A stretch of 64,000 nucleotides of DNA from Sulfurirhabdus autotrophica (GTDB taxonomy: Bacteria; Pseudomonadota; Gammaproteobacteria; Burkholderiales; SMCO01): assembly GCF_004346685.1 (NCBI RefSeq), contig NZ_SMCO01000001.1:744001-808000 (forward strand), given 5' to 3'. The stretch's first letter is position 1, and each line of letters begins with the position of its first letter. A program made the translations under genes and the position numbers. The notes under the pieces were generated by a model that was not told the DNA's origin, did no database searches, and saw only the letters and a list, made by a program, of their open reading frames with translations. This document shows, one piece after another, positions 1 through 64,000 of this stretch.

Positions 1-1018
1 AGTCACGCTCAACCTGCATAGCCATCAGCACTGAACTGGGTTCTGTGCTTCCGCTGGAACAGGCAGATCCGCTCGCCACCGCATATCCAGTACGGTCCAA
101 CTCCATTACCAACGTTTCGCCATCAATGCCGGGAAACGCAAAATAACTGGTATTCTGCACCCGATTAGTTGCCTGACCAAATATCACTGCACCTAACCCA
201 GCTAACCCATTCTCAAGTTTTTCGCGCATTGCGAACAAAATGCCGGATGAACCAGCCAACCTTTTTTGAGCTAGCTCGCAAGCCACTCCAAAACCCACAA
301 TCGCTGATACATTTTCAGTACCTGCTCTTAATCCTTTTTCATGCCCACCCCCTGAGATCAGGGGTTTCAACTCAAGTCGCTTATCTACCACCAGCGCTGC
401 GGCACCTTTTGGGCCGTATATTTTATGAGCTGACAGCGTCATCGCATGGACATTCAACGATGCAAAATTTACATTAATCTTTCCTAACGCCTGCACTGCA
501 TCGGTATGCATCCATGCACCCTGTTTGCGTGCCAGCTCAGCTATTGCTGATACATTCTGTATGACACCCGTTTCGTTATTCACTAACATTGTTGAGACCA
601 ATCCGGTTGGTGTCTGCAATGCCAGCTCTGCATCACTTAAATCCAGTAAACCATGACCATCAGATGCAATTTTTCGCAAACTCCAGCCCATACATGCTAA
701 CTCTTGCGCTGGTTTCATCACACTGGGATGTTCAACTGAGCCTACAACCAACTGGGAAGGTTTGAGATACGCAGATGCGCCCTTCAACATAAAATTATTG
801 GCTTCAGTCCCACCGCTGGTAAATATCACCTGAGAAGGGTGCGCTCCAACAGCATTAGCTACTTGCTCACGCGCCTCTTCTACTGCCTTTCGCGCATTTC
901 GCCCATATTCATGACGACTGGAGGCATTTCCGAAATGTTGCCTGAAATATGGCAGCATTGCTTCAAAAACTTTTTCGTCTAGTGGCGTTGTGGCATTGTG
1001 ATCTAGATAAGCCAGCAT
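1..1018 (-). CDS. iscS: Cysteine desulfurase, C-terminal end cut by window edge
   Basis: PLP enzyme that takes sulfur from L-cysteine for Fe-S cluster and thio-cofactor assembly. The translated minus strand begins MLAYLDHNATTPL, the usual NifS/IscS opening. It contains HTDAVQ, the PLP-lysine motif SAHKIYGPKG and the persulfide-forming cysteine in SGSACSSGS, which lies near the window edge. About 339 residues are visible and the C-terminus is outside. It starts 7 bases after the iscR stop, so the two are almost certainly cotranscribed from the promoter ahead of iscR. The downstream isc genes cannot be seen. Family assignment is secure; IscS rather than a NifS paralogue is inferred from the iscR neighbour. 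Confidence 0.95.
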   Translation of the reverse strand, partial: MLAYLDHNATTPLDEKVFEAMLPYFRQHFGNASSRHEYGRNARKAVEEAREQVANAVGAHPSQVIFTSGGTEANNFMLKGASAYLKPSQLVVGSVEHPSVMKPAQELACMGWSLRKIASDGHGLLDLSDAELALQTPTGLVSTMLVNNETGVIQNVSAIAELARKQGAWMHTDAVQALGKINVNFASLNVHAMTLSAHKIYGPKGAAALVVDKRLELKPLISGGGHEKGLRAGTENVSAIVGFGVACELAQKRLAGSSGILFAMREKLENGLAGLGAVIFGQATNRVQNTSYFAFPGIDGETLVMELDRTGYAVASGSACSSGSTEPSSVLMAMQVERD

Positions 1019-1025
1019 ACTGCAA

Positions 1026-1505
1026 CTATGCTACAAGCAATCCTTCAGCTTTACCGATATGACCACCGCGCCCATCATTTGCAACAGCGACACCTTCGAC
1101 ATTCTGACTTTCAACCAGATGCGAGAGTTTTACCGATGTAAGATAGTCAAAAATGCGCGCATTCAGATTCATCCAAAGATCATGGGTCATGCATTGCTGT
1201 TCATCATCGCGACAGTTGCCACGCCCGCCACATTGCGTTGCATCGATCGGTTCATCGACAGCGCGAATAATATCGGCAACGGATACTTCATCCATACTCT
1301 TGGCCAGACAGTAACCTCCACCTGGGCCACGAACACTATCAACCAGTGCATGGCGACGCAGCTTGCCAAATAATTGCTCTAAATAGGATAATGATATTTT
1401 TTGGCGGTCACTGATACCTGCCAAGGTCACCGGGCCTTGGCCGTGACGCATACCCAAGTCAATCATCGCTGTTACCGCAAAACGGCCTTTCGTTGTCAAT
1501 CGCAT
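1026..1505 (-). CDS. iscR: Fe-S cluster regulator IscR (Rrf2 family)
   Basis: Rrf2-type winged-helix transcription factor that senses cellular Fe-S status through a [2Fe-2S] cluster. It is 159 residues, normal for the family. The N-terminus MRLTTKGRFAV and the wing segment GPGGGY are typical. The cluster cysteines are at 92, 98 and 105. The second gap is six residues, whereas E. coli IscR has five (C92, C98, C104). It lies between cysE and iscS on the same strand. A near-consensus IscR type 1 box at 1559-1583 overlaps its own promoter, so autorepression is likely. Confidence 0.95.
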   Translation of the reverse strand: MRLTTKGRFAVTAMIDLGMRHGQGPVTLAGISDRQKISLSYLEQLFGKLRRHALVDSVRGPGGGYCLAKSMDEVSVADIIRAVDEPIDATQCGGRGNCRDDEQQCMTHDLWMNLNARIFDYLTSVKLSHLVESQNVEGVAVANDGRGGHIGKAEGLLVA

Positions 1506-1550
1506 TTTTAACCCGTCCCAGATGAAACGTAACGTTAATATTCGAGATTG

Positions 1551-1583
1551 ATAATATAATACCCGATTGTTTTAGTCAACAAT
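1551..1583 (-). promoter_or_regulatory. iscR promoter with type 1 IscR box
   Basis: On the minus strand TTGACT (1574-1579), a 17-base spacer and TATTAT (1551-1556) form a good sigma70 promoter. The 25-base stretch 1559-1583 matches the E. coli type 1 IscR consensus ATASYYGAC...TAT at 23 of 25 positions by my count, and it covers the -35 and spacer. The -35 shares bases with the cysE stop codon (1572-1574). Repression of iscR-iscS by holo-IscR is inferred. Confidence 0.8.
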
Positions 1584-2324
1584 TTTATTCAGGTATTTCG
1601 GATCAAATTTATCAGCGGATTCCGGCTCCGGTTCAATCTGAATCCCCATCTTCTCCAACTGTTCCAGAATCAATTCTAGACGATGATCTGTCGTCACGCT
1701 GTGGTCTATCAAACCATGCACCGCTTTAACAATGGGATCATTCATGTCTTCACTAATGGCATAAGCGGAAAACCCCAATTTTTCAGCTTTGGCAGCCCGC
1801 GCCTTGTCTTGATCGCCATCCAGAATACGTGCTGGTATGCCTACTGCTGTGGCACCGGCAGGCACATCTTTTACAACAACCGCATTAGACCCGATTTTAG
1901 CACCATCACCAATCATGATTGGCCCAAGTATCTTTGCGCCAGCTCCCACCACAACACCCTTGCCAAGTGTAGGATGGCGCTTACCTTTATTCCAGGAAGT
2001 GCCGCCCAGCGTTACTCCGTGATACAAGGTACTGTCATCACCAATCTCCGCAGTTTCTCCAATCACAACACCCATACCATGATCGATGAACACCCTACTC
2101 CCAATAGTTGCTCCGGGATGGATTTCAATGCCAGTCAGCCAGCGACCTATATATGAGATAAAACGTGCCAGCCACTTCAGGTTCCATCTCCACAACCTGT
2201 TAGTCAACCGATGAATCAGGACGGCATGAATCCCGGGATAAGTTGTAATGATCTCCCAAGTAGACCTGGCTGCCGGATCGCGATCGAAAACAACCGAAAT
2301 GTCGCCCCTGATTTTCTTAAACAT
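1572..2324 (-). CDS. cysE: Serine O-acetyltransferase
   Basis: Makes O-acetylserine from serine and acetyl-CoA, the first step of cysteine synthesis. The 250-residue protein has a short N-terminal helical part and then a left-handed beta-helix of hexapeptide repeats (about residues 66-165). The catalytic-type histidine is in [14 protein letters not shown] (D81-H82), with H102 in [19 protein letters not shown] has Glu67 where E. coli CysE has the catalytic Asp143, which is common in the short CysE class. It sits between trmJ and iscR. Its own IscR-type promoter (2351-2383) suggests that cysteine supply is tied to Fe-S demand. Confidence 0.93.
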
Positions 2325-2350
2325 GCATTATATTCCAGACATTTTTTAAA

Positions 2351-2383
2351 AGTATGTAATACCATACTAAATTAGTCAACTTT
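2351..2383 (-). promoter_or_regulatory. cysE promoter with IscR-like box
   Basis: TTGACT (2374-2379), 17 bases, then CATACT (2351-2356) on the minus strand. The 25-base window 2359-2383 matches the type 1 IscR consensus at 22 of 25 positions by my count. The geometry is identical to the iscR promoter, including overlap of the -35 with the upstream gene's stop codon (trmJ, 2372-2374). The regulator assignment is inferred from this similarity. Confidence 0.65.
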
Positions 2384-3097
2384 TTGCGTTGCTGACAATA
2401 TTCCCCGCAGTATATTGACTTCTTCCTTCTCGAGCTGCGCTCTTACAAATAATCTGCGCATACGTTGCATCAATCGTTTCGGCTCGTTCGGGTCAAGAAA
2501 TCCGGTTTCAACCATTACCTGCTCAAGATGATTATAAAATCGTTCAACATCTTCAAATTGAGCCAATTCTCTTGATTTGGCTTCGACCAGCCCTGTTTCT
2601 GGCAACGTCATACGCAATTCATAAGTCAATATTTGTACAGCCGCTGCTAAATTCAATGAAGAATATTCAGGATTAGACGGAATAGTGACCAGCATTTGGC
2701 ACTTATTGACCTCTTCATTCGTCAACCCGGACATTTCAGTGCCAAAAACGAGCGCAATCTTACAGTTAACAGCATTTTCAAGAATTTGTGGCGCTGCTTG
2801 TCTTGTCGTAAACACAGCATGAGACAAATCCCGGTGGCGAGCTGTCACCGCTACCGCCAATGTCGTGCCCTCCAACGCTTCATCCAGCGAAGTGCATACA
2901 ACTGCATTGACAAGCAAATCATCCGCACCTGCAGACATCGCATTTGCGTGTCCATCAGGAAAATGTTTGGGATTTATTAAATATAATGAATTAAATCCCA
3001 TGGTCTTCATTGCCCTCGCAGCCGCGCCAATATTGCCTGGATGACTGGTATGACTCAACACAATTCGGATATTATCTAAAATGCCGGGTTTATTCAT
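2372..3097 (-). CDS. trmJ: tRNA (cytidine/uridine-2'-O-)-methyltransferase TrmJ
   Basis: SPOUT-family methyltransferase expected to 2'-O-methylate nucleotide 32 of tRNAs using SAM. The 241-residue protein shows HTSHPGNIGAAARAMK near the N-terminus, the motif-2 segment ALVFGTEMSGL and the knot motif IPSNPEYSSLNLAAAVQI, all diagnostic of TrmJ. The C-terminal tail is helical and charged. It is the first gene of the trmJ-cysE-iscR-iscS run, an arrangement seen in other betaproteobacteria. It is divergent from suhB with only 61 bases between the starts, and I found no convincing promoter or Shine-Dalgarno in front of it. Confidence 0.93.
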   Translation of the reverse strand: MNKPGILDNIRIVLSHTSHPGNIGAAARAMKTMGFNSLYLINPKHFPDGHANAMSAGADDLLVNAVVCTSLDEALEGTTLAVAVTARHRDLSHAVFTTRQAAPQILENAVNCKIALVFGTEMSGLTNEEVNKCQMLVTIPSNPEYSSLNLAAAVQILTYELRMTLPETGLVEAKSRELAQFEDVERFYNHLEQVMVETGFLDPNEPKRLMQRMRRLFVRAQLEKEEVNILRGILSATQKVD

Positions 3098-3158
3098 TTA
3101 CGGAATACCATTAAAATACGCAAATTCGTTCCTTAATATTTCAAACTGAAGGGTTTAC

Positions 3159-3953
3159 ATGCACCCAATGCTCACCATAGCGGTGAAAGCCGCCCGTCGC
3201 GCCGGAAGTATCATCAACCGGGCTTCGCTTGATATTGACTTGCTCACAATCAAGCACAAAAACAATAATGACTATGTCAGCGAGGTCGATGATGCGGCTG
3301 AACAGGCTATCATTGAAATTCTGCTTGATGCCTACCCAAATCATGCGATTTTAGCAGAAGAAAGCGGACATCAGGGGGATTCAGAATATCAATGGATCAT
3401 CGACCCTTTAGATGGAACCACCAATTTTTTACATGGTTTTCAACAATATGCAGTGTCCATTGCCTTGCTTCACAAGGGGGTTCTATCTCAGGCTGTCATC
3501 TATGACCCTTCCAGAAACGACCTTTTCACGGCATCCAAAGGGAAAGGCGCCTATCTTAATGACCGCCGTATCCGGGTCAGCAAACGCTCTTTCATCAAAG
3601 ATGCGCTGATAGGAACAGGCTTTCCTTATCGTGATTTTGACCATTTGGATACTTACATGGCCATGCTGCGCGATATGCTGCAGAAAACCTCAGGTGTCCG
3701 CCGCCCAGGATCTGCAGCTCTGGATCTGGCTTATACAGCAGCAGGACGCCTCGACGGCTTTTGGGAAATTGGCCTCAAACCGTGGGACATCGCGGCAGGA
3801 TGTTTATTAGTTCAAGAAGCTGGCGGATTGGTAGGTGATTTTCAAGGCAATGAATCCTATATTGAAAGCGGCAATATTGTGGCAGGCAATCCAAAAGTAT
3901 TTGCACAGTTATTGCAAATACTTGCGCCACATTTGACTGAAAACTTGAAATAG
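3159..3953 (+). CDS. suhB: Inositol-1-monophosphatase family protein SuhB
   Basis: Mg-dependent phosphatase of the inositol monophosphatase family. In E. coli SuhB also acts in ribosomal RNA antitermination and ribosome assembly. Metal-binding motifs are present: E67-E68 in ILAEESG, D82-P-L-D85-G-T-T in [10 protein letters not shown], and W209-D210 in PWDIAAG. Length (264 residues) is normal for the family. A Shine-Dalgarno-like GAAGGG precedes the ATG. It is divergent from trmJ, stands alone on its strand, and is followed by a terminator-like hairpin at 4032-4057. Confidence 0.93.
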
Positions 3954-3983
3954 CCAAAGATCTACTTAACAAATAACAGGTAG

Positions 3984-4014
3984 TGAGTCAGGTAGCCACT
4001 TTGCGCCTGACTCA
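3984..4014 (+). repeat. Inverted repeat behind suhB
   Basis: TGAGTCAGG (3984-3992) pairs perfectly with CCTGACTCA (4006-4014) across a 13-base loop. No T-run follows, so it is not a standard intrinsic terminator. It may protect the suhB mRNA end or act together with the next hairpin. Confidence 0.5.
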
Positions 4015-4031
4015 GCATTACCAGCTAACAT

Positions 4032-4057
4032 AGCGCAGCCCTGCGCTTTATTATTTT
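4032..4057 (+). terminator. Probable suhB terminator
   Basis: AGCGCAG-CC-CTGCGCT forms a compact GC-rich hairpin followed by a T-rich tail (TTTATTATTTT). It lies between the suhB stop and the mutS start. The tail is interrupted by A, so strength is uncertain. Confidence 0.5.
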
Positions 4058-4077
4058 CAAGTGGTAAATACTCAAAA

Positions 4078-6642
4078 ATGACTGTCACCCATACCCCCAT
4101 GATGCAGCAGTACCACCGCATCAAGTCGGAACATCCTGATATGCTTTTGTTTTATCGAATGGGTGACTTTTACGAGTTATTTTTTGAAGATGCCGAAGAA
4201 GCTTCCCGCCTGCTGGATATCACCCTGACAACCCGAGGTTCTTCAGCCGGCACACCGATTAAAATGGCAGGCGTTCCCTACCATGCCGCCGAGCAATACC
4301 TTGCCAAACTGGTAAAACTGGGAAGATCGGTGGCTGTGTGTGAACAAGTCGGTGACCCGGCAACCAGCAAAGGCCCGGTAGAACGCCAGGTTGCTCGCAT
4401 CATCACCCCCGGCACGCTGACAGACAGTGCGCTAATGGAGGACAAACGCGACAACATTCTGCTCGCGATTGCTCCTTCCGGAGAAAAAATAGGACTGGCC
4501 TGGCTCAATATTGCGAGCGGCGCATTCAGCGGCACAGAAATTACCGAAACACAGCTTAGCAGCGAATTGGAACGCCTGAATCCTGCAGAAATCCTGATCC
4601 CAGAGGATTTTAAGCATATTGCGCTAAGCAACACGAAATGCGCATTGAAAAAATTACCGCCATGGCACTTTGACTACGAAACAGCTAATCAACGGCTTTG
4701 TCGGCAGTTTTCCACCTTGAGTCTGGAAGGGTTCGGTTGTGAAAATAAGCAGAATGCCGTGCAGGCCGCCGGTGCATTACTTGAATATTCATTGCACACA
4801 CAAAGAGCCACTCTGCCTCACATCACCGCCTTTTCAGTTGAAAACACCAATATTTATGTTTCAATGGATGCCGCTACCCGACGCAACCTTGAAATCAGCG
4901 AGACCCTTCGTGGCGAAGCCTCTCCCACCCTCCTGTCTTTGCTGGATACAACAGCCAGCAGTATGGGTAGCCGATTACTGCGACACTGGTTGCACCATCC
5001 CTTGCGCGATAGGGAGATTATTGCCAACCGCCACAATACCATTCTTGCTTTACAAAGCGGAACCGATAGCCCCCCCTATCAAAACATTCACGATACATTG
5101 CGGCATTGCGTCGATATCGAGCGGATAACTGCGCGTATCGCACTAAGAACAGCACGCCCCAGAGATTTATCAGGCCTGCGCGACAGCCTGAAAATTTTGC
5201 CTTCACTGATCCACATTCTCGCCAGCCTTGATACACCGCGAATCAGGGACTTAAAAGCACTGCTTTCCCCACAGAATGAACTACTGGAATTACTTACGCG
5301 AGCAATTCAGGCAGATCCCAGCGTTGTGCTCCGTGAAGGAGGAGTGATTGCAGATAACTACGATACCGAACTCGATGAATTACGGGCAATTCAAACCAAC
5401 TGCGGTGCGTTTTTACTCGAACTGGAAGCCCGGGAAAAAGAACGCAGCGGTATCACAACACTCAAGGTGGAATACAATCGGGTTCACGGTTTTTATATCG
5501 AAGTTTCCAGAGCGCAGAGTGATAAGGTTCCGGATGATTATCGACGCAGACAGACGCTAAAAAATGTAGAGCGTTACATCACTCCCGAATTAAAGTCCTT
5601 CGAAGATAAGGCGTTATCCGCTTCAGACCGTGCACTGACTCGGGAAAAGTTACTGTACGAAGCTCTGATTGATAGTTTGCAACCCCACATTCATGGCCTG
5701 CAAATCATTGCGACAGCCGTTTCGGAAATAGACGTGCTGGCAACACTGGCAGAACGGGCCATCAAACTGAATCTGACCGCGCCAGAATTTACATCAGAAC
5801 CAAAGCTGGAAATTATTAATGGGCGCCACCCAGTCGTAGAGAGGCAAATCGATCATTTTATTGCCAACGACACGCTGCTATCCAGATCGCGCCAGATGCT
5901 GCTGATTACCGGCCCCAACATGGGCGGCAAATCAACCTATATGCGACAAACTGCATTAATTGTCCTGCTCGCCCATTGCGGCTGCTTCGTCCCCGCAAAC
6001 AGCGCAACCATTGGCCCGATTGATCAGATTTTTACCCGTATCGGCGCATCTGATGATCTGGCAGGGGGGCGTTCAACCTTTATGGTAGAAATGACGGAAA
6101 CCGCAAATATCCTGCACAATGCGACGGAAAACAGCCTGGTATTGCTGGACGAAATTGGACGCGGAACGTCTACATTTGATGGATTAGCGCTTGCCTATGC
6201 ATGCGCACGCAGTCTGACTGAAAAAAACCGCTCATACGCCCTGTTTGCCACACATTATTTTGAACTGACCAGACTTGCGCAAGAATTAAAGCAAGCTGTG
6301 AATGTGCATCTGGATGCGGTTGAGCACAAGGATCACATTGTATTTTTGCACAGTGTTGCCGACGGCCCTGCCAGCCAGAGTTATGGATTACAAGTTGCCG
6401 CGCTAGCAGGCGTACCCGGGAACGTTATTCAAATGGCAAAAAAACACTTGGTGCTACTGGAGCAACAAAGCATCAATTCAGGCATGCAAGGCGATTTATT
6501 TTCTGCAGTTCCTGCACAGGAGCCTGAACCTGAGCACAATCCGGTACTTGAAAAACTACGTGAAACAGAACCCGATGAATTAAGCCCTAAAGCAGCTTTG
6601 GAATTGATCTATATCTTAAAAAAAATGGCAGAACCATCCTAA
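4078..6642 (+). CDS. mutS: DNA mismatch repair protein MutS
   Basis: Recognises base mispairs and small loops and starts methyl- or nick-directed repair with MutL. The protein is 854 residues, full length. The mismatch-contacting Phe-x-Glu is F31-Y32-E33 in MGDFYELF. The Walker A motif GPNMGGKST is at 612-620 and the Walker B aspartate-glutamate of LLDEIGRGT at 691-692. A C-terminal helical tail follows. It is a single gene, convergent with slyD. A run of seven C occurs in the coding sequence at 5070-5076, a possible slippage site. Confidence 0.97.
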
Positions 6643-6707
6643 ACAGACCGGATTCCCAAACCACAGTGCAACTCACCGTCAATCTGAAAATCCCGCCAAT
6701 TTAATAA

Positions 6708-7187
6708 TTAGTGTTGATGCCCGTGTGCACCATGCACATGGCCGTGATCAATTTCTTCACCACTTGCAGCACGTACTTCCTGAATTGTGCAATTGAAGAC
6801 TAAAGTCTGCCCTGCCAACGGATGATTGCCATCGACGATCACTTTGTCTTCAGCCATATCTGTTATGGTGTAGATCAGAATTTCTTCCGAACCTTCCGGT
6901 GCACCTTCAAACTGCATGCCTACTTCAGCATTTTCCGGAAACTGGTTACGTGGCTCGACACGCACCAGATTTTCATCATACTCTCCGAAAGCATTATCTG
7001 GCTCGAGCATCACTTCACAGCTATCCCCGGCTTTTTTTCCATCCAGACTATCTTCAACAACTGGAAAAATACCATCATAACCTCCATGTAAATAAGTCAC
7101 GGGCTGGTCACTCTTTTCCAGAATTTTACCTTCTTTATCTTTCAATTCGTAATTGATTGTTACTACTGTATCTTTTGCAATTTGCAT
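6708..7187 (-). CDS. slyD: FKBP-type peptidyl-prolyl isomerase, SlyD-like
   Basis: Prolyl isomerase and chaperone of the SlyD class, often involved in nickel handling. The 159-residue product has an FKBP fold with an inserted flap domain (GKKAGDSCEVMLEPDNAFGE region). It ends with a histidine-rich metal-binding tail (HGHVHGAHGHQH). I chose the ATG at 7187 (MQIAKDT) because it follows GGGGTG and leaves bcp intact; a longer reading from 7211 would overlap the end of bcp. Only four bases separate it from the bcp stop, so the two genes are cotranscribed. Confidence 0.92.
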   Translation of the reverse strand: MQIAKDTVVTINYELKDKEGKILEKSDQPVTYLHGGYDGIFPVVEDSLDGKKAGDSCEVMLEPDNAFGEYDENLVRVEPRNQFPENAEVGMQFEGAPEGSEEILIYTITDMAEDKVIVDGNHPLAGQTLVFNCTIQEVRAASGEEIDHGHVHGAHGHQH

Positions 7188-7191
7188 GAAT

Positions 7192-7659
7192 TCACCCCAA
7201 AACCTTAACAAGTTTCAACATTTCTGCAGCATGGCCCTTTGCGTTTACACCGTAAAACGCATGTTGCACCACACCCTGTTTGTCAATAATAAAAGTGGAA
7301 CGCACAATACCCATACGTTTCACCCCCTCTTTTTCTTTCTCTTGCCATACACCATACTTGCCACATACTTCACCTTCAGTGTCGGCAAGCAGTCTGACAG
7401 ACAACCCGTGTTTGTCACGGAAAGCGCCATGACTGATGCAATCGTCCTTGCTCACACCTAACACAACCGTATCATAGCGCGCAAAATCCGAATCCCTGTC
7501 GCTGAAATCGGTCGCTTCAATTGTGCAGCCCGGTGTATCATCTTTAGGATAGAAATACAGCACAACATGCTTCTTTCCTTTAAAATCGGAAAGCTTGACC
7601 GGCTCCATATCAGCGTCCGGCAAGGTAAATCCTGGTGCAGTCTGACCAGCTTGCAACAT
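7192..7659 (-). CDS. bcp: Thioredoxin-dependent thiol peroxidase (BCP/PrxQ)
   Basis: Reduces H2O2 and organic hydroperoxides. The peroxidatic cysteine is C45 in KDDTPGCTIEATDF. The resolving cysteine five residues later, found in E. coli BCP (C50), is Thr50 here, so resolution would need C74, C99 or a partner thiol. The ATG at 7659 is preferred because GAGGAG lies six bases upstream; the GTG two codons earlier would sit inside that Shine-Dalgarno. It is cotranscribed with slyD and divergent from the ribosomal oxygenase gene. Confidence 0.93.
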   Translation of the reverse strand: MLQAGQTAPGFTLPDADMEPVKLSDFKGKKHVVLYFYPKDDTPGCTIEATDFSDRDSDFARYDTVVLGVSKDDCISHGAFRDKHGLSVRLLADTEGEVCGKYGVWQEKEKEGVKRMGIVRSTFIIDKQGVVQHAFYGVNAKGHAAEMLKLVKVLG

Positions 7660-7738
7660 AATCACTCCTCATCTTTCGATAAGGGAATTCTAACCGATTT
7701 TGCTTAACATTAATCCTGAACAGCCATTTTTTTTAATC

Positions 7739-8860
7739 ATGAATAAACATTTATTAGGCGGCATCACCCCGCAAAAATTTCTGAAAGAATATTGGCAAAA
7801 AAAACCTTTGCTGATTCGTGATGCCCTACCTGAGTACGCACATCTCCTAACACCCAATGAAATCGCAGGACTTGCCTGTTCAGAAGATTTGCAGTCGCGC
7901 CTGGTGACTGAAACGCGCGGCAAATGGCACCTGCGCCACGGTCCTTTTAATGAACAGGACTTTTCAAAACTTCCAAAATCAAAATGGTCACTACTGGTTC
8001 AAGGCATTAACAACATCGTGCCAGAGGCATCTGAGTTACTCCATGAATTCAGTTTCATACCACATGCCCGCCTTGACGACATCATGGTAAGTTATGCGCC
8101 AAAAAATGGCGGGATTGGCCCCCATGTAGATTCCTATGATGTTTTTCTGCTTCAGGGTGCAGGTCACAAGCGATGGCAAATCAGTGATCAACAGGACAGA
8201 AGCCTTATTCCGGACGCGCCTCTGCGTATATTGCAGAACTTCGAGCCAGAAGAAGAGTGGCTAGTCGGTCCGGGAGATTTGCTTTACCTGCCACCACGTT
8301 ATGCGCACTATGGCATCGCCCAGGATGACTGCATCACTTACTCTGTAGGATTCCGCGCACCATCCGCACAAGAACTAGCCACTCAGTTTCTAGTGTATTT
8401 GCAGGACAACATTCAAATTCACGGGATGTATCAGGATCCCGACCTGACTCGCCAGCAACATCCCGCGGAAATAAGCAACAAAATGATTCGAAAAGTGGAA
8501 GACATGCTTAAGCAAATCCACTGGAACCGTGACGATATCAGCCAGTTTCTTGGACGCTACCTGAGTGAACCCAAGTCCCATATATTTTTCGACGCGCCCG
8601 AACCCCCGCTCTCACCAACTCAATTTAAAAAGCGCTCACATAAGCTTGGCATCCAGCTTGCCCTGCAAAGCCAGATGTTATTTCAAGGACAAACCTTATT
8701 TTTAAATGGTGAATCTTTTGAAACCAGCTTGCCAACCACCAACAGCCTGCTCGAACTGGCCGACAACCGTATGCTGCAACCCGGGACGCCTGCAAACAAA
8801 GATACAGATGCCTTGCTTTACCAATGGTATTTAAACGGCTATATTGAAATTCAAGAATAA
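7739..8860 (+). CDS. roxA: JmjC/cupin ribosomal oxygenase (YcfD/RoxA-like)
   Basis: Fe(II)/2-oxoglutarate oxygenase of the cupin_4 family. E. coli RoxA hydroxylates an arginine of ribosomal protein L16. The facial triad is visible as H129-x-D131 (GGIGPHVDSYD) and H190 (LPPRYAHYG). The 373-residue length matches the family, which has a C-terminal winged-helix region. The start MNKHLLGG (7739) agrees with homologues; an upstream TTG at 7700 is less likely. No clear Shine-Dalgarno is present. A small gene follows directly. Confidence 0.9.
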   Translation: MNKHLLGGITPQKFLKEYWQKKPLLIRDALPEYAHLLTPNEIAGLACSEDLQSRLVTETRGKWHLRHGPFNEQDFSKLPKSKWSLLVQGINNIVPEASELLHEFSFIPHARLDDIMVSYAPKNGGIGPHVDSYDVFLLQGAGHKRWQISDQQDRSLIPDAPLRILQNFEPEEEWLVGPGDLLYLPPRYAHYGIAQDDCITYSVGFRAPSAQELATQFLVYLQDNIQIHGMYQDPDLTRQQHPAEISNKMIRKVEDMLKQIHWNRDDISQFLGRYLSEPKSHIFFDAPEPPLSPTQFKKRSHKLGIQLALQSQMLFQGQTLFLNGESFETSLPTTNSLLELADNRMLQPGTPANKDTDALLYQWYLNGYIEIQE

Positions 8861-8891
8861 TCTGGCGACTGACACATTGACCCAAATTGTG

Positions 8892-9380
8892 ATGACAAAT
8901 CAACCAGTCCACACGAAGTTAGGGGGGGGAAATGACCTGGAAGCAGCAATTAACCGCGTCATTTCCCAGGCACAGCGATATCTACGCATATTTGACTACA
9001 ACCTTTCAGAAGGCAACTACAATAGTCCAGACAGGTTCGAGTTACTACGCAATTTTCTGCTTTTAAGCAGAGCCAATCGACTGGATATTTTGCTGCACGA
9101 CACGGATCACCTTACGCGTTACTGCCCGCGTATGATCATTCTCCTCCAGCAGTTCAGCCACGCCATACGAATCCATAAAATATCGCCTGAAGCCAAGGGC
9201 ATAGACGACCCTTTCATTATTGCGGATGAATCACATTACGTACATCGATTTCACTACAATAACCCACGTGCTCTGCTCGGCTTACATGACAATCCTGGCA
9301 CCTTAAAATTAAGCCAGCGATTTGCTGAAATATGGGATACATCAACACCCTCTACTTTTGCAACAACACTTGGTTTATAA
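8892..9380 (+). CDS. Small unknown protein behind the ribosomal oxygenase gene
   Basis: I do not assign a function. It resembles the uncharacterised proteins that follow ycfD-like genes in many betaproteobacteria (a DUF7931-type domain, from memory). The predicted product is about 162 residues, soluble, with no signal peptide. It is rich in Leu, Arg and His (FDYNLSEGNYN, DILLHDTDHL, DESHYVHRFHY). An ATG at 8892 is chosen; a TTG at 8844 would extend it into the upstream gene. A run of eight G (8932-8939) lies in codons 14-16, so one-base slippage would abolish it. Coupling to roxA is likely from the 31-base gap. Confidence 0.75.
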   Translation: MTNQPVHTKLGGGNDLEAAINRVISQAQRYLRIFDYNLSEGNYNSPDRFELLRNFLLLSRANRLDILLHDTDHLTRYCPRMIILLQQFSHAIRIHKISPEAKGIDDPFIIADESHYVHRFHYNNPRALLGLHDNPGTLKLSQRFAEIWDTSTPSTFATTLGL

Positions 9381-9494
9381 TGATTGCCGTATTTATATAC
9401 CATCCATACCGCTAAAAGTGTTGCAAATATCCAACAAATAACTTGTTTTTGCTTCGAACTCCTTAAAGGCACTGGATATTTAATATAGATATGC

Positions 9495-9533
9495 TAGAAT
9501 TTTTTAGTCGGTCTGAATATTCGGTCTAATATT
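9495..9533 (+). promoter_or_regulatory. Candidate extended -10 promoter and tandem operator-like repeats
   Basis: TGC-TAGAAT (hexamer 9495-9500) looks like an extended -10 element; no good -35 is seen. Immediately after the expected start point come two tandem near-copies, CGGTCTGAATATT (9509-9521) and CGGTCTAATATT (9522-9533). Their place at about +3 to +27 suits an operator or leader structure for the lipoprotein gene. This is inference from position only. Confidence 0.4.
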
Positions 9534-9598
9534 TTGGCTTTAGATGACCGATTTACAAGTGGTCTACTGTCATACTTTTTGAATTAAAGGGAACTTAA

Positions 9599-9865
9599 AT
9601 GAAATACTCCATCCTGCTCGCCGCCCTATTAGCTGTATCTTTGTCCGCTTGCGGTAAGAAAGAAGAAGCTGCTGCTCCTGCTCCTGAAGCTGCTGCTCCT
9701 GCTGTTGAAGCACCAGCGCCAATGGCTCCTGAAGCTGCTGCTCCTGCTGCAGACGCTGCTGCTCCTGCTGCTCCAGCAGATGCCGCCGCTCCTGCTGCAG
9801 ACGCTGCTGCTCCTGCTGCTCCAGCAGATGCCGCCGCTCCTGCTGCAGACGCAATGAAGAAGTAA
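9599..9865 (+). CDS. Small Ala/Pro-rich repetitive lipoprotein
   Basis: Predicted 88-residue envelope lipoprotein of unknown function. It has a signal peptide ending in the lipobox LSAC (C18), followed by GKKEE and then a low-complexity chain of Ala, Pro, Glu and Asp built from the unit AAAPAAPADAAAPAAD. A good Shine-Dalgarno (AAAGGG) precedes the ATG. It is monocistronic, with its own promoter region and a strong terminator at 9877-9906, which suggests an abundant transcript. The flexible acidic chain could be a periplasmic spacer. I know no specific homologue. Confidence 0.85.
   Translation: MKYSILLAALLAVSLSACGKKEEAAAPAPEAAAPAVEAPAPMAPEAAAPAADAAAPAAPADAAAPAADAAAPAAPADAAAPAADAMKK
9755..9850 (+). 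repeat. Two perfect 48-bp tandem repeats in the lipoprotein gene
   Basis: Positions 9755-9802 and 9803-9850 are identical as read, each encoding 16 residues rich in Ala and Pro with two Asp. Identity at silent positions implies recent duplication. Copy number could vary in frame between strains. Confidence 0.9.
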
Positions 9866-9876
9866 TTCTTCTCAAG

Positions 9877-9906
9877 AAAAAAGCCGGCGTATAGCCGGCT
9901 TTTTTT
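9877..9906 (+). terminator. Strong intrinsic terminator, possibly bidirectional
   Basis: GCCGGC-GTATA-GCCGGC flanked by A-run and T-run (AAAAAA...TTTTTTT). It lies between the convergent lipoprotein gene and the metallo-hydrolase gene, so it can serve both strands. Confidence 0.92.
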
Positions 9907-9930
9907 CGCCTGAATTTTGCAAACATCAGA

Positions 9931-10698
9931 TTAAATAATCTGTCGCCAGTCAAAACCCATAGTTTGATCAGCCACCCCCACCCAATCATTTTCACAGCCT
10001 AAAGCACCAGATAAAGCAGTTTGTGCAAGCAAAGGGGCATTATTTTTTTCACTCAGATGTGCAGCAACAACGTGTTGCAGACGCGTTTGATCCAGTTTTT
10101 TTAGTAATTCAGCTGAAACCGAATTTTCCAGATGGCCAAATTTCCCTGAAATCCGCTGCTTTAGCCCCGGTGGATATTTGCTGTTATACAACATATCCGC
10201 ATCATAGTTACATTCCAGAACAAGTGAATCCAGTCCACTTAACATGGTTTCTATATGAGGGGTTGAACACCCCACATCTGTCAAAACACCCAGACGCTGC
10301 TTTCCATTGCCAAAGACGAATTGAACAGGCTCCCGCGCATCATGAGGAACCGGAAAAGGTTGAACTTCTATATCACCGATTGGGAAGGAAGTATGAGCTT
10401 CCATTAATTGATATTCAGGCAAACGGGTTGTTGCCGCTTCCCAAACACTAAAAGTGCCATGAGTTAACCAGACTGTTAACCCATATTTCCGTGCAAAACC
10501 AGCCACCCCCCCAAGATGATCAGTATGCTCGTGAGTCACTACTATCCCACTTAAATCTCCTGGGGATAATCCCACTCTGGACAACCTTGCAACTGTATCA
10601 GCAATACCAAACCCGCAATCTAGCATAACCCGGGTTTGCTTTACTTCCACAACCAGCGCATTACCGGAACTGCCGCTCCCGAGGCTAGCGAAGCGCAC
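9931..10698 (-). CDS. MBL-fold metallo-hydrolase, YycJ/WalJ-like
   Basis: Metallo-beta-lactamase fold hydrolase of 255 residues. The metal motif HxHxDH is T55-H56-E-H58-T-D60-H61. Further ligands are suggested in FPVPHDAREP and VVAAHLSEKNN. The opening RFASLGSGSSGNA is characteristic of the YycJ group, proposed to be exonuclease-like phosphodiesterases. The start is a GTG with GAAGG five bases upstream. It is the last gene of the nrdJ-dapA-bamC run. The substrate is unknown. Confidence 0.88.
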   Translation of the reverse strand: MRFASLGSGSSGNALVVEVKQTRVMLDCGFGIADTVARLSRVGLSPGDLSGIVVTHEHTDHLGGVAGFARKYGLTVWLTHGTFSVWEAATTRLPEYQLMEAHTSFPIGDIEVQPFPVPHDAREPVQFVFGNGKQRLGVLTDVGCSTPHIETMLSGLDSLVLECNYDADMLYNSKYPPGLKQRISGKFGHLENSVSAELLKKLDQTRLQHVVAAHLSEKNNAPLLAQTALSGALGCENDWVGVADQTMGFDWRQII

Positions 10699-10731
10699 CC
10701 AAGCCTTCAGATAAGTGCGCTGTACACTGCA

Positions 10732-11886
10732 TTATTTCAACTGCTCATACAGCATATTCAATATTTTACCTGCGGTAGCAGAACGATCTATATTACCGTC
10801 TTTACCCAACACCTGTACCAGACTGCCATCTGCAGATTCTTTTACAGAAACACGATACTGTATCTTCTGCTCTTCTTTGTCACTGCCACTGCTGCGCCAG
10901 AATGCAAGTTTCGACAAAAATCCTTTCTCCCCCTTGTTACCATCAATTTCAGGGTCAACATAGCGCACATAGTAAAGCCCTTTAGCGCGATCCCGATCTT
11001 CTACAGTAAATCCAACCCGGTCAAGCGCCAGTCCAACTCTACGCCACGCGCGATCAAACCGATCGTTTAATTGAAGCCTGGAGGAACCATCGGCCACTTT
11101 AGATAAATCCGCCCGCTTTTCAATAGTGCTTGCCGTCAGTATTGTTTTGGCGCGTTCTTGTTCTACACCAAAGCGCACCATTAGGCGCCCCAGCATTTCT
11201 GCTTCCAGTTCAGGATCCGCAGGGCGTGGCTCCCAAAGGGTTTCAGTCCCGCCATCACCCCCTTTGATGACTTCATACATGCCACGGTGACTAACGTATA
11301 TTTCTGTTGTTCCGTTATCTTTCCCGCGTTCCAGACGTGTCCTGAATTTATCTCTTTCAGGCGTAGAATAAAGGCTGTCCAGCACCTTACCCAGTATATT
11401 ACGAATGGCGTCCTGGGGTATCTTGGCACGATTTTCTGCCCAGTCTGTTTCCATGATACCCGCTTCACGCCGCTCAAGGTTGATGATAAAACCATTTTCC
11501 TGCCAGAAATCTTTTACTATCGGCCAAACTTTTTCAGGGCTTTCATTGACTACCAGCCATCGCTGAGATCCAGCTCGCTCAAATTTTACTGTTTTCTGAC
11601 TGGGCAATAAATCTGTAGCTCCAGCTTGAGGAGCTTTACCTGCTCGTTCCTGATTGTATTCAGAAAGTGTTGCACTGCCTTTGGTTGCCAAATCCGGCAC
11701 AACAAAGCGATCATCTGTACCTGGCACAGTCAAATCAGGCGGAATTTCAAGGGATGGCAATTTACCGGCAGATTTATAATCAATTTTTTTACTGTCCATG
11801 AAAGGAAGTGAACCACATCCAGACAACATTGCCGCTGTTAGCAAAGCCAACGTTCCAAATTGCTTGTAGCCTTTCTTGCTCTTCAT
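10732..11886 (-). CDS. bamC: Outer membrane assembly lipoprotein BamC
   Basis: Lipoprotein accessory subunit of the BAM complex that inserts beta-barrel proteins. The signal peptide ends in LSGC (C24). It is followed by a long unstructured stretch with the conserved segment LPSLEIPPDLT, which in E. coli contacts BamD, and by two helix-grip domains. The product is 384 residues, slightly longer than E. coli BamC. A strong AGGAAGG Shine-Dalgarno precedes the start. It follows dapA, as nlpB/bamC does in E. coli. Confidence 0.92.
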   Translation of the reverse strand: MKSKKGYKQFGTLALLTAAMLSGCGSLPFMDSKKIDYKSAGKLPSLEIPPDLTVPGTDDRFVVPDLATKGSATLSEYNQERAGKAPQAGATDLLPSQKTVKFERAGSQRWLVVNESPEKVWPIVKDFWQENGFIINLERREAGIMETDWAENRAKIPQDAIRNILGKVLDSLYSTPERDKFRTRLERGKDNGTTEIYVSHRGMYEVIKGGDGGTETLWEPRPADPELEAEMLGRLMVRFGVEQERAKTILTASTIEKRADLSKVADGSSRLQLNDRFDRAWRRVGLALDRVGFTVEDRDRAKGLYYVRYVDPEIDGNKGEKGFLSKLAFWRSSGSDKEEQKIQYRVSVKESADGSLVQVLGKDGNIDRSATAGKILNMLYEQLK

Positions 11887-11947
11887 TGATTACCTTCCTA
11901 AAATTTCAAAATACCTGTCGCCAGGGTATTGCTTATATAGAATAACT

Positions 11948-12820
11948 TTATAGTCCGGCTTGTTTCATTGCTTGCCGAACCGTTTCATGATTTGATGGGG
12001 TAAGCGGGGTAAGGGGCAAACGGATTCCTCCTTCAATCAGGCCCATTTGCTGCACAGCCCATTTAACGGGAATCGGATTGGCCTCTACAAATAATTTCTG
12101 ATGTAAACCCAATAACTTATTATTGATAGCAATTGCCGCAGCCAAGTCACCAGTAAACGCTGCAGTACACATATCATGCACCAACCTGGGCGCCACATTT
12201 GCAGTCACAGAAATCGTACCGTGACCTCCTAAAAGCATCAAAGCAAGAGAACTGGCATCATCGCCACTATAAATAGCAAAATCTGCCGGGGCACGAAGCA
12301 ACAAATCCGTTCCACGTTCAATGTTGCCTGTCGCATCTTTAATTCCGATAATATTCGGAATATGTGACAAGCGTAACGCAGTGTCATTGCTCATATCGCA
12401 AACGGTACGGCCGGGTACATTGTATAGAATCTGAGGAATATCAACGGCTTCAGCAATTGCTTTAAAATGCTGAAACAATCCTTCCTGAGTGGGCTTGTTG
12501 TAATAAGGCACTACGGACAAGCTATATTGGGCACCAGATAGCTTGGCACATTGCGTTAATTCAATCGCTTCCCTGGTTGAGTTAGCCCCTGTTCCAGCAA
12601 TCACCGCAATGCGACCTGCCGATTGTTCTGCTACAACACCAATCAGCTTACAATGCTCATCAAAATCTACAGTGGGTGATTCACCAGTCGTACCCACTAT
12701 AACTATACCGTCGGTACCTTCCTTAATATGAAAATCAACCAGGCCTCTCAGGCTGTCTATATCCAGACTGCCATCTTCATGCATGGGGGTAACTATCGCA
12801 ACCAGGCTGCCTTTAAGCAT
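11948..12820 (-). CDS. dapA: 4-hydroxy-tetrahydrodipicolinate synthase
   Basis: Condenses pyruvate with aspartate semialdehyde in the lysine/diaminopimelate pathway. With the ATG at 12820 (290 residues) the catalytic residues fall on E. coli numbering: T44-T45 (VGTTGES), Y107 (VPYYNKP), Y133 (ILYNVPGRT), R138 and Schiff-base K161 (GIKDATGN). A GTG one codon earlier is possible. The gap to bamC is about 60 bases, and nrdJ ends 114 bases upstream on the same strand. Confidence 0.96.
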
Positions 12821-12934
12821 CACGAACTATCCGCACAAAACCGTTAGTTTACCCCATTAATGGCCCACCGGAAATACAAGCCACTTGCTTTACTCAAGTT
12901 ACTTTTCATCAATCCTGCAAAACACAGTTACATC

Positions 12935-14752
12935 TTAATGTCTATGCGGCATACAACATTGCTTTTCATCTCTTGGCATGTCATCTGTAAACAACACTTG
13001 GCCAGTTATTGCATTGGGTCGAAAAGTTGTACACCCCTTCAACCCCATTGAATAGGCATCCTGATATATCGCCTGAAAGGACTCAAAACTGAATTCCTCA
13101 GGGACATTTATTGTTTTTGAAATGGCATTATCTACGTATGTTTGCAGTGCTGCCTGCATAGCAATATGCCTGTGAGGAGGTATGTCTGCCGCACGAACAA
13201 AGGCAGGCGTCAGGGGAACATCACCAAACAACTGCCGGTATTTTGCAAAGGCCAAATCATTTACCTTTACAACCATAAAGCTGCCATCAGGGTTACGAAC
13301 CCGGCGCATGCAACTAAATTCATAAACAGGTTCCAGACCACTGGAAACATTGTTCGCCAAAAGGCTAATTGTACCGGTTGGTGCAATCGCTATCAGATGA
13401 CTGTTGCGTATCCCAAATTGATGAATATCCTGCTTGATGTCTTCAGGAAGCGTATTAATAAACTCTCCGCTTAAATATGCATCTGCTTCAAATAAAGGGA
13501 ACCTCCCTTTTTCCTTAGCTAACAATATCGATGTACGATATGCACTATGGCAAATTTGGCGCATTACGCTAGCAGCCAGTTGCAGAGCCGGTTCACTTTC
13601 GTAAGGAATCCCCAGCATAATCAAAGCATCAGCCAATCCAGTTATACCCATACCCAATCTTCTGCTGCCAGTTGCAGCTGCCGCCTGCTTGGGCAGAGGA
13701 AACAACGACAAATCATAAACATTGTCCAGCATGCGTGTAGCAATAGATGCTGTTTTACAAATCCCTTCCATATCGAGTATTGCACCGGAAGAAAAAGGCG
13801 ATTTTACAAATGCGGTTAAATTAATTGATCCAAGGTCACATGCACCGCTTGGCGGTAAAGGAATTTCTCCACATGGGTTTGTTGCACTGATATTCTCGCA
13901 ATAGTGAAGATTATTCAGTTTATTGATACGATCAATAAAAATAACACCCGGCTCTGCATAGTCATAGGTGGAACGCATGATTTTACCCCAAAGCTCACGC
14001 GCCTTTAATTTCCGGACAATTTTGCATGAAACCGGACTGGTACTTCCGGACCACACTTTTTCGATATACTCTCCTTCGGCAACACCACTCACTCTCACGG
14101 GAAATACCAATGACCATTCCTCATCCATTTCAATGGCTCGCATGAAAGCATCGCTCACCAGTACGGACAAATTAAAATGCCGTAAATCTACCGGATCTCG
14201 CTTGGCATCGATGAATTCTTCAATATCAGGATGATCACAACGCAAAGTTGCCATCATTGCACCCCGCCTGTTTCCTGTAGAAAGAATAGTGGTACACATA
14301 CGATCCCAGAGATGCATAAATGAAACCGGACCAGAAGCAACCTTGCCAACCCGGCGGGCCAAATCTCCTTTAGGGCGCAAGGTTGAAAAATCATAACCCA
14401 CCCCACCACCATGCTGCATGGTGATTGCACCATCTTTGAGCGCATCGAAAATTCCCGCAAGAGAATCCTCAATCGTATCCATAACGAAACAGTTAAAAAG
14501 CGTAACCTGCTTAATTGTTCCTGCTCCTGCAAGAATACGGCCACCCGGCAAGAATCTAAACTCTTCCAGAATTGAATAAAAGCGATGCTCCCAACCTATA
14601 GGATCAAAAGTTTCAACGCCAGCAATTGCGTGCGCCACACGTCGCCAAGTATCCTCTACAGTACGATCAGGCTCCATACCCAATTCAAGATTGCGGTATT
14701 TTAAATCCCAGATTTTTTTTGAAAACTCAGAATGAAAGTATTGATGGTTCAT
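12935..14752 (-). CDS. nrdJ: Adenosylcobalamin-dependent ribonucleotide reductase (class II)
   Basis: Reduces ribonucleotides to deoxyribonucleotides with a B12-derived radical, independent of oxygen. The 605-residue protein is of the short class II type. The radical motif N292-P-C294-G-E296 is present. The active-site dithiol pair is C88 (TLFNCFV) and C305 (GACDLGSIN). Phosphate-binding APTGTISLLANN and the barrel motif GCTTFRPN are also seen. The C-terminus ends in a CC pair with a basic tail, the shuttle thiols that would be re-reduced by thioredoxin. The start is preceded by a 94-base gap with a hairpin. Confidence 0.95.
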   Translation of the reverse strand: MNHQYFHSEFSKKIWDLKYRNLELGMEPDRTVEDTWRRVAHAIAGVETFDPIGWEHRFYSILEEFRFLPGGRILAGAGTIKQVTLFNCFVMDTIEDSLAGIFDALKDGAITMQHGGGVGYDFSTLRPKGDLARRVGKVASGPVSFMHLWDRMCTTILSTGNRRGAMMATLRCDHPDIEEFIDAKRDPVDLRHFNLSVLVSDAFMRAIEMDEEWSLVFPVRVSGVAEGEYIEKVWSGSTSPVSCKIVRKLKARELWGKIMRSTYDYAEPGVIFIDRINKLNNLHYCENISATNPCGEIPLPPSGACDLGSINLTAFVKSPFSSGAILDMEGICKTASIATRMLDNVYDLSLFPLPKQAAAATGSRRLGMGITGLADALIMLGIPYESEPALQLAASVMRQICHSAYRTSILLAKEKGRFPLFEADAYLSGEFINTLPEDIKQDIHQFGIRNSHLIAIAPTGTISLLANNVSSGLEPVYEFSCMRRVRNPDGSFMVVKVNDLAFAKYRQLFGDVPLTPAFVRAADIPPHRHIAMQAALQTYVDNAISKTINVPEEFSFESFQAIYQDAYSMGLKGCTTFRPNAITGQVLFTDDMPRDEKQCCMPHRH

Positions 14753-14802
14753 AAAGGCGTTGTAGCATCACCAGTAATGAAGACCAGAATGGAAACAGGA
14801 AT

Positions 14803-14825
14803 AGGCGAGTGCAGATCACTCGCCT
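14803..14825 (-). terminator. Hairpin between the 77-residue gene and nrdJ
   Basis: AGGCGAGTG and CACTCGCCT form a perfect 9-bp stem with a 5-base loop (CAGAT). On the minus strand the following bases are only weakly T-rich, so this may be an attenuator or mRNA-end stabiliser rather than a full terminator. Confidence 0.5.
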
Positions 14826-14846
14826 GTAATTTTACAGCAAGAATTG

Positions 14847-15080
14847 CTACATCAAATCCTGGTGCATCAAACCAAGAAAAGCATCTATATCCAGCGTTGC
14901 CAGAAAAGCGGGACTAGGGTTTTGTTCACGAGCAGACATATTTATCTGCTGCAAAGCAAGATTTGGTTCTGAGAAAACCGATGAATTAGCCTTACAGTCT
15001 ACACGCGCAACTTCCGCATTGTAATCAGCAGGACATCCCAACTCAATGGTACCCGAGCACATATCCATGACTATAGCCAT
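14847..15080 (-). CDS. Unrecognised 77-residue Cys-containing protein
   Basis: No family recognised. The product begins MAIVMDMCSGTIELGCP, carries three cysteines (8, 16 and about 29), is acidic overall, and ends in a hydrophobic helix-like segment (FLATLDIDAFLGLMHQDLM). There is no signal peptide or membrane segment. The start is strongly supported by AGGAGGTG just upstream of the ATG, one of the best Shine-Dalgarno sequences in the window. It has its own spacer on both sides: 116 bases to the methyltransferase end and a hairpin before nrdJ. Being upstream of nrdJ on the same strand may link it to nucleotide or redox metabolism, but that is only neighbourhood. Confidence 0.75.
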   Translation of the reverse strand: MAIVMDMCSGTIELGCPADYNAEVARVDCKANSSVFSEPNLALQQINMSAREQNPSPAFLATLDIDAFLGLMHQDLM

Positions 15081-15196
15081 TTCACACCTCCTCGCGATTA
15101 TTCGGAACACAACCTGCGTGTAATTACTATATCGGACTTATAGGGAATAAATAAAGGGGAAAAAGCAATTATTTCAAAAATATTTATTTTTGATGA

Positions 15197-15745
15197 CTAT
15201 TTTGCGGTCAAAACGCCACAGATTCGTTGGACCTTGGCTGGTTTAGGCAGATTTACGATTTTCTCTTCAAACCCTAGAATACGCAATCTGTCGCCAAAAA
15301 CTTGCAAAAGCTCACCAGGTTGCAACAAAAAGTCGGGGTTACTTGGCTTTCCATATACCTCATTACCCACAGCAAAAGTCTCATAAATCAGCACGCCCTC
15401 TTCCGCTAGCGCTTCCAGCAGATTTGGAAAAAGTGGCCGATGTAAATAATTAGTCACAACAATGCCAGCAAATTCACCTGGTTCAAACGACCACACCCCC
15501 TGCTCCAAGTCATATTCCAGAACAGACACTGCATCAAGTCCGTTTAATTCAGTAAGTGCACTGATGTCTTTATCCACCGCGCACACTTCCAATCCCGCTT
15601 CAGCAAGAAATAGCGTATGCCTGCCAGAACCTGCCGCCAAATCAAGCACCCGACTACCCGGAGCAATTTGGGGTACCCACCTGACTACCCATTCTGATGG
15701 TGGCAACATGCAGGAACTCGCGTATTCAGGGATACTGACTATCAT
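15197..15745 (-). CDS. Class I SAM-dependent methyltransferase
   Basis: Predicted 182-residue methyltransferase of unknown substrate. SAM-binding motif I is VLDLAAGSGRHTLFLAEAG, followed by the acidic ribose-binding position in VCAVDKD and an NYLHRPLFPNL segment like that of the tellurite-resistance TehB-type group. It begins two bases after the fliR stop, so it is cotranscribed with the export genes, though such proteins usually have housekeeping or detoxifying roles. There is no sign that it acts on flagellin. An internal ATG at codon 13 is an alternative start. Confidence 0.8.
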   Translation of the reverse strand: MIVSIPEYASSCMLPPSEWVVRWVPQIAPGSRVLDLAAGSGRHTLFLAEAGLEVCAVDKDISALTELNGLDAVSVLEYDLEQGVWSFEPGEFAGIVVTNYLHRPLFPNLLEALAEEGVLIYETFAVGNEVYGKPSNPDFLLQPGELLQVFGDRLRILGFEEKIVNLPKPAKVQRICGVLTAK

Positions 15746-15747
15746 GA

Positions 15748-16542
15748 TTAAGGTGTGCTTGGCCTGGCTTGGCGGAACACTTCAAGCGCTGTGTTTATAC
15801 CGTCTGTCCACAATCTTTCAAATAGGGGGGGCATGTAGGGTAATGTCAGATATAACAAGAAAAAACCTGCGGTAATAGTCAAAGGAAAACCAACTGCGAA
15901 GATGTTCAATTGCGGCGCTGCACGAGTCATGATTCCCAGTGCCAAATTAGTAATCAGCAGAGCCGCGACGATCGGAAGAGAAATCCACACGCCAGCACGA
16001 AATATCTCCCCGCCCCATTCGGCAACCGTCCGCCATCCTTGAGCAGATAAAGGCTGAGCAGTGATTGGAAGGGTATAAAAGCTCTCAGAGAGGGCGGTCA
16101 GCACCACAAAATGTCCATTTGTGGAGAGAAACATCAATATTGCGAGAAGGCCGGTAAATTGCCCTATAACAGGGACTTGAGCAGCACTGATATGATCAAA
16201 GAACGTTGCAAAACCCAATCCCATCTGCAATGCAGCCAAATTTCCAGCCATTTCTACCGCCGAAAACACAATCCGCATCACCAATCCCATTGAAACGCCA
16301 ATTATTATCTGTTGCAGCAATATCAAAATGCCGGAAGCAGAGCCAAGTTCGACAGGTGGGGGGGGGCCCAATGTGGGAATAAGTACGAGAGTCAACAGAA
16401 AAGCAGCACCAATTTTAATTCGTCCCGGCACTGCGCGGTTACCAAAAATTGGATCGGTGCTTACCAATGCCAGAATACGCACAAATGGCCAAATAAAAAT
16501 GATCAGCCAGGCATTTAATTGTGCTGCTGTGACGGTAAACAT
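15748..16542 (-). CDS. fliR: Flagellar export gate protein FliR
   Basis: Integral membrane component of the flagellar type III export gate, assembling with FliP and FliQ. The 264-residue product has about six hydrophobic segments and the family pattern (ALLITNLALGIMTRAAPQLNIF is typical). A run of nine C on the coding strand (16358-16366) encodes prolines 60-63 in a loop, and a second C7 run lies near the 3' end (15825-15831). Both are possible slippage points. It is the last fli gene of the fliL-fliR run, 37 bases after fliQ. Confidence 0.95.
   Translation of the reverse strand: MFTVTAAQLNAWLIIFIWPFVRILALVSTDPIFGNRAVPGRIKIGAAFLLTLVLIPTLGPPPPVELGSASGILILLQQIIIGVSMGLVMRIVFSAVEMAGNLAALQMGLGFATFFDHISAAQVPVIGQFTGLLAILMFLSTNGHFVVLTALSESFYTLPITAQPLSAQGWRTVAEWGGEIFRAGVWISLPIVAALLITNLALGIMTRAAPQLNIFAVGFPLTITAGFFLLYLTLPYMPPLFERLWTDGINTALEVFRQARPSTP
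16358..16366 (-). repeat. Poly-C tract (C9) in fliR
   Basis: Nine consecutive G on the plus strand, read as C9 in fliR at codons 60-63. Gain or loss of one base would truncate FliR after about 60 residues and stop flagellar export. Confidence 0.85.
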
Positions 16543-16579
16543 AGGCTACTGTAACACGTGTTGATGAGCTATAAACCGG

Positions 16580-16849
16580 TTATCCCACCAGGCCAGGTAT
16601 GCTTGAGTATAGTCTTTGTGTGAAATCAACAAGCTGCCCGATCATCCATGACCCAAAAGCAATCATCATAAAGAAAATCACCAATAATTTAGGAATGAAA
16701 GAAAGTGTCATCTCATTAATTTGTGTTGCTGCCTGAAAAATACTGACAAGCAGACCTACTGCCAAGGCACTGATCAGCATAGGCGCAGACACCATAAGCG
16801 TTATTTGCAAAGCCTGCTGACCAATAGTCATTACACTTTCAGGAGTCAT
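16580..16849 (-). CDS. fliQ: Flagellar export gate protein FliQ
   Basis: 89-residue membrane protein with two transmembrane segments (about 18-40 and 50-74). It has the family pattern MTPESVMTIGQQAL and a Q-A-x-T-Q-I-N-E loop (FQAATQINEMTLSFIPK). It forms the lower part of the export gate with FliP and FliR. The length is typical, and it sits between fliP and fliR as in most bacteria. Confidence 0.96.
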   Translation of the reverse strand: MTPESVMTIGQQALQITLMVSAPMLISALAVGLLVSIFQAATQINEMTLSFIPKLLVIFFMMIAFGSWMIGQLVDFTQRLYSSIPGLVG

Positions 16850-16893
16850 ATCAACACCTCACCAAATCAAATTTACTTAAAATAACAAATTCT

Positions 16894-17697
16894 TCAAACA
16901 TAGAAACTTTGCACCAGTGAAGCAATCAACAAATTCCAGCCATCCACTAAAACAAACAGCATCAGCTTGAATGGCAACGAAATCATGACCGGTGACAACA
17001 TCATCATACCCATGGACATAAGCACACTGGCTACAACCATGTCGATAATTAAAAATGGAATAAAGATAACAAAACCAATTTGAAAAGCGGTTTTTAGTTC
17101 GCTGATTACATATGCTGGAACCAGAATTTTCATTGAAACATCTTCCGGCCCCTTGAGCGGAGGACTTTTTGAAAGTTTAACAAATAGTGCTAAATCCTCT
17201 TGCCTGGTTTGCCGCAACATAAATGTTTTGAGGGGAGCCATACCCTTGTCTAATGCTTCGCTTAGGACAATTTTATCTTCCATATAAGGTTTATAAGCTT
17301 CGCCATATATCTTATCCAACACGGGAGACATCACAAAAAACGTCAGAAACAAAGACAAACCTACAATTACCTGGTTGGGTGGTGCCTGCGGTGTACCAAC
17401 AGCTTGACGTAATAAAGAAAGCACGATGACTATGCGCGTAAACGAAGTCATCATCAATAGAAGTGCGGGCAAGAAAGTCAGCGTAGTCAGAAACAGCAGC
17501 GTCTGAATACTGACCGAATAACTTTGCCCACCTCCTGCTGCAGGTGTACTAATAAACGCAGGCAAGCCGGCTTCTGCGAAAGCCCTGACAGGAAAGGTAA
17601 AAAAGAAAGCCAATGCTAGCAAAGTGATGCAAAATCGCATTAATCTTTGGTGCTGTACATCAGACAGGTTAAATCGATAATTATGCACTTCAGCCAC
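16894..17697 (-). CDS. fliP: Flagellar export gate protein FliP
   Basis: Core ring of the type III export gate. The 267-residue reading starts at a GTG overlapping the end of fliO by eight bases, with AGGGA upstream. The cleavable signal peptide is around residues 20-42, and an alternative start is the ATG at codon 20. Hallmarks include [22 protein letters not shown] and [29 protein letters not shown], with the typical large periplasmic part between them. Confidence 0.96.
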
Positions 17698-18154
17698 GTT
17701 TTTTTCCCTGCATCGCGAGTTTTAACCAATTTGGGAAAGCGACATCGCTATTTTCGGTTGTTGCTTTGAGATCAGCATCTGGCGGCTTTGGCATAGTATG
17801 TAAAGTATTTACTTGACCGGCAGCCACACCCAGCAAAAGCCAAGTCTCCCCGATTTCAACCAGCACAACCCGTTCTTTGGGGCTGACCATCATTCCACCG
17901 ACCAACTTAAGCATCCCACCTGCGCTAGACTGGCCAGGTCCGATACGTCGCAGCAACCATGCCGTGCCAGCAATTGCAGCTAACACGATGATTAATCCGA
18001 ACAAAACCTGCAGCATACCACCAGCTGTGGCAGATGAAACAGGAGGGGAGACGGTTGATGCAGGCTGCGCCGCCTGTGCGGTAACGCTAAGCAACAACCA
18101 AAGAAAAGACAGCCGGGTGATAGCGTCCCACAGTTTCTTGCCAGACAATGTCAT
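17690..18154 (-). CDS. fliO: Flagellar protein FliO
   Basis: Small bitopic membrane protein that helps assemble the FliP ring. It is 154 residues: an N-terminal hydrophobic signal-like segment, a Ser/Pro/Thr-rich linker, one transmembrane helix (about 48-66, [22 protein letters not shown]), and a cytoplasmic beta-rich domain with [18 protein letters not shown]. It overlaps fliN by four bases (ATGA) and fliP by eight, showing tight translational coupling. Confidence 0.92.
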
Positions 18155-18630
18155 CGTTGAAGTCTGCGTAAGCGCTCTGAAGGGGTAATGATATCAGTCA
18201 GACGAATTCCGAACTTATCATTGACGACGACAACCTCACCTTGTGCAATCAAACATCCGTTAACCAGCACACTCATTGGTTCGCCCGCGAGACCATCCAG
18301 CTCAACTACTGAGCCTTGAGCCAATTGCAACAAGCTTCTAATCGCAATCTTCGTACGCCCCAGCTCTACTGTAAGATTTACCGGAATATCCAGAATCATG
18401 TCAAGATTATTTGGGCTCGCCCCCGCTGCGCCTGGCGTCAATTGCTCAAAAATCTGTGCAGGGGCAACTTTTGGCTGCTCGGGTGCAGCTGCAGCATCTG
18501 CTGGCGCTGCTGCATCCTGTTCAGCCATAGCGGCAGCCCAATCATCCTCACCTGACGATGCTGGGGCAGTCTCCTGTTCTGCTAATGCGGCGGCCCAGTC
18601 ATCAGCGCTAATATCATCGTTCTCAGCCAT
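18151..18630 (-). CDS. fliN: Flagellar motor switch protein FliN
   Basis: C-ring subunit that binds CheY-P together with FliM. The C-terminal SpoA domain (about 75-159) is clear: MILDIPVNLTVELGRTK and the C-terminal GIRLTDIITPSERL. The N-terminal 60 residues are acidic and Ala-rich and contain a duplicated unit, DDWAAALAEQE and DDWAAAMAEQD. The product is 159 residues. It overlaps fliM by eight bases and fliO by four. Confidence 0.95.
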   Translation of the reverse strand: MAENDDISADDWAAALAEQETAPASSGEDDWAAAMAEQDAAAPADAAAAPEQPKVAPAQIFEQLTPGAAGASPNNLDMILDIPVNLTVELGRTKIAIRSLLQLAQGSVVELDGLAGEPMSVLVNGCLIAQGEVVVVNDKFGIRLTDIITPSERLRRLQR

Positions 18631-19624
18631 GCCTGTCTCCCTCAGCAGCTATATTATCTGCTCCGGCCAAAACCTTATTCACTTTAAGAGCATATTGCCC
18701 ATTCAGAATACCGTACTTGCATTCAAGTACCGGAATACCATCTACTTCGGCCACAATCGCTTCGGGTATATCAAGGGATATAACGTCACCTACTTTCAAA
18801 TTAACAATTTGTCCAAGGGTAATGGGTGCCTCACCGAGATTTGCCACCAAATTAACTTCCGCATTTTGTACCTGACTGCGCATCAAACTAATCCAGCGCT
18901 GGTCTACTTCATTGCGATCTGCCTGCATGCTGCTGTACAACAAGTCCCGAATTGGTTCAATCATAGCATAGGGCATGCAGACGTGAAAATCACCACCACC
19001 CGCACCTAGCTCAATATTAAATGTTGTAGTCACCACCACCTCTGTTGGCGTTGCTATGTTTGCGAATTGCGTGTTCATTTCTGATCGCACATAGTCAAAC
19101 TCAATGGGATAGATAGGATCCCAGGATTTCTTGTACTCCTCAAAAACCACTTTCAGCATATTCTGGATGATGCGCTGCTCAGTAGGCGTAAAATCTCTGC
19201 CCTCAACCCGAGTATGGAACCTTCCATCCCCGCCAAATAAACTATCTACCACCAAAAATACAAGATTAGGATCAAAAATAAATAAAGCTGTGCCACGTAA
19301 CGGGTTCATATGAACCAGATTCAAATTTGTAGGCACTACCAGATTACGTACAAACTCACTGTATTTTTGAACTTTGACAGGCCCAACCGAAATTTCGGCA
19401 TTGCGCCGCATAAAGTTGAAAAGACCAATCCGGAATAAACGCGCAAAACGCTCATTAATCAATTCAAGCGTCGGCATCCGCCCACGAACGATACGCTCTT
19501 GCCTGCCGATATCGTACGGACGAACACCGGAGACAGACTCCTCCCCTTTGGCCTCATCCGGCTCGCCAGTCACCCCCCTCAGGAGGGCATCGACTTCTTC
19601 TTGTGAGAGTATGTCGTCAGCCAA
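18623..19624 (-). CDS. fliM: Flagellar motor switch protein FliM
   Basis: C-ring protein carrying the CheY-P docking peptide. The N-terminus MADDILSQEEVDALL matches the conserved CheY-binding segment. The middle CheC-like domain includes GTALFIFDPNLVFLVVDSLFGG, and the C-terminal SpoA domain carries VDGIPVLECKYG. The product is 333 residues, normal length. It follows fliL by 12 bases and overlaps fliN. Confidence 0.97.
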   Translation of the reverse strand: MADDILSQEEVDALLRGVTGEPDEAKGEESVSGVRPYDIGRQERIVRGRMPTLELINERFARLFRIGLFNFMRRNAEISVGPVKVQKYSEFVRNLVVPTNLNLVHMNPLRGTALFIFDPNLVFLVVDSLFGGDGRFHTRVEGRDFTPTEQRIIQNMLKVVFEEYKKSWDPIYPIEFDYVRSEMNTQFANIATPTEVVVTTTFNIELGAGGGDFHVCMPYAMIEPIRDLLYSSMQADRNEVDQRWISLMRSQVQNAEVNLVANLGEAPITLGQIVNLKVGDVISLDIPEAIVAEVDGIPVLECKYGILNGQYALKVNKVLAGADNIAAEGDRHG

Positions 19625-19636
19625 TTTGAATATCTA

Positions 19637-20128
19637 TTACTGAATGATAAATGATGTAAAAAGCACAGCGAGCACCCCTTCTTTAGGTTTCTTTACGCCA
19701 AGCACCTTATTAATCTGTTTCTCAATTTCTTCACTCAACTGTTTTTTACCTTCCATAGTCGCAAGATCTTCAGCCTGCTTGCTGGAAAGCAGGCGCAATA
19801 GAACATCACGAATTTCAGGCATGTGCAATTTGATATCTTCACCCAGTTTTGGATCTGAAATTTTTAGGGAGATTTCAGTCTGTAAATAATGCTCTCCACC
19901 TGTCAGGTTAACTGTGAATTGCTCTAATTTTTCAAAAACAGGGGGAGCTTCAACCTTTTTTTCCGGTGCAGCATGAGGATCTTTTTTACCTTGCGTGAAA
20001 TACCATCCAGCCCCGCCGCCACCAGCCAAAAGCACCACCAAAATAATTATCAACATCAGCTTGCCCTTTTTTTTAGGGGCGCCTTCAACTATTTCTTCTA
20101 CGATTTCTTCTTTTTTTGCTTTGGACAT
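19637..20128 (-). CDS. fliL: Flagellar basal body-associated protein FliL
   Basis: Inner-membrane protein near the stator that supports motor torque. The 163-residue product has a charged cytoplasmic N-terminus, one transmembrane helix (about 23-44), and a periplasmic domain with the conserved QFTVNLTGGEHYLQTEISLKI-type region. It is the first gene of fliLMNOPQR. I find no convincing sigma54 or sigma28 site in the 256 bases upstream, so the promoter type is open. Confidence 0.94.
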   Translation of the reverse strand: MSKAKKEEIVEEIVEGAPKKKGKLMLIIILVVLLAGGGGAGWYFTQGKKDPHAAPEKKVEAPPVFEKLEQFTVNLTGGEHYLQTEISLKISDPKLGEDIKLHMPEIRDVLLRLLSSKQAEDLATMEGKKQLSEEIEKQINKVLGVKKPKEGVLAVLFTSFIIQ

Positions 20129-20484
20129 CTATTCACTCCAGCCATTTATCGTGGTATCGCACTACTGCCCAAACGCATCATTATTTTTATAGTTTTGAGA
20201 AGCTTTTAGCAACAGTTACTTGTTTACAACACCAGATCAATTCATCAAACACTTTTAACGCTTTATAACCCTAAATGAATTAAAAAACAAGCATTTTGGA
20301 TCGATAGTTTATGTTATTTATGATTTCAACTTCTAAATATCGCCCGAGATCAATTCAACGCAACCCGAAATCTAATTTAATCGTAAAAAAAGCCGCATAC
20401 CCTGAATTAAAGGGTGTGCGGCTTTTTTATAATATAGCCAAACGTTCTGTTAAAATTTTAAAACATACTAATCAATATATTACA
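20129..20484 (-). other. Non-coding gap between fliL and fliK
   Basis: 356 bases without a plausible gene. It contains the fliK-side terminator (20385-20428) and then AT-rich DNA that should hold the fliL promoter. I searched it on the minus strand for a GG-N10-GC sigma54 element and a TAAAG/GCCGATAA sigma28 element and saw none of good quality. Confidence 0.6.
20385..20428 (-). terminator. Strong terminator behind fliK
   Basis: AGCCGCATACCCT pairs with AGGGTGTGCGGCT (one G-T pair) over a six-base loop, flanked by A-run and T-run. On the minus strand the stem is followed by seven T. It ends the fliE-fliK transcript and separates it from fliL. Confidence 0.92.
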
Positions 20485-21579
20485 TTATGCAAACGTATTT
20501 ACCATTCCATTCCCCCGGGTTTTTATCGCAGTTGGTGCCGTACTTTGCACGATCAATGCGTCGCTAAAACTTTCAGTACGTACATTGTTCTGCTTTCCAC
20601 GCTGGCCTTCCTCACCTGAAAAAGCATGCTGTTGGGAAAATGATTGCGAACTGACTGACACATCTCCTAAGGTCAAACCATTATCAGCCAGCATTTCTCT
20701 TAAACGAGGCAAAGCAGCTTCAATAGCATCTCTCACAGCAGGATGGTGCGATACAAACTGCGCTGTAGTTTGGTCGTTAGCAATGGTAAGACGTACTTCC
20801 AAAGGACCAAGATTGGGCGGATTCAAATGCAATTCTGCGGTTTTTTGAGTTTGGGTGGCTATCCAAGCAATTTTCTGCCCCAGTGCATTATCCCATCCTG
20901 GGGCACCCACTTTCGGGTCAACAGTTGCTACAAGATTAGTCTGTAATGGCTGCGAATTTAGTTGATTAACCGTAAGTGTAGACAGACCATCAGTTCTCAA
21001 TTGGGAATTGGTATTTGTTGAGCTCGTTAAAAACTCCTTGGAGCTATCAGCTGGCGTTTGCAATGCCTTGCCTAGATCAGCAGCGCGGAATAATTTGCCG
21101 TCCCCGGCAATTTCTGCCGCCTGATTTTTAACACCCTGATACTTTTCAGGTGCGGATAAATCAATTTGCCCCCCTTTTCCGACTGACGGACCAATTTTTA
21201 TATCGCGAGACTGGCCCGCATCTGTTTTGGAGGCAATTATCTGAAACGCTTGAGGCGCAATATTTTGCGCGACCACGGGAAATAAGGTTGCAATGTTTGG
21301 CTGCTGGTTCGCTCCCTGCAAAGAAGCATTATCCGCATTTTCTGTAACTTCATCAGACTTTAATTCTTTCGTAGATTTTGCTTCTTCAGGACGTGCAGAT
21401 GTAGCGGAAATTTGCTTTTGCAGTAGGGCCCCAAAGCCAGATGTTTCGCTAGATTTTGCCGAAGAATCAGAATTTGAGTCAGCGCTGGAGTTAACTGTGT
21501 TACCTGATTTTGCAGCGGCATTTGAACTCTGAACAACTTGAATATGTGCTGTAGAAGCAGGCGCCATCAAATTATTCAT
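20485..21579 (-). CDS. fliK: Flagellar hook-length control protein FliK
   Basis: Secreted ruler and export-switch protein. The first ~240 residues are Ser/Ala/Thr/Gln-rich and low in conservation. The C-terminal Flg_hook domain (about 255-335) contains LHLNPPNLGPLEVRL and the typical VRDAIEAALPRLREML segment. The ATG at 21579 is chosen because GAGGA lies six bases upstream; the ATG at 21585 directly touches that motif. The length is about 364 residues. It is the last gene before a strong terminator. Confidence 0.93.
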   Translation of the reverse strand: MNNLMAPASTAHIQVVQSSNAAAKSGNTVNSSADSNSDSSAKSSETSGFGALLQKQISATSARPEEAKSTKELKSDEVTENADNASLQGANQQPNIATLFPVVAQNIAPQAFQIIASKTDAGQSRDIKIGPSVGKGGQIDLSAPEKYQGVKNQAAEIAGDGKLFRAADLGKALQTPADSSKEFLTSSTNTNSQLRTDGLSTLTVNQLNSQPLQTNLVATVDPKVGAPGWDNALGQKIAWIATQTQKTAELHLNPPNLGPLEVRLTIANDQTTAQFVSHHPAVRDAIEAALPRLREMLADNGLTLGDVSVSSQSFSQQHAFSGEEGQRGKQNNVRTESFSDALIVQSTAPTAIKTRGNGMVNTFA

Positions 21580-21646
21580 ATTCATTCCTCTAAATAAGCA
21601 AGATATTTCATACTTTTATAGAAGCAATATATGTGCCACAAGCACT

Positions 21647-22087
21647 TTACTCTGATTCGAACCTTTTATTGCTTGATATTTCGTCTTGCTCACGTTGTTC
21701 TTGAGCTGATTCATCCTGAAGCACTTTTTTTTGATGTCGCTCTGATAATGTATCGTAAGCATTAAGCTTTTTTTTATGCAGCAACCACTCCTGCTGACCT
21801 TCCTCCCAACGCCCTTTGCACCGTTCAACCTCCTCACGTTGCTGAGCAATTGCGACGGCAAGCTTCACTAAAAACTGCTGGAAGTTTCGAATTTCCGTGA
21901 CCTGCATGCCTTTTTCTGTTGATTGCAACAGTCTTGCACGATACTCTTCCTCATACTGCTGTAATTGCCTTAACTTTTCTTCCGCCCCCAGCCATATTCC
22001 TTTCAGGCCGCTCAACGTCCTTGCAGACGAATCGGCATGATCTCGTGTTAATTCAAGTAAAGCCTGTAATGGAAAACGACGTGCCAT
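21647..22087 (-). CDS. fliJ: Flagellar export chaperone-like protein FliJ
   Basis: Coiled-coil stalk protein of the export ATPase complex. The start MARRFPLQALLEL fits the family and gives 146 residues. The whole chain is a heptad-like helix rich in Glu, Gln, Lys and Arg (QQYEEEYRARLLQ, QREEVERCKGRWEEGQQEWLLHKK). It lies 26 bases after fliI, and a 67-base gap leads to fliK. Confidence 0.9.
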   Translation of the reverse strand: MARRFPLQALLELTRDHADSSARTLSGLKGIWLGAEEKLRQLQQYEEEYRARLLQSTEKGMQVTEIRNFQQFLVKLAVAIAQQREEVERCKGRWEEGQQEWLLHKKKLNAYDTLSERHQKKVLQDESAQEQREQDEISSNKRFESE

Positions 22088-22113
22088 AGTTTTATGGTAC
22101 TCCAATTACCAAT

Positions 22114-23541
22114 TTACTGAAGCAGTGAAATCAGTCCTGACCTGCTGGAAGCATAATCAGCTCGATACTGAATATTCTGGGTCAGAAAAGCCTCCATCTG
22201 CGGGTACATTGCTACGGCTTCGTCCAGCACGGCATCATTGCCTCTTACATACGCACCTACAGTAATCAGGTCACGACTGCGCTGATAACGCGAATAAAGG
22301 TACTTGAAACGCCGCACAGCTTCCATTTCTTCTGGTGATAGCAATTCATTTATAGCACGACTGATTGATGCTTCAATATCAATGGCTGGGTAATGCCCCT
22401 GATCCGCCAGATTGCGGGAAAGCACAATATGGCCATCCAGAATAGCGCGCGCACTGTCTGCAATCGGGTCCTGCTGATCATCTCCCTCTGCCAGCACTGT
22501 ATAAAATGCTGTAATGGAACCACCGCCTTCCTTTCCATTTCCCGCACGCTCAACCAATTGGGGTAACTTTGCAAAAACAGAGGGCGGATAACCCTTTGTG
22601 GCAGGTGGTTCACCAATTGCCAACGCAATTTCTCGCTGGGCCATGGCAAACCGAGTCAAAGAGTCCATGATCAACAATACATTTTTCCCCTGATCACGAA
22701 AATATTCTGCAATCGCCGTTGCATACGATGCACCATGTAACCGAACCAATGGAGGAGAGTCTGCGGGCGCTGCCACGACTACCGAGCGCGCCAATCCTTC
22801 TTCTCCCAGAATATTTTCAATAAAATCCTTTACCTCACGCCCCCGTTCACCAATCAGGCCGACCACCACCACATCAGCGCTGGTATAACGTGCCATCATT
22901 CCCAGCAAAATACTTTTTCCGACACCACTCCCGGCAAACAGACCCATGCGCTGCCCGCGCCCTATTGTTAATAATGAGTTGATTGCCCGCACCCCCACAT
23001 CCAGCACATCCCGGATAGGTTCACGTTCTAACGGGTTCATAGGGCGACTATGGAGCGGAACCCGGTCTTCAAGATGCATAGCGCCCTTCCGGTCGAGTGG
23101 CCTACCCGCACCATCCAGCACACGTCCTAATAGCTCATTACCCACTTCAACCTGTTTAATGCGATCTTCTGATCGACGCTTGGGACGGACTTCCGCACAC
23201 ATTTTTGGTGGCGCTACGGCAGAAGTCTCGAGTGGCATGACTTTTGCGCCTGGCACCAGACCATACACATCAGTTGATGGCATCAGAAACAACTTATCAC
23301 CAGAAAACCCGACCACTTCCGCATCAACCTTAAAGCCCCCAGGCTGATAAACGACGCAACTACTCCCTACAGCCAGCCTCAGCCCAACGGCCTCCATCAC
23401 TAACCCGGCAACACGGGTAAGTCGACCGCTCGCCACCATCGGGCTTGTAGCAACAACAGCCGAGCGACACGCCTCACAATAGTTTTTCCATCTTTGGAGT
23501 GAGTTTAATGAAGGGGATTTACTATCCAAGCCAGCTATCAT
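22114..23541 (-). CDS. fliI: Flagellar export ATPase FliI
   Basis: Hexameric ATPase of the export apparatus, related to F1 beta. Walker A is [15 protein letters not shown], Walker B lies in [16 protein letters not shown], and the family block [25 protein letters not shown] is present. The ATG at 23541 gives 475 residues and overlaps the end of fliH by 20 bases; a TTG at 23559 is the longest reading. The order fliH-fliI-fliJ is standard. Confidence 0.96.
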
Positions 23542-24160
23542 CCCTGCCAAGAGCGGCAACCACTATTTTCCATCGAGACTCGAGGGTAGCATCTATATCA
23601 GTATTGGAATTTTCGATACGGCATCCACCCCTGTCAATTCGGCTATCTTCGATGATTTTATAGCCGGAGTGAGACAAGTCTGCCTCCAAATAAGAACGCA
23701 CAAGCACAGCATCTTCAGGATGTAAGAGTAAATGAGGGTGATGGCCAGACACCGGAAGCAATTTAATGGCTTCACGCACGATGGTTGTTATCAGTTCTGG
23801 CTTTACCTTCAAAGCCTGATGCAACATTTGCCTTGCGATTTCAATTGCAAGCCCACCCAGATCTTCCGCAACTTGCTGATCAATTTGAGCCAATGCCTCT
23901 TCCAAACCCTGCAGAAGCGTTCCCATCCGCTCAGCATCAGACTGGGCAGTACTTTTCCCGTCATGGTACCCAGTAGCATAACCTTCTTCATAAGCTTGCT
24001 GGTGTATCCGTTCTACTTCTTCAGCAGTAGGAAAATGCACATCTTTAGACTCACCAGCCTCAGCCTGATTGACTGAAGGTACCAAAGTCTCGTCCAGAGA
24101 ATTCAGTTCCCATCTCTGGTAAGCACTGAGCTTCTCCTTGGGAATGATGTTATTCGACAA
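23522..24160 (-). CDS. fliH: Flagellar assembly protein FliH
   Basis: Negative regulator and peripheral stalk of the FliI ATPase. It contains the [20 protein letters not shown] region, a G-x3-G-type helix ([13 protein letters not shown]), and a C-terminal domain with [23 protein letters not shown], all typical. The start is uncertain: I favour TTG at 24160 ([10 protein letters not shown]), just inside the end of fliG, over GTG at 24184. About 212 residues result. It overlaps both neighbours. Confidence 0.9.
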
Positions 24161-25154
24161 GACCTTCGTCTCCGCCCTTACCACCCATGATTATCTGGCC
24201 TTCATCAGCAAGCTTCCGCACAATTTTGAGAATCTCTTTCTGCTCACCTTCCACTTCACTGAGGCGAACGGGTCCTTTGGCTTCAAGATCGTCCCGAAGC
24301 ATTTCAGACGCACGTTGAGACATATTTTTGAATATTTTCTCTCTCAATTCAGGCGCAGTGCCTTTCAATGCCAGAATCAGCGATTCGGACTGCACTTCAC
24401 GCAGTAACAACTGGATTGAACGATCATCAAGTTCCATCAAATTATCAAACACAAACATCTCATCTTGAACTTTTTGCGCCAAGTCAGGATCGTAATCTCT
24501 AATTCCTGAAATAACAGAAGTTTCTTCTGCCGATCCAAAAAAGTTCAATATTTCAGCTGCAGCGCGCACACCACCCATTGCACCTTTTTTACCGATTTTG
24601 TCGCCACCTGTCAGCAATTTGGTCAGCACGTCATTTAATTCCCTTAATGCTGATGGCTGCACACCTTCCAGCGTCACAATGCGCAAAATCACATCGTTTC
24701 GTAATCGTTCAACAAAATGCCCTAAAACCTCACTCGCCTGATCGCGATCCAGATGCACCAAAATAGTCGCTATAATCTGCGGATGTTCATTCTTGATCAA
24801 TTCGGCAACAGAGGCCGAATCCATCCACTTCAACCCCTCTATACCGCTCGTATCACCGCCATGCAAAATACGATCAATCAAATTGGCGGCCTTGTCATCG
24901 CCTAGCGCTTTAGTCAGCACTGAACGGATATAATCGTCAGAAGCTCCGGTAAGCGAAGACTTCTCAGCCGCTTTTGTACGAAACTCACTGAGCACTTCTT
25001 CAACTTGGTCACGCTTGACATTTTTCAGTGCAGCCATTGCTGCACCTAGCTTTTGCACTTCCTTTGGCCCAAGAAATTTGAAAACTTCAACAGCTTCCTC
25101 TTCGCCCAGCGACATCAGCAAGATCGCGCTTTTCATGATACCGTCTTCGCTCAT
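24150..25154 (-). CDS. fliG: Flagellar motor switch protein FliG
   Basis: C-ring protein that joins the MS ring to FliM and generates torque with MotA. The 334-residue product has the N-terminal FliF-binding domain, the EHPQ motif (KNEHPQIIATILVHL), and the C-terminal charged torque helix (APELREKIFKNMSQRASEML with DDLEAKGPVRLSEVE). A four-base ATGA overlap with fliF couples translation. Confidence 0.97.
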   Translation of the reverse strand: MSEDGIMKSAILLMSLGEEEAVEVFKFLGPKEVQKLGAAMAALKNVKRDQVEEVLSEFRTKAAEKSSLTGASDDYIRSVLTKALGDDKAANLIDRILHGGDTSGIEGLKWMDSASVAELIKNEHPQIIATILVHLDRDQASEVLGHFVERLRNDVILRIVTLEGVQPSALRELNDVLTKLLTGGDKIGKKGAMGGVRAAAEILNFFGSAEETSVISGIRDYDPDLAQKVQDEMFVFDNLMELDDRSIQLLLREVQSESLILALKGTAPELREKIFKNMSQRASEMLRDDLEAKGPVRLSEVEGEQKEILKIVRKLADEGQIIMGGKGGDEGLVE

Positions 25155-26788
25155 GCGCCTTCAACCCATTCCTTGACTACTGAAGCAACTACACCAGGCT
25201 CCTGCTTAGCCAGATCTTTGGCTGCACGAAGATTTTCATCATACCCAGTTTGAACTTTTGCTTTTTCGTATATAACGCCTTCCTCTTCAGTCAATTCTTC
25301 GCCATCAGGACCTTTGACATGCACAACTTCCTTTGGTTTCGCCATTTCTCTAAAAATGGGTCGAAGGACCCCGAAAACAAGGTAAAAGGCGATTACAGCT
25401 ATCAGAACATTTTTCAACACTTCTTTAGCTAAAGAGATGTTTGCCGGATCTTTCCAGATAGGTAACGCAGGAATCTCTTCTTTTTCGCCACCACTAAACG
25501 AGGCATTTACAACATTCAGTGTGTCGCCACGCTCTTGGCTGAAACCCATTGCTTCTTTAACCAGATTATTAATCTGTGCAATTTCCTGAGGGGAAAGAGG
25601 CTTAAAGCTTACTTTGCCCGCCTTACCTACCTCTTTGCGAAAATTAACAACCACGGCTACAGATAAACGCTTAACCGAACCAACCGGTTGCTTTACGTGG
25701 CGAATCGTCTTGTCCACTTCATAATTAATCGTTGATTCCTTATGCGTATTTGCGTTAGAGGCAGCTATAGGTGATCCCTGATTAGCAGCAGCTGAAGGCG
25801 CAACAAGGGGGGCACTTGCTGCTCCCGGAGGCTGATTGGAAAGCGCGCCAGGCACTCCACTAGCCGGCTGCCCAGCGCCACCAGACGATTCATTACTTTG
25901 CTGACTGCGAATTGCGGCATCAGTTGGCGTAGCATTTGGCTTGAAAGTTTCTGCTGTTTGTTCAGCCTGAGAAAAATCCAGGTCAGCTGCAACCTGTGCA
26001 CGAACATTATCCGACCCAATAAGCGTGCTAAGTATCGTTTCAATTCTTTTCACATAGCTCTGTTCAACCTGATGCAGATAATCCAGTTGAGTCGGGTCCA
26101 ACCCTCCCAACGCCATGCTGTCGGCCACCGGACTTAACAAATTACCGTTCTGATCCACTACTGTCACATTTTTAACTGGCAACTCAGAAACGCTGCTTGA
26201 TACAAGATGTAAAATACCATTTACCTGGCCTGCATCCAGCACTCTGCCGGGGTATAGATTAATCAGAATGGAAGCACTAGGCTTTTGCTGTTCTCGAATA
26301 AACACTGAAGGCCTTGGAATAGCCAAATGAACTCGCGCCCCTTGAACAGCAGAGAGAGATTGAATGGAACGGGCCAACTCGCCTTCCAATGCACGTTGAT
26401 AATTCACCTGCTCAAGAAACTGGCTCGTGCCAAGCTTCTGTGTTTCCATCAATTCAAAGCCAATTGCGCCGCCTCTTGGCAAACCTTGGGAAGCCAGCTT
26501 TAAACGGGTATCGTAAACTTGAGAAGAAGGAACAAGAATCGCACCGCCATCTGCGACTTTGTAAGGGACATTCATTTGTTGCAATGAGCTGACAATTGTG
26601 CCGCCATCTCGATCAGACAAATTACTAAATAGCACTTTGTAGTCAGGGACTTGTGACCACATCCACAAACCAGCGAGCAAAGCTATGGAAGCCGCCAAGG
26701 CAACCATCATGCCTAATTTTTGAGCGTTGGGAAGACTATTAAAACCCTGAAACAGGGAAGAAAATGACTGTTGGGGCGCTACTGCCAT
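25151..26788 (-). CDS. fliF: Flagellar MS-ring protein FliF
   Basis: Forms the membrane MS ring. The ATG at 26788, preceded by GGGGAG, gives 545 residues. Two transmembrane helices flank the periplasmic YscJ-like ring-building motifs: residues about 28-46 and about 450-470 (NVLIAVIAFYLVFGVLRPI). A long Ala/Pro/Ser-rich linker is present around residues 280-350. The C-terminal FliG-binding tail (about 515-545) is conserved. A 162-base gap to fliE contains a hairpin. Confidence 0.96.
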   Translation of the reverse strand: MAVAPQQSFSSLFQGFNSLPNAQKLGMMVALAASIALLAGLWMWSQVPDYKVLFSNLSDRDGGTIVSSLQQMNVPYKVADGGAILVPSSQVYDTRLKLASQGLPRGGAIGFELMETQKLGTSQFLEQVNYQRALEGELARSIQSLSAVQGARVHLAIPRPSVFIREQQKPSASILINLYPGRVLDAGQVNGILHLVSSSVSELPVKNVTVVDQNGNLLSPVADSMALGGLDPTQLDYLHQVEQSYVKRIETILSTLIGSDNVRAQVAADLDFSQAEQTAETFKPNATPTDAAIRSQQSNESSGGAGQPASGVPGALSNQPPGAASAPLVAPSAAANQGSPIAASNANTHKESTINYEVDKTIRHVKQPVGSVKRLSVAVVVNFRKEVGKAGKVSFKPLSPQEIAQINNLVKEAMGFSQERGDTLNVVNASFSGGEKEEIPALPIWKDPANISLAKEVLKNVLIAVIAFYLVFGVLRPIFREMAKPKEVVHVKGPDGEELTEEEGVIYEKAKVQTGYDENLRAAKDLAKQEPGVVASVVKEWVEGA

Positions 26789-26910
26789 AAACACTCCCCA
26801 GTTTGATAAATCTCGACAAGTGGCAAGATTCGTTCTTTATTGTTGTATTCGGAAAGGCTGAGTTTCTTAAACATCGCCATTTGCGCTCCACTATGTGGAT
26901 GCGACAAGCC

Positions 26911-26949
26911 AAAAATCAGGCCAAGCTTTTCGTTTTGCATCGGCCCTGA
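26911..26949 (-). terminator. Possible attenuator hairpin between fliE and fliF
   Basis: On the minus strand TCAGGGCC and GGCCTGA pair with one bulged G across a 19-base loop and are followed by TTTTT. It could partly end the fliE transcript and lower fliF expression relative to fliE. The bulge makes it weaker than the other terminators here. Confidence 0.4.
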
Positions 26950-26950
26950 T

Positions 26951-27265
26951 TCAAACTTGCATATTCATTATTTCCTGGTAGGCAGTAACCAGCTTATTAC
27001 GCACCTGAACCATTGTCTGGAAGCTAAGATTAGCCTTTTGCAAAGAAAGCATCACTTCATGCAAGTTTGCATCTGGCGCTCCCAACTCAAACTCCTTGGC
27101 CAAACCACTTGCAGCTTGCTGCGCACCATTCACTTGATCAATTGAACTTTTCAGCACCGCAGAAAAGTCCGTGCCTTCGGCAGTTGCTGGCGTGGCTGAT
27201 CCAGACGCCAGTGACGAGGCGACCCGTAATTGCCCAAGCAGTTGTTCTATACCTTGCGTGCTCAT
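26951..27265 (-). CDS. fliE: Flagellar hook-basal body protein FliE
   Basis: Joins the MS ring to the rod and is the first secreted rod-side part. ATG at 27265 ([10 protein letters not shown]) follows CAGGAG by eight bases and gives 104 residues. The conserved C-terminal block is [20 protein letters not shown] followed by [17 protein letters not shown]. It is the first gene of the sigma54-driven fliEFGHIJK run. Confidence 0.95.
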
Positions 27266-27333
27266 AGATAAAGTCTCCTGCACCATTATAGCTAATTTGA
27301 AAATTCGCCGCTACATAGATTCATAAAAATAGC

Positions 27334-27349
27334 AGCAATTTTCATGCCA
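27334..27349 (-). promoter_or_regulatory. Sigma54 promoter of fliE
   Basis: Minus strand TGGCATGAAAATTGCT: the -24 GG and -12 GC are separated by exactly ten bases, and all but the C/T position match the TGGCAC-N5-TTGCW consensus. It lies about 70 bases ahead of the fliE start and just behind flrC, whose product is a sigma54 activator. Confidence 0.88.
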
Positions 27350-27372
27350 ACACCAACTTCGACTTCAGATAA

Positions 27373-28701
27373 TTAACTATCTTCCTCACGATATTGCTGC
27401 AGTTTGTAACGTAACGTCCTTTCGCTAATCCCTAACCGTTCAGCTGCCTGCTTCCGAGAACCCTTCACTGCCGCCAGTGTTTCAACAATATGTGCTTTTT
27501 CAAGGGATTTCATATCCATTGAGGGTGAGTTCACCGGATTCCCTGCCAACGGAGATGTGTATTCACTCACGGCAACCTTCGGCAAATAGAGATACTCGCA
27601 TTCTACAACTTCCCCTGGCGCAAGGATCATCGCACGTTGAATCACATTTTCCAATTCTCTGATGTTACCCGGCCAGGAATATTGAGTCAATTGCCTTTCC
27701 GCATCTTCAGAAAACACCATGCCGTGACGACCAACACTACTCGCCAAGCGGCCCATTAAATGCCGTGCCAGGGGGATAATATCCTGAGAACGCTCTCTCA
27801 ATGCAGGCAAAGGCAAGGGAAAAACATTTAAACGATAAAACAAATCCTCTCTGAATCGCCCATTTCTCACCTCGTCCGCCATATCACGGTTAGACGTAGC
27901 AATCACCCGAATATTTAACGGGATGGCCTTACTTCCTCCCACACGCTCAACTTCCCGCTCCTGCAACACACGCAGCAGTTTAGCCTGAAGTCCCAATGGC
28001 ATTTCTGAAATCTCATCTAACAGCAATGTTCCTTCCTGAGCCTGTTCAAACTTACCTGCATGCGCCTGACTTGCCCCAGTGAATGAACCTTTGTCATAAC
28101 CAAATAATGTTGCTTCAAGCAAATTTTCTGGAATTGCGGCACAGTTGATTGCAACAAATGACTTATCAGCGCGGGAAGAATGGCGATGAATAAACCTGGC
28201 CAACACTTCTTTCCCCGTCCCACTTTCACCGGTGATCATGACTGTCGCTTCGGTGTTTGCCACTCGTTGCGCAAGCGATAATAATTCGACAGTTCGAGGA
28301 TCCTGCCCGATCACCTCTCCACTTTCCACATCAAATGAAGGCAGCATGTATCGAGCCACTTCCGCCAGCAAGTGATCCGGCTCAAACGGTTTGGGCAAGT
28401 AATTGCATGCGCCTTCACGCATTGCTTCAACGGCTTTTTCAATCAGACCGTAAGCCGTCATCATTAATACCGGCACATAGGGATAACGGGCTTTGATCTC
28501 GCGCAACAATGTATGGCCGTCCATCGGCTTCATTTGCACATCCGTCAAAACCAGACCGACACGCTGGTTTTGCAACAGCTCTAGCGCAGAAGGCCCATCA
28601 GCCATACTTAATGCTTCGTAGCCAGCCAGTGCCAGCGTGTCACAGAGAGCTTCACGCAGATCGTTGTCATCTTCAACCACTAAGATAGGTAATGCATTCA
28701 T
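27373..28701 (-). CDS. flrC: Sigma54-dependent flagellar response regulator FlrC/FleR
   Basis: NtrC-type activator of 442 residues: receiver domain (D11, D12, phospho-acceptor D54, K103), AAA+ domain (Walker A GESGTGKE 158-165) and C-terminal Fis-type helix-turn-helix (RKQAAERLGISERTLRYKL). The sigma54-contact loop reads GSFTGA (205-210) instead of GAFTGA. It lies six bases after flrB, and a sigma54 promoter follows it, supporting control of basal body and export genes. This resembles the class III tier of Vibrio and Pseudomonas. Confidence 0.93.
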   Translation of the reverse strand: MNALPILVVEDDNDLREALCDTLALAGYEALSMADGPSALELLQNQRVGLVLTDVQMKPMDGHTLLREIKARYPYVPVLMMTAYGLIEKAVEAMREGACNYLPKPFEPDHLLAEVARYMLPSFDVESGEVIGQDPRTVELLSLAQRVANTEATVMITGESGTGKEVLARFIHRHSSRADKSFVAINCAAIPENLLEATLFGYDKGSFTGASQAHAGKFEQAQEGTLLLDEISEMPLGLQAKLLRVLQEREVERVGGSKAIPLNIRVIATSNRDMADEVRNGRFREDLFYRLNVFPLPLPALRERSQDIIPLARHLMGRLASSVGRHGMVFSEDAERQLTQYSWPGNIRELENVIQRAMILAPGEVVECEYLYLPKVAVSEYTSPLAGNPVNSPSMDMKSLEKAHIVETLAAVKGSRKQAAERLGISERTLRYKLQQYREEDS

Positions 28702-28707
28702 AAATAT

Positions 28708-29901
28708 TTAACTTTTCGGCAACCTGATTATAAATTTGCTGCCAGAACCAACGGAAGAATCCACTTGCACTTCTCCGCCATGGGCCTGTATCACACCGCG
28801 CACAATTGCCAAACCTAAACCGGTACCTTCCGTACGTGTTGTAAAAAAAGGCTCGAATAGCCGAGATTGCGTTTCAGCATCGATACCTTTACCCGTATCC
28901 TCTACCGACAATTCGACATGGTCCTTGCAAAGAATACCGCCTAACACGACACCGCCACCATCAGAACATGCCTGCATTGCGTTTTCAAGCAGATTGAGCA
29001 ATGCCCCCGTTAAAGCTTTTCGACTGCCGAGAACAGATACTCCATCTGTTTTATCCTCTACTGCAAATGCCAGCTTATGCTGAATCATTTGCGGCTCCAT
29101 GACCTGTTGCAATTCAGCCAATAATGCAGAAATTTTAACATTCTCTTTCGAAATCTTTTCACCCTTAACAAACAACAACATATCCTGTATCAAGCGCTCC
29201 AGATGGCGCAGCCTGAGCAGCGATTTTTCTGCAAAACGAACACGATCCGAATCAGGTAAGTTCGGCTTTGTCAGATTCGCCGTATAAAGGAGTGCCGTTG
29301 CTAACGGGGTACGAAGCTGGTGAGCAAGACCCGCAGCCATTTCCCCCATTGCGGACAACCGCTGATGACGTTCTAACTGCTGCTGCATCTCATGGGATTC
29401 AGTTACATCATGAATTAAAAGAATTCGCCCCCCTGCCATGTCCAGTGAGCTACTGCCAATACTGACTCGCCTCAAGGGACGAAGACCTTCTTTAGACATA
29501 ACATCCCATTCATGGGGTGTGATGGTTTGACTGAGGAAACGCGATGCAACCTCATCCCATTTTTCACCCAGCAATGTTTCACCGAACATCTGATGGGCTG
29601 CAGGGTTCACTTCCGCAATGATACCTTCTGAATTCAGTACTACCACGCCACCAGGCAATGCCTCCAGAAGCAACCCAAGGCGTTGGGAAAGCGCTTCTTT
29701 TTCTAAAAACTGGCGTCGCAATTCGCCATTTGCGACAGCAAGCTCACCAGTTAGCCCTTCAACTTGCAGTTGCAATTCCTTGTAAACCCCGGTTAACTGA
29801 GCTGACGCTTGACTAAAAAGCGTAAAGGCTTGTTCCAGTTCCTGCTGATTTACCTTGTTTTCCTGATCAGACAAAAGAGACTTCTCCAGGCACTCTGCCA
29901 T
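28708..29901 (-). CDS. flrB: Flagellar sensor histidine kinase FlrB/FleS
   Basis: Soluble sensor kinase of 397 residues with no membrane segment. The order is an N-terminal coiled coil (about 15-75), a PAS domain (about 76-170, GGVVVLNSEGIIAEVNPAA), the phospho-acceptor H194 in GLAHQLRTPLA, and an HATPase domain with DTGKGI and TGLGLAI. Its partner is FlrC, next on the same strand. The signal is probably basal-body assembly, as known for FlrB and FleS. The promoter was not found; a chemoreceptor gene diverges from it. Confidence 0.92.
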   Translation of the reverse strand: MAECLEKSLLSDQENKVNQQELEQAFTLFSQASAQLTGVYKELQLQVEGLTGELAVANGELRRQFLEKEALSQRLGLLLEALPGGVVVLNSEGIIAEVNPAAHQMFGETLLGEKWDEVASRFLSQTITPHEWDVMSKEGLRPLRRVSIGSSSLDMAGGRILLIHDVTESHEMQQQLERHQRLSAMGEMAAGLAHQLRTPLATALLYTANLTKPNLPDSDRVRFAEKSLLRLRHLERLIQDMLLFVKGEKISKENVKISALLAELQQVMEPQMIQHKLAFAVEDKTDGVSVLGSRKALTGALLNLLENAMQACSDGGGVVLGGILCKDHVELSVEDTGKGIDAETQSRLFEPFFTTRTEGTGLGLAIVRGVIQAHGGEVQVDSSVGSGSKFIIRLPKS

Positions 29902-30057
29902 TCAAATGACGATATTATTTTGAGCACAACTCGATTTTAAGGTTGGTCAATATTTTGACATATGCACAATTCTATAAAGGGATGGGTCATGTTACCGTTA
30001 ATTATCGCAAAATGTGCACTGAAAATTATTTCCAATCTTAATTATCAACCATACCGC

Positions 30058-30084
30058 TAAAGTTTTCATAAAATTTGCCGATCT
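30058..30084 (+). promoter_or_regulatory. Sigma28 (FliA) promoter of first chemoreceptor gene
   Basis: TAAAGTTT (30058-30065), an 11-base spacer, then GCCGATCT (30077-30084). This matches the sigma28 consensus TAAAGTTT-N11-GCCGATAA at 14 of 16 positions. It is about 100 bases ahead of the gene. Confidence 0.9.
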
Positions 30085-30181
30085 ATTACGAAATAAAATA
30101 GTTTTCTGGATTGTGAACTTGAATTATATGGTTTTTTCAGATGATCTATTTTTAACTAATTAAAACCATCGGGGTCTGAGA

Positions 30182-31813
30182 ATGAATTTCCTTCAAAATT
30201 TAAAAATTCGAACCAAACTAAATGTTCTGGTTATTCTTGTTTCATTACTTCTGATAGGAATTGGCGCTACCGGACTAGTTGGGATGAATGCTTCCAACAG
30301 TGCGCTTTCAACTGTATATAATGACCACCTGATCGCGATCAATCAATTAAACGAAATTCGCAATTATCAGATGCAAATGCGCATTGACCTGTCAAATGCA
30401 AGACAAGAAACAGATGCCTTTGAAGTGTTGAGCCATATTGACAAGGTTAGAAGCAGTATTTTTCAAATTGAAAATCTTCTAAAAACCTACAATGAACGCA
30501 ATATATCCCCAGCAGAAAAAAAACTATTAACGGCGTTTGTGGATGCTCGCCTTATATATGGCAGAACTGGTGTCATGCCAATGATTGACCTGCTCCAAGC
30601 AGAAAAATACGCACAAGCCGACACGTTACTAAAAACAGTTACTGTTCCAACATACAAAAATGCTTCCCAAGGAATTGACAATTTAATTCAGTTCCAAGTT
30701 GACAATGCAAAAAATGAATTCGAACGCGTAACAGTACTCACTAAAACTATTCGTACCGTCTCTATCGTCAGTATTGCTATCGGATTAACCTTAGCCATTT
30801 TAATTGGATTTATTATTACCCGTTCAGTTAGCTGCGGTGTAAGAGAGTTGGATCGCGCTGCTACCTGTCTCGCCAATGGCGACCTGACAGCCCGTGCCAA
30901 ATGGGATAGCAAAGATGAATTAGGGGGAGTTGCACGGGTATTTAATACAATGGCAACTGAGTTTTCCTCACTGATCAAACAAGTACACCAATCCGCAGAT
31001 CAGGTTGCCAACGCTGCAGAAATCCAGACAAATGGCGCTGAAAAAGTTTCCATTATTTCCAAAAATCAGACGCAACAGGCTTCCATTGCGGCCACTTCCA
31101 TTGAAGGTTTAAATTCCGCTGTAAAAGAAGTGGCACAAAAGACTGCTGAAGTTGTTGCTGCAGCAAATGAAGCAAGTGTCATGGCAGCTGAAGGACAGCA
31201 GGTGGTCAATAATGCAGCAAACGGCATCCAGCAAGTATCCAGAACGGTTAGCGCGTCAGCTGAAATGATTGAAGCACTGGGACAAAGATCGAATCAAATT
31301 GGCCAAATTGTAAAAGTGATTAAAGACATTGCGGACCAAACCAATCTACTTGCTTTGAATGCGGCTATTGAAGCTGCACGTGCCGGCGAACAAGGTCGCG
31401 GGTTTGCAGTGGTAGCTGACGAAGTCAGAAAACTGGCAGAACGTACAACTGCTGCCACTTCGGAAATCTCGCAAATGATCTCTGCAATCCAATCAGAAAC
31501 AGGCAGTGCAGTATCTACAATGGAAAAAGGCAGCGTACAAGTCAGTGAAGGCGTGGCAATGGCTAATCAGGCCGGAAAATCCCTGGAGGAAATCAATAAC
31601 AGCGTAAAACGTGTGGTTGAAATGGTACAGCAAATTGCCAACGCCACGCGCTCACAAAGCGAATCTTCAGACGAAATTACCAGCAGGGTTGAGCATATAG
31701 CGAAAATGGCACTTGAAAACGCAGAATCGGTCGATAAAACGACTCACTCTTCCCATGACCTGCAAAAACTCTCCGGTCATCTCCAAGCGTTAGTCAGCAA
31801 ATTTAAACTGTAA
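30182..31813 (+). CDS. Methyl-accepting chemotaxis protein 1
   Basis: Transmembrane chemoreceptor of 543 residues. TM1 is about 14-34 and a four-helix-bundle-type periplasmic domain lies about 35-190. TM2 is about 191-213 ([20 protein letters not shown]). A HAMP domain follows, then the cytoplasmic hairpin with the conserved tip [20 protein letters not shown]. There is no C-terminal CheR/CheB tether pentapeptide. The ligand is unknown. It heads the chemotaxis block and is driven by a sigma28 promoter. Confidence 0.95.
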
Positions 31814-31914
31814 ATTATTGCAATTTCGCAAATCACAACCTATAGAACAAGTGCGCCATTAACTAATACAACCAAATCCATGCTAATTGAAAACGACTAT
31901 TTACCTAGCTGCTA

Positions 31915-31941
31915 TAAAGTTTTTAAAAATATGTCCGTTAA
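31915..31941 (+). promoter_or_regulatory. Sigma28-type promoter of second chemoreceptor gene
   Basis: TAAAGTTT (31915-31922), 11 bases, then TCCGTTAA (31934-31941). The -35 is perfect and the -10 differs from GCCGATAA at two positions. It lies about 90 bases ahead of the gene. Confidence 0.8.
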
Positions 31942-32028
31942 AAAAGAAGTTAATATTTTATTTCAACATAGCTTCGCAAATACTTAAGAATCAGTTTACT
32001 TGCAAATTCACATAATACAGAGGCAGAC

Positions 32029-33654
32029 ATGTTTAAAAATATAAAAAGCATCAGAACCAAACTTATGCTCTCAACAGGACTTGCTACCATATTGGTTTTA
32101 GCAGCTTTAGTTATTGCGTTGCTAAGCATCCAGCAAGTCACCGCTGAATTTCTGAAGGTGATGAACCATGACCAGCCGCAGCTACAGGCATATAACGATA
32201 TGTACGCACAGGGATTGCAAGGTGGGCAGGCCTTAAGAAACTTGGTTCTTGACCCTTCAAACAAAAAATCCCTTGAAAACCTGGACGTATCTGTTGCTGA
32301 TTTTAAAGAAGCACAAAGCGTTGCAAACAGACTTTTAGAACAGCAAGAAACCGAAGAGGCAAAGATGCTTCAAGAAATTGCTTCTAAATGGGAAATTACC
32401 CTAGCGGCCAGAGAGAGAGTCAAAGCAGTATTAGGAACCAATCAAGCTGAAGCCATGGCTATCCTCAACAAAGATGAGCGACCAGCATGGCGAGATGTGC
32501 GCGAAGATCTTATTAAACTGAAGGATCTTCAACACGAATTTCTTGAAGCAACAAAAAACCAGGTTGCGGCCGCCGCAAAAAAAGCCTTATTTATCAGTAT
32601 AGTTCTGGGCATAGTCGCCGTTGTTATCGGAAATTTCCTGGTCCTGTTTGTGATGGCTCAAATCAAAAAATCAATGGACACCTTGAATCTGTTCATGGCT
32701 GACCTGGCTTCTGGCAAAGGGGATTTGACAAAACGGATGGTGATCACCTGTAAAGATGAAATAGGTCGCACTTCCGAATCATTCAATCAGTTCATGAAAA
32801 ACATGCAATCCGTTATCAATGAGATTCAATCGAATGCCGATCAAGTTGCCAGTGCCGCGAGCGAACTTTCTGCCACTTCATCTCATGTCAGTGAAAGCTC
32901 ACGCGTACAAAATGAAGCTGCTTCAGCTACTGCAGCTTCAGTAGAGGAATTGACTGTAAGCATTGCTTCGGTTGCAGATACTGCAAGTGAAGTAGACCAA
33001 TTATCAAAAGAAAGTCTGGAACTGACGCGCAAAGGCAATGAAAGCCTTTCTGAGTTAGTGGGCGAACTTGACCTGGCTGAATCTGCCGTTAACGAAATTG
33101 CTTCATCAGTACAAGAATTCGTCAGCAGTACCAGCGTCATTACCAACATGACCAAACAAGTGAAAGACATCGCAGAACAGACCAATCTGTTGGCGCTAAA
33201 CGCGGCTATTGAAGCTGCACGGGCAGGTGAGCAAGGACGTGGCTTTGCCGTTGTTGCAGATGAAGTACGCAAGCTGGCTGAAAAATCGGCTCAGTCTGCA
33301 AGCGAAATTGATAGTGTCACTCAAAAACTTGGGCAACAATCCGCTAATGTAGAAAAGTCCATTCAAAAAGGGATTCATTCATTACAATCCAGCCAGGAAT
33401 TCATGGAAAATGTAGCCATTGCACTGGGCGAAGCCAATGGCTCTGTTGCACAAGCCAGCCACGGGGTCGATAACATCACGGCTTCGGTCAAGGAACAGAA
33501 AAGCGCCAGCAACGCCATTGCACAAAACATAGAAAAAATTGCTCAAATGGCCGAAGAAAACGATTCAGCCATTCAGGAAACATCCGATGCTGCTCACAAT
33601 CTGGAACAACTGGCCGCCAATTTGCAGAATGTTGCCAGCAGATTCAAGGTTTGA
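32029..33654 (+). CDS. Methyl-accepting chemotaxis protein 2
   Basis: Chemoreceptor of 541 residues with the same plan as the preceding one: TM1 about 11-31, a helical periplasmic domain about 32-185, TM2 about 187-210 ([22 protein letters not shown]), HAMP, and the signalling tip [20 protein letters not shown]. The periplasmic parts of the two receptors are clearly different, so they should sense different signals. The cytoplasmic parts are similar only around the tip. The downstream cheV gene is 117 bases away and may be cotranscribed. Confidence 0.95.
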
Positions 33655-33771
33655 TGAAGTGCCTGATTGCTTTTACAACAATAGCATTTGAGACAAGTAT
33701 TAGAATAAAAATGACTGAAAAAGCTCACTCAGTTTCAAGAAACAATCATTGCTTTTGGAGTTGCGAAGAAC

Positions 33772-34719
33772 ATGTCAGACCTACTTAAGAACATTGATGC
33801 TCGCGCCAAACTGGCAGGAACCAACAAGTTGGAAATCCTGTTGTTTACGTTGGGTACAGACAGCCGTTCAGGGCGCAAGGAAACATTTGGCATCAACGTA
33901 TTTAAAGTACGGGAGGTCATGCGTGTTCCAGAAATAACGCGAGCACCTGAAATGCCGGACTCTGTAGAAGGCATGGTCAGCCTGCGTGGCGTATTGGTTC
34001 CTGTAGTTGACCTTGCAAGGTATGCCGGAGTGGACACTGGCAATCCACCAGACATCATGATTGTTACCGAATACAATGGCCACACACAAGGATTCCTGGT
34101 AGCTGCAGTGGATACAATTCTACGTTTGGACTGGTCAGCAATGCGCGTTCCGCCTGCGATGCTGACTGCACAAATGGGGGGCTTAGTGACCGCAGTAACC
34201 GAACTTCAGGATAACCGGTTAGTTATGTTGCTGGATGTAGAAAAAATACTTTCTGAAACCAGCCATTTCGACGACAGCAATCTATTTGTAGGCCTATCAC
34301 CACTTGAAGTAACGGACCGTACTATATTTTTTGCTGATGACTCGTCTGTCGCAAGAAAACAGATCGAACAAACCCTTGATATCCTGAATGTAAATTATAT
34401 AAGCGCAAACAATGGGTTGCAGGCTTGGGAAGAATTGCAAAAAATTGCCAATCAGGCTGAGCTAAATCAAAAACATGTCAAAGACTTCATCCAACTTATT
34501 TTGACTGATGTCGAGATGCCTGAAATGGATGGTTATGTACTCACCAAAAAAATCAAAAGCGATCCACGTTTCAAAGGAATTCCAGTCATCATGCACTCTT
34601 CTTTAAGCAGTGATGCAAACCAGCAACTTGGCTTATCAGTTGGCGTAGATGATTACGTTCCCAAATTCGAACCTCACAAATTAGCGGCCATGCTTACGAG
34701 CAAGCTAAGCCAAAAATAA
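33772..34719 (+). CDS. cheV: Chemotaxis coupling protein CheV (first copy)
   Basis: Hybrid CheW-receiver protein of 315 residues that couples receptors to CheA and can be phosphorylated. The CheW domain (about 20-165) contains FGINVFKVREVM and VEGMVSLRGVLVPVVDL. The receiver (about 180-310) has the acidic pocket FFADDSS and phospho-acceptor D246 in LTDVEMPEMDGY. It is similar to the next gene along its length, so the pair arose by duplication. Confidence 0.95.
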   Translation: MSDLLKNIDARAKLAGTNKLEILLFTLGTDSRSGRKETFGINVFKVREVMRVPEITRAPEMPDSVEGMVSLRGVLVPVVDLARYAGVDTGNPPDIMIVTEYNGHTQGFLVAAVDTILRLDWSAMRVPPAMLTAQMGGLVTAVTELQDNRLVMLLDVEKILSETSHFDDSNLFVGLSPLEVTDRTIFFADDSSVARKQIEQTLDILNVNYISANNGLQAWEELQKIANQAELNQKHVKDFIQLILTDVEMPEMDGYVLTKKIKSDPRFKGIPVIMHSSLSSDANQQLGLSVGVDDYVPKFEPHKLAAMLTSKLSQK

Positions 34720-34756
34720 GCAGGTACGAAGCAAAACTTGAACTGAGGGAAACAAA

Positions 34757-35695
34757 ATGGATTCAAAGGGAAATCAGAAACTTCTCGACACAATTGATGC
34801 CAGAACCAAGCTTGCAGGGTCCAATAAAATGGAGATTCTGTTATTTTCCTTGGGAAACAACGAAGTTTTTGGCATCAATGTTTTTAAAGTACGTGAAGTG
34901 AGTCAAACGCCGCAAATCACAAAGACGCCCTATATGCCAGTTGGCGTTGAGGGGGTCATTTCCTTGCGTGGAAATATTATTCCAGTGATTGCACTCGCGA
35001 AATTTATCGAGGTTGAAGATGCGCCAGAAGATACCGGCCAGACAATGATTGTGACTGAGTACAGCCGTCGAACTCAAGGCTTTCTAGTGCACTCTGTTGA
35101 TCGAATCATCCGGGTAGACTGGGACAAGGTCAAACCACCAGAATCCATGCTTGCTGGAAATGACAGCATGATTACGGCAATTACCGAACTCCCCGATGGA
35201 AAACTCGTATCCATTCTGGATGTGGAACAGATACTTGCCAATGCCATTGGGGAAGCACCTATTCCTGAGCTGGTCCCCATTGAATCCAAAACTGAAATTG
35301 TTGTGTTCTTTGTAGATGACTCAGCTGTGGCACGTAAAGAAATTGTTATGGTGCTGGATAAACTAGGGGTAAAACACCAACTTGCGAATAATGGACTCGA
35401 AGGCTGGGAGAAACTGCAGGGGCTTGCAAATCGTGCCCAGCAAGATGGCTTTGATCTTCATGATCAGATCAAACTGATTCTTGTAGATGCAGAAATGCCA
35501 GAAATGGATGGGTATGTACTTACCAAGAACATCAAATCTGATCGCCGCTTCAGTAATATCCCGGTGGTCATGCATTCATCACTCTCTTCTGAAGCGAATA
35601 AAGCGATGGGAAAAGCCGTTGGAGTAGATGCCTATGTGGGCAAGTTTGACCCCATCGCGCTTTCAGAAACTTTACGGCCATATTTAAGCAGATAA
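34757..35695 (+). CDS. cheV: Chemotaxis coupling protein CheV (second copy)
   Basis: 312-residue paralogue of the preceding CheV: CheW domain with FGINVFKVREVSQ and VEGVISLRGNIIPVIAL, then a receiver with FFVDDSA and D244 in LVDAEMPEMDGY. The shared openings (LDTIDARTKLAGSNKMEILLF) and receiver ends show a tandem duplication with divergence. It lies 37 bases after the first copy, with GAGGGAAAC ahead of the start. There is no separate cheW in this window, so these may supply the coupling role. Confidence 0.95.
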   Translation: MDSKGNQKLLDTIDARTKLAGSNKMEILLFSLGNNEVFGINVFKVREVSQTPQITKTPYMPVGVEGVISLRGNIIPVIALAKFIEVEDAPEDTGQTMIVTEYSRRTQGFLVHSVDRIIRVDWDKVKPPESMLAGNDSMITAITELPDGKLVSILDVEQILANAIGEAPIPELVPIESKTEIVVFFVDDSAVARKEIVMVLDKLGVKHQLANNGLEGWEKLQGLANRAQQDGFDLHDQIKLILVDAEMPEMDGYVLTKNIKSDRRFSNIPVVMHSSLSSEANKAMGKAVGVDAYVGKFDPIALSETLRPYLSR

Positions 35696-35928
35696 AACAA
35701 TACATTATACGATCTTAACAAGCACGTGTCGCAAAAAATGAAAGTATTGAATTTTAGATTTGAGTTGAAATACAGTGTTAGCAATGCCTTAACAGCATTT
35801 TCACCAGGCAAATATTAAACTTATGTATAAAAGCATTGTTATAATCAAAGTTTAAGTAAACACTGGATCTTACAGCATCCTGACAGGATTTAAGGATTGC
35901 AGTTTTGGTCAAAATTGTGGAGTGATGC

Positions 35929-36318
35929 ATGGCTGATAAAAATATGAAGTTTTTGGTTGTAGATGATTTTTCCACTATGCGAAGAATTGTGCGCAACCTT
36001 TTAAAAGAACTTGGGTTTACCAACGTTGATGAAGCCGAAGATGGTGTCGTTGCACTTCAAAAGCTTCGTGGCGGAAATTTTGAGTTTGTGGTGAGCGATT
36101 GGAATATGCCCAACATGACCGGTATTGAACTGCTCAGGAACATCCGGGCAGATGCTGATTTGAAAAGCTTACCTGTACTGATGGTAACGGCTGAAGCAAA
36201 GAAAGAAAACATTATCGAAGCAGCCCAGGCTGGTGCTAGCGGCTATGTTGTAAAGCCTTTTACTGCAGCCACATTAGAAGAAAAGCTGAACAAAATATTT
36301 GAAAAGATGGGTAAATAA
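35929..36318 (+). CDS. cheY: Chemotaxis response regulator CheY
   Basis: Single-domain receiver of 129 residues whose phosphorylated form binds FliM. Key residues fall on E. coli numbering: D12, D13, D57 ([10 protein letters not shown]), T87, Y106 and K109 (YVVKPF). GGAGTG precedes the start. The 233 bases upstream contain a TATAAT-like -10 near 35840 but no clear sigma28 site. It is followed after 11 bases by cheZ. Confidence 0.97.
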
Positions 36319-36329
36319 GGAGAAATGCC

Positions 36330-37097
36330 TTGAGTAATGCTTCCCAAAACAGCGGTGATTCAGACGATTTAGAAGCTTTGTTTGATAGCATCGTAATGGC
36401 CGGCACTGCTGAGCCAGAAGCGGTGGACACTCCTGCACCCGCAGTTGAAACTGTTACTTCCTCCGCAGATAAATCAAGCGAAGATACAAGTTGTAACGAA
36501 ACGGTGTATTCCCAGATTGGCCACATGACGCGCAACCTGCATGAAACATTACGCGAGTTAGGGTATGACAAATCCCTGGAAAATGCGGTGGAATCCATGC
36601 CTGATGCTCGAGACCGCCTCAATTACATTGCAGCAATGACTGAGCAAGCCGCAGAGCGTGCTTTGACTGCTACTGAAGCAGCAATCCCGATTCAGGAGAA
36701 GCTTGAAGCAGATGCCGCAGCGCTATCGCAGCAATGGGATCGATTGTTTGCCAAGCAGTTAAATGTAGAAGAATTCAAAACCCTGGTAACGCAAACCCAA
36801 GGTTATCTGGCTGATGTGCCTGTCCGTACCAAGGCAACCAACGCACAATTAATGGAAGTCATGATGGCTCAGGATTTTCAGGATCTCACAGGCCAGGTTA
36901 TCAAAAAAATTATTGATGTGGCTCAAAGTGTTGAACAGCAATTGGTTAAGTTACTGGTTGAAAGCACCCCCCAAAGCAAGAAAGCAGAAGTTAAATCCGG
37001 ATTGCTTAACGGGCCTGTGATTAACAGCGAAGGTAGAACAGATGTTGTTACCAGCCAGACGCAAGTAGACGATTTATTGGACAGTTTAGGATTCTAA
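36330..37097 (+). CDS. cheZ: CheY-P phosphatase CheZ
   Basis: Dephosphorylates CheY-P. The 255-residue helical protein has the catalytic segment MMAQDFQDLTGQVIKKI (active Gln in the TGQ part) and the C-terminal CheY-binding tail QVDDLLDSLGF. The start is a TTG eight bases behind AAGGAG; no in-frame ATG is nearby. It is tightly spaced behind cheY and 62 bases ahead of cheA. Confidence 0.95.
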   Translation: MSNASQNSGDSDDLEALFDSIVMAGTAEPEAVDTPAPAVETVTSSADKSSEDTSCNETVYSQIGHMTRNLHETLRELGYDKSLENAVESMPDARDRLNYIAAMTEQAAERALTATEAAIPIQEKLEADAAALSQQWDRLFAKQLNVEEFKTLVTQTQGYLADVPVRTKATNAQLMEVMMAQDFQDLTGQVIKKIIDVAQSVEQQLVKLLVESTPQSKKAEVKSGLLNGPVINSEGRTDVVTSQTQVDDLLDSLGF

Positions 37098-37159
37098 TCA
37101 GATTTGTGCGCAACCGTAAAACAGCGGATTCGGACAAAACTTGAAATGGAAATAAAAAG

Positions 37160-38992
37160 ATGAGCGATTTCGAAGGCATGGAAGAGTTGTTACAGGACTT
37201 CCTCACAGAAGCAACAGAGCTACTGTCAGAAGTGGATAACAAACTGGTAGAACTTGAAAAGTCACCTAACGACAAAGCAATGCTCAACGACATTTTCCGG
37301 GGTTTCCACACCATCAAAGGTGGGGCTGGCTTTCTGAATGCCAATGAACTGGTTGCATTGTGTCACAGGACAGAAAACCTGTTTGATAAGTTGCGAAACA
37401 GTGAATTAACCTTAAATGCCGAGATCATGGATGCCATCATGCACGCTACTGGCGTGGTACGCGACATGTTTGGGTCACTGGCACAACACCAGCAACCCCA
37501 AGCCGCGGATCCTACCCTTTTGGCCATCCTGGATGCTGCTATTGCCGGTGAAGCCGTTCAAAAATTATCTGCAACGTCATCTGTAAAACCAGATTCCCCT
37601 GCTCCGCAAGCATCTGCAGACGGTGTTGACTGGAACAACCTGTACAACGCCTTGGTTGGCGAAGAAGCCAAAGCAGCGCCTGCCGATTCTCACCCAACTA
37701 TCAAAGACATTTCATCCATTCAAAAAATAGAACCCATTACTCAAACAGCGGCCAAAACCCCGCCCCAACCACAACAACAGTATGTGGCCAAAGAAACAAC
37801 CATTCGTATTGATACGGTCAGACTGGATCAGGTACTGAACTTGTCAGGCGAGATTGGATTAACTAAAAACCGTTTGAACTGTCTGCGTGCAGATATCCTG
37901 CAGGGTAGATCAAATAACGAAACCATGCGGGCTCTGGACGAAGCCGTAAGCCAATTGGACCTGTTGGTTGGTGATTTGCAAAATGCGGTGATGAAAACCC
38001 GTATGCAGCCAATAGGCAGACTCTTCCAGAAATACCCGCGGCTTGCCAGAGACTTGGCGAGACAATTAGGTAAAGACGTTGAACTGATTATTACAGGTGA
38101 AGAAACCGAACTGGATAAAACCATGATCGAGGATTTAAACGATCCATTGGTGCATCTTGTTCGCAACGCAGTCGATCATGGCATTGAAAATCAAGAAGAA
38201 CGCGATTTATCACATAAGCCTTCAAAAAGCATTGTCAAACTCAGCGCAACCCAAGTGGGCGACCATATCATTATTGAAATATCCGATGATGGTCGAGGAA
38301 TGCGTCCAGATGTCATCAGAAACAAAGCGGTGGAAAAAGGCGTCATAGATCTGGAAACGGCGAATACACTTGATGACCGTCAATGTCTGAACCTGATTTT
38401 CCTGCCAGGATTTTCTACTAAAGACCAGATTTCCAGCGTTTCAGGACGGGGAGTAGGCATGGATGTGGTGAAAACCAACATCCAGCGCTTGAATGGCCGT
38501 ATAGACGTCACTTCAGTTGTTGGCCAGGGCAGCGTCTTTACTATTTCACTTCCGCTGACCCTAGCCATCTTACCCGTGCTGGTTGTTCGTGTAGGTGCGC
38601 AACCATTTGCTGTCCCATTGTCTCTGGTCAGGGAAATCATCCCCATTCAGTCCGAGAACGTACAACAAGTTTCCGGGCGAGCAACGATGGTAGTCCGCGA
38701 TGAAGTATTGCCTATACGATCCCTGGCTACCCTGCTTGGATGGCCTGATAATACTTCTCCCGCCTTTGGCGTACTGATGCAATCTGGAGATACCTCCTTT
38801 ATATTGGCAATTGACGGATTCGTGGGACGCGATGACGTCGTTATCAAGCCATTAGTCGATATCAAACCCAAAGGCGTTGCAGGTGCCACCATGTCTGGAG
38901 ATGGCTCCATTGTTCTAGTACTGGATATGGAAGAACTGCTGCGAACTAATACAACAGAAACCCGCGCCAGTCTTTTTGCCAGAGCGAATTAG
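37160..38992 (+). CDS. cheA: Chemotaxis histidine kinase CheA
   Basis: Receptor-coupled kinase of 610 residues: Hpt domain with H50 in FRGFHTIKGGAGFL, a Pro/Ala-rich linker, dimerisation domain (VRLDQVLNLSGEIGLTKNRL), HATPase domain (LVRNAVDHGIE, DDGRGM, GVGMDVVK) and a C-terminal CheW-like domain. The CheY/CheB-binding P2 domain is short or unlike the standard, with only about 90 residues between Hpt and dimerisation domains. No cheB or cheR is nearby. It ends just before a large hairpin. Confidence 0.96.
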   Translation: MSDFEGMEELLQDFLTEATELLSEVDNKLVELEKSPNDKAMLNDIFRGFHTIKGGAGFLNANELVALCHRTENLFDKLRNSELTLNAEIMDAIMHATGVVRDMFGSLAQHQQPQAADPTLLAILDAAIAGEAVQKLSATSSVKPDSPAPQASADGVDWNNLYNALVGEEAKAAPADSHPTIKDISSIQKIEPITQTAAKTPPQPQQQYVAKETTIRIDTVRLDQVLNLSGEIGLTKNRLNCLRADILQGRSNNETMRALDEAVSQLDLLVGDLQNAVMKTRMQPIGRLFQKYPRLARDLARQLGKDVELIITGEETELDKTMIEDLNDPLVHLVRNAVDHGIENQEERDLSHKPSKSIVKLSATQVGDHIIIEISDDGRGMRPDVIRNKAVEKGVIDLETANTLDDRQCLNLIFLPGFSTKDQISSVSGRGVGMDVVKTNIQRLNGRIDVTSVVGQGSVFTISLPLTLAILPVLVVRVGAQPFAVPLSLVREIIPIQSENVQQVSGRATMVVRDEVLPIRSLATLLGWPDNTSPAFGVLMQSGDTSFILAIDGFVGRDDVVIKPLVDIKPKGVAGATMSGDGSIVLVLDMEELLRTNTTETRASLFARAN

Positions 38993-39005
38993 TTTACTTT
39001 AAGTC

Positions 39006-39061
39006 TTTAACTCGCAGAGGAAAAAATAAATCGCATTTTATTTTTTCCTCTGCGAGTTAAA
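39006..39061. repeat. Perfect 25-bp inverted repeat behind cheA
   Basis: The arm 39006-39030 and its exact complement 39037-39061 are separated by a six-base loop (TCGCAT). The outer half of the stem is GC-containing (CTCGCAGAGG) and the inner half is AT-only. No T-run follows on either side, so it is not an ordinary intrinsic terminator. An mRNA-end stabiliser, or a bidirectional terminator using the T-rich arm, is possible. Confidence 0.9.
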
Positions 39062-39090
39062 AGATTTGATTTATCTTTCGAGTTTGTTAA

Positions 39091-39133
39091 TAATCGTTAC
39101 AGAATATTAAACGATTACCAGTAATCGTTTAAT
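39091..39133. repeat. Palindromic cluster of TAATCGTT units
   Basis: A perfect 13-bp inverted repeat, ATTAAACGATTAC (39106-39118) and its complement (39121-39133), with a two-base centre. A third copy of TAATCGTT lies at 39091-39098. Three related half-sites within 43 bases, ending 31 bases before the EAL-HDOD start, look like a binding site for a dimeric regulator. The regulator is unknown. Confidence 0.75.
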
Positions 39134-39164
39134 CCCCCCTAAATAACTGGCCTACCTAAACTCT

Positions 39165-40382
39165 ATGCAAGATCAAGCCTTTATCGGCCGCCAGGCCATA
39201 CTAGACAAGCAGCAAAAAATTGTTGCCTATGAACTATTGTTCCGGCACAGCGGAACAGCTACTACTGCTGAAATTACCGATGATGTGCACGCTGGCACTC
39301 GCGTCATTGCAAACGCTTTTGGTAATATGGGCAGCCAATGGGTGTTAGGAGATAAATTCGCTTTCATCAATATCGCTACACCGATGCTGGAAAGCGAATT
39401 TCTGGAATTGTTACCCGCCAGGCAAGTGGTACTCGAAATTCTGGAAACGGTATTACCTACACCTGAACTCATTCAACGCTGCAAAGAATTACGCGCGATG
39501 GATTTTCGCCTTGCGCTGGATGATTACGAACACACACCTGAAATGACGCCGTTTTTGGATGTAGTAGATTTCGTCAAACTGGACATCCAAAAGCTAGGGC
39601 CGGTTAAAACCGCTGAAACAGTCAAGATTCTAAAAAATTACCCAGTAAAACTGGTAGCGGAGAAAGTTGAAACCCATGGTGAATTTAAAGGGTGCAAAAA
39701 CCTGGATTTTGATTTTTACCAAGGGTATTATTTTGCACACCCAGAAACACTGACCGCAAAGATAATCAATCCAGCTCACGCGAACGTATTGCAACTCCTT
39801 AATCAGGTTCGCAAAAATGAAGATATTAAAGATATCGAACTCGCATTCAAACGTGATGTCGCTCTTTCATTCAAACTACTACGGTATATAAATTCAGTAG
39901 GTTTCGGTCTTTCGTGCGAAATTCAGTCTATCAAACATGCAGTATCCATTCTTGGCTACCAGCAACTTTACCGCTGGTTAACGTTATTGCTCGTCACAGC
40001 TGGTACGTCAGAGTCCACCCCCCCTGCGTTGATGAAAACAGCTGTAACGCGCGGACGCCTCACTGAATTGCTGGGACAGGATCATCTGGATAAAAACGAT
40101 CGGGACAATTTATTTATTGTAGGTGTTTTCTCACTGCTTGATGCAATGCTTGAAATGCCGATGGAAAGTGTATTAGACAAGCTTTCCCTCCCTGAAAACA
40201 TTGCAGACGCACTGCTTACTCGCCAGGGCATTTACGGGCCTTTTCTGGAACTCACAGAAGCATGTGAAGGAACAGATGTAGACCGAATTGAAAGCCTGGC
40301 AGAGGCTTTGCAGCTAGAACCAGATGCAGTCAACAAAGCCCATTTTGAAGCCTTGGCATGGGTTGAAACCCTAGGAATATAG
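39165..40382 (+). CDS. EAL-HDOD signalling protein
   Basis: 405-residue YuxH-like protein. The EAL domain (about 1-200) has ELL instead of EAL (VAYELLFRH) but keeps acidic and QGY positions (LEILET, LALDDYE, VKLDIQ, YQGYYFAHP). The aspartate pair and surrounding pattern are altered enough that it is probably a poor or inactive c-di-GMP phosphodiesterase. The HDOD domain (about 205-390) contains VALSFKLLRYINSVGF and IKHAVSILGYQQLYRW. Such proteins are often linked to motility or biofilm regulation. No Shine-Dalgarno is visible. A C7 run is in the coding region near 40018-40024. Confidence 0.9.
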   Translation: MQDQAFIGRQAILDKQQKIVAYELLFRHSGTATTAEITDDVHAGTRVIANAFGNMGSQWVLGDKFAFINIATPMLESEFLELLPARQVVLEILETVLPTPELIQRCKELRAMDFRLALDDYEHTPEMTPFLDVVDFVKLDIQKLGPVKTAETVKILKNYPVKLVAEKVETHGEFKGCKNLDFDFYQGYYFAHPETLTAKIINPAHANVLQLLNQVRKNEDIKDIELAFKRDVALSFKLLRYINSVGFGLSCEIQSIKHAVSILGYQQLYRWLTLLLVTAGTSESTPPALMKTAVTRGRLTELLGQDHLDKNDRDNLFIVGVFSLLDAMLEMPMESVLDKLSLPENIADALLTRQGIYGPFLELTEACEGTDVDRIESLAEALQLEPDAVNKAHFEALAWVETLGI

Positions 40383-40412
40383 TTCCCGTTATATATACTG
40401 TAAAATTCAAAC

Positions 40413-40865
40413 TCAGAGAAACTCAGGTGAAATAACTGCCCGAAGGATAGTTTGCTTTTCACCTTGGCGTATACGGTTGCTTAGCCACCAGATACTTCCC
40501 TTTTTCATGCTCCAGTCTGCTTCCTCTCCTGAAAGAAGAAATGCAGCAGCACGTGCCAGGGTGGGCTGATGCCCAACAATAATGACTGCTCCTTTGGCTG
40601 ATGGCCAACCCGCCGCCGCCAGAACAGTAGCAACATCCGCACCTGGCGCCAACTCTTTTCGTATTTCATACTTACTGGTGAGCGCATCCGCTGTTTGCAA
40701 GGCTCGCTTTGCCGGACTAACCAGAACGCTTAAATTATTCGGCAACCTGGGTTTCAGCCACTGCGCGACCAATTGAGCATGCTTCTCGCCTTTCTCTGTC
40801 AGCTTTCTGGTTGTATCAGGAAATCCATCCTCTGCATCGGCATGACGCCATAAAATCAAATCCAT
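40413..40865 (-). CDS. sixA: Phosphohistidine phosphatase SixA
   Basis: Histidine-phosphatase superfamily enzyme that removes phosphate from phosphohistidine of Hpt-type or PTS proteins. The catalytic LILWRHADAED holds the RHG-like motif (RHA), with the second histidine in IIVGHQPTLA. The ATG at 40865 is preferred: GGAG lies six bases upstream and MDLILWRH is the usual beginning, giving 150 residues. It is convergent with the EAL-HDOD gene and upstream of nothing visible on its strand. Its substrate could include the nearby CheA Hpt domain, but that is speculation. Confidence 0.92.
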   Translation of the reverse strand: MDLILWRHADAEDGFPDTTRKLTEKGEKHAQLVAQWLKPRLPNNLSVLVSPAKRALQTADALTSKYEIRKELAPGADVATVLAAAGWPSAKGAVIIVGHQPTLARAAAFLLSGEEADWSMKKGSIWWLSNRIRQGEKQTILRAVISPEFL

Positions 40866-41004
40866 CCACTGCTCCATCATATTATCTCGCTTAGCTTAAC
40901 AAACGCTGGTTACAGTTTTATAACAAACCTGCAAAAGACTACTTCTTCAAAAATCCATCCAGCAAATTAAGGATAGTAAAACTTGCCGCACTATTCAGCT
41001 AACG

Positions 41005-41625
41005 TTATACCGATTTCAACGACTTTGATTTAGCAAAAAGTGCGTAGCCACGCTCAGCCTTGCTTTTATCTTCCGTTTGCAGAGTGACTGTTTTATTCAA
41101 AAGTTCAGCCAGTTCAAACAAAGCCTCAGGCTCACCCGATTTCAGCTCCAGCTCTACTTCACAAATAGGTTCAGTCAAATTGCTCACCTGTATTTCACCG
41201 ACATCCAATGCCAACTCAACCACCCCTCTTGGCAATTCAAGTAACCATGTTGTACGCCAGAAATTTGTCTCAAACACAGGCATCATGGCATCTTGGACTT
41301 CTGGGGTAAAGACACTGTACCAAGGTGATTGGGCAAGTTTTTCAAAGTCCGGCTTTTCGCCTTCAACTTCAACCTCCCACTCATTTCGCTGATGCAACCC
41401 ACCTTCCACCTTCCCCCCACCTTTCACAGTTTGAATCCAGAGGGAATCAACCAGACGCATTCGAAATGCCATTTTCTGCTTTACCAAAGTCAAATCTGGC
41501 GTATCAAGGTAAATATTCCGCAATGATTTCCTCTCCGAATTTATACCGTTCAGCAGCGGGTGATTCATCAGGGCAGGAATATCAGCTTTATTTATCAGTA
41601 ATTTCAATTCAATTTCAGTATGCAT
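41005..41625 (-). CDS. CYTH-domain protein (triphosphate tunnel metalloenzyme)
   Basis: 206-residue CYTH protein. It opens with the signature EIELKLL and has alternating charged strands (KMAFRMRLVD, WEVEVEGEKP, ICEVELELKSG) lining the tunnel. Related E. coli YgiF hydrolyses inorganic triphosphate, but it also has a CHAD domain that is absent here. The start at 41625 (MHTEIELKLL) fits the family; a start at 41643 is possible. It is divergent from ppk1 with overlapping upstream regions, and it ends the sixA-side gap. A polyphosphate or triphosphate role fits the context. Confidence 0.88.
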   Translation of the reverse strand: MHTEIELKLLINKADIPALMNHPLLNGINSERKSLRNIYLDTPDLTLVKQKMAFRMRLVDSLWIQTVKGGGKVEGGLHQRNEWEVEVEGEKPDFEKLAQSPWYSVFTPEVQDAMMPVFETNFWRTTWLLELPRGVVELALDVGEIQVSNLTEPICEVELELKSGEPEALFELAELLNKTVTLQTEDKSKAERGYALFAKSKSLKSV

Positions 41626-41667
41626 AAGATAGATAGATTCCATGGTTTTGAGGTAGCATTGTTAGTT

Positions 41668-43737
41668 ATGACTGAATTTAAAGCACCAGAATACTATATT
41701 AATCGAGAACTCAGCCTGCTGGCTTTTAATGACAGGGTTCTGGCACAGGCTGAAGATACCAACACTCCTGTACTGGAACGGCTACGTTTTTTGTGTATTT
41801 TCAGTAGCAATCTGGATGAGTTCTTTGAAATCCGGGTAGCTGGCCTGAAGGAAAAAATAAAACTGGGTAGCGTCGCAAAGAGCCCGGATGGCATGCCCCC
41901 TCAACAGACTTACCAGCTTGTCAGCAAACGAACTCATGAGCTCATAGCCCGACAATACCGCCAGTTCAACGATCTGATCCTACCCGAGCTGGCACGTCAT
42001 GGTGTGCGATTTTTACGGCGCACCCATTGGGATGAAACCCAAAGCGAATGGATTAAATCCTATTTTTTCCGTGAGGTGATGCCGGTCCTGACCCCTATTG
42101 GACTTGACCCATCCCATCCATTTCCCCGTGTATTGAACAAAAGCCTGAATTTTGCCGTGGAACTGGAAGGGAAAGACGCTTTTGGCCGCAACTCGGGCAC
42201 CGCAATCGTTCAGGCGCCCCGCGCCCTCCCCCGCGTTATCCGTTTACCCAATGATATTGCAGGCTGTGAATACGGCTTTGTGTTTCTCTCATCCATTCTT
42301 CACGCTCATGTAAACGAGCTTTTCTCCGGCATGAATGTCAATGGCTGCTATCAATTCCGTGTTACGCGTAATAGTGATCTATTTGTTGATGAAGAAGAGA
42401 TCAAAAACCTCCGGCTAGCTTTACAGGGTGAATTACCGCATCGACATTATGGGGATGCAGTGCGCTTGGAAGTTGCCGACAATTGTTCTGAAAAAATGGC
42501 CGGTTTTTTACTGGAACAATTCAATCTGACAAAAAACGATCTGTTTCGGGTAAACGGCCCGGTTAACTTAGTCAGATTGATGCAAATCCCGGATGCAGTT
42601 GATTTACCATTTCTGAAGTTTCCGCCATTTGTTCAAGAGATTCCAGCCACTGTATCGAAACATCCTGACATGTTTCAGACAATACGCAAGAGCGATATCC
42701 TGCTACATCATCCATTTCAATCATTCAAACCGGTAGTCGATTTTATTCAACAGGCATCCCGAGACCCGCAAGTCGTTGCCATCAAGCAAACTGTATATAG
42801 AACCAGCACGGATTCAGCCTTGATGGGTGCCCTGATCCAGGCAGCGCAAAGCGGCAAAGATGTGACGGTTGTCGTTGAACTTCTGGCAAGGTTTGATGAA
42901 GAAGCCAATATCAACTGGGCAGCCAAACTCGAAGATGCCGGCGCTCATGTCATTTACGGTGTAGTCGGTTACAAAACTCACGCCAAAATGATATTGGTTG
43001 TCAGAAGAGAAGAGCAAGGATTAAGACGCTACGTACATTTGGGCACAGGTAATTATCATCCGAGAACATCCAAACTCTATACGGACTTTGGACTTTTCAC
43101 CTGTTCAGAAGAAATCGGCAGTGATGTGAACGATATTTTCGCCCAACTCACCGGACTAGGAAAAGCAAGTCAACTCAGATACTTATGGCAAGCACCCTTC
43201 ACTTTACATCCGAAACTGATCAAAGCTATACACAACGAAATTGAACATGCCCAAAAAGGCCGCCCTGCTGCCATTATAGCCAAGATGAATTCATTGGTTG
43301 AACCACAAATCATCCAGGCTCTGTACGAAGCATCTTGTGCAGGGGTCAAAATTGATTTAATTGTGCGCGGAGTATGCGCTCTGCGTCCTGGCATACCCGG
43401 CGTTTCTGAAAACATTCGTGTGCGATCCATCATTGGCAGATTTCTGGAACATACCCGCATATTTTATTTTCGTAACAATGGAAAACAAGATGTCTATTTA
43501 TCCAGTGCCGACTGGATGGACCGAAATTTTTTCCGCCGGATTGAAGCCTGCTTCCCCATATTGAATCAGCGCCTTAAAAGACGTGTTATTGCCGAAGGGC
43601 TAAGAACATACTTGAGAGATAACTTACAGGCTTGGGAAATGGACCCAGATGGACGTTATTATCGCAAAACCCCCAATCGCGCCCAACCCTTCAGTGCACA
43701 GGAAAGTCTATTAGATAAATTTTCTGACGAAAATTAG
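41668..43737 (+). CDS. ppk1: Polyphosphate kinase 1
   Basis: Reversibly polymerises ATP gamma-phosphate into polyphosphate. The product is 689 residues, as in E. coli Ppk. The N-terminal domain opens with YYINRELSLLAFNDRVL. The autophosphorylated histidine is H438 (GYKTHAKMILVVRR), equivalent to E. coli H435. Further motifs are YVHLGTGNYHPRTSKLYTDF and the C-terminal LSSADWMDRNFFRRIE. The start MTEFKAPEYY is chosen from family alignment. ppx lies 5 kb downstream on the other strand. Confidence 0.96.
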   Translation: MTEFKAPEYYINRELSLLAFNDRVLAQAEDTNTPVLERLRFLCIFSSNLDEFFEIRVAGLKEKIKLGSVAKSPDGMPPQQTYQLVSKRTHELIARQYRQFNDLILPELARHGVRFLRRTHWDETQSEWIKSYFFREVMPVLTPIGLDPSHPFPRVLNKSLNFAVELEGKDAFGRNSGTAIVQAPRALPRVIRLPNDIAGCEYGFVFLSSILHAHVNELFSGMNVNGCYQFRVTRNSDLFVDEEEIKNLRLALQGELPHRHYGDAVRLEVADNCSEKMAGFLLEQFNLTKNDLFRVNGPVNLVRLMQIPDAVDLPFLKFPPFVQEIPATVSKHPDMFQTIRKSDILLHHPFQSFKPVVDFIQQASRDPQVVAIKQTVYRTSTDSALMGALIQAAQSGKDVTVVVELLARFDEEANINWAAKLEDAGAHVIYGVVGYKTHAKMILVVRREEQGLRRYVHLGTGNYHPRTSKLYTDFGLFTCSEEIGSDVNDIFAQLTGLGKASQLRYLWQAPFTLHPKLIKAIHNEIEHAQKGRPAAIIAKMNSLVEPQIIQALYEASCAGVKIDLIVRGVCALRPGIPGVSENIRVRSIIGRFLEHTRIFYFRNNGKQDVYLSSADWMDRNFFRRIEACFPILNQRLKRRVIAEGLRTYLRDNLQAWEMDPDGRYYRKTPNRAQPFSAQESLLDKFSDEN

Positions 43738-43808
43738 TCAGCTATCTGTTACTCAATAATCAATAAATCTGTATTTAATTCATGTAATTGCTTCACGAGG
43801 ATAATATT

Positions 43809-44672
43809 ATGCGTCTGGATGACGAACGCACAAGTGACAATGTAGAGGACCGACGCGGTGCAGGTGGTAGCGGCATCAGTTCTGGAGGACTTGGTATTGG
43901 CGGCATTCTACTGGCATTGGCTGGCAGCTATTTTTTTGGTATAAATCCATCCACTTTGCTGGGGCTTGTCTCAAACGTAACCCAACCATCCCCCCGGTCA
44001 GCACAGTCACACAAACCACCAGCCAATGATGAGATGGCTATTTTTGTCTCAAAAGTATTAGCCGATACAGAGGATACTTGGCACACGGTTTTTGCTGAAG
44101 CAGGTAAAGAATATAAAGACCCAAAACTTGTCTTGTTTACAGGTTCAACCCCTACCGCATGTGGCACTGGCGACACAGCAATGGGACCGTTCTATTGCTC
44201 GTTAGACCAAAAGGTTTATATTGATCTTGCTTTCTACCGTGACTTGAAAGAACGTTATCATGCGCCGGGGGAATTTGCCGAGGCTTACGTGATCGCACAT
44301 GAAGTAGGCCACCATGTACAAAAGTTGCTGGGCACTTCAGACAGAGTTCATGCAGCCCAGCAACAAGCTGGCAGCAAGGTCAAGGTAAATGCACTGTCTG
44401 TTCGACTTGAACTGCAGGCTGACTGCTATGCGGGCGTTTGGGGCAACCGTGCCAATACCATGAAACATATTATTGAACCGGGTGAGATTGAACAGGCGCT
44501 GACAGCAGCTACGGCCATCGGTGACGACCGCTTACAGAAGCAGGCTCGCGGATACGCTGTACCCGATACGTTTACCCATGGATCTTCTGAGCAACGGGTG
44601 CGTTGGTTCAAACGTGGTATTGAAAGCGGAGATCCAAAACAATGCAATACTTTCAAAACACGAGAATTATAA
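43809..44672 (+). CDS. ypfJ: YpfJ-type putative zinc metallopeptidase
   Basis: 287-residue membrane-anchored protein. The N-terminus MRLDDERTSDNVEDRRG and a following Gly-rich transmembrane segment (about 25-45) are typical of YpfJ. The zinc site is H164-E165-x2-H168 in IAHEVGHHVQ, followed by the third-ligand region (LELQADCYAGVW). A GAGGA Shine-Dalgarno eight bases ahead supports the ATG. The substrate is unknown. Confidence 0.9.
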   Translation: MRLDDERTSDNVEDRRGAGGSGISSGGLGIGGILLALAGSYFFGINPSTLLGLVSNVTQPSPRSAQSHKPPANDEMAIFVSKVLADTEDTWHTVFAEAGKEYKDPKLVLFTGSTPTACGTGDTAMGPFYCSLDQKVYIDLAFYRDLKERYHAPGEFAEAYVIAHEVGHHVQKLLGTSDRVHAAQQQAGSKVKVNALSVRLELQADCYAGVWGNRANTMKHIIEPGEIEQALTAATAIGDDRLQKQARGYAVPDTFTHGSSEQRVRWFKRGIESGDPKQCNTFKTREL

Positions 44673-44714
44673 ATTTACTTAAGTTTGAAAAAAGTAATCT
44701 ACCAAGAAATCTTT

Positions 44715-46031
44715 ATGAAAAAATCATTTAGCAACAAATCTCGCAGGGAAATGCTCATTGTCGGTTTGCCAGCACTTGCGCTTATTATTGCTCTGTTCTG
44801 GATTGCGTCTATGTTTGTACAACCAGCGCCACCCAAACTGCTCTATATGTCCACGGGGTCAGAAGGTGGGGCGTATCACGGTTATGCCAAACGATATAAA
44901 GAAATTCTGGCTCGCCATGGCATAACGCTGGAACTTCAAACATCATCCGGCGCCCTTGAAAACCTGCAGCGCCTGAAAGATGTCAACACTCACTTTACAA
45001 TCGGTTTTGTTCAGGGCGGAACCGCTACGGCTAAAGATGGTGAAAATTTAATGTCTTTGGGCAGCATGTACTATGAACCCTTATGGGTGTTCTATAGAAG
45101 TAAAGCACCTTTGGACCGGATTGTTCAGCTACAAGGCAAAAAACTCGCGGTTGGTGTGGAAGGAAGTGGCACACGCAAGCTTGCATTGCAAATTCTGGGG
45201 GCCAATAACATGGGGAAAGGGCTTGAAAGCCTTGCGCCTCTGGCTGGAGATGCAGCCGCAGATGCTCTTCAGAAAGAACTCGTGGATGCGGTTTTTATCA
45301 TTACAGGTGCTGATTCAGTTGCGGTACATAAAATGCTGGATATGGAGGGAGTTCGCCTGATGAACTTCGCACAAGCCGGTGCGTATGTAAAACGATTCCC
45401 ATTTCTTTCGCAGGTCACGTTGCCACGTGGCGTAGTTGATTTGGTACGGGATATCCCCGGGCAGGACATAACACTGATCGCAACCACTGCCAATCTGATA
45501 GCTCGTGACGCTATTCATCCGGCCTTGGTTAGCTTATTGGCACAAGCTGCAACTGAAGTACATGGCGAGACAGGTATGTTTCAGCAGGCAAGGGAGTTTC
45601 CTGCTGTTAAGGACTTAACGTTCGAGGTTAGCAAAGATGCCGAGCGCTACTACAAATCCGGCCCCCCATTCCTACAGCGCTATTTGCCATTTTGGGCCGC
45701 TGTACTGGTAGATCGTATTTTGGTGATGGCATTGCCGTTACTAGTGCTTATCCCTATTTTGCGAGCCATTCCCGCTCTTTATAAATGGCGCATCACTTCA
45801 CGTATTTATCGATGGTATGGTGAACTGTCTGCACTGGAGAGCGAAATTAAAAGGCAATACGACCCAACCCGTTACGCTGATTATCTGGCGCAAATTGACA
45901 ACATGGAAGATCGAGCCAACAACCGCCCGATTCCTGTTGCCTATACTCACCTTCGTTATACACTGCGCGAACACATCAATCTGGTTCGGGCTTCTCTGGC
46001 GCGAAAAAGGGCGGAAGAAAGACCAGTCTGA
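44715..46031 (+). CDS. TAXI-family solute-binding protein with membrane anchors
   Basis: TRAP-associated extracytoplasmic immunogenic (TAXI) family protein of 438 residues. TM1 is about 13-34. The periplasmic binding domain opens with LLYMSTGSEGGAYHGYAKRYKEIL and contains GVEGSGTRKLALQIL. A second hydrophobic segment (about 320-350, LVDRILVMALPLLVLIPIL) is followed by a charged cytoplasmic tail. No TRAP permease gene is beside it, so it may be a sensor or an orphan. ATG at 44715 is chosen; a TTG at 44685 is unlikely. Confidence 0.88.
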   Translation: MKKSFSNKSRREMLIVGLPALALIIALFWIASMFVQPAPPKLLYMSTGSEGGAYHGYAKRYKEILARHGITLELQTSSGALENLQRLKDVNTHFTIGFVQGGTATAKDGENLMSLGSMYYEPLWVFYRSKAPLDRIVQLQGKKLAVGVEGSGTRKLALQILGANNMGKGLESLAPLAGDAAADALQKELVDAVFIITGADSVAVHKMLDMEGVRLMNFAQAGAYVKRFPFLSQVTLPRGVVDLVRDIPGQDITLIATTANLIARDAIHPALVSLLAQAATEVHGETGMFQQAREFPAVKDLTFEVSKDAERYYKSGPPFLQRYLPFWAAVLVDRILVMALPLLVLIPILRAIPALYKWRITSRIYRWYGELSALESEIKRQYDPTRYADYLAQIDNMEDRANNRPIPVAYTHLRYTLREHINLVRASLARKRAEERPV

Positions 46032-46365
46032 CACAACGATTGATCCACAATGATGCCCAATAAAAATGACTTGGCGAATTTAATTATCGTATGGGCGCTA
46101 TCATAAACAGGCGCTCTATCTACCGTGAATGGCAGTCCCAAAGATAGTGAGCAACAGACTTTCATCGGGGGAGTTACAGAAAGATTTTTTCTACTGGTTC
46201 AGCGCAACGTTAGAAATTATTTGCCACAAACCAGAGTATCAAGCAAAAACCCATTGCTCCAAGTTAGCGTAGATACTGCTCATTCAATACCCCCTTTACT
46301 CCAGTCATCAAACTGTCACGTTTCGGCGCTAATATGCACTGCATTTACATTTCCAAAAGAAGTTT
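46032..46365 (+). other. Intergenic region ahead of the small CxxC gene
   Basis: 334 bases without a convincing gene. Its notable content is the Pho-box promoter at 46302-46335. An open frame at 46125-46433 runs across that promoter and has no family features, so I do not call it. Confidence 0.6.
46302..46335 (+). promoter_or_regulatory. Pho box with correctly spaced -10
   Basis: CAGTCAT-CAAA-CTGTCAC (46302-46319) fits the two-repeat Pho box (CTGTCAT, 4 bases, CTGTCAY) at 16 of 18 positions by my count. After ten bases comes TAATAT (46330-46335). In E. coli phoA the box-to--10 distance is also ten bases. PhoB activation under phosphate limitation is inferred. The start point should be near 46342. 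Confidence 0.7.
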
Positions 46366-46596
46366 ATGCTTATTTGCGAAAGATGCCTCCATCAGAAAAT
46401 TTGGCTAACCGCCAACAGCAAGTCACACTTTAACGAAAAGTTGACTATCAAACATTTCGTTACTTGCCATACATGTAAGCAACTCGCCTTATGCACTATT
46501 TACTCTGGAAAACTCACCAGGAAGAAAAATATGGATTTAAGCGTTCACTCGCGAAATCTCGCACATGAATATAAATTTCCTATTGAAACCATATAG
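46366..46596 (+). CDS. Possible small CxxC (zinc-ribbon-like) protein
   Basis: A 76-residue reading that begins about 24 bases behind the predicted PhoB start point, with an AGAAG sequence just ahead of the ATG. It carries CERC (4-7) and CHTC (34-37), the spacing of a small zinc ribbon, and is basic overall. It ends 48 bases ahead of the EAL-CBS-GGDEF gene, so the two could share a transcript. No homologue is recognised. The alternative is that this is only the long leader of the downstream gene, perhaps with a short frame starting at 46531 behind AGGAAG. Confidence 0.45.
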   Translation: MLICERCLHQKIWLTANSKSHFNEKLTIKHFVTCHTCKQLALCTIYSGKLTRKKNMDLSVHSRNLAHEYKFPIETI

Positions 46597-46644
46597 CTAC
46601 AAATAAAATAAACTATTTTTACCAAGTTCAATTCAGAGTAACCA

Positions 46645-48483
46645 ATGTTAAACCAGATAAAAAACTTCCCTAGCAATGACATGCGTGACCATTTAAAAGA
46701 AATAATTGAAAACCGTCGTCTCACTGCTGTTTTCCAACCTATCATCTCAATGCGAGATGGCCATATTATTGGCTTTGAAGGATTGATACGCGGTCCTTCT
46801 GACAGTCTTCTCCATTCCCCCATCAATCTATTCAAAGCAGCAAATCTGAATAAACTTTCTGTTGTAATGGAACAGCTCTGTCGGCAAGTTGTTCTTGAAA
46901 CGTTTGTTAAGCTTGGGCTGATTGGCAAACTATTTCTTAACGTTAGTCCGGAGTGCTTATTAAAGCCAGATTTCAAACAAGGTGAGACGCTGTGCTATAT
47001 GCAAAATTTAGGCATTAATCCAGACCAGGTCATCATCGAACTTACTGAAAGCCAGCCAACATTTGATTACAATCTGTTACGAGAAGCGACCACACATTAT
47101 AGAGAAATGGGGTTTGAAATAGCCATAGACGATCTGGGCGAAGGATTTTCCGGATTACGCCTGTGGTCAGAGATTCGCCCTGATTATGTCAAAATCGACA
47201 AACACTTCATTCAAAACATTAATCAGGACCCGCTGAAACTACAATTTGTCCAATCCATTCAAAAAATTGCTGAAAATGCTGCCGCTCGCGTGATTGCAGA
47301 AGGTATTGAAACCCAGGCTGAATTGATGATCATCAAGGACTTGGGCATTGATTTCGGGCAAGGCTATCATATTGCACGCCCTAGCAGTACGCCATCTGTC
47401 ATTGCCCCAATCGAAATCAGCAAAGCATTGTGCTTGCCGGGCATTACGGTCTACCCGCAATCTAAGAGCCTGACGCAAAATACCATATCAGCAAGCCGAC
47501 TGCTCATTGAAGTACCTGTCGTTACACCAGACACTATGAATGAAGAGGTTTATAAAATTTTCAGCGAATCCCCAGCGCTTCAAGCCATTCCGGTAGTAAA
47601 AAATGGTACGCCTGTGGGCATGATCAACCGTCATATGTTGATTGACTCATTTTCCAAGCTTTACTCTCGCGAGTTATATGGCAAAAAAGCATGCTCCAAA
47701 TTCATGGATAGCGCACCCATGATAGTTGACAAGGATATCAGCATTCAGGCACTCAGCCACCTCATGGTAGCAAGCGAGCGCCGTTATCTTTCTGATGGGT
47801 TCATTATTACCAGCAAAGGGGAATACATCGGCATCGGTACTGGTCATGACCTGATGCGGGAAATTACCCAAATGCAGATAACCGCCGCACGTTACGCCAA
47901 TCCACTTACGCTGCTACCCGGGAATGTGCCTATTAATGAACATATAGACAGGCTGATACATAGTCAGGCATCGTTTGTTGTCTGCTATTGTGATCTGGAT
48001 AACTTCAAGCCATTCAATGACAAATATGGTTACCGCAGAGGCGACGATATCATTCAGTTGACAGGAAAAACGCTCTCCAATATCTGCAACCCGGATTGTG
48101 ACTTTATTGGCCACATCGGTGGGGATGATTTTTTCATTCTGTTTCAAAGTGCTGATTGGGAAGAACGTTGCCAGGATGCACTTTCTGAATTTAGTAAACT
48201 CATCGCCCCATTTTTTTCAGCCAGCGATTTTGCCCAAGGCGGGTTCATCACCGCAGACCGAAAAAACGAACAGGTTTTTCAGCCTTTAACTACGCTTTCA
48301 ATTGGTGCCGTGCGTATAGAGCCAGGGATATTTAACTCACACAATGAAGTTTCATCAGTAGCAGCAGAGGCAAAAAAACGTGCAAAAGCTATTCATGGTA
48401 ATAGTTTGTTTATTGACCGCCGCCATTATTGCAATGAAACCAGGGACTGCCATTCCACAGAAGAGTGTGCATTGATAACTTAA
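46645..48483 (+). CDS. EAL-CBS-GGDEF c-di-GMP signalling protein
   Basis: 612-residue soluble protein with an unusual order. The EAL domain (about 15-260) is intact at most catalytic spots: E45 in EGL, LNVSPE, ELTES, AIDDLGEGFSGL, VKIDKHF, AEGIETQ, GQGY. Two CBS-like repeats (about 285-420) follow, then a GGDEF domain (about 430-590) whose signature is GGDDF (492-496) with no upstream RxxD inhibitory site. It is probably a phosphodiesterase with a degenerate, GTP-sensing cyclase domain and nucleotide-binding CBS input. It lies behind the Pho-type promoter. Confidence 0.9.
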   Translation: MLNQIKNFPSNDMRDHLKEIIENRRLTAVFQPIISMRDGHIIGFEGLIRGPSDSLLHSPINLFKAANLNKLSVVMEQLCRQVVLETFVKLGLIGKLFLNVSPECLLKPDFKQGETLCYMQNLGINPDQVIIELTESQPTFDYNLLREATTHYREMGFEIAIDDLGEGFSGLRLWSEIRPDYVKIDKHFIQNINQDPLKLQFVQSIQKIAENAAARVIAEGIETQAELMIIKDLGIDFGQGYHIARPSSTPSVIAPIEISKALCLPGITVYPQSKSLTQNTISASRLLIEVPVVTPDTMNEEVYKIFSESPALQAIPVVKNGTPVGMINRHMLIDSFSKLYSRELYGKKACSKFMDSAPMIVDKDISIQALSHLMVASERRYLSDGFIITSKGEYIGIGTGHDLMREITQMQITAARYANPLTLLPGNVPINEHIDRLIHSQASFVVCYCDLDNFKPFNDKYGYRRGDDIIQLTGKTLSNICNPDCDFIGHIGGDDFFILFQSADWEERCQDALSEFSKLIAPFFSASDFAQGGFITADRKNEQVFQPLTTLSIGAVRIEPGIFNSHNEVSSVAAEAKKRAKAIHGNSLFIDRRHYCNETRDCHSTEECALIT

Positions 48484-48640
48484 ATATGAGGATAGTAAGC
48501 TGGGTTGGGGAAACCAGATAATACGCGCGACAAGTGTCTGAGTGTTGGAAGTGATTCACAATAATAACGGGTGAAAAAAATACACTTACTATAATTGCGC
48601 CCAAATTTCACAACCTGGCAAAATGCTCATACTTTATGGG

Positions 48641-50134
48641 CTAATCCCCTTTACTATTGGAAATACTGAAACTCACTCCAATCGATTTCCATTCTTTGAT
48701 TTCAGATTGCAATGCATTGTCTGTCAAAGGGTTTTGTTCCAACCAGCCTTTTTCAAGTTTTAATCGATACTCGTTATCACGCAGCTTCAATTGTATTTTA
48801 GGCACTTCAATATCAGTACGGCTTCGATAAAACAGCACAGCCAGGCGCAATACCAGAATAGCAAGCCAATAAGCGGGCTTATCAGCAATTCCTGGCACTT
48901 TGGATAATGAACCACGTTGTGCCCTTACCAGTAAACCGAGCTGGGATTGTTCCAGTTTTGAAAACCCTGGCATGTCTGCATGTTCAAGAATATAGGCGGA
49001 ATGTTTATGATATCCACTATGGGCGATAGAAATACCGATTTCGTGAAAGTCTGCTGCCCATAAAAGATGTTGCTTCAGTTCTTCTATATCTTCCTCAAGC
49101 CCTTGAGCGACTTCGACAAAAAGTGATGAGGAAAAATTTGCTACGCGAAATGCCTGACTGGGATCAACATGGTAGCGACGCATAAACTGCTTTACAGTCG
49201 CATCACGCATATCATGATGATGGAAGCGACCTAACAGATCGTATAACACACCTTCACGAAGGGCAGCACCTGCAATGTTCATTTGCTGAATACCCAGCTC
49301 TGAAAATATCGCTGACATGATTGCCAGCCCGCCTGGTAAAACCGGAATACGATCCTGTTTCATCCCCTGCAAATCCAGCTTTTTGCAATCTCCCGCTTTC
49401 AACAAAACAGTTCGGAGTTGTGCCAGCCCTTCAGCCGTGATACCCACTTTGCTCCACCCATTTTGCTCCAGCAAATCAGCCAACGCACGAGCCGTACCCG
49501 ATGAACCTATTGCTTCCTGCCAGTGCCCGCTGGAAAACTTGGAACGAATGGATAGCAGTTCCATTTTTGCGGCCATTTCAGCATTTTGCATGGCATCTTT
49601 AGTAATCTTTCCCTCAGGAAAAAAGCGCAAACTGTAACTGACACAGCCCATGTACAGGCTTTCCATCTTGTAGGGTTCTAATCCCTCGCCAATAATACAT
49701 TCAGTCGATCCACCACCGATATCTACTACCAGCCTGTGGTTCTGAGAGGCAGGCACGCTGTGGGCTACCCCTAAATAAATCAGCCTTGCCTCTTCCCGCC
49801 CGGCAATGACTTCAATCTGAAAGCCCAGCGCTTCTTCAGCTTTCGTTAAAAAAGCTGGCGCATTTTTGGCAACACGCAGTGTATTGGTTCCTACCACCCT
49901 TACGGCATGAATAGGCAACCCTCTCAGTCGCTCACCAAAACGCTTCAGGCATGACAGTGCACGAGCCTGAGAGTCTTCATCAAGAAATTTTTCTGGTGTT
50001 AAACCTGCACCAAGACGTACCGTTTCTTTCAGAGAATCCAGGGGATATATTTGATCATCCACCACGCGCGCAACCTGCAAACGGAAGCTGTTTGACCCCA
50101 AATCCACGGCGGCGACAATATCATATTCTTCCAC
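48641..50134 (-). CDS. ppx: Exopolyphosphatase Ppx/GppA
   Basis: Ppx/GppA phosphatase of 497 residues that degrades polyphosphate (and possibly pppGpp). The ASKHA-fold ATP-binding-type motifs are AAVDLGSNSFRLQVARV, LVVDIGGGSTECIIG and SSGTARALADLL. The C-terminal HD-like helical domain contains AADFHEIGISIAHSGYHKHSAYIL. Start is a GTG. It is convergent with the EAL-CBS-GGDEF gene and is the functional opposite of ppk1. No Pho box is seen ahead of it. Confidence 0.95.
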   Translation of the reverse strand: MEEYDIVAAVDLGSNSFRLQVARVVDDQIYPLDSLKETVRLGAGLTPEKFLDEDSQARALSCLKRFGERLRGLPIHAVRVVGTNTLRVAKNAPAFLTKAEEALGFQIEVIAGREEARLIYLGVAHSVPASQNHRLVVDIGGGSTECIIGEGLEPYKMESLYMGCVSYSLRFFPEGKITKDAMQNAEMAAKMELLSIRSKFSSGHWQEAIGSSGTARALADLLEQNGWSKVGITAEGLAQLRTVLLKAGDCKKLDLQGMKQDRIPVLPGGLAIMSAIFSELGIQQMNIAGAALREGVLYDLLGRFHHHDMRDATVKQFMRRYHVDPSQAFRVANFSSSLFVEVAQGLEEDIEELKQHLLWAADFHEIGISIAHSGYHKHSAYILEHADMPGFSKLEQSQLGLLVRAQRGSLSKVPGIADKPAYWLAILVLRLAVLFYRSRTDIEVPKIQLKLRDNEYRLKLEKGWLEQNPLTDNALQSEIKEWKSIGVSFSISNSKGD

Positions 50135-50189
50135 GCTTAACGCCTATAAGTAAAATGTGAGTTTAACATGGGAAGATTCAAGTATGACG

Positions 50190-50591
50190 TCAGGGATGGC
50201 AAACAGGCCCATCATCAGCAGACTCCACACTTTTCGCAATTGCCACTACTAATGCCTGAACTTCATCAAGGGTGAAAACCTCTAACAGCCGATTGGCCAT
50301 CTCAGGCTCCAGCCTTACCATACATGGGCGCCCATCGTTCAGAGTAACGCGAATTCCAGCCGCATGTTTCACAAGACCGCCATCTTCTTGTTCTACCAAC
50401 TGTGATTGTTCTTCGAGCAACTGATCATAAAACTGTTCCAGAGAAAGCGCCAAATCCTCTGGCAAATTCTCAGGTACGAGTACAATCAATCCCATCGAAT
50501 CTTCGGATTCACTACAAACCACACCCAGTTGATTTGAGTAGTCCATGAAACGACCAAGCAAGCCCTGATCAAAGAATATATATTCCAGCAT
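50190..50591 (-). CDS. Unknown 133-residue conserved-looking protein
   Basis: No function assigned. It is soluble and acidic, opening MLEYIFFDQGLLGRFMDYSNQLG. It has a Glu/Gln-rich helix (LEQFYDQLLEEQSQLVEQEDG) and a C-terminal segment EVFTLDEVQALVVAIAKSVE. It is placed 35 bases behind the ABC-F gene and 55 bases ahead of ppx, all on one strand. I recall similar proteins beside ABC-F genes in betaproteobacteria, but this is not confirmed. Confidence 0.75.
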   Translation of the reverse strand: MLEYIFFDQGLLGRFMDYSNQLGVVCSESEDSMGLIVLVPENLPEDLALSLEQFYDQLLEEQSQLVEQEDGGLVKHAAGIRVTLNDGRPCMVRLEPEMANRLLEVFTLDEVQALVVAIAKSVESADDGPVCHP

Positions 50592-50626
50592 AAAAAATTC
50601 CGATTGTTACAATACCAATATTGGCA

Positions 50627-52540
50627 CTATTGCGTTTCTGGCAGGAGTATTTCTTCCAGCGCAGCATGTTGCTCCAGCCAGGCTTCTTCTGCTTGATGCA
50701 ACTGTTCTGTGACTTTTGCCTGCTGCATAAGCGAAGTCTTTAGCAATTCTTTCTTCTCATCCAGATAGATATCTGCATCAGCCAGCAAGCTATCCAGCCT
50801 GGTTTTTTCAGCAGTATATGACTCGATTTCCTTTTCTAATTTCTTGATCTTTGCTTCAATTGGCTTGCGCAATACGGCGAGCCGATTACGTTCTTCCGCT
50901 TCAACGCGTTTACGCGCTTTACGATCAACCTCTTGAGACTTATCACCACCATTGGAAGCGGGTTCAGCACTGGACTGCTCAGCACGCCACCTGCGATAGT
51001 CATCGAGATCACCATCAAAAGGCGACACGACGCCGTTGGCTGTCAGCAGAAACCGATCTGTAGTCGCCCTTAACAAGTGACGATCATGAGAAACCACCAC
51101 CAACGCACCTTCATAATCCTGCAAAGCCAAAGTCAGGGCATGGCGCATCTCAAGGTCCAGATGGTTGGTAGGCTCATCCAACAATAACAGATTAGGTCGC
51201 TGCCAGATCAGCAATGCCAAAGCCAATCGGGATTTTTCTCCACCGGAGAATGGCGCTACGGGGCCAAGCGCAGCCTCTCCTCGAAAGTTGAAGCCACCCA
51301 GAAAGTTTCTCAATTCCGATTCGCGCGCGCTGGAATCCAGCCTTTGTAAATGTTGCAAGGGGCTTTCTTCCGGTCGCAATTGCTCCAGTTGATGTTGCGC
51401 AAAATAGCCAATACGCAAATCTTTCCCTTCAATCCGTTTACCTGCCACCACAGGCAGCTCACCTGCAAGTGTCTTGATCAGAGTAGACTTACCCGCGCCA
51501 TTAGCACCTAGCAGTCCTATTCTGGCGCCGGCTTCCAGACTGAAATTGATACCTTTTAATATCGGGTTATCAGCATAACCGGCACTGACTTCCTCCAGCC
51601 GTATAACTGGATTGGGGGTAGATTCCGCAGCTCGGAAACTGAAATAAAAAGGCGAATCCACATGAGCAGCGGCAATCATTTCCATCCGCTCCAGCGCTTT
51701 TATCCGGCTTTGTGCCTGACGCGCCTTCGTGGCGGATGCTCGGAAACGATCAATATAGGAATGGAGATGGGCTACTTCCCGTTGCTGTTTTTCAAAAGCG
51801 GATTGCTGCAATGCCAACCTGGCAGCACGTTGCCGCTCGAAATCTGCATAATTACCGGTATAAAGCGTAATTTGCTGATGCTCTACATGTGCGATTGCAT
51901 TGACTGTATTGTCCAGAAAATCCCGATCATGAGAAATCAGCAACAAAGTACCAGGATAACTTTTCAACCATTGTTCAAGCCATAACACCGCATCCAGATC
52001 CAGATGGTTTGTGGGTTCATCCAGCAATAATAAATCCGAACGACACATCAGCGCCTGGGCAAGGTTCAATCGCATGCGCCAGCCACCTGAGAAAACGGCC
52101 ACAGGTTTATCGAATTGTTCAGGTGAAAATCCTAGTCCATGCAACATGCGGGCTGCACGGGACTTTGCGCTATATCCTTCAATATTGTCGAAACGTGCAT
52201 GTAACTCGGCAATCAGTTCTCCGTTATGCGCATCCTCTGCTTGCCGCAAAGCCGCCTCCACTTCACGCAGCTCACGGTCTCCATCCAGCACAAAATCAAT
52301 CGCACTGACATCCAGTGCAGGCGTTTCCTGAGCTACATGCGCAATTTCCAGACGTGAAGGCATATCCAGATCACCTTTATCCGAGTGAATTTCCCCTCGG
52401 AATAAAGCAAACAGCGTGGACTTACCACTCCCGTTAGCGCCGGTTACACCAATCTTCTGGCCAGCATGTATGGTCAGATCAATATTATCAAAAAGGATTT
52501 TACTGCCACGTTGCAGCGATAGTTTGCGTAATGAAATCAT
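50627..52540 (-). CDS. yheS: ABC-F ATPase, YheS-like
   Basis: Ribosome-associated ABC-F protein of 637 residues, the same length as E. coli YheS. It has two ABC domains: Walker A GANGSGKSTL and GANGAGKSTL, signatures FSGGWRMRLNLAQAL and FSGGEKSRLALALL, and Walker B LLLLDEPTNHLDL in both. They are joined by the P-site tRNA-interacting linker (about 240-295). A charged C-terminal coiled coil (about 540-625) follows. The role is in relieving ribosome stalls, known for the family. There are no membrane segments. Confidence 0.94.
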   Translation of the reverse strand: MISLRKLSLQRGSKILFDNIDLTIHAGQKIGVTGANGSGKSTLFALFRGEIHSDKGDLDMPSRLEIAHVAQETPALDVSAIDFVLDGDRELREVEAALRQAEDAHNGELIAELHARFDNIEGYSAKSRAARMLHGLGFSPEQFDKPVAVFSGGWRMRLNLAQALMCRSDLLLLDEPTNHLDLDAVLWLEQWLKSYPGTLLLISHDRDFLDNTVNAIAHVEHQQITLYTGNYADFERQRAARLALQQSAFEKQQREVAHLHSYIDRFRASATKARQAQSRIKALERMEMIAAAHVDSPFYFSFRAAESTPNPVIRLEEVSAGYADNPILKGINFSLEAGARIGLLGANGAGKSTLIKTLAGELPVVAGKRIEGKDLRIGYFAQHQLEQLRPEESPLQHLQRLDSSARESELRNFLGGFNFRGEAALGPVAPFSGGEKSRLALALLIWQRPNLLLLDEPTNHLDLEMRHALTLALQDYEGALVVVSHDRHLLRATTDRFLLTANGVVSPFDGDLDDYRRWRAEQSSAEPASNGGDKSQEVDRKARKRVEAEERNRLAVLRKPIEAKIKKLEKEIESYTAEKTRLDSLLADADIYLDEKKELLKTSLMQQAKVTEQLHQAEEAWLEQHAALEEILLPETQ

Positions 52541-52667
52541 GGGTGCGAGTTTACCAGAAGGAATAAAGGAATGATTCCCTATGTAAGAATATGGTTATAT
52601 TTATCTTCTATTCAGGTTAAAATTGCGAGCTGAATTTTTTACATCAACAACACTAACGAGGAATATC

Positions 52668-53270
52668 ATGGCTGTTTTAGTAACCAAACCTGCTCCAGAT
52701 TTCACTGCTGCAGCGGTAATGCCTAACAACACAATCGAAGAAAATTTCAACCTGAAAAACCACATCAAAGGCAAATATGCCGTGCTTTTCTTCTACCCGC
52801 TTGATTTCACCTTTGTGTGCCCAAGCGAAATCCTGGCTTTTGACCACCGCATGAAAGAATTCAAAGACCGCAATGTTGAAGTCATTGCTGTCAGCGTTGA
52901 TTCCGAATTCACCCACTTGGCGTGGAAAAACACCCCTGTTGAAAAAGGTGGTTTAGGCAATGTGCAATTCCCGATGGTAGCTGATCTTAGCCACGCTATT
53001 GCACGTGACTATGACGTGTTGATTGGTGACAAGGTTGCACTGCGCGGTTCATTCCTGATCGACACCAATGGTATTGTTCGCCATCAAGTTGTCAACGATC
53101 TGCCACTAGGCCGTGACGTAGATGAAATGATCCGCATGGTAGATGCCCTGCAATTTAATGAACAGCATGGTGAAGTTTGCCCAGCTGGCTGGAACAAGGG
53201 TAAAGCAGGTATGAAGGCTTCTCCGGAAGGCGTTGCTGAGTATCTGGCTGCGCACGCAAGCGAATTGTAA
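52668..53270 (+). CDS. Typical 2-Cys peroxiredoxin (AhpC/Prx1 type)
   Basis: 200-residue peroxidase. The peroxidatic C51 is in DFTFVCPSEI and the resolving C171 in HGEVCPAGW. It has the GGLG motif linked to overoxidation sensitivity but lacks the C-terminal YF motif, so it should be fairly robust. GAGGA six bases ahead supports the ATG at 52668; an in-frame start at 52623 is unlikely. It is monocistronic with a strong terminator. No ahpF is nearby, so thioredoxin is the probable reductant. Confidence 0.95.
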   Translation: MAVLVTKPAPDFTAAAVMPNNTIEENFNLKNHIKGKYAVLFFYPLDFTFVCPSEILAFDHRMKEFKDRNVEVIAVSVDSEFTHLAWKNTPVEKGGLGNVQFPMVADLSHAIARDYDVLIGDKVALRGSFLIDTNGIVRHQVVNDLPLGRDVDEMIRMVDALQFNEQHGEVCPAGWNKGKAGMKASPEGVAEYLAAHASEL

Positions 53271-53276
53271 GAATTA

Positions 53277-53300
53277 AAAAGGGTGCAAGCGCACCCTTTT
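53277..53300 (+). terminator. Terminator of the peroxiredoxin gene
   Basis: AAAAGGGTGC-AAGC-GCACCCTTTT: a perfect 10-bp stem with a four-base loop, ending in a T-run, six bases behind the stop codon. Confidence 0.92.
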
Positions 53301-53313
53301 AGTATACTTTTAA

Positions 53314-53355
53314 ACCTGCCCCATTATTTTTATTCAAAAAAATAATGGGGCAGGT
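53314..53355 (-). repeat. Perfect 18-bp inverted repeat behind the REC-GGDEF gene
   Basis: Arms 53314-53331 and 53338-53355 are exactly complementary, with loop ATTCAA. The outer half is GC-rich (ACCTGCCCC) and the apex AT-only, the same plan as the 25-bp repeat behind cheA. It lies ten bases beyond the stop of the minus-strand gene and is probably its transcript end. Confidence 0.9.
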
Positions 53356-53364
53356 GCTTTATAT

Positions 53365-54345
53365 TTAGTGCATTGCCAAAATTGGCAAACCAATCACTGT
53401 CCGATTCCGCCCTTGCTGCTTAGCGGCGTAAAGTGCATTATCTGCTGCCTTTAACATATCCAGCGATTTAGCAGAAGATTCCGGCACAACGCTCACCACT
53501 CCGATACTCACCGTGACAAAATTTTCCACTTTTGAAACAGAGTGTAAAATTTGCAAATGCGCGATTTTTGCGTGTATGCTGGCAGCCAGCTTCTCCGCGC
53601 TTATTTGATCTGCACTGGGCAGCAATATCACAAACTCTTCCCCACCAAAACGCGCAGTACATGCTCCCGGTGCATCCACACAATCTCTCAGCGCTTTCGC
53701 AACTTGTTGCAGACACGCATCTCCTTCTACGTGACCGTAGGTATCATTGAATTCCTTGAATACATCAATATCAATGAGCAACATGGACAAGGGTTGCCTG
53801 GATCGCAATGCATCTTCCCACTCATTAACCAATGTTTCATCAAAGCAGCGTCGGTTTGCAATACCAGTCAAATTATCAATATTACACATTACTTCCAGTG
53901 TGCGGTTTAACACTTCCAGTTGCTGCTCCCGCTCTTTGCGAATATCCATTTCCATCTTGAGCCTGAATGCAGCCCGAACCCTTGCACTCAGTTCAATGGC
54001 GTTAATCGGTTTACTGATAAAGTCAGTAGCACCAGCAGCAAAAGCGCGCTCCAGAAATGAAACTTCGCCGCTGATTGACACCATAATAATAGGGATATCC
54101 TTAAGTTGATGCACAGCCCGGATATGCGAGATAGCGTCTATGCCATTCATTTCCGGCATCATAACGTCCATCAATACCAAATCCACTGGTGAATTCTCGC
54201 TAACAATCTTGTCAAACACACCCAATAAATTTAAAGCGTCATGTGCTGAAGAGCATGACAAAACGTCCGTATACCCGATAGCATGTAACAACATCTCAAG
54301 CGAGTGACGTGCGATTTCACTGTCATCAACAATCAATATTTTCAT
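53365..54345 (-). CDS. Response regulator with GGDEF domain (diguanylate cyclase)
   Basis: 326-residue PleD/WspR-like regulator. The receiver has D7, D8, phospho-acceptor D60 in LVLMDVMMPEMNG, and a conserved Lys in FISKPINA. The GGDEF domain has an active-type GGEEF (234-238) with LLIDIDVFKEFNDTYGH. The inhibitory RxxD before GGEEF is absent. A coiled coil around 135-150 links the domains. I start at ATG 54345 (MKILIVDD). No kinase gene is next to it. Confidence 0.94.
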   Translation of the reverse strand: MKILIVDDSEIARHSLEMLLHAIGYTDVLSCSSAHDALNLLGVFDKIVSENSPVDLVLMDVMMPEMNGIDAISHIRAVHQLKDIPIIMVSISGEVSFLERAFAAGATDFISKPINAIELSARVRAAFRLKMEMDIRKEREQQLEVLNRTLEVMCNIDNLTGIANRRCFDETLVNEWEDALRSRQPLSMLLIDIDVFKEFNDTYGHVEGDACLQQVAKALRDCVDAPGACTARFGGEEFVILLPSADQISAEKLAASIHAKIAHLQILHSVSKVENFVTVSIGVVSVVPESSAKSLDMLKAADNALYAAKQQGRNRTVIGLPILAMH

Positions 54346-54447
54346 GTTTTCTATCAACACAATACTTAAATTTACCCTATAAAAACAGCAAGTAATAAAT
54401 ATTCGAGAATCTTTACAAATCCAGATTTACCTCATGCGTTTGCAAAA

Positions 54448-54876
54448 CTAATTCAATCTGGATTCATCCCCAATCTTGCCTTTTTCCAGATCAATCAGGA
54501 TATTTTTCCCCTCAAGAACCGTCGCACAAGCCAGTAAAAAAAGTTCAATGAATTCATTGCGTTCATCTTCAGGCAATTTGCTCTGCTGGTTGAAGGTACC
54601 AAACATGGAATCGTGAAAAGAAGCAACGTACAAAATCTGCTTTTTGATTTCTTCTTCGTTGAAATAGTCTTGCTCTGCCGCACCAACAATAATGACAGGT
54701 TCATCCATTTTTTTTCTTATTTCTTCGAACAAATGCCGTATATATTCTGCAGCGCTTTGACGACCTTTATCATCCGCCAGTGTCACCTCCAGACTGACTT
54801 GTTGGCCAGCCTTTGTTTTCAGCATAATTCGTTTTTCTACAGGTTCTGCTGGAGCAGCAAAAGGGTTAATAATCAT
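54448..54876 (-). CDS. Unknown 142-residue protein
   Basis: No family recognised. It is soluble and acidic, opening MIINPFAAPAEPVEKRIMLKTK. A central part EYIRHLFEEIRKKMDEPVIIVG is followed by FLLACATVLEGKNILIDLEKG. The ATG at 54876, with GGAAA nearby, is chosen over a longer reading from 54936. It lies about 100 bases ahead of the REC-GGDEF gene on the same strand and could be cotranscribed with it. It is divergent from the MAPEG gene. Confidence 0.75.
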   Translation of the reverse strand: MIINPFAAPAEPVEKRIMLKTKAGQQVSLEVTLADDKGRQSAAEYIRHLFEEIRKKMDEPVIIVGAAEQDYFNEEEIKKQILYVASFHDSMFGTFNQQSKLPEDERNEFIELFLLACATVLEGKNILIDLEKGKIGDESRLN

Positions 54877-55018
54877 GGTTATTTCCAATAATTCAACAGA
54901 GCAAATTGTAACATGCACAAGCACGCAAACTGCCACAGGGTAATACCATATTCAAAAAGCAAGCGTATACTGAACAACCAAACTTTATCTGACGCCCCTT
55001 ATCCAAGCAGGAGAAATC

Positions 55019-55396
55019 GTGAGTATAGCTTACTGGTGTATTTTAGTTGCCGCCCTGATCCCATACCCGATTGCGATGTTAGCCAAAGCAAAAGCCGGCT
55101 ACGACAATCACGCACCTCGGGAATATCTTGCAAAGACAGATGGTTATAGAAAACGGGCAAACTGGGCACAATTCAACGCATTTGAAGCATTTCCCGCTTT
55201 TGCTGCGGCAGTCATCATTGCACAACTGCAACACGCACCCCAAAGCACCATTGATATGCTTGCAGTAGCCTTCATCGCTTTTCGCATTCTGCACGCGAGC
55301 TTTTACATACTGGATAAAGCCACTTTGCGTTCTACTGTCTGGGCACTTGGTTTTTCATGTGTCATTGCTTTGTTTGTCATTGCCGGCACTCAATAA
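55019..55396 (+). CDS. MAPEG-family membrane protein
   Basis: 125-residue integral membrane protein with four hydrophobic helices (about 2-22, 56-72, 80-97 and 104-123). It has the MAPEG pattern R-A-N-W-x-Q-F-N-A-F-E-A-F (KRANWAQFNAFEAFPAF). Eukaryotic relatives act on eicosanoids or glutathione conjugates; bacterial substrates are unknown. It uses a GTG start behind AGGAG. Confidence 0.88.
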   Translation: MSIAYWCILVAALIPYPIAMLAKAKAGYDNHAPREYLAKTDGYRKRANWAQFNAFEAFPAFAAAVIIAQLQHAPQSTIDMLAVAFIAFRILHASFYILDKATLRSTVWALGFSCVIALFVIAGTQ

Positions 55397-55454
55397 CCTG
55401 CAGAAAAATAGTAACTGGCAACATCGTGGTTTACTATTCCTTTAGCTTCATTAT

Positions 55455-56357
55455 TTATTTTTGCCGACGTATTCTCACACGTTGCAAACCTGTGGACAAT
55501 ACTTGCCACTGATGCAACATCAGACCGCATAAAATACATACTGTCCCAATCCACACCGCGGACTGAATTTTCTCCCCGTTCAACACATGTCCCAACATCA
55601 GCGCACTAACAGGTGTAATCAAGGTAATTAAAGCTGTCTGACCAGCTTCCAGCCGCTTTATGATATAAAAATACAGGTTAAACCCTACAACCGAACCAAA
55701 CACGCCCAGATACACAATCGACCACCCAGCTCTTGGAACAAGCGACACCGGCACAGTACCATCTACCAGCGCCCAGCTTAATGCAAATAATGGAACTGCC
55801 ACTATAAGTGCCCCGCTAGTCACGGATAATGCAGGTAAATCCGCACCGATTCGCTTCACCCACACCAGACTCACCGATTGCAGCACTACTGCCAGCAATA
55901 CCACACCAACGCCGGCCCCCACGTGTACACCAACACTTAAACCTGAACCAAAAATAGCCACTAGTCCCAATAATCCAAGCAATGCGCCTAAAACTTTATT
56001 CAGCGTAAAGCTGCGCTCATTCAACCAGAAAGCCGCTGTCAAACTGGTTATAATCGGTTGCAAACCAAATAGCAGCGCAATCAATCCTGATGGGATATAA
56101 AGCGCGCCCCAATATACGCAGGACATTGCACCAAAAATGCCTAACCCACCTGCAAAATAGGTCAGTCTGGCTTCTCGATAAAGCGGAAGCTTCACCCTGA
56201 AAACCAGCATTAATAGTAAGCAAATCACAACGCCAATCATCATACGCGCAGTAACGGCAAATAAAAATCCGTTACCTTCAGTACTCCACTGAATGGCAAG
56301 CGGTGTCGTTGACCAGATCAGAATGATAGACAAATAGGCTACTGGCACTGACATCAT
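55455..56357 (-). CDS. EamA/DMT-family transporter
   Basis: 300-residue inner-membrane protein with ten predicted hydrophobic helices in two EamA repeats of five (FAVTARMMIGVVICLLLMLV and YLGVFGSVVGFNLYFYIIKRLEAGQTAL mark the first and second). The family exports or imports small metabolites such as amino acids; this member's substrate cannot be read from sequence. AAGGA precedes two adjacent ATG codons. It is preceded by the terminator at 56378-56411, so it has its own promoter or depends on readthrough. Confidence 0.92.
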   Translation of the reverse strand: MMSVPVAYLSIILIWSTTPLAIQWSTEGNGFLFAVTARMMIGVVICLLLMLVFRVKLPLYREARLTYFAGGLGIFGAMSCVYWGALYIPSGLIALLFGLQPIITSLTAAFWLNERSFTLNKVLGALLGLLGLVAIFGSGLSVGVHVGAGVGVVLLAVVLQSVSLVWVKRIGADLPALSVTSGALIVAVPLFALSWALVDGTVPVSLVPRAGWSIVYLGVFGSVVGFNLYFYIIKRLEAGQTALITLITPVSALMLGHVLNGEKIQSAVWIGTVCILCGLMLHQWQVLSTGLQRVRIRRQK

Positions 56358-56377
56358 TTTTTCCTTGATGCAAAATA

Positions 56378-56411
56378 AAAAAGGCCACAGAAAATTTTCT
56401 GTGGCCTTTTT
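56378..56411 (-). terminator. Strong intrinsic terminator (34-bp perfect palindrome)
   Basis: AAAAAGGCCACAGAAAA followed by its exact complement. On the minus strand the GC part is followed by six T. It ends any transcript from 56534 or from the nitronate-monooxygenase-like gene. Confidence 0.92.
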
Positions 56412-56534
56412 AGAATTTTACTGAGAACGTTACTTCAACTTAACGCATCCAAATGCCACAGATCATGTTTACCCACCCACACTCGCAGCATGGGTCGAAT
56501 AGATACACATTTATGCATGGAAATTGAATTCATA
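56378..56534 (-). ncRNA. Candidate small RNA or leaderless small transcript
   Basis: A promoter with a perfect -35 (56541-56569) and a strong terminator (56378-56411) frame about 155 bases between two unrelated genes. Inside are short hairpins (CCCATG...GTGGG and GCAT-TTGG-ATGC). A 32-codon frame starts at 56533, almost exactly at the expected start point, so it could also be a leaderless mini-protein (MNSISMHKCVSIRPMLRVWV...). No known RNA family was recognised. Confidence 0.5.
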
Positions 56535-56540
56535 ATTGAT

Positions 56541-56569
56541 ATTCTTTACTGAAACGCGCTGTATGTCAA
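56541..56569 (-). promoter_or_regulatory. Sigma70-like promoter of the small transcript
   Basis: Minus strand TTGACA (56564-56569), 17-base spacer, AAGAAT (56541-56546). The -35 is perfect and the -10 matches at four of six positions. Confidence 0.6.
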
Positions 56570-56602
56570 ATAAATATTCTGGCTAAATTATAATTGTGGG
56601 TA

Positions 56603-57856
56603 TCAGACTGTCTCGGCAGGCAAGGCTATCTTGTGATCTACGCTGAACTGATAGTCTTGAAAAACATGCTCTGCCGACAAAATCTGATAGCTTCCATCAG
56701 CTAATTGATGCGTCGTATCCTTTAAACGATAGGTGTAATGCCCGCAGGTCCAACAATCAAAATTGCGCATGTGCGTACATAAACAGGTTTTATCTTTAAC
56801 AGATATATTTTTGCCATCAGGATGCTTTACCAATTCACGATTATAGGCATCAATGTAGCTGCAATGGCCATGACCATCCAGTAAATAACCATAAGCTTCA
56901 CAATTTGGCTGAATACCCGCACCTATGGATGGACTATTTTTCAGCATTCGCATCGGATAGCCCGTTGGCGAAATTTCGTTGACTTCAATGTTATCTTCGC
57001 TCGTTTTAAAATACTCTTGCTGCACCTTGGCTGGCAGCCCACACTCCTTGGTCACCGTAAATCGGGTTGCCACTTGCACGGCAGCCGAACCAGTATCCAG
57101 AAACTCCATGGCATCCGTGCCGGTAAATATCCCTCCTGCCGGAATAACGGGAATATGTATCCCTTCCTGAGCAAAATATTGATGTATTTCATTCACGATG
57201 GTTTTCAGATCATATTTAGCCCAATCCAGGCCGAAACCCAAGTGCCCACCGGCAAGCGGGCCTTCAACTACAACATAATCAGGCAGACGGTTTAAGCGCG
57301 CATTTTTACGCAAAAAAAGCTGCAAAGCTCGTAAGGATGAAACGATGATACCAAACTTCACATCGCGAAAGCGCGGATGATCCTGTACCAGGGAAAGCGA
57401 ACCCAAATGCAAACCGGCACTTAATGTAATCCCCTCAATACCTGCGTCCATTGCCGATTCCAGACGCACCCGCAGCGTATCTTTCGGGCTGTTCATGGTG
57501 AGTTTTTCCATACAGTTGATGAATATCATGCCATCACCCCGCTTGGCTCCCATAGCCTGTCCTACATGTAACTTTGTGGCTTCTGCCAATTGCCCCAGGT
57601 CAAACTGAACAACTGATTTATCAGTATTATTGAAGTTATATTTATATTTTTTTTGCTTGTCTTTAACAAAGTGGGTCTTGAAACGACGATCTGAAACCGT
57701 TGGAACCATTGCATCCGAGATATGACCAACCCCGCCAAGCTTAGCTACGACCAGCGCAAGCTCCACAGTTGAAATATCTACACCCATACCGCCAATCATG
57801 ATTGGCACCAACTCTTTCTTGCCAAATTTCAGTCTAAAATCATCTACTCGCTTCAT
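56603..57856 (-). CDS. Nitronate monooxygenase-like flavoprotein with Cys-rich tail
   Basis: 417-residue TIM-barrel FMN protein of the NPD/NMO family. N-terminal PIMIGGMGVDIST, the phosphate-binding PVIPAGGIFTGTDAMEFL, and GSAAVQVATRF are typical. The last ~100 residues carry six cysteines: C319, C332, C358, C360, C368 and C371 (CLC and CWTC). This is not part of usual nitronate monooxygenases and suggests a metal or Fe-S site. The true substrate is unknown. The Shine-Dalgarno is fair (GAGAGGAT). It lies between the small transcript and the Nudix gene on the same strand. Confidence 0.82.
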   Translation of the reverse strand: MKRVDDFRLKFGKKELVPIMIGGMGVDISTVELALVVAKLGGVGHISDAMVPTVSDRRFKTHFVKDKQKKYKYNFNNTDKSVVQFDLGQLAEATKLHVGQAMGAKRGDGMIFINCMEKLTMNSPKDTLRVRLESAMDAGIEGITLSAGLHLGSLSLVQDHPRFRDVKFGIIVSSLRALQLFLRKNARLNRLPDYVVVEGPLAGGHLGFGLDWAKYDLKTIVNEIHQYFAQEGIHIPVIPAGGIFTGTDAMEFLDTGSAAVQVATRFTVTKECGLPAKVQQEYFKTSEDNIEVNEISPTGYPMRMLKNSPSIGAGIQPNCEAYGYLLDGHGHCSYIDAYNRELVKHPDGKNISVKDKTCLCTHMRNFDCWTCGHYTYRLKDTTHQLADGSYQILSAEHVFQDYQFSVDHKIALPAETV

Positions 57857-57928
57857 ACTATCCTCTCTGCAAAGGAAGGTTCTCTTCCCTCAAACTTCAC
57901 TACAACAACCTTGAATACTGCAATTAAA

Positions 57929-58480
57929 TTACCACTGACCAGAAATGATTTTTTCTAGCCAGAATAATCCTGTCACCGTTTTCACTTCACAAATTTCACC
58001 ACTTTTCACCCTATCCATGGCTGTTCCAAAGGGTAGCTGGAAAATCTCAAGAAATTCATCTTCATCTGGCTGGAGCTTGCTAAAACTCAACCCTTTCGCC
58101 ATATAATACACGAGTTTTTCATCCGAATATCCGATACAAGGATAGATTGTTGTGACGTATTGCCAATCTTTTGCAAGGTACCCCGTTTCCTCAAGGAGTT
58201 CTCGTTTCCCACAAGTAAGCTCATCTTCGCCAGGATCAATTTTACCGGCAGGAAATTCAATAAATTCCCTTCTTAAAGGGTACCGGTACTGTTTTTCCAA
58301 TAGCACATCACCATTGTCCAACAAAGGAAGAATCACTACAGCACCTGGATGAACAATGTATTCACGACTAGCATGTTTGCCATTCGGCAAAACAACCTGA
58401 TCTTCCTTTACATGAAGCAAACGACCTTCATACACCGTTTTTGTTGTTATCTGGGATTCTTCCAGTCTACTATTTTTCAT
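57929..58480 (-). CDS. nudF: Nudix hydrolase, ADP-ribose pyrophosphatase type
   Basis: 183-residue Nudix enzyme expected to split ADP-ribose into AMP and ribose phosphate. The Nudix box GX5EX7REXXEEXGX runs from GKIDPGE to RELLEETGY (about residues 92-114), preceded by the ADPRase pattern EKQYRYPLRREFIEFPAG. ATG at 58480 is chosen over TTG at 58498. It follows a hairpin after the nuo operon. Confidence 0.92.
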   Translation of the reverse strand: MKNSRLEESQITTKTVYEGRLLHVKEDQVVLPNGKHASREYIVHPGAVVILPLLDNGDVLLEKQYRYPLRREFIEFPAGKIDPGEDELTCGKRELLEETGYLAKDWQYVTTIYPCIGYSDEKLVYYMAKGLSFSKLQPDEDEFLEIFQLPFGTAMDRVKSGEICEVKTVTGLFWLEKIISGQW

Positions 58481-58560
58481 AAAACAACGTTCCTGCAATG
58501 GCTCCAGATCTTTAAATCACATCTCAATGTTGGTTATATGGCTATATCCCGAAATACACA

Positions 58561-58589
58561 AGGGGCACAGGCTGATTACCTGTACCCCT
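58561..58589 (-). terminator. Hairpin at the end of the nuo operon
   Basis: AGGGGTACAGG and CCTGTGCCCCT pair over 11 bp with one G-T pair and a seven-base loop on the minus strand. The tail is only moderately T-rich. It sits 25 bases behind the DUF2818 stop. Confidence 0.55.
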
Positions 58590-58613
58590 CAAGATAATTC
58601 ATACCAGGGAAAT

Positions 58614-58916
58614 TTAGTTCAGACGCTGCCGCCAAAAGTAGCGGTAAACAAATCCAGGATAGGCAAAAACCAGAAAGAGGCAAAGTGTAACTGCATAAAA
58701 TTCCCATTTTTGCTGATGCACAGGGCCCATTTTTGCTTCAAGAAAATAGGCCAGCGCTCCTACCGCACCATAGATAGCAAACCATTCCACAAGACGCCAT
58801 CCAAAAGCCTTGAATCCGCTTTTAAAAGGGATAGCAAATAAAAATCGTTCGCTAACAAAAGGTAAATTTGCGGCTATCAGGCCGACTATAAGCAATGTTA
58901 TGGTATTTAGGTTCAC
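58614..58916 (-). CDS. DUF2818 family membrane protein
   Basis: 100-residue protein with three hydrophobic helices (about 6-22, 42-60 and 76-92). Proteins of this family follow nuoN in many betaproteobacteria. The GTG start at 58916 overlaps the nuoN stop (GTGA), showing coupling to complex I genes. Its role is unknown; a complex I assembly or accessory part is a reasonable guess from position. Confidence 0.85.
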
Positions 58917-60358
58917 AGTGAATTTTCTATCGCATAAGCACACAGCGCCATCAGCGGCTGCGGCAAGATTCCCAACGCCAGCACGGCCAGGCCGTTGGCA
59001 CTCATTAGTAAACGCACATCTGCTTCTGGCTTGATGGCATTCATATCATTTGGCGCATCAAAGTACATCAGTTTAATGATACGCAGATAATAAAATGCGC
59101 CGATAACTGACATCAATACAGCAAAAACAACTAACCAGATAAAGCCTGACTGAAGTGCTGCCTGCAGTACGGACAGTTTAGCGTAAAAACCAACAGTTGG
59201 TGGAACACCCGCCATGGAGAACATCAATAACAGCATGAGAAATGCATACCATGGACTGCGCTGGTTAAGCCCTTTGAAATCATCAAGGTTTTCAGCTTCA
59301 AATCCCTGCCGTGACATTAACATGATCATGCCAAATGAACCAAGACTCATCAGCACATAGACCAGTACATAAAACATTGAGGCACTGTAGCCGCCTAATG
59401 TACCGCTTAAAAAGCCCAACAACAGGAAACCCATATGAGAAATAGTCGAATAGGCCAGCATACGTTTCAAGTTGGTTTGTGCAATGGCAGTGATGTTTCC
59501 AATCGCCATGGACAATACTGCCATGATAATCAACATACCTTGCCAGTCCTGAAGCAAACCTTGCATACCCTGCACTAAAATGCGCATCACAAAAGCAAAT
59601 GCCGCTATTTTAGGCGCACTGCCAATAAAAAGTGTGACTGCAGTTGGTGCGCCCTGATAGACATCGGGAATCCACATATGGAATGGCACCGCACCCAGCT
59701 TAAACGCCAGACCTGCGACTACAAAAACCAGTCCAAATACCAGCACTGTGCGGTTTTCCACGCCTTGTTGAATAGCCATGGAAACCTCGTTGATATTCAG
59801 ACTGCCTGTTACACCGTAAAGCATGGACATACCGTATAACAACATTCCAGAAGCCAGCGCACCTAATACAAAGTATTTCATTGCTGCTTCTGTCGCAACA
59901 GCAGAATCTCGCTGCAAAGCCACCATCGCGTAAAGGCAGAGTGATAAAAGTTCCAGCCCCAAATACAACGTCAGAAAATGATTGGCTGAGATCATAATCA
60001 TCATGCCCAGCATTGCAAACAATGCCAGCACAAAAAATTCGCCACGGTACATCCCACGCAACCGGATATATTCTCTGGAATAAACAAGCAAAATAGAAAC
60101 AGTAAGATAAAGCATCAACTTCAGAATATCCGACATGGGGTCATCTACCACCATGTTACTGAAAGCATAAACCACGTTCTGCTGTGCTGTTGAGACGGTA
60201 ATAAAAGCACAGATGAGCAGTGTTATTTGCGTCAGGCCGTAAGTAACAAAGCGATTTTTGTCGCTGATGAACAAATCAAGAATGAGGATAAAGGATGCTG
60301 CTGCCAGCAAAAACACTTCCGGCAAAACAGGTATCAAATTAGTTAAGGTAAAACTCAT
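58913..60358 (-). CDS. nuoN: NADH-quinone oxidoreductase subunit N
   Basis: Proton-pumping membrane subunit of complex I, 481 residues with about 14 hydrophobic helices. It has the antiporter-type motifs [34 protein letters not shown] (with the helix-breaking Pro), and [19 protein letters not shown]. It lies 54 bases behind nuoM and is coupled to DUF2818. Confidence 0.97.
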
Positions 60359-60412
60359 TTATTCATATTCCTTTAGCACTACGTCCAGTCTTTGTTCTTA
60401 TCACAAGACATT

Positions 60413-61897
60413 TTACAGCTTGCTTTGCGCTACATGCACCAGCAAATTACTCACGGAACTATGCATCACCTCAGTGAATGGTAGTGGATACATACCCATG
60501 GTTAATACGGCGATTGCCAACAAACCTAATATAAGAAATTCCCGTCCGGAAATATCCTTCATTTCCTCAACGTGTTTTTGCGTGACATTGCCAAACACAA
60601 CACGTTTGTACATCCACAAGGTATAAGCCGCTCCAAAAATCAGTGTCGTTGCCGCAAGGAATGCGTACCAGAAATTCGCTTGAAGAGCCCCCATAATCAC
60701 CATGAACTCGCCTACAAATCCACTGGTACCAGGCAAGCCGGAATTAGCCATGGCAAACAGCATGAAAAATGCTGAAAATTTGGGCATTTTGTTAGCCACG
60801 CCACCATAATCTGAAATCTGGCGTGAATGGACACGGTCATACATGACACCGACGCACAGGAAAAGCGCAGCAGAAATGAATCCATGAGAAATCATCTGCA
60901 CCAAAGCACCTTCCATACCATAGGCGTTAAATATGAAAAATCCTAAGGTAACAAAGCCCATGTGGGATATTGACGAATACGCAATCAACTTTTTCATGTC
61001 ACCCTGGGCTAGCGCGACTAGACCAATATAAACAACAGCAATCAGTGACAGGGTAATCATGAATCCAGATAAAATATGGCTGGCATCGGGCGCAATTGGC
61101 ATGGAGAAACGGAGGAAACCGTAAGCACCCAGTTTCAGCATGATCGCCGCCAATACGACAGATCCGCCTGTTGGCGCTTCTACGTGGGCATCCGGCAACC
61201 AAGTATGGACCGGCCACATGGGAACCTTTACCGCAAACGCCATGAAAAATGCCAGAAAAATCAGGATTTGCGGTATTTTCTCAATACGGAGTTCGTGATA
61301 ATCCAGAATTTCAAAGCTTCCGCCTGACAAGTTGTACAGATAAATGAAAGCTACTAGCATCAGCAGCGATCCTAGCAAGGTATACAGGAAAAACTTGATA
61401 GATGCGTAGACGCGATTCGGCCCTCCCCAAACGCCAATCGCAATAAACATGGGAATAAGCATTGCTTCCCAGAATACGTAAAACAGAATGGCATCCAAGG
61501 CGGCAAACACACCATTCATTAACCCTGACATAATCAGGAACGCAGCCATATACTGTGCGACATTCTTTTGAATGACCTTCCAGCCTGCCAATACAACCAA
61601 GACTGTCGTAAAACTGGTCAGCAGGATGAACAACATGGAAATTCCGTCTACACCCAGATGGTAATTGATGTTAAATGATTCAATCCAGGGGCGCATCTCA
61701 GTAAACTGCATACCCGGATTAATCAGATCAAACTGAGTGTACAGTGGTATCGCAACAACAAAGCCTGCGATTGCGCCCAGCAAGGCAATCCAGCGTGCCA
61801 AAGCAGCATTCCGGTCACTTCCGGTTGCCAACACCAGCAATCCGGTCAGTATCGGAACCCATATCACCAAACTCAATGGAGGAAATCCAGCAATCAT
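60413..61897 (-). CDS. nuoM: NADH-quinone oxidoreductase subunit M
   Basis: Proton-pumping subunit of complex I, 494 residues. Markers are FYVFWEAMLIPMFIAIGVWGG (key Glu), KVPMWPVHTWLPDAHVEAPT, and MKKLIAYSSISHMGFVTLG. The ATG at 61897 is preceded by TAGGAT; an upstream start at 61951 is unlikely. It lies 91 bases behind nuoL. Confidence 0.97.
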   Translation of the reverse strand: MIAGFPPLSLVIWVPILTGLLVLATGSDRNAALARWIALLGAIAGFVVAIPLYTQFDLINPGMQFTEMRPWIESFNINYHLGVDGISMLFILLTSFTTVLVVLAGWKVIQKNVAQYMAAFLIMSGLMNGVFAALDAILFYVFWEAMLIPMFIAIGVWGGPNRVYASIKFFLYTLLGSLLMLVAFIYLYNLSGGSFEILDYHELRIEKIPQILIFLAFFMAFAVKVPMWPVHTWLPDAHVEAPTGGSVVLAAIMLKLGAYGFLRFSMPIAPDASHILSGFMITLSLIAVVYIGLVALAQGDMKKLIAYSSISHMGFVTLGFFIFNAYGMEGALVQMISHGFISAALFLCVGVMYDRVHSRQISDYGGVANKMPKFSAFFMLFAMANSGLPGTSGFVGEFMVIMGALQANFWYAFLAATTLIFGAAYTLWMYKRVVFGNVTQKHVEEMKDISGREFLILGLLAIAVLTMGMYPLPFTEVMHSSVSNLLVHVAQSKL

Positions 61898-61988
61898 AGT
61901 TATCCTAAATTCTTGAAACGCAAGCACATACACTTGCAACAAACACGACACTCAGCATTTTGTTCAAATCCACAACCAGTGGTTTACC

Positions 61989-63977
61989 TCAATTTTTTAC
62001 AAAAATTGCAACCAAAACAAACACGCCTATAATCATCGCGAATGCATAGTGGTAAATATAGCCAGACTGGAAATACCTGATCATTCTGGAACTCCAGCCA
62101 ATTAAGCGGGCCGTTCCATTTACAAAAAATCCATCAATAATTTTTACATCGCCAATACGCCATAACACGCCACCCAACTTGCGCACACCCCCGGCAAAAA
62201 ACCAGTCATTGAAAGCATCAAAACCGTATTTATTCTCTAGAATGATATAAATCAGACTAAAACGATCCTTCATCATTGCAGGGATATCAGGCCGTTTCAT
62301 ATAAAAATACCATGACACCACTACCCCTGAAAGCGCCAGCCAGAAAGGCAACGTCATTAATGAATGTAATGCCATAGCAAATGCGCCATGAAATTCATGG
62401 GTCAGTTCTTCCATCGCAGAATGCGCTTCTGAAATATGAATCACACCTTTAAAGTAGTCACCAAACAGCATCGGTTCGATTGCCATATACCCAATTACCA
62501 CCGAGGGGATTGCCAGCATAATCAATGGCAAGGTAACGACCCATGGTGATTCATGCGGCACACCACCGTGACCATGCCCATGGTGATCATGGCCATGATC
62601 ACCATGGGTATCAAATCGCTCTTTACCATGAAAAACCAGGAAATACATACGGAAAGAATAGAATGCGGTGACAAAAACGCCCGCCACCACCGCAAAATAA
62701 GCAAAACCTGAACCAGGCAAATGCGACAATCCTACTGCTTCTATAATGCTGTCCTTGGAATAGAACCCGGAAAAGAATGGTGTTCCGATAAGAGCCAGCG
62801 AACCAATCAAAGAGGTAATCCAGGTGATGGGCATGTATTTGCGCAGACCACCCATGTGACGAATATCCTGATTATGGTGCATTCCAATAATCACGGAACC
62901 TGCCGCCAGGAACAATAGCGCTTTAAAAAAAGCGTGGGTCATCAGATGAAAAATAGCCACTGAGTATGCAGATGCGCCAAGCGCGACAGTCATGTAACCC
63001 AATTGTGACAAGGTTGAATACGCCACCACACGTTTAATGTCGTTTTGAATAATACCCAGAAAGCCCATAAACAATGCCGTGATTGCCCCAATGACCATCA
63101 CAAAAGACAAAGCCGTTTCTGACAGTTCAAACAAGGGTGACATCCGGGCCACCATAAATATACCCGCAGTTACCATCGTGGCAGCATGAATCAGCGCAGA
63201 GATCGGTGTTGGACCTTCCATGGAGTCAGGCAACCATACATGCAGTGGAAACTGCGCGGATTTACCCATAGCGCCGATAAACAACAAGATACAAATCACG
63301 CTCATCAGAGACCATTCCTGGCCCGGAATCAGCTGAATGGTATGTTCAGCCAACTCTGGTGCTCGCGCAAAAACAGCAGCATAGTCCAGCGTGCCAAATT
63401 GCCATAACACCATTCCGATACCTAACAGAAAGCCGAAATCCCCTACTCGATTGACCAGAAACGCCTTCAGGTTCGCATAGATAGCCGTTTGCCTGGTATA
63501 CCAGAAGCCAATCAGTAAATAGGAAACAAGTCCCACCGCTTCCCAACCGAAAAATAGTTGCATGAAGTTATTGGCCATGACCAACATCAACATGGAGAAA
63601 GTAAACAGGGAAATATAGCTGAAGAAACGTTGATAACCAGGATCATCATGCATATAGCCGACGGTGTATATGTGTACCATCAGCGACACAAACGTCACCA
63701 CTAGCATCATCATGACAGTGAGTTTATCGATTAAAAAACCGATCTCAAATCGTGTATCACCCGTCGTTAACCAAGTATAAACACTGCCATTAAAGGTATG
63801 CCCAGCCATTACATCCTGAAAAATTACCAGGGAAGCAACAAATGAAACGGCAACACCAATAATCGTTATCCAATGAGCGCCGGAACGACCGATAAATTTC
63901 CCAAACAGGCCAGCCACTATTGCTCCAAATAGCGGCGCCAGCGGTACCAATAAATACAGTTTTTGCATTTCAGTCAT
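61989..63977 (-). CDS. nuoL: NADH-quinone oxidoreductase subunit L
   Basis: Largest antiporter-like subunit of complex I, 662 residues, with the C-terminal lateral helix region. Motifs are FFGWEAVGLVSYLLIGFW, SAQFPLHVWLPDSMEGPTPISALIHAATMV, and IKRVVAYSTLSQLGYMTVALG. A histidine-rich loop (DTHGDHGHDHHGHGHGG) lies between helices around residue 455, a feature seen in several NuoL proteins. The preceding gene is outside the window. Confidence 0.97.
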   Translation of the reverse strand: MTEMQKLYLLVPLAPLFGAIVAGLFGKFIGRSGAHWITIIGVAVSFVASLVIFQDVMAGHTFNGSVYTWLTTGDTRFEIGFLIDKLTVMMMLVVTFVSLMVHIYTVGYMHDDPGYQRFFSYISLFTFSMLMLVMANNFMQLFFGWEAVGLVSYLLIGFWYTRQTAIYANLKAFLVNRVGDFGFLLGIGMVLWQFGTLDYAAVFARAPELAEHTIQLIPGQEWSLMSVICILLFIGAMGKSAQFPLHVWLPDSMEGPTPISALIHAATMVTAGIFMVARMSPLFELSETALSFVMVIGAITALFMGFLGIIQNDIKRVVAYSTLSQLGYMTVALGASAYSVAIFHLMTHAFFKALLFLAAGSVIIGMHHNQDIRHMGGLRKYMPITWITSLIGSLALIGTPFFSGFYSKDSIIEAVGLSHLPGSGFAYFAVVAGVFVTAFYSFRMYFLVFHGKERFDTHGDHGHDHHGHGHGGVPHESPWVVTLPLIMLAIPSVVIGYMAIEPMLFGDYFKGVIHISEAHSAMEELTHEFHGAFAMALHSLMTLPFWLALSGVVVSWYFYMKRPDIPAMMKDRFSLIYIILENKYGFDAFNDWFFAGGVRKLGGVLWRIGDVKIIDGFFVNGTARLIGWSSRMIRYFQSGYIYHYAFAMIIGVFVLVAIFVKN

Positions 63978-64000
63978 AGTTCAATTGCTCGACTTGTTTA

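Follow-up and report, generated by a model that had tools for sequence, protein, structure and literature searches.

Genomic organization of the locus

The window, a 64,000-nt stretch of a Sulfurirhabdus autotrophica contig (NZ_SMCO01000001.1), carries a gene for a protein with EAL, CBS and GGDEF domains, preceded by a predicted PhoB-type promoter (Table 1). The earlier note had placed such a gene behind this promoter, and the domain assignments were confirmed with Pfam. It had also described the locus as flanked by genes for making and degrading polyphosphate. This holds for ppx, which adjoins the gene, and not for ppk1, which lies two genes away. The intervening zinc-peptidase and TAXI-type genes were apparently inserted in the lineage of the window, because in three related loci (L223, L241 and L244) the distances leave no gene-sized gap between ppk1, the RapA-type gene and ppx. 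An overlapping open reading frame is present at 46125-46433.

Table 1. Features at and around the EAL-CBS-GGDEF locus (window coordinates)
Feature	Position	Strand	Basis
ppk1 (polyphosphate kinase), linked, non-adjacent to the EAL-CBS-GGDEF gene	41620-43737	+	
Neutral zinc-peptidase gene and TAXI-type solute-receptor gene (C-terminal extension), between ppk1 and the EAL-CBS-GGDEF gene	43788-46031	+	
Putative Pho box, two direct repeats CAGTCAT-nnnn-CTGTCAC	46302-46319	+	16/18 to consensus; matrix score 14.1
Putative -10 element TAATAT	46330-46335	+	10 nt after box; start predicted near 46342
Predicted untranslated leader, ~300 nt	46342-46644	+	From predicted start
EAL-CBS-CBS-GGDEF gene, RapA-type, 612 aa	46645-48483	+	ORF, Pfam, homology, predicted structure
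EAL domain, residues 16-246, catalytic residues kept	46690-47382	+	Pfam, alignments
CBS pair, residues ~281-336 and ~349-405	47485-47859	+	Repeat 1, Pfam; repeat 2, predicted secondary structure only
GGDDF motif of GGDEF domain, residues 492-496	48118-48132	+	Sequence; both D in 189/191 rows
ppx (exopolyphosphatase / Ppx-GppA family), convergent with and directly downstream of the EAL-CBS-GGDEF gene	48641-50134	-	

The encoded protein is of the RapA/PA3258 type

Pfam assigns an EAL domain to residues 16-246, a CBS domain to 289-335 and a GGDEF domain to 422-514. Structure prediction gave a confident model (mean pLDDT 88.2, pTM 0.65) with two CBS-like repeats in its secondary structure. In a structure comparison the EAL part matched solved EAL structures at Z scores as high as 28.8, with an rmsd of 1.9 over 233 residues; the best 50 matches were all EAL-type, a result that bears on the EAL part alone. 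Among 52 aligned members of the family, EAL and GGDEF domains were found in all 52 and CBS in 48 at an E-value of 0.01.

Residues E45, N99, E132, D162, D163, K183, E219 and Q239, which we take to be the metal and substrate contacts of the EAL domain, are invariant in these 52 sequences, and the EAL catalytic residues are kept in more than 95% of the rows of a larger alignment of 191 orthologs. In nearly all orthologs the sequence at the GGDEF motif is GGDDF. Because each aspartate is kept in 189 of the 191 rows, GGDDF is a conserved trait rather than a sign of decay.

Family membership was examined against a P. aeruginosa record (L354) in which a RapA/PA3258-type gene adjoins a carboxy-terminal processing peptidase gene; the L354 protein is presumably PA3258. 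The window protein is homologous to it over its full length, colinear and 40% identical over 579 aligned columns, and has the same EAL-CBS-GGDEF domain order. When the L354 protein was used as a one-way query in the window's genome, the window protein was the best match by 365 bits (E 2.7e-138), the next match (1.5e-27) covering the EAL part only.

Three P. aeruginosa plasmid records (hits H5-H7) carry a RapA-type gene; in H5 a carboxy-terminal processing peptidase gene is its neighbour, a sign that the plasmid may carry a piece of chromosome. Counterparts of LapD and LapG, through which the window protein might act on adhesion, were looked for in the window's genome. On C6, a C93 peptidase gene adjoining an HD-domain gene reaches a score of 89.9, where the LapG cut-off is 320. 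One LapD_MoxY_N protein is encoded on C7, and its gene is not adjacent to the C93 peptidase gene.

In the available parts of the literature, PA3258 is an EAL-CBS-GGDEF protein with RapA as its homologue (PMC12900916) and is elsewhere termed a putative RapA orthologue (PMC9394441). RapA of P. fluorescens, the relative that has been studied best, is described there as a Pho-regulated c-di-GMP phosphodiesterase that is expressed at low phosphate via PhoB and depletes c-di-GMP (PMC3032545). Phosphate control could also apply to a protein whose main function is that of a cyclase, or of an effector binding c-di-GMP/GTP, rather than that of a phosphodiesterase. The near-invariance of GGDDF is in line with that reading, as is PA3258, which showed signs of residual cyclase activity when over-expressed with its EAL domain disabled, according to the accessible text (PMC12900916), so that net activity could vary. 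The invariant EAL catalytic residues and the depletion of c-di-GMP by RapA argue against it, and we consider a mainly cyclase or effector role unlikely. Phosphodiesterase activity is the preferred assignment, and c-di-GMP breakdown the likely direction of the effect.

A predicted PhoB-type promoter precedes the gene

The box reported in the earlier note, CAGTCATCAAACTGTCAC, agrees with the consensus CTGTCATAWAWCTGTCAY at 16 of 18 positions. It consists of two 7-bp direct repeats 11 bp apart, close to the CTGTCAT consensus, and stands in the place of a -35 element. The ten-base distance to the -10 element that had been claimed was likewise borne out: GTTTCGGCGC (10 nt) separates the box from TAATAT. 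A generic sigma-70 scan does not list a promoter at 46302-46335, which fits a promoter that lacks a -35 element.

To score the box, a matrix was derived solely from the 300-nt upstream regions of 30 pstS genes. The training sites themselves score 13.7-25.1, and the box falls near the bottom of that range. When the 613-nt intergenic region was shuffled 20,000 times with its dinucleotides preserved, 98 shuffles contained a site scoring as well, and just 2 contained one that also had TAnnnT at offset 10.

Since the start is predicted near 46342, the leader would span about 300 nt, compared with 40-200 nt in most relatives. No Rfam family scored above threshold in the leader; the sub-threshold match was to a eukaryotic snoRNA family and was taken as chance. 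No repeats were found in it, nor any clear conserved block when it was aligned with three close relatives.

Box and composite sites across the genome

The genome (3.86 Mb, 59 contigs) encodes both PhoB and PhoR. Apart from CAGTCATCAAACTGTCAC, it contains no site within one mismatch of CTGTCATNNNNCTGTCAY. By arithmetic with uniform composition about two such sites are expected per genome, so the box alone is weak genome-wide evidence and not decisive. At up to three mismatches there are 506 sites, against 366 for the backward pattern, and genome-wide consensus counting was therefore rejected as sole proof.

The composite pattern, a box with a -10 element at the right distance, gave six genome sites at up to one mismatch. 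The two perfect ones lie before pstS and before phoB; the other four lie before the EAL-CBS-GGDEF gene, sixA and an olsB-like gene, and near a transporter gene. Because the composite pattern read backward also gives four sites at up to one mismatch, the genome by itself cannot decide the matter at that level.

Two of these sites, and one box-like site in the window, are described in more detail here. The one before sixA (40413-40880, minus strand) is a second PhoB-type promoter in the window; it lies at 40909-40926 (minus strand; TTGTTATAAAACTGTAAC, 15/18), scores 16.6 with the matrix and has TAAGCT at offset 10. SixA is a phosphohistidine phosphatase, and its gene adjoins a CYTH gene and ppk1. 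The site directly before the olsB-like ornithine N-acyltransferase gene (L348 1494-1533; G000:C16:80143-80175, minus strand) would fit a remodelling of lipids when phosphate is low. A box-like site at 35160-35177 (minus strand, matrix score 17.0) has no -10 element at offset 10.

The direct repeat could in principle be used by another OmpR/PhoB-type regulator, and the genome holds many of these: the PhoB model has 68 matches, one of them above the cut-off. The matrix that detects the box was built from pstS upstreams alone, and the two perfect composite sites are those of pstS and phoB. Use by a regulator other than PhoB is accordingly judged very improbable, and PhoB is retained as the predicted regulator.

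The promoter recurs in orthologs

Orthologous loci were gathered from a first source, in which 80 loci were kept from at least 572 relatives, and from further genomes, where matches at E ≤ 1e-80 were found in 38 of 120 relatives, 132 of 399 members of the order and 66 of 398 of the phylum; stretches were fetched for part of these matches. After removal of proteins below 400 residues, upstream regions below 250 nt and near-identical rows, 191 non-redundant loci remained, including the window's own gene and, for some genomes, two copies.

Within 250 nt upstream, a matrix score of at least 14 was reached in 53 of the 191 ortholog loci, compared with 20 of 991 regions that precede other genes at these loci, and a backward matrix in the same scan hit 1 of 191. 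With a composite requirement (score of at least 8 plus TAnnnT at offset 10), 88 of 191 orthologs and 29 of 991 neighbour-gene upstreams were positive (odds ratio 28); the window's own box, beyond 250 nt, counts as a miss in both 250-nt scans. Eight of the 29 control hits lie before ppk1, phoB or pstS. When the search was extended to 350 nt (600 nt for the window, which then became a hit), 93 of 191 loci carried the composite, compared with about 0.2% of mononucleotide shuffles (n=950).

The position of the -10 element provides further evidence. It played no part in matrix training, and was found at exactly offset 10 in 76 of the 102 best ortholog sites, with none at offsets 6-9 or 11-14; pstS upstreams have TAnnnT at offset 10 in 27 of 29 cases. 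One ortholog, L047, has a perfect box (CTGTCATATATCTGTCAC).

The distribution is uneven. About half of the 191 loci have no composite promoter at the threshold used. Among close relatives with ppk1 adjoining, L223, L224, L227, L231, L233, L241 and L244 carry it with scores of 10.4-17.1; the close relative L229 has none, and L225 and L226 are weak. On the tree the promoter label clusters: it changes 46 times, whereas shuffled labels change 63.9 times on average and 51 times at the least. It is also patchy, and therefore either gain and loss are frequent or the threshold is too strict. These sequence comparisons indicate that the phosphate switch is probably kept in many related bacteria.

A different arrangement was found in L354 and 11 loci of one gammaproteobacterial family, whose proteins are 67-80% identical to L354. 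These have upstream tandem repeats of the type GTCATnnnnCAGTCATnnnnCTGTCGTGAAAT, the first two repeats being variable, which are Pho-like half-sites. None of the 8 loci scored among the 11 passed the composite -10 requirement.

Coincidence can be weighed against these data. If the box were fortuitous, the RapA-family gene would here be outside PhoB control, and its transcription would begin at a different promoter closer to the start codon; the long leader, the two or so one-mismatch box-like sites expected per genome and the four backward composite sites would all agree with this. The rarity of box and -10 together in intergenic shuffles and the recurrence of the promoter in orthologs, including the seven close relatives named above, speak against coincidence, which we hold to be quite improbable. 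It is the ortholog comparison, not the box alone, that makes the promoter call strong.

Linkage to phosphate genes

At least one of ppk1, ppx, pstS, pstC, phoB and phoR occurs in the flanks of 25 of the 191 loci, flanks that vary in length and are often short. Restricting the count to the 153 loci whose flanks reach 2.5 kb or more on each side gives ppk1 at 11, pstS at 7, phoB at 7 and ppx at 4; the loci linked to phosphate genes are related, so these counts are not independent.

Proposed role of the locus

From sequence comparison and analogy, the locus is probably a Pho-regulon gene for a RapA-type c-di-GMP phosphodiesterase. At low phosphate, phosphorylated PhoB would bind 46302-46319, where the box would stand in for the -35 element, and RNA polymerase would be recruited to the -10 at 46330-46335. 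The EAL domain would then degrade c-di-GMP, its activity probably tuned by the CBS pair and the GGDDF domain. If P. fluorescens is a guide, cells starved of phosphate would be expected to attach less to surfaces and to disperse more. The proposal that phosphate starvation alters c-di-GMP turnover, made in the earlier note, is thus supported as a prediction by the ortholog promoters (88/191 against 29/991) and by the RapA precedent as available (PMC3032545).

A broader idea is offered as speculation, and we think it doubtful as a whole. The RapA-type phosphodiesterase may be an old and recurrent Pho member in Burkholderiales and several gammaproteobacteria, repeatedly placed beside ppk1, ppx, pst or phoB, such that a single module links phosphate starvation with polyphosphate turnover and the breakdown of c-di-GMP. 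The enzyme might then be gated by the CBS pair, which would read an adenylate state partly set by polyphosphate metabolism.

The link from Pho to c-di-GMP is not new in kind, RapA being the direct precedent. In a literature search lacking most subscription papers, no report was found that describes a Pho box upstream of an EAL-CBS-GGDEF gene in any genus but Pseudomonas. As far as that search reached, the breadth of Pho control and the phosphate-gene linkage in Burkholderiales are new. The findings would carry the phosphate-to-c-di-GMP link beyond the single Pseudomonas in which it was established, to a large set of environmental bacteria, and predict that many Burkholderiales lower c-di-GMP at low phosphate and hence leave surfaces. 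They also single out a family of CBS-containing enzymes in which GGDDF is almost invariant.

Comparison with known systems

The theme is shared with Vibrio cholerae, where PhoB lowers biofilm and modifies the c-di-GMP pool; the available portion of that account (PMC4741415) does not mention an EAL-CBS-GGDEF protein. DdpB (BB2957) of Bordetella and RMET_RS24295 of Cupriavidus metallidurans are, like the window protein, cytosolic EAL, CBS and GGDEF proteins, but are described in the accessible parts of the sources (PMC12805831, PMC6629876) without activity or phosphate control. DdpB has the same GGDDF according to those parts, and ESL where the window protein has EGL.

The closest likeness is to RapA of P. 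fluorescens Pf0-1 and PA3258, although Pseudomonas belongs to another class. The neighbour there is a carboxy-terminal peptidase gene, whereas phosphate genes adjoin or lie near the window locus, and the long leader is particular to the latter. Pseudomonas upstreams have three tandem half-sites without TAnnnT at offset 10; the window has two, with TAnnnT. GGDDF is shared with the RapA/PA3258-type protein of P. aeruginosa, which is the protein, rather than RapA, used in the sequence comparison. The order EAL-CBS-GGDEF is shared with PA3258 (available text of PMC12900916), and a c-di-GMP phosphodiesterase under PhoB, as described for RapA in the accessible part of PMC3032545, is what is predicted for the window protein.
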